A DNA stretch of 26,412 nucleotides, from IMG/VR virus record IMGVR_UViG_3300042691_014481, positions 1 to 26,412 of that record, one strand, 5' to 3'. Positions 1 through 26,412 of the stretch are shown in pieces. The position numbers and the translations under genes are program-made. Positions within the stretch are counted from its first letter, which is position 1. Each line of letters starts with the position of its first letter. Below the pieces are notes generated by a model. The model was not told where the DNA came from. It ran no database searches and saw only the letters and a program-made list of their open reading frames with translations. Source of the stretch: a virus.

Positions 1-528
1 ATTTCTTGTGTTTAAAAAAACAACATTATTATAAGAATTGTTTTTATTTCCAAACCCACCTATAGAAATAGAATTATTATCTATTTCAACTCCACTGCTT
101 CCTATAACTATACTGTCACTTCCAATTTTATTATTTAAACCACCAATATTAATAACACCTAATCCAACTTGTGGTGAATTTACTGCTTTGTTTATATTAA
201 TATTGTTTCCGCCTATAGAAACTGAACTTACAGCATTTAATATAGTATTTTTCGCACCTATACCAATAGAATTGTTTGTTATAGAACTATTTTCTCCTAA
301 TATCATAACAGAACTTGTTGATGAACTAGAAGATGAACCACCATAAGAAACAGACCCATCAGTTGTTTGTATATTTCTTCCACCAAAAGAAATTGAATTT
401 TGTTTTGTTGTGTTATTTCCACCTAAAAAACTTCCAGAAGAAACTTCTACTGTATTAGTTTTTCCTAAAATTTTTGTTTCATTTTTAATGGTATCTATTA
501 ATAAACCTTCGGTGCTGATGTATTGCAT
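1..528 (-). CDS. Tail fibre/adhesin with YadA-head-like repeats (3' end beyond window)
   Basis: The minus frame is open for 176 codons from an ATG at 528 to the left edge, so the C-terminus is missing. From about residue 40 the protein is made of short repeats of the form NSIxIGGxxN, for example NSISFGGRN, NSIGIGAKN, SSVSIGGNN, DSIVIGSSG and NSISIGGFGN, spaced about 14 to 25 residues apart. This is the pattern of the left-handed beta-roll of YadA/Hia-type trimeric adhesin heads, also found in phage fibres. It is rich in Ser, Asn, Gly and Ile, as fibre shafts often are. It is divergent from the next gene, and an exact late promoter box lies 7 bases upstream of the ATG. The likely role is a late virion protein in host attachment. 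The repeat pattern is seen directly; the adhesin role is inferred. Confidence 0.75.
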   Translation of the reverse strand, partial: MQYISTEGLLIDTIKNETKILGKTNTVEVSSGSFLGGNNTTKQNSISFGGRNIQTTDGSVSYGGSSSSSSTSSVMILGENSSITNNSIGIGAKNTILNAVSSVSIGGNNININKAVNSPQVGLGVINIGGLNNKIGSDSIVIGSSGVEIDNNSISIGGFGNKNNSYNNVVFLNTRN

Positions 529-534
529 ATAATT

Positions 535-542
535 TATTTATA
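535..542 (-). promoter_or_regulatory. T4-type late promoter box TATAAATA
   Basis: Exact TATAAATA on the minus strand, upstream of the fibre gene starting at 528. With T4 spacing (box at about -13 to -6) transcription would begin around 529, one base before the ATG, giving an essentially leaderless mRNA. Confidence 0.6.
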
Positions 543-585
543 TATTTATCTGTGAAATTATTCATAATAATAGTAAATATAAAAT

Positions 586-939
586 ATGAGTTCTTTTCAC
601 AATACATACGAAAAAATAAGAAAAACATTGTTATCTGAACAAGAAAATCAACAAGTTCCAGAGCAACCACAAGATCAATCCACAGCTGAACCTCAAATGG
701 AACCTCAAATTGCTGAAAACGAACCATCAGAACTCAAAAATATAGAAGAAGATAGTATAAACGTAGATTGGATAAAAAAAATTATAAAATTATTAACACT
801 CTTAAACAGAGAAGATGATACAGTTCAAAATATTATATCAGATTTATCCGGAGGAGAGGTTAATGCAGACAGTTTAAAAACAAAATCGGATTTAATAGAA
901 GACTTATTGAGAACAATACCAGCAGAAAAAAATATTTGA
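586..939 (+). CDS. Small acidic protein of unknown function
   Basis: A 117-residue protein that I do not recognise. Residues 1-60 are Gln/Glu/Pro-rich and look disordered, with a QPQ/PQME-rich stretch at about 23-45. Residues 60-110 look helical (WIKKIIKLLTLLN, then DTVQNIISDLS). There is no signal peptide, membrane segment or metal motif. It is divergent from the fibre gene at 528 with a 57-base gap. The start at 586 is the only ATG that preserves the long frame, and it has no Shine-Dalgarno. A virion or scaffold-like accessory protein is possible, but nothing in the sequence proves that. Confidence 0.6.
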   Translation: MSSFHNTYEKIRKTLLSEQENQQVPEQPQDQSTAEPQMEPQIAENEPSELKNIEEDSINVDWIKKIIKLLTLLNREDDTVQNIISDLSGGEVNADSLKTKSDLIEDLLRTIPAEKNI

Positions 940-964
940 CAATATAATAAATTCAATGTAGTGT
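936..964 (+). promoter_or_regulatory. Candidate sigma70-like promoter (TTGACA-N17-TAGTGT)
   Basis: Perfect -35 TTGACA at 936-941, overlapping the stop codon of the upstream gene, then a 17-base spacer and a weak -10 TAGTGT at 959-964. The ATG at 979 is 15 bases downstream, the same short distance seen at the other candidate promoters here. Confidence 0.35.
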
Positions 965-978
965 TAATCACGTAAAAA

Positions 979-1251
979 ATGATTAATTTACAAATTTCAG
1001 AAAAACAAGCGCAATATATAATTGAAAGTTTACTTTTTTCGTCTGGGTGTGATGTATGTTCAGACTGGGACAAAAATGATATTGACGAAATGATTGAAAC
1101 AGCATCTTTAATTAGAACACAAAACAATTCTGTAAAAATAGAAAATGTTTATGTTCATAATCCATTATTATCTGATAATAATGAAATTTTTGATTCTATA
1201 ACAACACAAATTCTTTCAAAATTTCCAGAACTCTTAAAAGAAGATATTTAA
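979..1251 (+). CDS. Hypothetical protein, 90 aa
   Basis: I do not recognise this protein. Its first 40 residues (ISEKQAQYIIESLLF, then CDVCSDWDKNDIDEMIET) suggest two helices separated by a CxxC. Two cysteines are too few for a metal site without a partner. The rest is polar and probably helical. It ends three bases before the next ATG, so the two genes are presumably cotranscribed from the candidate promoter at 936. The start is the first ATG of the frame and is preceded by an A-run rather than a Shine-Dalgarno. Confidence 0.6.
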   Translation: MINLQISEKQAQYIIESLLFSSGCDVCSDWDKNDIDEMIETASLIRTQNNSVKIENVYVHNPLLSDNNEIFDSITTQILSKFPELLKEDI

Positions 1252-1254
1252 TTT

Positions 1255-1881
1255 ATGAAAATAGCCGTCTTCGGAACTTCCTGTATTGGAAAAACAACAT
1301 ATATCCAAGATTTTTTAAAAACTTGGAAGAACTATAAAACACCAGAAAAAACATATAGAGATTTTTTAGATAAAAATCATATAAACAAAGAAGGAACAGA
1401 AGAATCTCAAAAAAATATTTTAAATGCCCTGGTAGATCAGGCTATTGAATATTCAAAAAAAGATAATGTAATCTTTGATAGATGTGTATTAGATAATCTA
1501 GTATATACAACTTGGTTATTTTTAAATGATAAGGTTTCTGAAAAATTTCTTGATGAAAGCAGGATTATCGTAAGAGAAACATTAAAATTATATGATATTT
1601 TGTTTTTTATACCTATCACAAAAGTAGCTCCTGTTGAAATTTCTCAAAAAGAAACAAGAGAAACTGATGTAACTTATAGAGAAGAAATAGATAATATTTT
1701 TAAATCTTATGTTTCTTCTTATCATAAGAGCGAGGGTAAAATCTTTCCATCAGAAGATTGCCCTGCTGTTATTGATATATTTGGTTCACCAGAAGAAAGA
1801 ATAAAGGTTACTCAATTATATTTGACAGAAAACGGAACTCCTTATGGAGAAGATCAAAGTTTGTTAACTGGAATTAATTAA
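1255..1881 (+). CDS. P-loop NTPase, AAA_28 / nucleotide-kinase-like
   Basis: This is a 208-residue P-loop protein. The Walker A motif is at the extreme N-terminus (GTSCIGKTT, residues 7-15, with K13). A kinase-like second motif, VIFDRCVLDNLVY, lies at residues 72-84, with D75 and R76 in the place of the DR(S/x) base/lid residues of (deoxy)nucleoside and nucleotide kinases. Length and motif spacing fit the AAA_28/thymidylate-kinase-like group common in phages. A second basic region (about 130-145, KETRETDVTYREE) could serve as the LID. It lies next to the primase gene, so a role in dNTP supply is plausible. However, AAA_28 proteins also include nicotinamide-ribose kinases, so the substrate is not assigned. 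Confidence 0.7.
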   Translation: MKIAVFGTSCIGKTTYIQDFLKTWKNYKTPEKTYRDFLDKNHINKEGTEESQKNILNALVDQAIEYSKKDNVIFDRCVLDNLVYTTWLFLNDKVSEKFLDESRIIVRETLKLYDILFFIPITKVAPVEISQKETRETDVTYREEIDNIFKSYVSSYHKSEGKIFPSEDCPAVIDIFGSPEERIKVTQLYLTENGTPYGEDQSLLTGIN

Positions 1882-1889
1882 GATAAATA
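1882..1889 (+). promoter_or_regulatory. Possible late promoter box variant GATAAATA
   Basis: Seven of eight bases match TATAAATA, 16 bases before the ATG at 1906 and just past the stop of the upstream gene. The same GATAAATA variant occurs upstream of the fibre gene starting at 14335. In DNA this AT-rich, chance matches are expected. Confidence 0.3.
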
Positions 1890-1905
1890 GATTGTAAATA
1901 ATAAT

Positions 1906-2763
1906 ATGAAAAAATTAAAATTTGACACATTGATTGAATCATTCCTTAATGAAGGAACAATATCTAATGAAGAAAGATATGGAAATGTAGCATTTGATCT
2001 AAAAAAATTATCTGAAAAAATATCCGATTTAGAATCAGATGATTATAAATCAGCTATTTCACCCTTTATCGAAAGATGGAAAGAACAAGGATATCTAGGA
2101 AATCTTACTGCTGATCAAATCAAGTCTATCCTTGATGAAATTAATACTCATGTAGAAGAACTAAGTACAGAAGGAGTAGAAACATTACCATATTCCGAAT
2201 TAAAGACAATTATTGATGGTGTAATGAGAGGTAGATTTAAAGGGTTTAAAGAAGGAATGTCAGTTTTAGCAACTAGATGGAGTGCTAAATTTACTACTTT
2301 ATTCCAAAAAATGAAAGACACTCATATAGAAACACAACCAGAAGAAACTTCGCAAAGTGAAGATGACATGGAATCCATGGATTCTGGTATGGAAAAACCA
2401 ACATCAGCAGCAGAAGAATCATTGTTGAAGTTTATCCAAGCAAGTGATACTGTATCTAGAGAAGAAGCCGTGGATTTCTTATCAAGAAAAAGCGGAATGG
2501 GAAGAGAACCAGAAGTTGCAAATAATATCATTAACAGTCTTATTTCAAAGAAAGAAATAGTAGAAACCGAAGATGGTAAATTAGAAATTAATACAGAATC
2601 TGGTATTGTTGATTCTTTAGCATCTGCTTCTGATGAAGATGATGAAATCGAAACAGGAATTCCTTTCAGAGAAAGAGGTATTGAAGACGAAGACGAAGAT
2701 GTTGCCGATACTTTCAGAAGAACAACACAGGGAGATACTGATTTCGAAAGATCTGGATGGTAA
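1906..2763 (+). CDS. Acidic protein with possible winged-helix region
   Basis: A 285-residue protein of unknown function. Its N-terminus (MKKLKFDTLIESFLNE) is loosely reminiscent of the short capsid-targeting leaders of T4 internal and core proteins. Residues 25-140 look all-helical. Residues 140-168 form an acidic, Gln/Ser-rich linker. Residues 168-230 look like a winged helix: helices over EESLLKFIQ, SREEAVDFL and EVANNIINSLISK, followed by a hairpin-like KEIVETEDGKLEI. The tail from 240 is very acidic. A prohead-core, internal or DNA-associated protein is possible. The gene is followed after 43 bases by the primase promoter and hairpin. The function is not established from sequence. Confidence 0.6.
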   Translation: MKKLKFDTLIESFLNEGTISNEERYGNVAFDLKKLSEKISDLESDDYKSAISPFIERWKEQGYLGNLTADQIKSILDEINTHVEELSTEGVETLPYSELKTIIDGVMRGRFKGFKEGMSVLATRWSAKFTTLFQKMKDTHIETQPEETSQSEDDMESMDSGMEKPTSAAEESLLKFIQASDTVSREEAVDFLSRKSGMGREPEVANNIINSLISKKEIVETEDGKLEINTESGIVDSLASASDEDDEIETGIPFRERGIEDEDEDVADTFRRTTQGDTDFERSGW

Positions 2764-2768
2764 TATAG

Positions 2769-2797
2769 TTGACTTTACATTAAAACAGTAGTATAAA
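2769..2797 (+). promoter_or_regulatory. Sigma70-like promoter for the primase gene (TTGACT-N17-TATAAA)
   Basis: The -35 TTGACT is at 2769-2774, the spacer is 17 bases and the -10 TATAAA is at 2792-2797, with five of six consensus matches in each hexamer. Initiation would fall around 2804, inside the left arm of the hairpin at 2793-2829 and just before the ATG at 2807. It is the best host-type promoter in the window. Bacteroidota promoters usually differ from this consensus, so a phage or other host factor may be needed. Confidence 0.5.
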
Positions 2798-2829
2798 AGA
2801 GTCAGGATGAATATTCCTGACTCTTTTAT
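2793..2829 (+). terminator. 15-bp terminator-like hairpin enclosing the primase start codon
   Basis: The left arm 2793-2807 is perfectly complementary to the right arm 2815-2829, with a 7-base loop (TGAATAT, 2808-2814). The right arm ends in TTTTAT and is followed by TTT, so it reads as an intrinsic terminator in the plus direction. The A of the primase ATG is the last base of the left arm and the TG opens the loop. RNA started at 2769-2797 would lack most of the left arm; read-through RNA from upstream would form the full hairpin. Confidence 0.75.
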
Positions 2830-3769
2830 TTTAAATAAATTTTACACTTATAGTCATAATCCGACATATAAAAAGTTTGATGGAGTGTATAATGCCGGTT
2901 GTCCTATATGTAAAGAAGGAAAAAGTTTAGGGAAAAAGAAAAGGTTGTTTTTTTATCCAAAAACAAAATCTTTTTATTGTTTTAACTGCTCCAAGTCATG
3001 GAATGCTATTAATTGGATATCCGAAGTTTCTAATTCAGATATAGATGAAATAAAACAAGAAATTATAGAAAATTCAGATTCATCAGAAGTTTTGTTTAAC
3101 AAAACCACAAGCGACCTCAAAAGAAAACCACAACATCTTCCTTTTGATAGTATTAATTTATCTGATAATAATCAATTATCGTTTTATAACAACAATCAAC
3201 AGGTTAAAAAATGTCTTTCATATGTAAAAGAAAGAAAATTAGATATAGCAATAAACAAATGTAAAAATTATTATTTTAGTATTTCTGATTTTGTCCATAA
3301 AAACAGACTTTGTTTACCATTTTATGATGAAAAGGAAATAGTTTTTTATCAAACTAGGTGTTTAGATGATAGCAATCCAAAGTATCTAGGAAAATCAGGA
3401 GCAGAAAAGTCTGTTTTTAATATATCTAATATAGATTCTGATCTAGAATATATTTTTTTAACAGAGGGACCGATTGATTCTATGTTTATTAAAAATGGAG
3501 TAGGAATAGCTGGTCTTAATATAACAGCATTACAAAAGAAACAACTTTCTAGATATCCTTTTCATAAAAGGATATGGATTTTGGACAATCCTAGAATAGA
3601 TGATTCTTCAATGAAGAAAACACAAGAACTACTGGAAATGAAAGAAACTGTTTATTTTTGGTCTTTAGATAACAAATATAAAGATCTAAATGAATGGTGT
3701 GTTAAAGATGATATTAACCAAATTGATTATAATATAATCATAAACAATTTGTATCCCAAAAACTTTTAG
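2807..3769 (+). CDS. 61: DNA primase, T4 gp61-like (zinc ribbon + TOPRIM)
   Basis: This protein makes RNA primers for lagging-strand synthesis, working with the replicative helicase. It has an N-terminal zinc-binding motif with CPIC at residues 32-35 and CFNC at 58-61. The C-terminal TOPRIM-type catalytic core contains FLTEGPIDSMFIKNG at 217-231 (catalytic E220). It continues with RIWILDN at 255-261 (D260) and a third acidic motif around D293 (DLNEW). The EGPIDS..I.NG and WxLDN signatures and the FW...KD(L/V)N segment match T4 gp61, and 320 residues is close to the 342 of T4. The ATG at 2807 is chosen because the N-terminal zinc motif follows at the usual distance. The start lies in a hairpin loop. 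The stop overlaps that of the convergent gene by four bases. Confidence 0.9.
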   Translation: MNIPDSFILNKFYTYSHNPTYKKFDGVYNAGCPICKEGKSLGKKKRLFFYPKTKSFYCFNCSKSWNAINWISEVSNSDIDEIKQEIIENSDSSEVLFNKTTSDLKRKPQHLPFDSINLSDNNQLSFYNNNQQVKKCLSYVKERKLDIAINKCKNYYFSISDFVHKNRLCLPFYDEKEIVFYQTRCLDDSNPKYLGKSGAEKSVFNISNIDSDLEYIFLTEGPIDSMFIKNGVGIAGLNITALQKKQLSRYPFHKRIWILDNPRIDDSSMKKTQELLEMKETVYFWSLDNKYKDLNEWCVKDDINQIDYNIIINNLYPKNF

Positions 3770-4326
3770 CCATTTGCACTTACAGTTTCGGTGTCTCTTA
3801 ATTTTTTAGGAGCTAAGATAATGAAAGAATTTAAAACTTCTTTTAATTTTTCAATTTCTCCTGCAACTCTAGTGATACCATCAGATGTTTTTCTGGTGAT
3901 ACCTCTTAGAAGAGAACCTGGCTTATCGTTATCTGATAAAATCTTATGTAAGCTATCAACACTATTAGGGTCATTTAAAAATGATGCAAATTCATCTAAT
4001 TTATCAGAAAAATTTTTAATTTTTTTGATATTTTCAATGTGTACTTGAGTGGAAATTCCATCAACATTAAATTCTTCTTTATCTGTAGATGGTTCTAAAG
4101 AGTTTTCAAAGTCTTGTTTATTTGTTTCTGGTGTAAAATTCTCGGGTGTTTTTTTCTCTAAATTAGAAGCAGCTGAACCAGCGGGAACTAATTGGTCTTC
4201 TTCTTGTTCTTTTAGCAAGGAAAACAAGAAATGTTTAGCAAAAACAGAATTTGATTCTAATAAATCAGAATTCTTGTTTCTTTTTATAAAATTTTGAACT
4301 TTATCTTTAGTTTTAATATTTTTCAT
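3766..4326 (-). CDS. Hypothetical late protein with helical C-terminus
   Basis: A 186-residue protein that I do not recognise. The N-terminus is basic (MKNIKTKDKVQNFIKRNKNSD). The middle, about 50-95, is a Glu/Pro/Thr-rich, probably disordered linker. Residues 95-180 look like long helices (HIENIKKIKNFSDKLDEFA and VAGEIEKLKEVLNSFI). The start at 4326 is preferred. An in-frame TTG at 4335 would add three residues, but the late promoter box at 4340-4347 would begin transcription at about 4334, leaving the TTG out of the message. It stands alone between two plus-strand operons and overlaps the primase stop codon (3766-3769). A minor virion or prohead protein is a reasonable guess only. Confidence 0.65.
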   Translation of the reverse strand: MKNIKTKDKVQNFIKRNKNSDLLESNSVFAKHFLFSLLKEQEEDQLVPAGSAASNLEKKTPENFTPETNKQDFENSLEPSTDKEEFNVDGISTQVHIENIKKIKNFSDKLDEFASFLNDPNSVDSLHKILSDNDKPGSLLRGITRKTSDGITRVAGEIEKLKEVLNSFIILAPKKLRDTETVSANG

Positions 4327-4339
4327 TTTATACAAATAA

Positions 4340-4347
4340 TATTTATA
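4340..4347 (-). promoter_or_regulatory. T4-type late promoter box TATAAATA
   Basis: Exact TATAAATA on the minus strand, ending 13 bases before the ATG at 4326. The predicted leader is about 8 bases and contains no Shine-Dalgarno sequence. Confidence 0.6.
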
Positions 4348-4371
4348 TTTACTCTTTTTATGTCTAAAAAC

Positions 4372-4399
4372 TTGAAATATTTATTCTATATGTTAAAAT
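4372..4399 (+). promoter_or_regulatory. Candidate sigma70-like promoter for the 4412-10247 operon
   Basis: TTGAAA at 4372-4377, a 16-base spacer and TAAAAT at 4394-4399, with the first ATG of the long plus operon 13 bases further on. It lies in the only gap between divergent genes where a promoter for this operon is expected. The match could arise by chance in such AT-rich DNA. Confidence 0.4.
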
Positions 4400-4411
4400 A
4401 TTACATTAAAA

Positions 4412-5092
4412 ATGAAACAAATAGTAACAATAATATGCACTTTATCTAAAACAATAGAGGATTTTCAAAAAAGACCAATATTTCCCTCACTAGAAAAACT
4501 CAACAAAATATATTCACAAGAAGAATTTACATTCGAAATAGTTAAAGATAATAAAAGAGGTCTGTCAGAAGTATATAATTCATTTATAAACAATGATTCA
4601 TATAAAAACTCTATTTTATTGTTTGTTCATGATGATGTCGAGTTATTAGATCCTTTTTTAGTAGAAAAACTAAACAATTCACCATATATAGTGACTGGTT
4701 TAGCAGGAACCAAAACATGCAATCTAGACGAACAACACTTGGCATGGCACCTTTGTAGCAAAAGAGAAAATTTTGTTGGAGAAGTTATGCATTATTCAAA
4801 TGATAACTATTGGACAACTGTTTTTGGACCAACAAAACAAAGAACACTAATAATTGATGGTCTATTCATATCAATAAACGTAGAAAAAATAAAAAACACA
4901 GAAGCAAGATTTAATGAAAAATTTAAATTTCACCATTATGACATGGCTTTTTGTTTAGAATGTAATAAAAACAAAATCTCTGTTGGTGTTTTACCTATTC
5001 ATGTTGTTCATCATGGTTTAGGTGATAGTATGATGTCATCAGATTGGAAACAAAGCAACGAAATTTTTAAAAAAGAATATAGAAAACAATGA
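4412..5092 (+). CDS. GT-A-type glycosyltransferase (family 2-like)
   Basis: This 226-residue protein probably transfers a sugar from a nucleotide-sugar donor. After an N-terminal beta strand (IVTIICTLS) there is a YNSFINN segment and then LLFVHDDVEL at residues 69-78. That segment is the metal/nucleotide-binding DxD-like site of GT-A enzymes in the HDD form seen in the Glyco_tranf_2_5 group. IIDGLFIS (147-154) and FHHYDMAFCL (173-182) followed by VLPIHVVHHG (193-202) match the acceptor-side DG, the HxYDxDxCL motif and the C-terminal His motif. There is no membrane segment. It opens the replication operon, with the next ATG overlapping its stop (ATGA). The target could be phage DNA, a virion protein or host glycan; the sequence does not decide. 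Confidence 0.75.
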   Translation: MKQIVTIICTLSKTIEDFQKRPIFPSLEKLNKIYSQEEFTFEIVKDNKRGLSEVYNSFINNDSYKNSILLFVHDDVELLDPFLVEKLNNSPYIVTGLAGTKTCNLDEQHLAWHLCSKRENFVGEVMHYSNDNYWTTVFGPTKQRTLIIDGLFISINVEKIKNTEARFNEKFKFHHYDMAFCLECNKNKISVGVLPIHVVHHGLGDSMMSSDWKQSNEIFKKEYRKQ

Positions 5093-5559
5093 TATACACT
5101 AATAATAAAATAACATTTAATGGTTCACTATTAAAAAGCAGATTTGGTTATGATTTTTACAAAGAAAAATATAAACCAACAGGAGTTGTTGTAATATTCG
5201 AAGGCTCTATAAACATAGAATATGACGAAATTGTATATAATCAAGTTTATCCTGTTATAGAAGAATCAATAAACATTTGTTGGGAAATACCAAGCTTAAA
5301 TTTACTGGGAAATAATTTTTTTAAACAACTATTGTTATTAAAAATCAAAGAATATCTTGATATTAAAGATAATATTAATGATTATGTTGTTTCATTAACA
5401 AGGGAACCAGAAAATAATTTATCTCTAGGTTTTATAGGATTAAATTGCTCTAAATTAGAATTAGATAAACAAAAAAAAGATAACTTATGTTCAATGATAG
5501 ATACTAATTTTTATGAATTGACACAATTAGCATTTCTTGATAAGATAAAAACTCTATGA
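5089..5559 (+). CDS. DUF366-like protein of unknown function
   Basis: A 156-residue protein. Its N-terminal half follows the layout I associate with DUF366: an opening I..NGS.L strand pair (ITFNGSLLKSRFGYDF), then VVVIFEGSINIEYDE (33-47), an EIPSLNLLGNNFFKQLLLL helix and a later strand resembling the FIGLN-type motif (GFIGLNCSK, 115-123). Homologues are short soluble proteins without a settled activity. No catalytic triad or metal ligands can be picked out here. It overlaps both neighbours by four bases (ATGA at each end), so it is translated with the glycosyltransferase upstream and the gp62-like protein downstream. The family assignment rests on remembered patterns and needs a profile search. 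Confidence 0.5.
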   Translation: MIYTNNKITFNGSLLKSRFGYDFYKEKYKPTGVVVIFEGSINIEYDEIVYNQVYPVIEESINICWEIPSLNLLGNNFFKQLLLLKIKEYLDIKDNINDYVVSLTREPENNLSLGFIGLNCSKLELDKQKKDNLCSMIDTNFYELTQLAFLDKIKTL

Positions 5560-5942
5560 GTTCTCAAAAAGAAGGTCTTTTTCCGTTACTAGATTGGATT
5601 CTTAAAAAAGAAAATAATAATAGTTTAAATATGGATTTACCATCAACTTTTCTTGTTAATAGATGGCTTTCTATGTCTAGTATAGAAAATTCTTTGATTA
5701 TAAATGAAACTTTAAATAGATGGAGTAGAAACTATTCGTTTTATTCTGATATTTCTTCTGTTTCTAAGTTTTTACGTGTTGTTTTACCTAAAAATAACAA
5801 AAGATTTTCTTATATAAAGAAAAAGAAAACAAAATTACAAAAACAGGAAATATCTGATGATATTTCTTTTAGAGAATGCTCAAAAAGAGAAATTGATATT
5901 CAAAATAAACTTATTGAAGAACTGAAAAGGCTTACTAAATAA
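5556..5942 (+). CDS. 62: Probable clamp-loader small subunit, T4 gp62-like
   Basis: In T4, gp62 forms a 1:4 complex with gp44 and loads the sliding clamp gp45. This 128-residue protein shows the segment best conserved in gp62 proteins: PSTFLVNRWLSM (residues 29-40), then ETLNRW (51-56), a FLRVVLPKNNKRFSYIKKKK region (72-91) and a charged C-terminal helix. T4 gp62 has FMVNxALSxFP, NxMN and a PRGKRYGKW segment in the same order. Marine T4-like phages have shortened versions of about this length. Position in an operon with other replication genes supports the call. No gp44, gp45 or polymerase lies in this window, so the partner genes are not seen. Confidence 0.6.
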   Translation: MSSQKEGLFPLLDWILKKENNNSLNMDLPSTFLVNRWLSMSSIENSLIINETLNRWSRNYSFYSDISSVSKFLRVVLPKNNKRFSYIKKKKTKLQKQEISDDISFRECSKREIDIQNKLIEELKRLTK

Positions 5943-5947
5943 AATAT

Positions 5948-6343
5948 ATGATACAAAGACCAAATAACCTGGAAGATAAAATAGGAGGACTTGTTCAACT
6001 TGAACAATACCAAGGACACGCATTAGAACTAGATGGATGGAAACTAACCAATGTTTTGGATGATATATTGATGGTTCAATATATTGATGTTAATGAAGAC
6101 GGAACAGAAATTAAAAGAGGAAGTTTATGGGTTCCTATAAATACTGTTAATTTTGTATGGAGAGTTGGTAAGGTTATTTTAGCCGGACCAAATTGTAAAA
6201 CCGTTAAACAAAATGATTTTATTGTATTTCCAAACGATAAAGGAATACAGGCTGCTAATATAAACGATATTAAAAATGTTGTTTTTTTGAGTGAAAGTAG
6301 AATTTTTGGTATATGTGAACCAAAATTTTTAAAAAATGATTAG
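5948..6343 (+). CDS. GroES-like co-chaperonin (T4 gp31-like)
   Basis: A 131-residue protein with the beta-barrel pattern of GroES. A DDILMVQYIDV strand starts near residue 38. It is followed by a region where the mobile loop would be (NEDGTEIKRG, about 49-58), SLWVPINTV, a WRVGKVILAGPN strand (71-82) and a VKQNDFIVFPNDKGI segment (85-99). It closes with ESRIFGICEP, equivalent to the closing strand of GroES. In T4, gp31 replaces host GroES so that GroEL can fold the large capsid protein. An N-terminal 37-residue extension exceeds the roughly 97-residue bacterial GroES. It starts 6 bases after the gp62-like gene. The fold assignment is by pattern and is moderately secure. Confidence 0.6.
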   Translation: MIQRPNNLEDKIGGLVQLEQYQGHALELDGWKLTNVLDDILMVQYIDVNEDGTEIKRGSLWVPINTVNFVWRVGKVILAGPNCKTVKQNDFIVFPNDKGIQAANINDIKNVVFLSESRIFGICEPKFLKND

Positions 6344-6722
6344 AGTCAGTTTACAAGGTCTAAGGCAATTGTGTGAAACCAATTTGGTAGAATTAAAATT
6401 TATTAGAAGACTAAAATTAGCTGATAAATTTCCAACAAGAAGAATGCTTTGCACAAGAGATATTAGATTATTAAACTCTGACTTAGGAAAAAAAACCTTT
6501 AATTTTACTCTTCCACAAAATTCTCCTGCATACGATACTGTATCTAAAAATTTATTAACTGTTTTTGATATTATATATCAAGACTGGAGAAATATTCCGG
6601 TAGAAAGTGTAGCAGTATTAGTTGCTGTTCCAACTAATCCACAAAAACAATTTTGGGAATATTTTGATAAAAGATTAAGAAATATGACAAAAACACAAAA
6701 GAAAGATTTTATAAATAAATGA
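6336..6722 (+). CDS. WYL_2 / DUF2693 family Sm-like protein
   Basis: The N-terminal 70 residues contain the hallmark run of this phage family: SLxxLRQLCETNLVELKF, then RRxK, PTRRMLCTRDIRLLNS, a Gly-Lys turn and NFTLP. The family is widespread in T4-like and other large phages. It is thought to form a small SH3/Sm-like barrel related to WYL domains, which bind nucleic acids or nucleotides, but no role has been fixed to my knowledge. The C-terminus (about 70-128) includes FDIIYQDWRNIP, also typical, and a basic end. It overlaps the GroES-like gene by 8 bases and the next gene by 4. Confidence 0.8.
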   Translation: MIRVSLQGLRQLCETNLVELKFIRRLKLADKFPTRRMLCTRDIRLLNSDLGKKTFNFTLPQNSPAYDTVSKNLLTVFDIIYQDWRNIPVESVAVLVAVPTNPQKQFWEYFDKRLRNMTKTQKKDFINK

Positions 6723-7087
6723 ATATTTCATCATCACAACTCGAAGATGTATGTAAATCTTTATTACAAAGAACAGTTTCTTTCACAGTTAAAAATAAAA
6801 TAATTAAGAAGGGAAAAATTGAACTTTTTACACAAAGAAATTTCCATATTGTTTTTCATTTACTAACAAATAAAAATAAAAAAGAAAAGCTAGAAATACC
6901 AATTCCATTTTCAATAGAAGAACATCTTGATGATGGTTTGCTTTTTTTTGATTATAGAATTAAATCATTATCAAAGTACTTTCCAGAGGCAGAATCCGAT
7001 TTAGTAAAATTACTAGAAAAAAATAAAAGCAAAAATACTAAATTTACAAATAATATTTTATTAATAGAAAACATAAACAATGAATAA
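6719..7087 (+). CDS. Hypothetical protein, 122 aa
   Basis: I do not recognise this protein. It appears to be mixed alpha/beta: an N-terminal helix (SQLEDVCKSLLQ), two or three strands (TVSFTVKN, KIELF, HIVFHLL), then a mostly helical, lysine-rich second half. It has no signal peptide, membrane segment or conserved metal motif. Its ATG overlaps the previous stop (ATGA) and its own stop overlaps the next ATG, so it is part of the same translationally coupled operon. A TATAAATA string at 6710-6717 lies immediately before it, but that string also encodes the end of the WYL_2 protein and is probably coincidental. Confidence 0.65.
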   Translation: MNISSSQLEDVCKSLLQRTVSFTVKNKIIKKGKIELFTQRNFHIVFHLLTNKNKKEKLEIPIPFSIEEHLDDGLLFFDYRIKSLSKYFPEAESDLVKLLEKNKSKNTKFTNNILLIENINNE

Positions 7088-7337
7088 AAAAACAATTACT
7101 TGTTATAATGCATTTAATGGACGATATTATGAAGTTTTGGAAGAAGATTTCAAATTATTAAGTGAAGGTCAAATTCCTCTTAAAAAGAGGCCAGAAACTA
7201 ATTGTAAGAAATGTTACGGAAGAGGATATGTTGGAAAAAACACACAAGATTTCAGTTACATTCCTTGTTTATGCTTGAAAAAACAAATAAACATGGATAT
7301 ATTGGATAGCATAATACAAAATGCTAAAAAAATATAA
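7080..7337 (+). CDS. Small zinc-ribbon protein (DnaJ-type CxxCxGxG)
   Basis: An 85-residue protein with one zinc-binding cluster. It has CKKCYGRGYVG at residues 42-52, equal to one CxxCxGxG unit of the DnaJ cysteine-rich domain, and CLC at 63-65 as the second ligand pair. Such small single-zinc-ribbon proteins are common in T4-like marine phages beside replication genes. They have no proven function; nucleic-acid or protein binding is likely. It overlaps the following helicase gene by 17 bases, which suggests coupled translation. Confidence 0.65.
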   Translation: MNKKTITCYNAFNGRYYEVLEEDFKLLSEGQIPLKKRPETNCKKCYGRGYVGKNTQDFSYIPCLCLKKQINMDILDSIIQNAKKI

Positions 7338-8982
7338 TCTTGTTGATCTTTTTCCTAAAGGTACAGTACCTAGAAACGCACAAGTAGAAGCATTAGACAA
7401 AATAGATAATGCATGGTCTAATGGGAAAAAATATGTAATAGCATGTCTTCCTACTGGAATAGGAAAAAGTCATATTGCATTAGCTGCTTCTACTAGCAGT
7501 GATAGTATAGACGAGGAAAGAAAAAGAGATATATTAGCATATCAAATTTATAGAATGAACCAAAATGGAGAATATCCATATGACATAGATCATAAGGATA
7601 AACCTCTTTATGGTTCATATATAATGACTATAACAAAATCTCTACAAGATCAGTATAATAGTCTTTTTCCTGACCTTCATTGTTTTAAAGGGAAAAACAA
7701 TTATCAATGTCAGGTGGACTTACAACAAACAGCAGATTTTGCTCCGTGTTTATATTCTAAAAAAACCAAAGATAAATGCTTTAATTCATGCATATGTCCT
7801 TATTATGAAGCAAAAAATAAAGGTATATACTCACAGACGTCGGTATTGAATTATAGAAGTTTTTTTAATCTACGACCATTTCTTCAAAAAAGACAAATAT
7901 TTATTTGTGATGAGGCTGATGGCATAGAAGAAGAACTTGTTGGTCAATTTACTTTAGAAATAAATTATGCTTTTTTAAAGTCTTGTAATATTTCTTTTAA
8001 AAAAATAAAAACAGAAGATTTGTCACATGCTAGAAACTGGTTGTTTGATATTTTTAATCAAACAACAGATCAAATAGAAGACATTAAAAAAACTTTAATA
8101 AATCTTTCTAAGAAAACGGGATCTGAAGCAATAAAAGAAAAACAAATTCAAACAATGAGCAGGTTATCTAAATTGCACAATTCAATGAAGAAAGCTATTG
8201 AGTATTGGGATGAGTGTAGTTTTTTAATAGAAGAAAGAAAAACAGATAAAATTGTCTTTGTTCCATATGACATAAAACCACTATTTAAAGAAATATTTGG
8301 AGTAGCTGATAGAGTTTTGTTGATGTCCGCCACATTAAGTAATCACGAACAATTTGCAAAAAATATGGGAATATCAAAAGACGAATATTCTTATATAGAA
8401 ATGGACTCACCATTTAATCCAGAAAAATCACCAATATTTTGCTCAAATAAATATAATTTATCTTATAGTAATAACAATAAAGATTTAAAAGAAATGATAG
8501 ATGTTTGTTTATCTTTATGCGAGAAACATAAAGATTATAAAGGAATAATACATACACATACTCGTCTTATAACAGAAGAATTTAGAAAAAGAGTTTTTGG
8601 ACAAGATAGATTTTTAATAAGACTTGATGGAGTTTCGAATGAGGACATTTTAAATATACATAAATCATCAAGTGTCCCTACTATATTAGTAAGTCCATCA
8701 TTGGATACTGGAATAAGTTTAGACGGAGATTTAGGAAGATTCCAGATCATATTAAAAGCACCATATCTTCCACTTAGTTCTAAAAGAATTAAAAAGAAAT
8801 TTGATTCAAATCCTAATCAATATTGTTTTTATATGTTAAATACACTAGTACAAATGGCTGGTAGGTGTACTAGATCAAAAGACGATTATTCTATAACTTA
8901 TATATTGGACGGTAATGCAACAAAAGCAATAACTACTAACAAAAGTTCATTACCAAAGCATTTTTTAAATAGAATACACTAA
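7321..8982 (+). CDS. XPD/DinG-type superfamily 2 helicase with candidate Fe-S cysteines
   Basis: A 553-residue ATP-dependent helicase. Motif I is LPTGIGKSH (43-51), motif II is ICDEAD (195-200) and motif III-like LLMSATLS is at 333-340. Strand-end motifs are GIIHTHTR (408-415) and VSPSLDTGISLDG (457-469). Motif VI is QMAGRCTRS (511-519). Between motifs I and II there are six cysteines (C121, C130, C143, C153, C157, C159) ending in CPYYEAK, the layout of the 4Fe-4S domain of XPD/DinG enzymes. These usually unwind 5' to 3' and act on R-loops, forks or repair intermediates. It sits in the replication operon, where T4 itself uses unrelated Dda and UvsW helicases. The exact cluster ligands are not certain. 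Confidence 0.85.
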   Translation: MLKKYNLVDLFPKGTVPRNAQVEALDKIDNAWSNGKKYVIACLPTGIGKSHIALAASTSSDSIDEERKRDILAYQIYRMNQNGEYPYDIDHKDKPLYGSYIMTITKSLQDQYNSLFPDLHCFKGKNNYQCQVDLQQTADFAPCLYSKKTKDKCFNSCICPYYEAKNKGIYSQTSVLNYRSFFNLRPFLQKRQIFICDEADGIEEELVGQFTLEINYAFLKSCNISFKKIKTEDLSHARNWLFDIFNQTTDQIEDIKKTLINLSKKTGSEAIKEKQIQTMSRLSKLHNSMKKAIEYWDECSFLIEERKTDKIVFVPYDIKPLFKEIFGVADRVLLMSATLSNHEQFAKNMGISKDEYSYIEMDSPFNPEKSPIFCSNKYNLSYSNNNKDLKEMIDVCLSLCEKHKDYKGIIHTHTRLITEEFRKRVFGQDRFLIRLDGVSNEDILNIHKSSSVPTILVSPSLDTGISLDGDLGRFQIILKAPYLPLSSKRIKKKFDSNPNQYCFYMLNTLVQMAGRCTRSKDDYSITYILDGNATKAITTNKSSLPKHFLNRIH

Positions 8983-8990
8983 ATATATAA

Positions 8991-10247
8991 GTGAAAAGCT
9001 GGACATATAATAAAGAAATTCAAACACTAGTAGAACAATTTGCTGGTGCTTTTAATGACATACTAATAAAACGTTTCGACAAAACCAAAACAATACAAGA
9101 AGATGAATTTAAGGTAAAATTTGTATATGCTCCAAAACAAAGAGTATTAGAATCTTTAAGAACACCAGCCCCTGGTGGAATAACAGTACCAGCTATTGCC
9201 ATAAATATAAATGGAATACAAAGAGATCAGACAAGAGTTTTCAACAAAACAAACGGATTTAATATTGATGCAGTATCAATAAGTGGACCAAACGATTATT
9301 TTAAAAGAAATATTAGACAACCAGTTCCAATAAACATTGGAATAAACATGTCTATAATAACAAAATTTCAAACAGATATGGATCAGGTATTGTCTAATTT
9401 TATACCATACTGTGATCCTTATATTATTATTTCATGGGTAATGCCTGTTTCTTATAATAATGATTATGAGATAAGAACCGAGATATTATGGTCTGGAACA
9501 GTAAATGTAACGTATCCTACTGATATTGGACCAAATCAGTCATATAGAATAACAGCAGATACTTCTTTTACTATTAAAGGTTGGTTATTTAAAAGCAATC
9601 AATATACCGAAACTCTTAAAAAGATTTATTATATAAATACTGATTATGTTCCAGTAGTTGATGAAGATATAATGTCTTGTGATTTAATAACAGACTTAGA
9701 TGAATATGAATCATATACAGTAAATCTATCAGCAAGACCTCAATTAGAGTGTTTAAGACCACTTACAATACAAAAAAAGTTTGCAGAAGTATACAATCAA
9801 GAAAAACTAATATATATTACAGGACAGCACCTCTCTTTTACAAGAGCGGTTTATTTAAGTGCATCAAATGATCTATTATTTCCAGAACCACCATCACTTT
9901 TTAATCCATTCATTGGAATCAGTTCGTTAGAACCATATTATCCACCATTTTTAGGATATGCTGTTTCTTCTTTTGAAATAGTCGATAATAACACATTAGT
10001 TTTAAGTTTACCATTTTCATCTATAGAAACATTAGGAAATTTGGATATTATAATAGAAAATGAAGCGGGGTATGGATCATTTATATCAGACACAAGTGCT
10101 AGATATATAAGTTACACTAAACCTTTAACTAGTGGTTATATGACAAACGTAGATCCATTTGATGAGGTGGAACAGATTATATTTGAACAAGACATTAAAA
10201 CCGAAGCTATTCCACCAAGCAGAATTTATGGAATAACGGTTATTTAA
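8991..10247 (+). CDS. 15: Tail terminator/sheath stabiliser, T4 gp15-like, with TIG-like C-terminal domain
   Basis: In T4, gp15 caps the tail tube and sheath and binds the neck. Residues 1-205 follow gp15 closely in order: an N-terminal helix ending AFNDILIKRF (20-29), a FKVKFVYAPKQRVLESL strand-helix (40-56), a PAIAININGIQRD strand and SIITKFQTDMDQVLSNFIPY (121-140). The last of these matches T4 IFTRYEDDMFQIVEQILPYF. A FTIKGWLF strand follows (193-200). T4 gp15 is 272 residues; this protein has 418. Residues 260-380 look like an added IPT/TIG Ig-like domain (LIYITGQHLSF, NNTLVLSLPF, IIIENEAGYGS). The GTG start is chosen because the first internal ATG would remove the conserved N-terminal helix. 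It ends the plus operon; the stop overlaps the convergent gene by 8 bases. Confidence 0.8.
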   Translation: MKSWTYNKEIQTLVEQFAGAFNDILIKRFDKTKTIQEDEFKVKFVYAPKQRVLESLRTPAPGGITVPAIAININGIQRDQTRVFNKTNGFNIDAVSISGPNDYFKRNIRQPVPINIGINMSIITKFQTDMDQVLSNFIPYCDPYIIISWVMPVSYNNDYEIRTEILWSGTVNVTYPTDIGPNQSYRITADTSFTIKGWLFKSNQYTETLKKIYYINTDYVPVVDEDIMSCDLITDLDEYESYTVNLSARPQLECLRPLTIQKKFAEVYNQEKLIYITGQHLSFTRAVYLSASNDLLFPEPPSLFNPFIGISSLEPYYPPFLGYAVSSFEIVDNNTLVLSLPFSSIETLGNLDIIIENEAGYGSFISDTSARYISYTKPLTSGYMTNVDPFDEVEQIIFEQDIKTEAIPPSRIYGITVI

Positions 10248-10704
10248 TCATACCGATTAAATATTTGCATTTATTGGAAACTGATAAAATTTCTTCTATA
10301 GTATTATTAATACCATTAAAACAATTATTTTTAATAAAATTATCCATATTATTATTTTTAATTGTATTTTCTAATGACGCTAAAATACTTAATAATTCAT
10401 TTATTTGTTCTTCTAAACAACAAGATTCTAATACTTTTTTAACATCTCTTTTAGGAAATTCTAAAGAAAAATTATTCGCTTTTTTTGTTATTCCTATAAT
10501 TTCTTCTATTAGTTTATCAAAAAGATCATCAAAAGATTCGTATGTTTCGTCTAGTATCTTATGAAGATTATATTCATTAGAATACCAATGTAATAATTTA
10601 ATAGAATTTAAAATATCACACAAATACAAAGAAAATTCTTTAACAGAATTATTTTTTTGTTCTAAATTAGAATTTATATATACGTTTATTGGTGTTAAAT
10701 TCAT
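10240..10704 (-). CDS. Dps/ferritin-like four-helix protein (DUF5856-like)
   Basis: A 154-residue, almost wholly helical protein. Helix 1 contains SIKLLHWYSNEYNLHKIL (34-51), with H39 and H48. It is followed by DETYESFDDLFDKLIEEII (52-70), rich in possible metal ligands (D52, E53, D59, D60, E67, E68). The LLHW...HK...D..Y..FDDL pattern is that of Dps-like proteins and of the phage family DUF5856. In Dps such residues bind iron at the dimer interface. The C-terminal half has three cysteines and two or three further helices. Its ATG overlaps the stop of the upstream gene (ATGA). An iron-binding or virion role is possible; only the fold resemblance is supported. Confidence 0.55.
   Translation of the reverse strand: MNLTPINVYINSNLEQKNNSVKEFSLYLCDILNSIKLLHWYSNEYNLHKILDETYESFDDLFDKLIEEIIGITKKANNFSLEFPKRDVKKVLESCCLEEQINELLSILASLENTIKNNNMDNFIKNNCFNGINNTIEEILSVSNKCKYLIGMIK
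10241..10263. terminator. AT-rich inverted repeat at convergent gene ends
   Basis: A 9-bp perfect stem (TATTTAATC / GATTAAATA) with a 5-base loop covers the stop codon of the gp15-like gene and the end of the convergent Dps-like gene. It could act on both strands, but only one pair per arm is G-C and no strong T-run follows, so it is a weak terminator candidate. Confidence 0.3.
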
Positions 10705-11123
10705 ATTTTTTTATAAATTATTGTTTTATATATAAAGTTTTCTATTTCTATTTCACTATTATTTATTATTAAATAACCTTCTTTTGAATCAGGAAAAACA
10801 ATATTTCCATTTAAAATATTATTTGAGTTTTGTGGAGATTCATGTACATCATCTTCTATTATTTCTATTTCGTCGTCATTAACAACAAAATATTTTTGCA
10901 AATCCCTTATCTTCTCATCATAATTTTTAAAAAATAATTTCCATACACCAATAGGAAATACAAAATTTAAATATCTTCTTCTTTTATCACAAGAATAACA
11001 CATTTCTGTTTTACCTGTTAAAAATTTAGTGATAGAAGACAATAATTTACTATGTAAGGTACATGCAACTATATCACCAAGCCCCTCACAATGTCTATAT
11101 TGAAGATATGGATTATTATTCAT
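10701..11123 (-). CDS. Conserved phage protein with Cys motifs, unknown function
   Basis: A 140-residue protein. The N-terminal half (RHCEGLGDIVACTLHSKL, residues 10-27, then CYSCDKRRRYLNFVFP at 42-57) has the order CxGLGD...T...CxxCxxRRxxLNxxFP. I recall this pattern from many phage structural regions, where four cysteines (here C12, C21, C42, C45) probably bind one zinc. No activity is known to me. Residues 65-140 are acidic and less conserved-looking. It overlaps the tail-chaperone-like gene upstream by 8 bases and the Dps-like gene downstream by 4, so all three form one transcript. Confidence 0.6.
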   Translation of the reverse strand: MNNNPYLQYRHCEGLGDIVACTLHSKLLSSITKFLTGKTEMCYSCDKRRRYLNFVFPIGVWKLFFKNYDEKIRDLQKYFVVNDDEIEIIEDDVHESPQNSNNILNGNIVFPDSKEGYLIINNSEIEIENFIYKTIIYKKI

Positions 11124-11331
11124 TCGTATTAGAATTATCAGGAGAAATAGGCCATTGTACTTCGGATGGATTTCTAAATGTTTCTGTAATATCTCTCAAT
11201 TCTTTTCTATATACACTCCATTTTAATTTATCTTCTTCAGACAGATCAACATCTATCAATTGAGTCCAATCACTTTTTTGCAAAAGAAGATTTCTTATTT
11301 GTTTTATTTTGTCCCATGTTATATCTCTCAT
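11116..11331 (-). CDS. Tail assembly chaperone-like protein (Phage_tail_APC type)
   Basis: A 71-residue protein carrying the family signature nearly intact: IRNLLLQKSDWTQL, then a DxxLSEEDKLKW turn, YRKELRDI (residues 41-48) and a C-terminal VQWPISP. Members are small proteins encoded beside tail fibre genes and are thought to help fibre folding or assembly. A related motif ends the 144-residue protein at 13383-13817. It follows the fibre gene at 11340-11912 by 8 bases in the same direction. Confidence 0.75.
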   Translation of the reverse strand: MRDITWDKIKQIRNLLLQKSDWTQLIDVDLSEEDKLKWSVYRKELRDITETFRNPSEVQWPISPDNSNTNE

Positions 11332-11339
11332 AATATATC

Positions 11340-11912
11340 TTAAAATGTTTCAAAAAGTAAAATGGAAGCATCTATTTTACATTTTTTTGCAGTATTAGTT
11401 TCTAAAAATCCAATATCTATTTTAAAACTTCCAGTTCCATTAGGAATAAAAGGATCAATAAACAAATGTTGTGGTTGTGGAGTAATAGTAACAGTATTAG
11501 TACTGTTTGATACTTCTAATAATTCGTTAAAATAAAATTGTGTTTGTGTAAATTTTTTATCATTAGGAACATAAGTTAAAGAATATAAACAAATGTTTAC
11601 TCCGGTTCCTTTTGATTGAGTAGCTTTTATCTGAAATAAACCATGAACTGATTTTTTATAATCTTTAAATGTAACTAAATTAGTTCCATTTTGAACAGTC
11701 ATTGATTGAGATGTTACTTTTACATCAAACTCTTTAGATGATTTAATTTTAGTGTTTTTTATTATAAGTCCTGGATATAAATAATTTTTTAATACATTTA
11801 TACCAGTTCTTGCTTCTGGAAAATTAGCATCACTGGTTCTATTTGTTATAAAAAAGTCATCATCTAAGATATTTGATCTAGCTGGTAAGTCTCCAAAAGT
11901 TTTATTTGCCAT
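11340..11912 (-). CDS. Tail fibre-like virion protein with N-terminal anchor motif
   Basis: A 190-residue protein. Its first 47 residues (FGDLPARSNILDDDFFITN, then a short loop and INVLKNYL) match the pattern at the start of the proteins beginning at 14335, 24411 and 25577: a strand ending LP/LS, a LDD or LTD turn, a beta hairpin, and a short helix with NL/NYL. Such domains commonly trimerise and anchor phage fibres. Residues 48-190 are beta-rich (SQSMTVQNGTNLVTFKDY, NTVTITPQPQHLFI), consistent with a small receptor-binding or collar-like domain. It is preceded by an exact late promoter box and followed by the tail-chaperone-like gene. The role is inferred from context. Confidence 0.65.
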   Translation of the reverse strand: MANKTFGDLPARSNILDDDFFITNRTSDANFPEARTGINVLKNYLYPGLIIKNTKIKSSKEFDVKVTSQSMTVQNGTNLVTFKDYKKSVHGLFQIKATQSKGTGVNICLYSLTYVPNDKKFTQTQFYFNELLEVSNSTNTVTITPQPQHLFIDPFIPNGTGSFKIDIGFLETNTAKKCKIDASILLFETF

Positions 11913-11927
11913 ATATTTTAATTATCT

Positions 11928-11935
11928 TATTTATA
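11928..11935 (-). promoter_or_regulatory. T4-type late promoter box TATAAATA
   Basis: Exact TATAAATA on the minus strand, 15 bases before the ATG at 11912, in the 29-base gap after the 478-residue gene. Predicted initiation is about 11922, giving a leader of about 10 bases. Confidence 0.65.
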
Positions 11936-11941
11936 TAAAAA

Positions 11942-13378
11942 TCAACCAGCAAGTAAAAAAGTATCACCTTGCTTAGTTGTTAGTATATCTTCTTTTTTTG
12001 TTAAGAATGTTGTTGGAAATGTTTGGATTTCTTGTAAAGTTGCTGGTTTTTTTGTATATATAGGAGCAGACGTAAATCCTGTTTTTATTTCCAAAGAACC
12101 CGGTTTATATAAAGACCCATTACTAATAGATTCAAACTCCCAATAATGTTTTGTATTTTTTTTATCTATAAAGTTGCTTTTTTTAACAAACTTTACATGT
12201 GATATTTTTTCTATATAAGAATCTGTTTTATTAAAAACTACATTATGTTCAGAATTTGAACTAGGTGATACTAAATCAACATTGCTACCTCTATATGTAT
12301 TGTTTTTTGATAATCTCTTAGCCATGTCTGGATAGTTATAGTAATAACATTTGTCATTACTATATACCAAATCAAATCCCACTTGATTATATAACAAAAA
12401 CACAACAGTAACCGATGTTCCGTCAACATATTTAGAAGCTGGATAGTTTTTATCCAAAAAAGTTAAACATAAACTATTAACAAATACATTATCTTTTAAG
12501 TTGTTTTGCTGTATAACAGTATTTAATTTTTTAATAATTGAACCATATTCAACATTATTTGCTGGTATTAGTTTAGACAACGATTCAACGTTAGGAGCAT
12601 ATGAAGTAACATCGGATATACCAGTAGATGTTATAGATTTACTAACATCAGTAACATAATTTAATAAAGAGTTTTGACTTAAACTAGTTTTAACATATGA
12701 TATAACTTTATTTTGTAATGTTACAGCTTTTGTATTAAAATTTATTGTAAAGTTGTTAAGTGAAGGATTTACAGAAGATGATATTATGGCACTATATCTG
12801 GGAAGATAATAAACATCTATTAATCTTCCATTATAAAAAATATTGTTTTGATTATCAGTTGATATATTTACTAATTTAGAAGAATCTAAAAAATCCCAAG
12901 AGGTAAATTGGCCATTATCGTCTCTCAGAACATATAATATTTGATTATATGATATAGCCTCATTTGCTTCTGATGTTGTTTTTACTAATTTTTTGTTTAT
13001 AAGACATGAATTTAAATTTGTCTTTTGTACACTAATATCACTAGACTTTTTTATTCCCAAGTCTCCTTGTTTAGTTAAAGAAGAAATATAGCCTGTTACT
13101 GGATTAAATGGATATATTACACTAAATTCAAAATTTGTCCAATAACTACTTAATAAAGAGACAGTAGAATCCATTTTTTCTAATAAATCAAAATCAAAAT
13201 TTCCTAAAAATTGATCAAGATTATTTAAAAAAGATTCAAATTCATTTAAAAATTTTGAATTTTTACTTTGATTAGATTTAATTTTACATGTATCATTTGA
13301 TAAAGATAAAATATTATAATTTATTTTAGCTAAACCATCTCCAACATTATCATCTAAATCAATATTTAATACACTCAT
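11942..13378 (-). CDS. Tail fibre/adhesion protein, member of a three-paralogue set
   Basis: A 478-residue protein of unknown structure. The N-terminus (DDNVGDGLAKINYNILSLSND) has the G..I..IN.N...L spacing also seen at the start of the protein encoded at 14362-15255. A helical region with FLNEFESFLNNLDQFLGNF follows, then a beta-rich body. Around residues 285-325, SIIKKLNTVIQQNN is followed by KYVDGTSVTVVFLLYN. This matches the helix-plus-strand unit of the two Cys-rich proteins upstream (VLYNWVTKNY with VEGQSIIVYFF; LSKWINDKF with INVNVFVYTD). There is no signal peptide. It is probably a late virion protein of the host-recognition region; its exact place in the particle is unknown. Confidence 0.6.
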   Translation of the reverse strand: MSVLNIDLDDNVGDGLAKINYNILSLSNDTCKIKSNQSKNSKFLNEFESFLNNLDQFLGNFDFDLLEKMDSTVSLLSSYWTNFEFSVIYPFNPVTGYISSLTKQGDLGIKKSSDISVQKTNLNSCLINKKLVKTTSEANEAISYNQILYVLRDDNGQFTSWDFLDSSKLVNISTDNQNNIFYNGRLIDVYYLPRYSAIISSSVNPSLNNFTINFNTKAVTLQNKVISYVKTSLSQNSLLNYVTDVSKSITSTGISDVTSYAPNVESLSKLIPANNVEYGSIIKKLNTVIQQNNLKDNVFVNSLCLTFLDKNYPASKYVDGTSVTVVFLLYNQVGFDLVYSNDKCYYYNYPDMAKRLSKNNTYRGSNVDLVSPSSNSEHNVVFNKTDSYIEKISHVKFVKKSNFIDKKNTKHYWEFESISNGSLYKPGSLEIKTGFTSAPIYTKKPATLQEIQTFPTTFLTKKEDILTTKQGDTFLLAG

Positions 13379-13382
13379 AATT

Positions 13383-13817
13383 TTAAATAAATGGCGATTT
13401 TCCTAAAATTTCAGGCCAAGTATTTTTAAGTTCTTGTAAAGTATTTGGAAGTTGTATTAATGTAACATCCCTAAGTGCTTGTTTTTTTTCGGATATTTCT
13501 TTTTGTTTTTGTTCGTCTTTAGATTCAACTGCTCTCATAAATTCAATATCTAATTTTTGTAAAATAGGAGTTCTTTCTTCTCTAAAAATATGTACCCACA
13601 ATTCTTTACATCTTTCTATATTTATTTTATATCCAGTTTCAATATCAAAATCACAACAATTTATGAACGGTGACAAAACATCAATATCATCCACTATTTT
13701 ATGTGGTGTATTTTCAGGAATAGATATTTTTATTATATCCTCTATTGGAATTTCTTCTGTTGCAGCATAACAAATTCCTAACTTATTATTTTCTAATGGA
13801 AAAAGTATTTTTTTCAT
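13383..13817 (-). CDS. Tail assembly chaperone-like protein
   Basis: A 144-residue protein. The C-terminal half contains REERTPILQKLDIEFMRAVE (79-98), then EISEKKQALRDVT and a terminal LKNTWPEIL. The order R..R.P.L..LD.E.MRA.E...I..KKQALRDVT...LQELK..WP is characteristic of small phage proteins encoded next to fibre genes and linked to fibre assembly. The N-terminal 70 residues (beta-rich, with two adjacent cysteines at about 53-54) may recognise a particular fibre partner. It lies between two fibre-like genes, with gaps of 4 bases downstream and 11 upstream. Confidence 0.65.
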   Translation of the reverse strand: MKKILFPLENNKLGICYAATEEIPIEDIIKISIPENTPHKIVDDIDVLSPFINCCDFDIETGYKINIERCKELWVHIFREERTPILQKLDIEFMRAVESKDEQKQKEISEKKQALRDVTLIQLPNTLQELKNTWPEILGKSPFI

Positions 13818-13828
13818 AATTTTAATTT

Positions 13829-14335
13829 TTACATGTTTCCTATTACTACCACACTTATAATATACGGATAAACATGTGAATATGATTGAGAAGAGTAATG
13901 ATACAATTTACATTGAGATGCAGTATAAGGCATTGCATTTATAGGCCATAATTCGCTCCAATAATTATTGTATATATCACGAGATGGACTATAAAAATTA
14001 TAAGAAGCAACAACACAATAATCTTTTGTTTTCATTGGTGTTATAAAATTTATATTCGAAACATAATAATTCCAGCTATTGGTTGGGTGGGTTCCTTTAG
14101 TAACAGATGCAACATTAAAACTAGATCTAGGTATCCATACGTCATTATTTATGTCATATTGAACCCAAGCTTTTACTGCTGAATTTCCTTTTGTATTAAT
14201 ATTGTTTATTAAAGACTGAAATGACCATTTTCTTTCTCCACCAAATGATGTTTTTGAAAAACCAACAAGTTTATCTGTTAATGATATATTGGTATCTTCT
14301 TGAAATGTGTTAAAATTTTTTTTAATTGTAGGCAT
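13829..14335 (-). CDS. Short tail fibre protein with anchor and tip domains
   Basis: A 168-residue protein in two parts. Residues 1-48 have the anchor pattern shared with other proteins here (ISLTDKLVGFS, a Gly turn, WSFQSLINNI). Residues 52-168 resemble the C-terminal tip of many phage fibres: KAWVQYDINN, then SSFNVASVT (the common SYNVSSIT motif), a Gly/Pro turn, FITPMKTKDYCVVAS and a final aromatic-rich strand region. This small tip fold is thought to end fibres and may bind receptor. A GATAAATA box precedes it and a tail-chaperone-like gene follows, as expected for a fibre and its helper. Confidence 0.7.
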   Translation of the reverse strand: MPTIKKNFNTFQEDTNISLTDKLVGFSKTSFGGERKWSFQSLINNINTKGNSAVKAWVQYDINNDVWIPRSSFNVASVTKGTHPTNSWNYYVSNINFITPMKTKDYCVVASYNFYSPSRDIYNNYWSELWPINAMPYTASQCKLYHYSSQSYSHVYPYIISVVVIGNM

Positions 14336-14342
14336 AATTATT

Positions 14343-14350
14343 TATTTATC
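14343..14350 (-). promoter_or_regulatory. Possible late promoter box variant GATAAATA
   Basis: Seven of eight matches to TATAAATA on the minus strand, 7 bases before the ATG at 14335, in the 26-base gap after the preceding gene. The distance equals that of the exact box at 535-542. Confidence 0.35.
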
Positions 14351-14361
14351 TTTTATAATTT

Positions 14362-15255
14362 TTAATTAAACGTATATATTTCTTCATTTGAATTATCAGC
14401 AACAATATAATCAGAATTTCCTATAAATTGTAATGGAGTATCTGCATATAAATTTTTATAAGGTGAAATTGAAGAAGATGGACTATTATCTACCTTCCAC
14501 GTACAATCTTCAACAATAAACCTAACAAATTCAACATAATTTTCAATATAAGATGTATATTCATATGAAACATTAGATGATATTGACCTAACTACACCAT
14601 TGCTTTTAATTCCATTATCATTATAAAAACAATTTTTTAGTGTAACTGTTTGTTTATATTCTAAAGGACCACCACAATCAAAACAACCACACCTACCATT
14701 ACATACTTTACCTACAGTTTCTTGTTTACAATCCAAGTTTATTTTTTGCTCTCCTGTTACACAAACAGTATAATCAGTTGTTCTTACTGTTGTGCTTTTT
14801 TGTATTGATTCTGAAGACCTAAAAAAATAAACAATAATACTTTGACCTTCTACATAATATGGTTTTTCTGTAAGTTTATTGTTTGATATTTTATAATTTT
14901 TTGTTACCCAATTATACAGAACATTTTGAATATAATTTGCATTAACTTTGTCGTTGTCGTATCTAAATTTTTCTGGATATATTGTAATTATAGGTTTTAA
15001 ATATTTTTCTTTATTATTAATTAAAACCTCCATAGTTTCTTTATATGTATCATAATTTTTTTTAAAAAAATCATAAGAATATTTTAAATCAGAAAAAAAT
15101 TGTGGAATAGAATCAACAAAGTCTTGCACTTCTTGTTGATCTGTTTTCTGCTCATCAATATTTTTTTGTAAAATAGAAAAATTATTATTAATATGATTAA
15201 TAGAATTTCCTATATCTGTTTGTTTGTTCAAAGAAAAAATTGGTATTTTAGACAT
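14362..15255 (-). CDS. Cys-rich fibre/adhesion protein, paralogue of the 15257-16198 product
   Basis: A 297-residue protein. It opens with IGNSINHINNNFSILQ, followed by a predicted coiled coil (KNIDEQKTDQQEVQDFVDSI onward to about residue 85). Then come an IITIYPEKF strand, VLYNWVTKNY helix and VEGQSIIVYFF strand (about 90-150). A cysteine-rich insert follows at about 165-215 (CVTGEQ, LDCKQ, VCNGRCGCFDCGGP, KNCFY) that could bind zinc or form disulfides in the assembled particle. A beta-rich C-terminus ends the protein. The helix-strand unit and the following Cys-rich insert are shared with the next upstream gene, from which it is separated by one base. It is probably a host-recognition or baseplate fibre protein. 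Confidence 0.6.
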   Translation of the reverse strand: MSKIPIFSLNKQTDIGNSINHINNNFSILQKNIDEQKTDQQEVQDFVDSIPQFFSDLKYSYDFFKKNYDTYKETMEVLINNKEKYLKPIITIYPEKFRYDNDKVNANYIQNVLYNWVTKNYKISNNKLTEKPYYVEGQSIIVYFFRSSESIQKSTTVRTTDYTVCVTGEQKINLDCKQETVGKVCNGRCGCFDCGGPLEYKQTVTLKNCFYNDNGIKSNGVVRSISSNVSYEYTSYIENYVEFVRFIVEDCTWKVDNSPSSSISPYKNLYADTPLQFIGNSDYIVADNSNEEIYTFN

Positions 15256-15256
15256 A

Positions 15257-16198
15257 TTAAATTCTTTCCCATATATTGTCTTTATTTATAGTATATTTAA
15301 TTTGATTATAACCTAATAAATAAAAATCAAACAGACATTCTAAACTAGAGTTTATCTGCAACATTTTACCGGAAAATGGTCTTCCGTTCGCAGAAAAAGC
15401 TTTTTCGGGTTCTTGGCCAGGTGGCCATCCTCTACAGTATCCAGTAGTTTGGCCAGTAGTTTTAGCTTTTTTTGTTCCAGTAACACCCCCATAGGTTCCT
15501 TTTGAATCTATCCATTCATTTGTACAAAACTCTCCCAAGTTTCCACATCGTCCTCCTCCTGTGGGCCTTCCTAGCCCATCAGTCGCCATTTTATTACATC
15601 CAGGACCACTAACACCCTTTCCACCACACTTAAGAAGGAAAGCATCATTATATGATGTATCACAGAGTTCTTTATGTTTAGCTTTAAAATTAAATTTATT
15701 TGGAATATCAGTATATACAAAAACATTTACATTAATGTTTTTGTATATACCATATTTTTGTTCAGGAAATTTATCATTTATCCATTTAGATAAATCATTA
15801 ACTACTTTTTTAGAAGTAGTTTTATTTTCTAATAAAACTCCATTACCTTTATTAAATGTTCCCCATTCTGATAATTCAATAATTTCTGGAAAAATAATTT
15901 CAAATGGAGTGGAAGAATTCTCCCATATTGTTTTATAATTATTATATGTATTTTGTGTGCTAATTAATCTTGAACTAAATTGTCTTGTAAATGTTATAAA
16001 TTTGTTATAGAGATTTTTGTTTTTATCATATCGTTGTTTTAAAATAACAAACTTTTCTATATCAAAAGAAGAACTTTCAAGATCTTGTGTTATCTTTTGT
16101 AAATTTTTATCTATAATATCAAATGATTTATCTAAACAATAATCTTCAGATATTAAAATTGCATTTTGACATGATGTATTTAAAAGATCAAAGTTCAT
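15257..16198 (-). CDS. Cys/Gly-rich fibre/adhesion protein
   Basis: A 313-residue protein. Residues 1-105 are helical (coiled-coil-like, ending NTYNNYKTIW). Residues 110-175 contain a FEIIFPEI strand, the LSKWINDKF helix and INVNVFVYTD, matching the paralogue downstream. Residues 180-285 form a Gly- and Cys-rich region with at least seven cysteines (LLKCGGKG, GPGCNKM, GGGRCGN, EFCTNEW, GYCRGWPPG). It has little predicted secondary structure and noticeably more G and C in the DNA (about 15400-15640) than the surrounding sequence. Its start overlaps the stop of the 1135-residue gene by 4 bases. The Cys/Gly region looks like a swapped-in receptor-binding or cross-linked tip domain; this is inference. 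Confidence 0.6.
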   Translation of the reverse strand: MNFDLLNTSCQNAILISEDYCLDKSFDIIDKNLQKITQDLESSSFDIEKFVILKQRYDKNKNLYNKFITFTRQFSSRLISTQNTYNNYKTIWENSSTPFEIIFPEIIELSEWGTFNKGNGVLLENKTTSKKVVNDLSKWINDKFPEQKYGIYKNINVNVFVYTDIPNKFNFKAKHKELCDTSYNDAFLLKCGGKGVSGPGCNKMATDGLGRPTGGGRCGNLGEFCTNEWIDSKGTYGGVTGTKKAKTTGQTTGYCRGWPPGQEPEKAFSANGRPFSGKMLQINSSLECLFDFYLLGYNQIKYTINKDNIWERI

Positions 16199-19100
16199 AA
16201 CCAGTTTATTTTATTTAAAAATGTATTATAAGGAGAAATTTTATTTATATTTTGTCTAATATCATTTTCAATCATATTTTTTATTGTTCTGGAAACGTTT
16301 AAGTTGTGAATATTTATATTATAATAATTACTCTTATTTCCTGGTAATTGATACTTAAAAAAATGATTTATCTTTTCAATATAGTCTCGTTCTCCTACAT
16401 AAATATTCCAATTTAATGAGTCTCTATTTAAAGATTTACTATCAGAAAAATATAATTGTTCTACTTCGGAACTATTTAATGATTTATTATAAATCATTAA
16501 TTCAGAAACTTTACCTTTAAATTTATAACCATCTTCTATTTTAACCAAATCATTTAAACTTGTACTTCTAACAGTACTAGAACCTAATAATAAAGGTGAA
16601 AGAAAATTATAATATAATATACTATTTTTAGCAAAAGTTTTAGTATCAACCTTTATAGAATCTATATAATATGTACAATTTCCTTCTAGTCCATCAAATG
16701 ATAAACAAAAATGATGCCATCCACTGGGAAGAGACGAAACATTATGTTTTAATGTTAAAACATTAAATTTTTCCTTTAAATTATCAGATGTTTTTACATT
16801 CCATGTTATATTTTTTAATGATGGATTATTAAATTTTCTTAAATAGTCAAAACCAGTAATATCTCCTTTAGCAGAAAAATTCCAATCAGTATTAAATTTT
16901 AATTCATCATTTTCTATGTATGATCGTATATCTATTTTTTTCAATATTTCTCCGGTTGTTTGAAAATAATATAATTTAAAATTAACAGAATCTACAACTA
17001 CTACCACATCATACAATGGTTTTTGTAAATCTAAACAATCTTTATAAAATTCTGTAGAAGATGTTCTTATTATACCTATATAAGAGTATTGTTTTGTTTG
17101 ATTAACTGGAACAAAATCATCTATTAATTTTTTATTAACCTCAAATTTTTCTGTTGTTGTATTAAATTTTAATAAAGTATTATTTTTTGTAATAAGCCAA
17201 ATATTATTATCACTATCACATGTTATGGATTGACATTTATCTATATAAGCTTTTACTGTTCTGTTCGTATAAATTTTTTGAGATGAATTATAGTCAGTAA
17301 GTTTATATAAATTCTGACCAACTATATCCCATAAATTATCATCATTATCTATAACACTAATATATGAATCACAATATACAATAGAATTGTCTGATCTGAA
17401 ATCTATTTTTTCTTTATACACACCTTCTATTTCTTTTACAAAATTACCGGTTTCGCTTATTATTAAAATAACACCGTTATTTCTATCAAAAATATGAAGA
17501 TTTAAATTTCTATCAACAGTAACATAATCAATCTTGGTTATGTACTTTTTAATATTATTCAAATCATTATTTAATAGCTTACCATTACAATCTACTCTAT
17601 ATGCCAAATTGTTATTTGTATCTACAAACCAATAATTAAAATTCGGTAAACTTATTATCCATTCAAAATTAGCATTTGGGTAATTTGAAAAATCAAAAGA
17701 ATTAACACTACCTGCTCTATAGTTTAATGAATATGTTCTTCTTTGTTTGTTTTCTGTAAATGTTAATATTGGACTTATTTGACCATTGTCATTTATTAAT
17801 CCCCAACCACCATCATAATAGTTTCCAAAAATTTGCCAACCATAAATATTAGACCAATTATCTACGTTTAACCATAAAGACACAGTTAGTTTTTTATTTT
17901 CTAATAAATCAGAAGTTGCTGGAAAAATAGCATGATTACTACCATTAAGAACAAAATGGTTAGGGCTTGGTTGAATTGAATTAGACCCAACAATTATTCC
18001 ATCATGCTCATACTTTGAAATATCATCAAGATATGAACCATTCCATTTATTAATATGAAGAGTTTTAGAACCGTATGAGGTTTCTGTTGTATAATCCAAA
18101 TAATTTAAAAATTGCTTGGAACTATTTAATCCTTGTCTAAAATATTTGTATCTTGCCCCTGGTTCTAACATTAAATTAGATTCAACATCATATACATATG
18201 GTTTTTTTGGATCAAGTCTATCAAAGTATTGAAAATAATCAGATGATAATGCCGTGTCTAAAGTGTGATAAGCAGAATTATAATATCTATCAACCCACTG
18301 AGACTTTCCATTAGGCATTCTTCTTAACCAAGAACATAACCAAGTGCCAGTTTCTCTGAAAAAAGACACTGGTTGAGATAATCCAGGAAGTGTGTCTTTA
18401 TAATTTATAGAAAGACCATATATTCTGTCAGATGATATAGGATGTTCACCTGAAATAGCACCAGATTCTATTAAATTTGCGTTTTTTAATTCAACTCTTG
18501 GTGATGTCGGTGGATACTGAAATTCAGTTTCTCTGTCAGAAGGAAAAGATATTTTTGTACTATTTGAAGTATAACTCAAGTATATTTCATCATAACCAGT
18601 CTGTTGATTAGTTCCTGTATGTATCTTCCAATATAGTCTTCTTATATATGGATTATCTTCTACAAAATATGGTCCTTTTGTATAATCATAATTTATATTT
18701 TGATAATTTTTAAGACCACAATAATCTACATTATAATTAGCTTCATCATTAATAATACTTGGAGATTCTGTAGGAAACATCAAAAGAAAATTTTGACTAT
18801 ATTCATTTGATGTTACTGTAGTATCTTTTATTAAAGAATCTATTGGTTCTATTGGAGTACTTATATACTCAACTACTTTGCTATTATTTATGTAATTTTT
18901 ATTAACATTTAATTTTTTATAAGAATTTAATTTAAAAATATTTTCATTTTTAATTCTAAATTCTTGTTTATTTAATGTAATATCATTAAAATATAAAAGT
19001 CCATTTTGACTGTACGATAATATTTTTTTATTATTTGAACCAGCCAAAAATAAAATTATATTTCCATCATCGTTTAAAAAATACTCAAATCTTTGTTTAT

Positions 19101-19602
19101 CAGATTCGGGTTCTATTTTAAGAGAAAAATATGTTAAATATTCACCAACACCATCACACTGCAAAACAAGACCTTCTTTGTTTTCTATATATAACAAATC
19201 GTTATTTGTTGGATCTATTTTAAATTTTAAAACATCAACATCAGAAAATTTTGTTCTATTTGTTACCTGCAAATATTTTTTTACTGAATCAGTAAATGGC
19301 GACACTACAAAACCAGTATTAACACTTATAGTGCTTATTATTTCTGTTAATTTGCTACTGTCTTTTGGTTGTTCTTTAATTCTAAATATATCTGAAGATG
19401 ATAATACGTCTGTCAATACCAAGCTGGTTTGATTATTATTAGCATAATCCATAGCTTGATATAAAAAAGAATGGCCATTAAATCTTGTTCCATTATTAAA
19501 GTAATATGTTTCTTTAATAGAATCTATTTGGAATCCTTGAAAGTTAAATTTTAAAGGATACCAGTAAAAATATTTGGCATTTTTATAAACATTTGCTATC
19601 AT
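16195..19602 (-). CDS. Large virion protein: LamG domain interrupted by a propeller-like insertion
   Basis: A 1135-residue protein, the largest in the window. Residues 1-500 are beta-rich with no family that I recognise. A LamG/Laminin_G_3-type jelly roll begins at about 545 (HFVLNGSNHAIFPATSDLL, then LTVSLWLNVDNW at 572-583 and WQIFGN). It resumes only at about 945-1050 with LPSGWHHFCLSFDG (958-971), YYIDSIKVDTKTF, LLLGSS and FKGKVSELMIYNKSLNSSEV (1028-1047). Between them, about 645-895 carries repeated strand units such as YVTVDRNLNLHIFDRNNG, DNDDNLWDI and CDSDNNIWLITKNNTLLKF, typical of NHL-like propellers. LamG domains bind glycans or proteins. It overlaps its neighbours by 4 bases on each side, so it is cotranscribed with the 264- and 313-residue genes. 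Confidence 0.75.
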   Translation of the reverse strand: MIANVYKNAKYFYWYPLKFNFQGFQIDSIKETYYFNNGTRFNGHSFLYQAMDYANNNQTSLVLTDVLSSSDIFRIKEQPKDSSKLTEIISTISVNTGFVVSPFTDSVKKYLQVTNRTKFSDVDVLKFKIDPTNNDLLYIENKEGLVLQCDGVGEYLTYFSLKIEPESDKQRFEYFLNDDGNIILFLAGSNNKKILSYSQNGLLYFNDITLNKQEFRIKNENIFKLNSYKKLNVNKNYINNSKVVEYISTPIEPIDSLIKDTTVTSNEYSQNFLLMFPTESPSIINDEANYNVDYCGLKNYQNINYDYTKGPYFVEDNPYIRRLYWKIHTGTNQQTGYDEIYLSYTSNSTKISFPSDRETEFQYPPTSPRVELKNANLIESGAISGEHPISSDRIYGLSINYKDTLPGLSQPVSFFRETGTWLCSWLRRMPNGKSQWVDRYYNSAYHTLDTALSSDYFQYFDRLDPKKPYVYDVESNLMLEPGARYKYFRQGLNSSKQFLNYLDYTTETSYGSKTLHINKWNGSYLDDISKYEHDGIIVGSNSIQPSPNHFVLNGSNHAIFPATSDLLENKKLTVSLWLNVDNWSNIYGWQIFGNYYDGGWGLINDNGQISPILTFTENKQRRTYSLNYRAGSVNSFDFSNYPNANFEWIISLPNFNYWFVDTNNNLAYRVDCNGKLLNNDLNNIKKYITKIDYVTVDRNLNLHIFDRNNGVILIISETGNFVKEIEGVYKEKIDFRSDNSIVYCDSYISVIDNDDNLWDIVGQNLYKLTDYNSSQKIYTNRTVKAYIDKCQSITCDSDNNIWLITKNNTLLKFNTTTEKFEVNKKLIDDFVPVNQTKQYSYIGIIRTSSTEFYKDCLDLQKPLYDVVVVVDSVNFKLYYFQTTGEILKKIDIRSYIENDELKFNTDWNFSAKGDITGFDYLRKFNNPSLKNITWNVKTSDNLKEKFNVLTLKHNVSSLPSGWHHFCLSFDGLEGNCTYYIDSIKVDTKTFAKNSILYYNFLSPLLLGSSTVRSTSLNDLVKIEDGYKFKGKVSELMIYNKSLNSSEVEQLYFSDSKSLNRDSLNWNIYVGERDYIEKINHFFKYQLPGNKSNYYNINIHNLNVSRTIKNMIENDIRQNINKISPYNTFLNKINWL

Positions 19603-20393
19603 GATACGTCAGAAGAGATTGATAATTTTTTTTGAGAAACAATTTCATATTCTATATTTAAAGGATTTTTAAATGGCAATAATGCATTATATTTATTAAT
19701 ATTAAGGTTTTGATCTTTTATAACATTAATACTTATTAAACCAAATTCTTTATTTGCTCCTCTTAATATATGAGATAGATTAAATGTTTTTGTGCTTTTG
19801 TTATATGTTAATTTAACAGGTTCCATTACAGGAAAATCTTTATATACATAATCACTTCCAAAATTTATTTTAATGTTAAAATAGTATTTAATATCTAAAA
19901 TTGAATTTTTAATATCAAAAACTTCAATTATATAACCAATTTTTATAAAATTTGAATACGAATCGATTTTATTTGATGCAATAAATATATTTCTATTTGA
20001 TTCATCGTACCAATAGTCGGGAAATCCAAATCTTTTTGTTAAATTTTCTGAAGATGAAAAATTGTTATTTTGATTTTTTGGTATTATTGCACCAGAAGAG
20101 TTTGTGGTTATTTGTTCAAATATATTACCGACAGATGTTTCTAAAAATAAAACATCATCCATGATATCAAAACGCAAAATGTTTTTACTATCTATTAAAC
20201 TATTATAAAAATCTGTATTTATATTGGCATAGTTATTACTGCTTATATAATTAGAAGATAATGGTTTATATTTTGTAATAACATTAGATAAAAATTCAGA
20301 AACTGGTTTAACATTATTATTAACATCCCTTACCCACAATTCACCAGGTTGGTTGTTTTTTTCATAAAAAGTTTGTGTAAAATATTTTCCCAT
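19599..20393 (-). CDS. Hypothetical virion protein, 264 aa
   Basis: I do not recognise this protein. It is Asn/Ser/Tyr-rich and mainly beta, with strands such as NFIKIGYIIEVFDIKNS and LDIKYYFNIKINFG around 145-175, and LTYNKSTKTFNLSHIL near 195-210. There is no signal peptide, coiled coil or cysteine. Its stop overlaps the ATG of the large LamG protein by 4 bases (ATGA), and it follows the PKD-like gene by 7 bases. The three are therefore probably made together and may form one structure such as a baseplate-attached arm. This is an inference from gene order. Confidence 0.55.
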   Translation of the reverse strand: MGKYFTQTFYEKNNQPGELWVRDVNNNVKPVSEFLSNVITKYKPLSSNYISSNNYANINTDFYNSLIDSKNILRFDIMDDVLFLETSVGNIFEQITTNSSGAIIPKNQNNNFSSSENLTKRFGFPDYWYDESNRNIFIASNKIDSYSNFIKIGYIIEVFDIKNSILDIKYYFNIKINFGSDYVYKDFPVMEPVKLTYNKSTKTFNLSHILRGANKEFGLISINVIKDQNLNINKYNALLPFKNPLNIEYEIVSQKKLSISSDVS

Positions 20394-20400
20394 TATGTTA

Positions 20401-21039
20401 TTATATATTTATTTCAAATTTATTATAATCTATTAACTCTTGTCCAGCATCGTACAATACTGTATTTTTTCTCCAATCAACTAATACAGGAAATATCCAA
20501 GATGGGTCTTTTCCTTCAAAAACATAAAGAATTTTATTATCTAAATCAAACATTTTAGTGTAAATTAAATGAAAATTCTTAAAAAACCCAGTTTTAGATC
20601 CATCTAATCTGGGAGCAGATAATCTTATTCTAAATTTATATGTTATTGGATCTTTTACACCATACATATAAGCATAAACATTCAAATCTACTAGTTTTTC
20701 AAATGTTTGTGTTATTTGATAATAATCTGAACTGCTAAAATTATAAATATGAGTTTTAATAAAATTTCTAGGATCTCCTTTTTCTTTTACAAATGGATAA
20801 TTTGTAGTTTGTGGATCTGAAAATGATGCAGGAATTGCTTTCTGTGTTTCTATAACACCATCACCCCAATCATAAACTATTTTAGATATTTTGGAAGAAA
20901 AATCAAACTCATTACTGGTAGGAGTTTTCTTCATATTAAATGGATTTACAGTTAAATTTAATGGTACACGAGAATTAATTTCAATTAACCTTGTAGAATC
21001 TGTTAAATTTAATGTAGTTTCGTATAATTTTAAATTCAT
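20401..21039 (-). CDS. Virion protein with PKD-like Ig domain
   Basis: A 212-residue beta-rich protein. Residues 45-125 contain the landmarks of a PKD domain: KISKIVYDWGDGVIE (50-64), with the WGDG turn, then a THIYNFSSSDYYQITQTF segment (91-108) corresponding to the H.Y...G.Y.V strand. Here the segment lacks the usual Gly. PKD and related Ig-like domains are common in phage tail and fibre proteins, where they bind weakly to cell-surface polymers or act as spacers. The N-terminal 45 residues form strands that may dock to a neighbour. It lies 14 bases downstream of the NHL-propeller gene. Confidence 0.65.
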   Translation of the reverse strand: MNLKLYETTLNLTDSTRLIEINSRVPLNLTVNPFNMKKTPTSNEFDFSSKISKIVYDWGDGVIETQKAIPASFSDPQTTNYPFVKEKGDPRNFIKTHIYNFSSSDYYQITQTFEKLVDLNVYAYMYGVKDPITYKFRIRLSAPRLDGSKTGFFKNFHLIYTKMFDLDNKILYVFEGKDPSWIFPVLVDWRKNTVLYDAGQELIDYNKFEINI

Positions 21040-21053
21040 ATTGTATAAATAAT

Positions 21054-23165
21054 TTAAATAGGTGTTTTTACATTAGAACAACAAGAACTCGTTGCATTAC
21101 TCCAATTTTTTGTCTGTGTATATGTAGATGTAAATGATGTGGTTAATTCTCTAAAAGAAATTGGATTAATATTACATGTTCTTATCATTGGTCTTTTTAA
21201 ATTATATGTTGACATAGCTTTCCATGACCAACAAAATGCAGAATTACATTTATCTAAATTTTTTCCTATTTCACTTTCTGCCGTTTTTGTTTCTATGTCC
21301 AAAAAATATTTTATTTGTAATAATGAATCATATATTTTTTTAAATTCTCTATTTAAAACAGAAGGAGAATGTATTTCGTTAACACCAACTTCTACTGTAT
21401 TGTTTTCAACATCATATCCTAAATTTGGTCTTTCATTAGAAGAAACAGGATATGATCTAAAATATGTAATAATACCAGCAGGAGTGGATTCTTCTGTTAA
21501 TTCTAATTTTGATTCCAATGAATTTTTAAATGTTACTATGTTTTGACATAATCTACTAAAAACTCTATTTATGACTAAATCTTGAACCATTTCGTCTTGT
21601 TTAATCAAAATTTGATCATCTGTCCAATATTGTGTATCAAGACCTTCACCTGTTATAACAATATCTGTTATTTCCTGACATTTTACTATAGCTTTATCAG
21701 TTGCTAAAAAAATACTTCTATTAAGGCCGCTTTTTCCTGTATTATATTGTTGTTTTGGAATTTCTAAAAAATCCATATATAATCCAAGAGCAGTATATTT
21801 AAAAACAATACTAGAATCACCACTTCCACCCAAAATAGCACCCTTTGATGAAGAAAGTGATGTTATTACATAAAAGAATTCACCGGTCTGATCGAAAAAT
21901 ATTTTTTTAGGAACTAATGAAGAAATATTAGATATGTTTAATGTTGATATTATTGTATTTGTTCTATTTTGTATTATATAAATTTTGTCTTTTGTTAAAA
22001 CATATAAAGAATTAGTGCTTTTATGTACTGCAATAGATAATGGAATATTATCATTAAAAACCGAAGGTCTGTATGTATAAATCCATTCTAATTTATCACT
22101 ATAAGATTTTATACATCTATTATTATAATCCAAAACATAAACTATATTATTATTAAATAAAACTTGTGTTGGATTATTGAAAGTAAATGGATCAACTTCA
22201 TCACCATAAGAACCGATTATTCTTGTTAATGATAAAATTGGATTATATGTTTCATATAAACTATTAGTAGAATCAAAGTCTATATCTATTCTACACAATT
22301 TATTCTGAAAAGAATCTATTAAATAGATTTTTTTTCCTAAACTATCTATATCCATAGATATTATGTTAGTAAATGTATTAAAAATATCGGAATAGTTATC
22401 AAATTTTACTTCTTGTAATTTGTTAGAATTTTTATATATTTTAAATCCGTTTTTATTTAAAATATAAAGCAAAGAACTTGTTTCTGCTATATCCCTTATT
22501 TCAGAAAATCCAGGAACGGCTGTTGTATTAGAATAGTATTCTTTTCTGTAATCAGGTGTATGCCAACATAAACCATCTGATGGTCTTGAACCATTTAATC
22601 CCAACCAACCATAATATAAAGAAGGTGTTTTTGAGTTTAAAATTCTTGTATTTGATTTTAAATAATTTAAACAATCTATTAATTTTTTTATAGAATTGTT
22701 ATATATGCTATGAACACCAAATTCATTAGGATTTATTTGAATTTGCTCAAATGTATAAGGAAGGGTTAATATATTTTCACCAAGTATTCTTATGTTTTCT
22801 TGATTAAAAGATGGCCAGTTTTTTAAAACAGTTATAGGTGTGTCTGTATAAAATGTTTTTTCTGAACCATTTGAATATTTAACAGAATAAGAAACATTAT
22901 ATGTTCCTATATTTTTATAAGTATATGTTAAATTATCTAATAAGTTGATAGTAGTATCATCTAAATCTAGTTTAGTATATATTGCTTCTTTTGTGTTTAC
23001 ATCAAAATCACCAGTATATAATTTTAATGTAGTAATCTTTAGATTCTTATTTAAAGAAGTAGGTAATTCAAATTTAAAAAAAACAGAACTGTTTACTAAT
23101 GTATTATAATTAGATATAAACAATCTAGGTTCTGCTGTATTATTACCGGATATTAAAGTAGCCAT
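21054..23165 (-). CDS. NHL-type beta-propeller virion protein
   Basis: A 703-residue protein. Residues 25-115 look like a PKD/Ig-like domain (YTYKNIGTYNVSYSVKY, 81-97). Residues 220-500 form a propeller. Successive blades carry a strand pair around (I/L)Y(L/V)(L/I)D, such as SLLYILNKNGFKIYK, KKIYLIDSFQNKLCRIDI, FNNPTQVLFNNNIVYVLDYN and NSLYVLTKDKIYIIQ. The third is an almost canonical NHL repeat. Residues 500-600 look helical (QDEMVQDLVINRVFSRL), and the end is Cys/Ser/Thr-rich with CC near residue 696. It begins the 23165-to-about-13829 transcription unit and is separated from the repeat-propeller genes by a 70-base gap. It is probably a baseplate or fibre protein contacting host polysaccharide; the target is unknown. 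Confidence 0.75.
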   Translation of the reverse strand: MATLISGNNTAEPRLFISNYNTLVNSSVFFKFELPTSLNKNLKITTLKLYTGDFDVNTKEAIYTKLDLDDTTINLLDNLTYTYKNIGTYNVSYSVKYSNGSEKTFYTDTPITVLKNWPSFNQENIRILGENILTLPYTFEQIQINPNEFGVHSIYNNSIKKLIDCLNYLKSNTRILNSKTPSLYYGWLGLNGSRPSDGLCWHTPDYRKEYYSNTTAVPGFSEIRDIAETSSLLYILNKNGFKIYKNSNKLQEVKFDNYSDIFNTFTNIISMDIDSLGKKIYLIDSFQNKLCRIDIDFDSTNSLYETYNPILSLTRIIGSYGDEVDPFTFNNPTQVLFNNNIVYVLDYNNRCIKSYSDKLEWIYTYRPSVFNDNIPLSIAVHKSTNSLYVLTKDKIYIIQNRTNTIISTLNISNISSLVPKKIFFDQTGEFFYVITSLSSSKGAILGGSGDSSIVFKYTALGLYMDFLEIPKQQYNTGKSGLNRSIFLATDKAIVKCQEITDIVITGEGLDTQYWTDDQILIKQDEMVQDLVINRVFSRLCQNIVTFKNSLESKLELTEESTPAGIITYFRSYPVSSNERPNLGYDVENNTVEVGVNEIHSPSVLNREFKKIYDSLLQIKYFLDIETKTAESEIGKNLDKCNSAFCWSWKAMSTYNLKRPMIRTCNINPISFRELTTSFTSTYTQTKNWSNATSSCCSNVKTPI

Positions 23166-23177
23166 TTTGCTCTATAA

Positions 23178-23185
23178 TATTTAGT
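23178..23185 (-). promoter_or_regulatory. Weak late-promoter-like box ACTAAATA
   Basis: Six of eight matches to TATAAATA on the minus strand, 12 bases before the ATG at 23165. It lies in the 70-base gap (23166-23235) that separates two groups of structural genes, where a promoter is expected. The gap also holds a run of seven Ts (minus strand) after an ATTATATAAT palindrome, a poor terminator candidate. Confidence 0.25.
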
Positions 23186-23235
23186 TAAAAATACAAAATT
23201 TTAAACGTGTATATAAAAAAAGATTATATAATTGA

Positions 23236-24411
23236 TTAAAGTTTGTTATAATATGCACTCATACAAGTTTCTATTGGTATATTACAACTTGCATTTAATT
23301 CAGATGTTATTTGTAGAATATCTGTAGAATACCATGGCATACCATAAATCTTACCATTTGGTGCTAGAACTCCTCCAATCCATTTATTACCATCTGATAA
23401 AGTAGCTCCCATTGCACTTCGGGTTGCAGTTCCTGCAACCGGATCTATAATAAGAATATCTGTAGAATTACGTGGAATACCATAAATTTTACCATTTGGT
23501 GCTAGAACTCCTCCCTGCCATTTAGCACCACCTGTTAAATCAGCACCCATTGCACTTCTGGTAGCAGTACCTTCAACTGGGTCTATAATAAGAATATCTG
23601 TAGAATTCCATGGAATACCATAAATCTTACCATTTGGTGCTAGAACTCCTCCATGCCATTTAGAAGAACCTGTTAAATCAGCACCCATTGCACTTCTTGT
23701 AGCAGTACCTGCAACTGGGTCTATAATAAGGATATCTGTAGAACCATATGGAATACCATAAATTTTACCATTTGGTGCTAAGACTCCTCCAATCCATTTA
23801 TCACCACCACTAGGTAAAGTAGCTCCCATTGCACTTCCGGTAGCAGTACCTGCAACCGGATCGATAATAAGAATAACTGTAGAACTAAATGGAATACCAT
23901 AAATCTTACCATTTGGTGCTAGTACACCTCCAAACCATTTAAGAGTACCAGATAAAGTAGCTTCCATATTACTTCTGGTAGCAGTACCTGCAACTGGATC
24001 AATAATTAAAATGTCTGTGGAATAATTTGGCATACCATAAATCTTACCATTTGGTGCTAGAACTCCTCCCTGCCATTTAAGAGTACCAGTTAAATCAGCA
24101 CCCATATTGCTTCTTGTTGCAGTACCTGCAACTGGATCTATTATTAAAATATCAGTAGAACTATAAGGAATACCATAAATCTTACCATTTGGTGCTAGTA
24201 CACCTCCAAACCATTTAGCACTACCTGTTAAAGTAGCTCCCATATTGCTTCTTGTTGCAGAAGCAGTAGGGAATTGAGTGAATAAATCATTTCTAAATGT
24301 ACCCAATGTGATATTATTATTAGCTGTTCCAGTGTTTTCAGCAGTAGGAATTAAACCATCCAAAGACGGATTTATTGCAACGGGTAATTGTGAAATTTTT
24401 AAATCTGGCAT
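23236..24411 (-). CDS. Seven-repeat beta-propeller fibre protein (third of three paralogues)
   Basis: A 391-residue protein. Residues 1-51 form the anchor domain (ISQLPVAINPSLDGLIPT... LGTFRNDLF). Residues 52-374 are seven repeats of 46 residues (the fourth has 47). Their framework is TRSxMGAxLxGxxKWxGG, then VLAPNGKIYGIP, then xxSTDILIIDPVAGT. The seventh ends ILQIT instead of ILIIDP. A conserved tail, NIPIETCMSAYYNK, closes the protein. Seven units with a PNGxxY core suggest a seven-bladed propeller, comparable in repeat length with tachylectin-2 (about 47 residues, sugar-binding). Variation is concentrated after KW (F,Q,F,I,H,Q,I) and after IP/MP. It is probably a receptor-binding fibre protein, cotranscribed with the 387-residue paralogue 2 bases upstream. 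Confidence 0.75.
   Translation of the reverse strand: MPDLKISQLPVAINPSLDGLIPTAENTGTANNNITLGTFRNDLFTQFPTASATRSNMGATLTGSAKWFGGVLAPNGKIYGIPYSSTDILIIDPVAGTATRSNMGADLTGTLKWQGGVLAPNGKIYGMPNYSTDILIIDPVAGTATRSNMEATLSGTLKWFGGVLAPNGKIYGIPFSSTVILIIDPVAGTATGSAMGATLPSGGDKWIGGVLAPNGKIYGIPYGSTDILIIDPVAGTATRSAMGADLTGSSKWHGGVLAPNGKIYGIPWNSTDILIIDPVEGTATRSAMGADLTGGAKWQGGVLAPNGKIYGIPRNSTDILIIDPVAGTATRSAMGATLSDGNKWIGGVLAPNGKIYGMPWYSTDILQITSELNASCNIPIETCMSAYYNKL
23290..24258 (-). repeat. Seven tandem ~138-bp repeats within the propeller gene
   Basis: Direct repeats coding for the blades of the 391-residue protein. The segment for LAPNGKIYGIP and the segment for ILIIDPVAGT are nearly identical in DNA between units, which makes recombination between units likely. 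Confidence 0.9.
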
Positions 24412-24413
24412 AA

Positions 24414-25577
24414 TTAATTTTTATTATAATAAGAACTTAAACATATATCAATTGGGATATATGTTGTTTGACTAAATTCTGGTGTTATTTGTAAAATATC
24501 TGTACTATCATAAGGTATTCCATAAATCTTACCATTTGATGATATGATACCACCGACCCATTTACCAATACCAGTTAAATCAGAACCCATATTGCTTATA
24601 GTTGCTGTATTTGCAATTGCATCTATAATTAAAATATCTGTACTACTAAATGGTATCCCATATATTTTACCATTTGGTGTTAGTACTCCACCGACCCATT
24701 TATTAGAACCAGTTAAAGTAGCACCCATTGTACTTCTGGTTGCGGTATTATTAATTGGATCAATAATTAAAATATCTGTACTACTATAAGGTATCCCATA
24801 AATTTTACCATTAGAAGCCAAAACACCTCCATTATTCCATTTAGCAGTACCAGTTAAAGTAGCACCCATTGTACTTCTGGTTGCGGTATTATTAATTGGA
24901 TCAATAATTAAAATATCCGTAGCACTATAAGGTATCCCATAAATTTTACCATTTGGTGCTAGTACTCCACCTAACCAGTTATCATTTCCACTTAAATTAG
25001 CACCCATTGTGCTTCTTGTTGCAGTGTTCGAAACTGGATCAATAATTAAAATATCTGTAGAATCGCAAGGTATCCCATATATTTTACCATTTGATGCTAG
25101 GACTCCACTAATCCATTTATCAGAACCGCTTAAATTAGCACCCATTGTACTTCTGGTTGCAGTATTAGTAATTGGATCAATAATCAATATGTCTTCAGAG
25201 TCTCTAGGTATTCCATAAATTTTACCATTTTGTGCTAGGACACCACCAATCCATTTATCGGTACCAGTTAAATTTGCACCCATTGTACTTCTGGTTGCAG
25301 TATTAGCAATTGGATCAATAATTAAAATATCTTCAGATTCTCTAGGAATACCATAAATTTTACCATTTGGTGCTAGGCAGCTTCCAAACCATTTAACAGT
25401 ACCAGTTAAAGTAGCACCCATTGTACTTCTTGTTGAACTTGTACTTTCTTGTAAAGTAAAAAAATTATATTTTAAATTTGCAAGAGATGCTGTTTTGGTA
25501 ACACCGTCATTAACAACAATAACTCTATCATCAAGAGTCGGGTTATTTATAGCACTTAATGAAGCAATTGTTACCAT
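24414..25577 (-). CDS. Seven-repeat beta-propeller fibre protein (second paralogue)
   Basis: A 387-residue protein with the same plan as its downstream neighbour. Residues 1-48 are an anchor (IASLSAINNPTLDDRVIVVN... SLANLKYNFF), related in pattern but not in residues to that of the neighbour. Residues 49-371 are seven ~46-residue repeats, one with an extra Asn (KWNNGG). The closing blade again has ILQIT and the tail reads TYIPIDICLSSYYNK. Its repeats use ITNT/NNTA linkers rather than VAGT, so the repeats within this gene resemble each other more than those of the neighbour, a sign of homogenisation within the gene. Post-IP residues are RE, RD, CD, YS, YS, FS and YD. It is followed by the third paralogue after 2 bases. 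Confidence 0.75.
   Translation of the reverse strand: MVTIASLSAINNPTLDDRVIVVNDGVTKTASLANLKYNFFTLQESTSSTRSTMGATLTGTVKWFGSCLAPNGKIYGIPRESEDILIIDPIANTATRSTMGANLTGTDKWIGGVLAQNGKIYGIPRDSEDILIIDPITNTATRSTMGANLSGSDKWISGVLASNGKIYGIPCDSTDILIIDPVSNTATRSTMGANLSGNDNWLGGVLAPNGKIYGIPYSATDILIIDPINNTATRSTMGATLTGTAKWNNGGVLASNGKIYGIPYSSTDILIIDPINNTATRSTMGATLTGSNKWVGGVLTPNGKIYGIPFSSTDILIIDAIANTATISNMGSDLTGIGKWVGGIISSNGKIYGIPYDSTDILQITPEFSQTTYIPIDICLSSYYNKN
24465..25433 (-). repeat. Seven tandem ~138-bp repeats within the second propeller gene
   Basis: Direct repeats encoding the seven blades of the 387-residue protein. Two adjacent units (about 24705-24770 and 24847-24912) share a long identical stretch over the GTxxLTGT and ILIIDPINNTA coding parts, consistent with recent duplication or conversion. 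Confidence 0.9.
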
Positions 25578-25585
25578 ACCTTAAA

Positions 25586-25762
25586 TTAAACTGCTTTTAA
25601 TATCCAAGCATTGTTTTCCCAATAAGGAAAATTAACATCTTGTTCATAATTCGGGCATGGCTCTGTTGTACATCCTACAGTTTCTGTATCATAAAAGGGA
25701 GTTCCAGAACCTGCAAATTTTCCAGTTTCTTTCTCGTAGCAATAATATATTGTTTGTTCCAT
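25586..25762 (-). CDS. Small tail-fibre-assembly-like protein, 58 aa
   Basis: An ATG at 25762 opens a 58-codon frame ending in TAA at 25588-25586. It fills the gap between two propeller genes with 8 bases downstream and 12 upstream. The protein has an IYYCYEKETGKFAGSG segment (5-20), a TTEPCP turn (32-37) and a FPYWENNAWIL end (46-56). This is the YxYdxxTGxfxG ... TT.xPP ... W....W.. layout found at the N-terminus of phage fibre-assembly proteins. Three cysteines (C8, C31, C36) are unusual for its size. It may be a helper or a small subunit of the propeller fibres. Confidence 0.6.
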   Translation of the reverse strand: MEQTIYYCYEKETGKFAGSGTPFYDTETVGCTTEPCPNYEQDVNFPYWENNAWILKAV

Positions 25763-25767
25763 AAAAA

Positions 25768-25775
25768 TATTTATT
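25768..25775 (-). promoter_or_regulatory. Weak late-promoter-like box AATAAATA
   Basis: Seven of eight matches to TATAAATA on the minus strand, 6 bases before the ATG at 25762 and touching the stop codon of the upstream propeller gene. The same variant occurs at 20406-20413 before the 264-residue gene. Either may be chance in A/T-rich leaders. Confidence 0.2.
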
Positions 25776-26412
25776 TAAAATTTATTGTAATATGCACTAA
25801 TACATCTTTCAATTGGTATATTAACAGCAGATGTATTTAATTCTGGTGTTATTTGTAAAATATTTGTAGTCTCGATCGGCATACCGTAAATTTTACCATT
25901 TGGTGCTAGTACCCCTCCGGCCCATGTATTAGTATCAGGTAAACTAGCACCCATGTTACTTCTTGTTGCAGTACCTGCTACTGGATCTATTATTAAAATA
26001 TTCGAAGAATAATTGGGAATGCCATATATCTTACCATTTGGTGCTAATACTCCTCCGGCCCATTTATTAGTGCCAGTTAAAGTAGCACCCATGGCACTTC
26101 TTGTTGCCGTCCCTGCTATTGGATCTATTATTAGAATATCTGTAGAATTATAAGGAATTCCGTAGATCTTACCATTTGGTGCCAGACCTCCTCCGATCCA
26201 TTTAAGAGTACCAGATAAATCAGCACCCATGTTACTTCTGGTTGCAGTACCTGCTACCGGATCAATAATTAGAATATCTGTAGAATTATAAGGAATTCCA
26301 TAGATATTACCATTTGGTGCTAATACTCCACCATACCATTTACCAGTTAAATCAGCACCCATGTTACTTCTGGTTGCAGTACCTGCTACCGGATCTATTA
26401 TTAAAATATCTG
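25775..26412 (-). CDS. Beta-propeller fibre protein, first paralogue (5' end beyond window)
   Basis: The frame is open to the right edge; the ATG at 26362 is an internal Met of a repeat (SNMGADL), not the start. Visible are the end of one repeat (DILIIDPVAGT) and four full ones, the first of 44 residues because two residues before KW are missing. The last blade has NILQIT and the tail is NIPIERCISAYYNK, as in the two paralogues. Residues after IP/MP are YN, YN, NY and IE, and after W are Y, I, A and A. It is therefore the third and most upstream copy of the propeller family. By analogy it should have about three more repeats and an anchor domain outside the window. Confidence 0.75.
   Translation of the reverse strand, partial: DILIIDPVAGTATRSNMGADLTGKWYGGVLAPNGNIYGIPYNSTDILIIDPVAGTATRSNMGADLSGTLKWIGGGLAPNGKIYGIPYNSTDILIIDPIAGTATRSAMGATLTGTNKWAGGVLAPNGKIYGIPNYSSNILIIDPVAGTATRSNMGASLPDTNTWAGGVLAPNGKIYGMPIETTNILQITPELNTSAVNIPIERCISAYYNKF
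25826..26412 (-). repeat. Tandem ~138-bp repeats within the first propeller gene (partial)
   Basis: Four complete units and part of a fifth, continuing beyond the right edge. One unit is shortened to 132 bases. Units are closer in sequence to those at 23290-24258 (VAGT linkers) than to those of the gene between. Confidence 0.9.

Follow-up and report, generated by a model that had tools for sequence, protein, structure and literature searches.

A hairpin around the primase start codon as a probable transcript-origin switch in uncultured T4-like phages

The window analysed here, the whole 26,412-base stretch of a virus record with T4-like genes (for example, a tail sheath stabiliser), contains a gene module that ends in a DNA primase gene. 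The module runs in the order 117-aa gene (late motif), 90-aa gene (often with a σ70-like promoter), kinase-like gene, gene of the 285-aa type (late motif), and primase gene (σ70-like promoter and hairpin). Its relevant features are the following.

573-579, plus strand: GTAAATA, a motif of the T4 late type, 6 nt ahead of the start codon (ATG) of the 117-aa gene at 586-939
979-1251, plus strand: 90-aa gene of the same module, whose relatives often have their own σ70-like promoter and a start-codon structure
1255-1881, plus strand: AAA/thymidylate-kinase-like gene of the same module, 208 aa
1894-1900, plus strand: GTAAATA, a motif of the T4 late type, 5 nt ahead of the start codon (ATG) of the 285-aa gene
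1906-2763, plus strand: co-directional gene upstream of primase, 285 aa, no family; likely source of read-through RNA
2769-2774, plus strand: primase promoter, −35 element TTGACT (48 of 55 primase starts have TTGA at the equivalent position)
2792-2797, plus strand: −10 element TATAAA after a 17-nt spacer, ending 9 nt before the ATG (by motif)
2793-2807, plus strand: left hairpin arm, which shares bases with the −10 element and contains the A of the ATG (stem search and shuffles)
2808-2814, plus strand: 7-nt loop, opening with the TG of the start codon (stem search)
2815-2829, plus strand: right arm of the hairpin, within the first primase codons (stem search and relatives)
2824-2832, plus strand: T-rich run TTTTATTTT, a possible terminator tail in the window's clade only (relatives)
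2807-3769, plus strand: DNA primase of the T4 gp61 type, 320 aa (phrog_47, E 6e-33; Zn_ribbon_DnaG below the Pfam cut-off)

The assignment to the T4 gp61 type is based on the match to the phage primase profile, and the name gp61 is taken from the annotation of cultured matches. Compared to a phage collection, the protein shows 26-30% identity among the 60 matches listed, and all 1,629 matching records lie below 60% identity. The sequence M-x-I/L-P-x-S/T-F/Y, or a close variant, is kept at the primase start position in relatives, which argues that this start is real and against one lying well downstream.

The stem formed by ATAAAAGAGTCAGGA (2793-2807) and TCCTGACTCTTTTAT (2815-2829) consists of 15 Watson-Crick pairs without a mismatch; the A of the primase ATG (2807-2809) is the final base of the left arm and closes the stem, and the TG lies inside the loop. 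The original prediction, which described this stem with its 7-base loop and T-rich end, the ATG at the base of the loop, and a promoter ending within the left arm, was thus accurate as an observation. The window contains three stems of at least 12 Watson-Crick pairs with loops of 3-10 nt, whereas 100 dinucleotide shuffles of the window gave 11 such stems in total, none above 14 bp and hence none equal to the primase stem, and no stem of at least 12 bp with at least five G-C pairs. Another perfect stem, of 17 bp with a 6-nt loop, lies at 15711-15750 inside a minus-strand 313-aa ORF (15257-16198) that has no PHROGs match, and exceeds every stem in the 100 shuffles. An Rfam search of the window gave no match at the gathering score. 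A rule-based promoter scan of the window did not list the primase promoter, because its rule accepts only −10 hexamers with T as the sixth base; support for this putative promoter comes instead from conservation among relatives. The same scanner called the hairpin as a terminator on the minus strand only, since on the plus strand part of the T-run falls within the stem.

Searches of viral contigs with the primase yielded one 100% copy (L001), six loci at 65-69% identity, and many more at 38-67%. Our sample of primase starts was drawn from 39 loci plus the best 80 of 335 relatives, leaving out second loci of contigs already included, near-identical copies, and a contig ending at residue 14 (L088/L219). 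Of these, 79 starts remained, 55 once those at least 85% identical over −45 to +35 had been removed, and 40 under a stricter dereplication cut. Five loci at ∼40% identity (L096, L097, L099, L100, and L101) were scored but kept out of the 55, and the 51 most distant loci (L008-L058) stayed outside the analysis. The window's own hairpin is kept in L071, L004, L005, L007, and L102. GTCAGG/CCTGAC in the window and L071 reads GTCTGG/CCAGAC in the other four, a single compensated pair (A-T to T-A) at a synonymous proline codon that comes with a 1-nt register shift, the left arm having moved one base relative to the ATG. L002 is without the window-type left arm, and a different two-part structure covers its start. 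More distant relatives have, at this position, hairpins that are unrelated in sequence (for example, 12 bp in L089, 16 bp in L095, 17 bp in L228, and 10 bp in both L216 and L092); many of these include the −10 element in their loop or left arm. Among relatives, the device is conserved and its sequence is not.

The putative promoter is placed in a way that bears on which RNAs could form the stem. Spacers among the 55 primase starts are 16-18 nt, and in 29 of 52 the distance from the end of the −10 element to the start codon is 6 nt, so that the usual predicted transcript start falls on the start codon itself and the mRNA should be leaderless; in the window, where this distance is 9 nt, a start near 2804 and a leader of 3 nt are predicted from the motif. 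In 48 of the 55 starts, the predicted transcript start comes after half or more of the left arm. Shine-Dalgarno-like tetramers are close to background, being present at 7.4% of 1,017 starts and at 1.6% of the 184 promoter-linked ones, and we infer from the sequences that the local primase mRNA would be translated without a leader. Support for this comes from the same spacing at other promoter-linked genes and at motifs of the late type: 215 of 1,201 starts have TAAATA between −24 and −4, with a peak at −12, compared to 18 and 30 in two control stretches, which suggests that late messages may be leaderless too. Across contigs G001-G006 and the window, TAAATA/TAAGTA, the T4-type late motif, is strongly enriched ∼12 nt before start codons.

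We scored start-region structure as the energy needed to open positions −2 to +6 in a read-through RNA of 80 nt. Across the 55 dereplicated primase starts the median cost is 6.7 kcal/mol (at least 5 kcal/mol in 37 and at least 7 in 26), and the window stands at 9.2 kcal/mol. After trimming to the predicted transcript start the median drops to 1.0 kcal/mol, with 51 of the 55 at or below 2.5; the window's short RNA from 2804 retains a 4-bp stem and costs 3.3 kcal/mol. In six phage contigs and the window, the corresponding values are 2.33 for 178 other promoter-linked starts and 2.04 for 1,017 other starts, some of these control starts being wrong because a simple ORF caller placed them; the stricter set of 40 primases differs from the two control classes with Mann-Whitney p = 4e-10 and 1e-14, respectively.

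A likely source of the longer RNA lies just upstream. The gene upstream of primase is co-directional in 28 of the 28 loci examined, and the gap between the two genes is 30-47 nt in 22 of 23 closer loci and 151 nt in the remaining one (L092). RNA entering from this gene would hold both arms and would fold the primase start codon into the stem, so that no primase is translated; RNA from the primase's own σ70-like promoter would begin on the start codon or only a few bases from it, would lack most of the left arm, and would be translated as a leaderless or nearly leaderless message. We therefore read the hairpin as an RNA switch that senses where a transcript began, with primase off on read-through RNA and on from its own promoter, and give this reading a probability of roughly 0.7. 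The original prediction had proposed such a transcript-origin switch; the computed structure, strong on read-through RNA, largely lost from the local promoter, and recurring across relatives, speaks for it, and other parts of that interpretation, namely termination and likeness to T4, fared less well, so that it is partly supported overall.

Termination is one such part. In the window and in L071, L004, L005, L007, and L102, a GAGTC/GACTC stem is followed by TTTT(A/C)TTTT, as in an intrinsic (rho-independent) terminator, where a stem precedes a U-rich run; in the window, the T-rich run TTTTATTTT is partly paired within the stem. If the hairpin were mainly a terminator insulating primase from the upstream operon, its overlap with the start codon would reflect compactness. 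A stable hairpin likewise lies between the upstream gene and the primase start in five out of five cultured T4-like phages examined (Shigella SP18, Aeromonas Aes012 and avDM4, Proteus Pm5461, and Acinetobacter Melin), and one of the five is annotated as a terminator. However, at least five T's in the 8 bases after the right arm are found in only 4 of the 55 primase starts, yet the start-region structure persists; the T's of the run encode a conserved S-F-I/L-L; and, unlike a typical terminator, the stem overlaps both promoter and start codon. The hairpins of the cultured phages precede the start region instead of covering it and leave the start codon open (2.3-3.7 kcal/mol), which shows that a terminator before gene 61 need not touch the start codon. 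We thus consider it unlikely that termination is the main function. Since the U-run is not general among relatives, we reject termination as a general role and regard it as plausible in the window's own clade, where the same stem and U-run may also end read-through RNA. An appealing idea, drawn from a small sample with five cultured phages, is that both groups must shield primase from upstream RNA.

The switch reading also has to be weighed against the possibility that start-region structure is a functionless by-product of composition, promoter sequence, or constrained coding ends, as the AT-rich genomes and the short arms in many relatives might suggest. Because trimming always takes away some structure, an exchange of leaders and coding parts between loci weighs more here: the native mean of 6.60 compares to 4.09 for swapped combinations, with none of 50,000 permutations reaching the native value (n = 40), and in a first set of 16, none of 100,000 permutations did so for folding energy. 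Looked at one by one, only 11 of the 40 sequences score among the top 5% of their own swaps; the signal therefore belongs to the group. By start-region structure, primase is first of 125 ortholog groups in 6 contigs plus the window and fourth of 117 in 12 contigs plus the window, where the starts of the second-ranked group are doubtful. On the by-product side are the exceptions without structure (0.2 kcal/mol in L167, 1.3 in L200 and L201, 2.2 in L078, and 2.5 in L072 and L192); the feature is absent from six or so relatives and is thus not universal. Distant relatives without a promoter did not serve as a clean contrast, since L096, with no gap and no clear promoter, costs 6.0 kcal/mol and L101, with a promoter, 5.2. 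Covariation points the same way. Among near relatives compared in 27 pairs, 3 double changes preserved pairing and 7 abolished it, while 43 single changes broke a pair and 16 did not. Pair-for-pair covariation is thus weak, and the structure is rebuilt instead of being conserved at each base; of the compensatory changes that the original prediction proposed as a check, the one A-T to T-A pair is found, and we claim no classical covariation beyond it, most relatives re-making the stem in another register. The swap permutations, the shuffles, the promoter-linked controls, and the ortholog ranking nevertheless make a by-product distinctly improbable.

Whether the dyad acts as RNA or as DNA can be judged from its strands. 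Sense folding of primase starts is stronger than antisense folding (−11.85 versus −10.14 kcal/mol, p = 0.02, n = 40; sense lower in 25 of 40), controls show no such bias at promoter-linked starts and the opposite one at other starts, and 52 of 475 pairs in the primase-start hairpins are G-U; together with the sequence turnover, this favors an RNA structure. A DNA operator, a palindrome at the promoter to which a repressor would bind (primase itself, perhaps, or a regulator of the phage), would fit the overlap of the dyad with the −10 element and the precedent of T4 I-TevI, whose hairpin is combined with an operator at its late promoter (PMC2988022), but is very improbable given palindromes that differ widely among relatives, the G-U pairs, and the strand asymmetry.

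An RNA switch of this kind resembles known T4 controls. As described in two reviews (PMC3014915, PMC2988022), in T4 e, soc, 49, and I-TevI (also mobE and segB), a longer RNA initiated upstream closes the start codon or ribosome site in a stem, and a promoter inside or next to the 5′ arm yields a shorter RNA without that arm; these switches sit on late genes with a late promoter, and PMC2988022 describes all genes under this control as late. The primase locus shares the hairpin logic, in that the start codon lies in a computed helix on the long RNA and the promoter, judged by its motif, is placed so that the transcript loses the 5′ arm. It differs in that the controlled gene is a replication enzyme, whereas the T4 genes are described as late; in that its promoter is σ70-like and not TATAAATA, the late motif being found on the upstream genes; and in that Shine-Dalgarno motifs are rare in these phages and the mRNA is probably leaderless. 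The T4 analogy of the original prediction therefore holds for the logic and not for gene class or promoter, and since the late-promoter feature fails, we do not file the primase switch as a member of the T4 type, although it would work alike. Searches of open-access papers on T4 hairpins and on leaderless or primase cases listed none that describes such a switch.

The order of early and late expression is probably reversed compared to the T4 switches, because the primase promoter is σ70-like while the gene directly upstream carries a late-type motif. In 34 of 46 loci, a co-directional gene upstream starts behind such a motif, and with late motifs on upstream genes of the module, late RNA should enter primase unless it is stopped. 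Given the T4-type late motif of the next gene upstream, the likely use of the switch would be to keep primase off late read-through RNA, and we infer that preventing primase synthesis from such RNA is its purpose. We do not claim a general rule by which early genes behind late promoters carry such hairpins: the discovery set agreed with it (9 of 26 versus 7 of 68, p = 0.008), as did the pooled sets (17 of 53 versus 21 of 147, p = 0.0055), but a held-out test fixed beforehand failed (8 of 27 versus 14 of 79, p = 0.15). The held-out set comprised 6 of the 7 contigs named, G016 having been dropped as presumed near-identical to G015.

Start-codon structures are also found at other genes. The top of the 117 ortholog groups, some of its starts being uncertain, is a late-motif gene of roughly 480-990 aa without a PHROGs match (L144:11188-14001, minus strand; L286:11157-13301, plus strand; and orthologs), with TAARTA in the hairpin loop and the ATG in the right arm, as in CCATATAG-ATTAAGTATTT-CTATATGG. 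The 90-aa gene of the module and its orthologs rank third of 117, with 14.6 kcal/mol for the G006 copy. A tail-tube-like gene (L137:9565-10377, minus strand; phrog_45, E 2e-7) has ATAAATA in a hairpin loop and its ATG in the right arm. Clamp-loader genes in G003, G004, and G019 (the last a phrog_168 copy) have start-codon structures of 7.6, 9.5, and 13.2 kcal/mol, though not in all 11 orthologs; with a rank of 22nd of 117, we rejected the clamp loader as a second conserved case. It is conceivable, and we offer it tentatively, that this uncultured T4-like clade, largely without Shine-Dalgarno motifs, nests promoters that abut start codons within hairpins, so that several genes (primase, the 90-aa gene, some clamp-loader genes, and the late gene with TAARTA in its loop) would be translated only from their own leaderless RNA.

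As a regulatory part, the primase locus is very compact, with promoter, read-through off-switch, and start codon packed into ∼60 bases. If it is regulatory, structure has been kept by selection while sequence turned over, and simple sequence alignment would miss such cases. The switch probably limits when primase is made in a group of uncultured T4-like phages. With it, a classic form of T4 control would reach a core gene of replication as well as leaderless messages; if true, primase would be an early gene kept off on late transcripts, the reverse of how T4 lysozyme is controlled, and such hairpins would allow the order of early and late genes to be deduced in phages never grown in culture.

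Follow-up and report, generated by a model that had tools for sequence, protein, structure and literature searches.

Three paralogous seven-bladed beta-propellers, probable phage adhesins, with near-constant repeats and a predicted variable face

Highly repetitive beta-propellers are widespread and amplify continuously, their viral members having been mentioned only in passing (Pereira and Lupas, PMC9218822). Podospora anserina has HNWD NOD-like receptors (het-d, het-e) whose WD40 blades are almost identical to one another and contain hypervariable sites on which diversifying selection acts (PMC12222747), and in the eBAP3 fibres of eCIS, beta-propeller lectins are carried on the collagen-like shafts of contractile particles (PMC12923769). 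Precedents are already known, namely fungal NLRs for hypervariable faces on repetitive propellers, and eCIS fibres for collagen shafts that bear propeller lectins. DGR-diversified phage receptor-binding proteins, such as Mtd and the tentaclins, likewise present varied binding residues on a fixed scaffold. The phage propeller family described here is covered in part by Pfam as DUF6923 (PF21959); our literature search for its unit sequence or for DUF6923 found no report, nor did we find a description of the family.

The window, that is the whole stretch of DNA analysed, comes from an uncultured tailed phage and spans an entire IMG/VR record (26,412 bases), with an array of three propeller genes at its right end, all on the minus strand. 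Gene g1 (23236-24411, 391 aa) encodes an N-terminal cap (24274..24411), a seven-blade propeller (23305..24273, approximate bounds) and a C-terminal tail, SELNASCNIPIETCMSAYYNKL (23236..23304), whose NK motif is found at the C-terminus of most relatives. The cap, about 46 aa of the 'KISQLP' type and of low pLDDT, is a candidate virion attachment segment. Gene g2 (24414-25577, 387 aa) has the same architecture, with a cap at 25440..25577, a propeller at 24483..25439 (approximate bounds) and the tail PEFSQTTYIPIDICLSSYYNKN (24414..24482); g1 and g2 are 66% identical across almost their full length. Gene g3 (25775-26410, feature bound 26412) is 5'-truncated and open at the contig end, so that its 211 aa comprise the last four blades (25847..26410, approximate bounds) and the tail PELNTSAVNIPIERCISAYYNKF (25775..25846).

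A reading made previously from the sequence alone had described about seven near-identical 46-residue units per gene. There are indeed seven in g1 and seven in g2, and four in g3, where only four blades are visible because the contig ends there (18 units in total). At the DNA level, the 138-bp units gave TRF scores of 1159, 1078 and 676 for the three genes, and 15 copies were found in register, which rules out chance repeats. The lists given earlier for the residues after KW and after IP match exactly across the 18 units. Minor corrections concern the framework and the tail: two units have NW or TW in place of KW, a single unit carries an additional residue (WNNGG), and the g2 tail ends in SSYYNK instead of SAYYNK.

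The fold was predicted with AlphaFold2, the input alignment comprising 48 homologues from the window and from viruses. The model had a mean pLDDT of 88.8, of about 97 over the blades (residues 51-370), and a pTM of 0.87. Its 28 strands are laid out as one strand (49-54), six four-stranded sets and a final set of three, the N-terminal strand completing the last blade in a velcro closure. The first 41 residues have a pLDDT below 50, and the fold of the N-terminal cap is not predicted with confidence. The best solved structural match was streptogramin B lyase, a seven-bladed enzyme (Foldseek E 1e-13; Z 30.4, rmsd 2.6), followed by Lp49 and YncE (Z about 24). A PDB sequence search with g2 alone gave no match; a PDB profile search matched designed SAKe propellers and NHL propellers, a likeness at fold level only. 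The best viral structural match was the collagen triple helix repeat protein of Hokovirus HKV1 (A0A1V0SG21; 42% identity, TM-score 0.81 over the query), which differs in belonging to a giant virus of eukaryotes and in being named for collagen repeats within the same protein. The closed seven-bladed beta-propeller proposed in the sequence-only reading is thus near certain as a predicted fold, given the high-confidence model and the match to a seven-bladed enzyme.

Variation within the unit was analysed by position. The four most variable columns among the 18 units are 15, in the D-A loop, 18, after the W, and 33 and 34, after IP; they show an entropy of 2.4-2.9 bits and a pN of 0.50-0.64, which matches or exceeds typical pS. 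At framework codons of the same units, pN is near 0-0.2 and pS often 0.3-1.4. Silent sites have strongly diverged while amino acids are conserved, and the framework is therefore under purifying selection and not made of fresh copies; recent duplication as the source of its conservation is rejected.

In the g1 propeller the variable unit positions are 14, 15, 18, 33 and 34. Strand A starts at the W residue, strand B ends at IP and strand C starts past the residues that follow IP. These strand boundaries place columns 14, 15 and 18 in the D-A connection and columns 33 and 34 in the B-C connection, and the D-A and B-C connections of propellers share one side. Entropy exceeds 1.5 bits in 7 of the 18 columns on this side and in 1 of the 28 elsewhere (Fisher p 0.004, on few columns). 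Strand topology in the model and column statistics together support a clustering of the variable residues on one predicted face, as had been anticipated.

The unit is not confined to the window. Scans of viral contigs gave 79 and 48 loci, and exactly seven units were detected in 48 of the 67 non-redundant complete ORFs; about 20 residues past the last unit, nearly all such ORFs end in a tail like LSxYxNKF. A genome scan gave 62 loci, many of which belong to Desulfuromonadales and spirochaetes and have N-termini resembling those of lipoproteins, and two Planctomycetes loci carry protein kinase domains. With so many lipoprotein-like cellular proteins or kinase fusions among the relatives, the propeller alone does not identify a protein as a phage adhesin. 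Within single proteins (84 viral, 60 cellular), variability again peaks at columns 18, 33, 34 and 15. DUF6923 (cut-off 27) matched g1 with 33.4 bits and g3 with 24.9, below the cut-off, did not match g2, and matched 37 of 48 relatives at E<=0.01. PHROGs gave only weak matches of unknown function for the propellers. Matches to SepRS_C, DarH, Peptidase_C53 and similar Pfam or NCBIfam entries covered few residues or concerned far-off functions, and were taken as repeat artefacts.

The nearest relative, contig IMGVR_UViG_3300035670_000315 (L015), has three propeller genes in the same order as the window. The N-terminal caps are 78% (g1) and 65% (g2) identical to their L015 orthologues, compared with 21-34% and 24-36%, respectively, to other paralogues, and the C-terminal tails are 82%, 77% and 87% identical to their orthologues, compared with 32-73% to other paralogues. 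Blade DNA behaves differently: identity between the window and L015 is 76% and 78% for equivalent blades and 75% and 76% for non-equivalent ones. Blades are closer within their own gene than to the relative's equivalents (0.808 within g1 vs 0.748 to x1; 0.776 within g2 vs 0.760 to x2), which is the mark of highly repetitive propellers. At the variable residues, equivalent blades showed no significant excess of similarity over arbitrary pairs of blades (permutation p 0.11 and 0.75). Orthologous caps combined with hardly any blade orthology show, at the level of sequence, that blades have turned over between caps that descended vertically. The genes resemble the propellers of PMC9218822 in being closed, amplified from one blade, with blades alike within a gene and devoid of blade-for-blade orthology; they differ from them by their diverged silent sites, by forming a three-paralogue phage array with fixed caps, and by a variable face that could be mapped.

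Two Cylindrospermopsis phages, CrV and Cr-LKS4 (Netherlands and Israel), are 97.6-98.6% identical over the compared stretches and encode a homologous seven-unit C-terminal propeller with the same variable positions (CrV gp012, Cr-LKS4 g13), in a protein that differs from those of the window by its size (about 1138 aa), its N-terminus and a Tyr in place of the Trp in the unit. In the variable columns, 38 changes between the two phages are nonsynonymous and 5 synonymous (pN 0.44, pS 0.18), compared with 20 and 2 in the framework (pN 0.038, pS 0.011). This nonsynonymous excess is striking as a count, outside any formal test, and many of the changes recur across the blades of one phage (YSGI in 6 of the 7 LKS4 blades), and so represent few, non-independent events spread by homogenisation. 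In three other close pairs (L004/L020, L007/L071 and L085/L084), amino-acid change at variable sites is about 4-7 times faster than that of the framework and pN is not above pS, so that a nonsynonymous excess at variable sites is seen in one close pair only. The comparison with related phages, which had been suggested with the first reading of the locus, hence shows the same positions varying family-wide and changing mostly nonsynonymously in one near-identical pair.

The genetic context bears on where these proteins are displayed. The window encodes a T4-like tail sheath stabilizer, and its run of minus-strand genes, which includes one tail-fibre PHROG match and one laminin-G-like domain, fits a tail-fibre region as judged by annotation. 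The N-terminal cap itself has a weak tail fibre PHROG match (E 0.12). One relative (L004) carries the same cap ahead of a long TSANWDSVYTSV repeat shaft, with the propeller after it, and in another (L025) the N-terminus matches tail-fibre PHROGs. Directly upstream of its array, L015 encodes a collagen-like protein of 714 aa (Pfam Collagen E 3e-52), as a separate gene and not as a fusion; the window stops short of the corresponding position. In its architecture this arrangement recalls eBAP3, a propeller with a collagen-like shaft on contractile particles (PMC12923769); eBAP3 is one fibre protein, whereas in L015 the collagen-like protein is the product of a separate neighbouring gene. In the Cylindrospermopsis phages, the propeller gene lies two places after 'virion structural protein' genes. 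Lastly, the L035 propeller is fused to a head-completion protein, and display therefore need not be on the tail. The module thus appears, from these gene contexts, to be displayed on several virion parts among relatives. The window helicase and the 702-aa neighbour of g1 had no match in the relatives' contigs searched, which may cover other regions.

We propose, with a probability of about 0.7, that the three genes encode paralogous virion adhesins, i.e. receptor-binding proteins, of a T4-like contractile-tailed phage, with an evolvable face. The short N-terminal cap would probably dock each protein to a fibre or to another virion part, and purifying selection holds a scaffold of near-identical blades, followed by a conserved C-terminal tail. 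The variable sites, at the start of strand A and in the D-A and B-C loops, would be repeated seven times round one face, giving four or five varied residues per blade and at most seven such sets; these aromatic, Arg, His, Asn and Asp residues may make up the site that binds a host-surface molecule, a glycan being the likeliest candidate. Changes in specificity would come from substitution at the variable positions and from turnover of blades (duplication, conversion or shuffling), and three paralogues would supply several faces per phage. Receptor binding and tunability are suggested by domain architecture, the propellers of relatives forming the C-termini of fibre-like virion proteins, and by the aromatic, Arg and His composition. 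Fusion to virion proteins is shown in the predicted products of relatives; we infer a virion location in the window phage, binding of a ligand and the glycan nature of that ligand.

A broader proposal, which we hold only tentatively and judge somewhat doubtful, is that of a recognition cassette devoid of reverse transcriptase (RT), in which phages, giant viruses and bacteria would renew the face by recombining exchangeable blades among paralogues or relatives between fixed caps, as fungal NLRs do with WD40 blades. The HNWD receptors offer the nearest functional likeness, with concerted evolution, hypervariable sites on one interaction surface and blades that set specificity (PMC12222747); they differ in being intracellular fungal immune sensors of the WD40 type, whose 11 conserved repeats have been modelled as a pair of propellers, and no homology is claimed. 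Diversification by a DGR was rejected on the basis of relatives' genomes. No RVT_1 reverse transcriptase was found in either of the two complete Cylindrospermopsis phages, which therefore have no DGR, and codon changes between CrV and LKS4 showed no adenine bias by eye. The only RT in 42 contigs lies about 10 kb from its propellers, has no repeat link to them and looks like the group II intron type by sequence. The window proteins and their relatives resemble Mtd and the tentaclins in combining a fixed scaffold with varied residues, and differ from them in that the cyanophages studied here lack a reverse transcriptase.

The adhesin reading has to be weighed first against a generic virion display or decoration module, whose variable sites would be unconstrained, drifting loops with no specific ligand for each variant. 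A pN that does not exceed pS at variable positions in most close pairs would suit drift, as the L035 fusion to a head-completion protein would suit mere display. Drift does not readily account for column 33, which is 45-61% aromatic, compared with a background of 7-10%, and enriched in Arg and His in viral as well as cellular members, nor for the CrV/LKS4 pair, in which nonsynonymous changes at variable sites greatly outnumber silent ones. Asn, Asp and Ser are frequent in column 34, and the composition of the two columns appears to be of a binding type, not that of idle loops, and possibly points to glycan binding. We consider the generic module unlikely.

It is far less probable that the genes encode a propeller-type enzyme, streptogramin-lyase-like or glutaminyl-cyclase-like, which could for example degrade a host surface polymer. 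Streptogramin B lyase is the closest solved fold, and a weak Glu_cyclase_2 match was obtained; however, sequence identity with the lyase (Vgb; 2z2o, 2qc5) is only 13-14%, and Vgb, although alike in its seven-bladed fold, is a catalytic enzyme. In the 48-homologue alignment only Gly, Pro, Tyr, Leu, Ile, Val and Asn occupy invariant or near-invariant columns; no such column holds His, Asp or Glu, whereas a streptogramin B lyase would be expected to conserve catalytic His and Glu residues, and a single His is present in one g1 blade. Equally improbable is secretion into, or placement on the surface of, the infected host instead of the virion: the Desulfuromonadales and spirochaete relatives look lipoprotein-like by their N-termini, but g1 and g2 start with the 'KISQLP' cap, with no signal peptide by eye, and relatives bearing this cap or a fibre shaft are encoded among phage structural genes.

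If the adhesin reading is true, phage biology would gain a widespread and largely unnamed recognition module whose binding positions are already marked by sequence, and a receptor-binding face diversified without a DGR. It would also provide a ready test of whether blade turnover alters host recognition, and, through this shared module, would link phage adhesins with the collagen-propeller proteins of giant viruses, with surface proteins of bacteria and with kinase-linked sensors.

The N-terminal part of the propeller protein of two near-identical Cylindrospermopsis phages, CrV (gp012, L013 6510-9963) and Cr-LKS4 (g13, L014 6528-9960), carries a second hypervariable patch, at residues 199-278. 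Within this patch the two proteins differ by about 20 nonsynonymous codon changes and by very few silent ones.

The 'KISQLP' cap, the short N-terminal segment of g1 and g2, was also observed outside propeller proteins: in L193, a gene at 3001-3450 that sits among apparent phage structural genes joins it to a C-terminal domain other than the propeller. Because of this different partner and these surroundings, the cap may be a general docking segment. In L035 (4005-5945), the fusion partner of the propeller is a phage head-completion (Hc1) domain, which suggests that the propeller is displayed there on the head or neck instead of the tail.

Beside the array in the window, a 1135-aa protein (16195-19602) with a concanavalin-like (Laminin_G_3) domain at its C-terminus is likely another adhesin. 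The 703-aa protein adjoining g1 (21054-23165) has a weak NHL match mid-protein, and no relatives of it were found in the ten contigs searched. Two small minus-strand proteins are possibly of the fibre type: one (11340-11912) has a weakly 'KISQLP'-like N-terminus and the other (13829-14335) a tail-fibre PHROG match (E 3e-5). Immediately downstream of the orthologous array of L015 (IMGVR_UViG_3300035670_000315), the genes at 6151-8763 appear, on reading their sequence, glycosyltransferase- and methyltransferase-like.

In Planctomycete proteins, the same seven-unit propeller is joined to protein kinase domains, in L176 (3784 onward) together with FGE-sulfatase domains, and in L183 (1 onward). At least five propeller genes, all distinct from one another and each on its own contig (L146, L153, L168, L173, L184), belong to one Leptospirales genome (assembly JAEUSB01), which is a cellular expansion of the propeller family.
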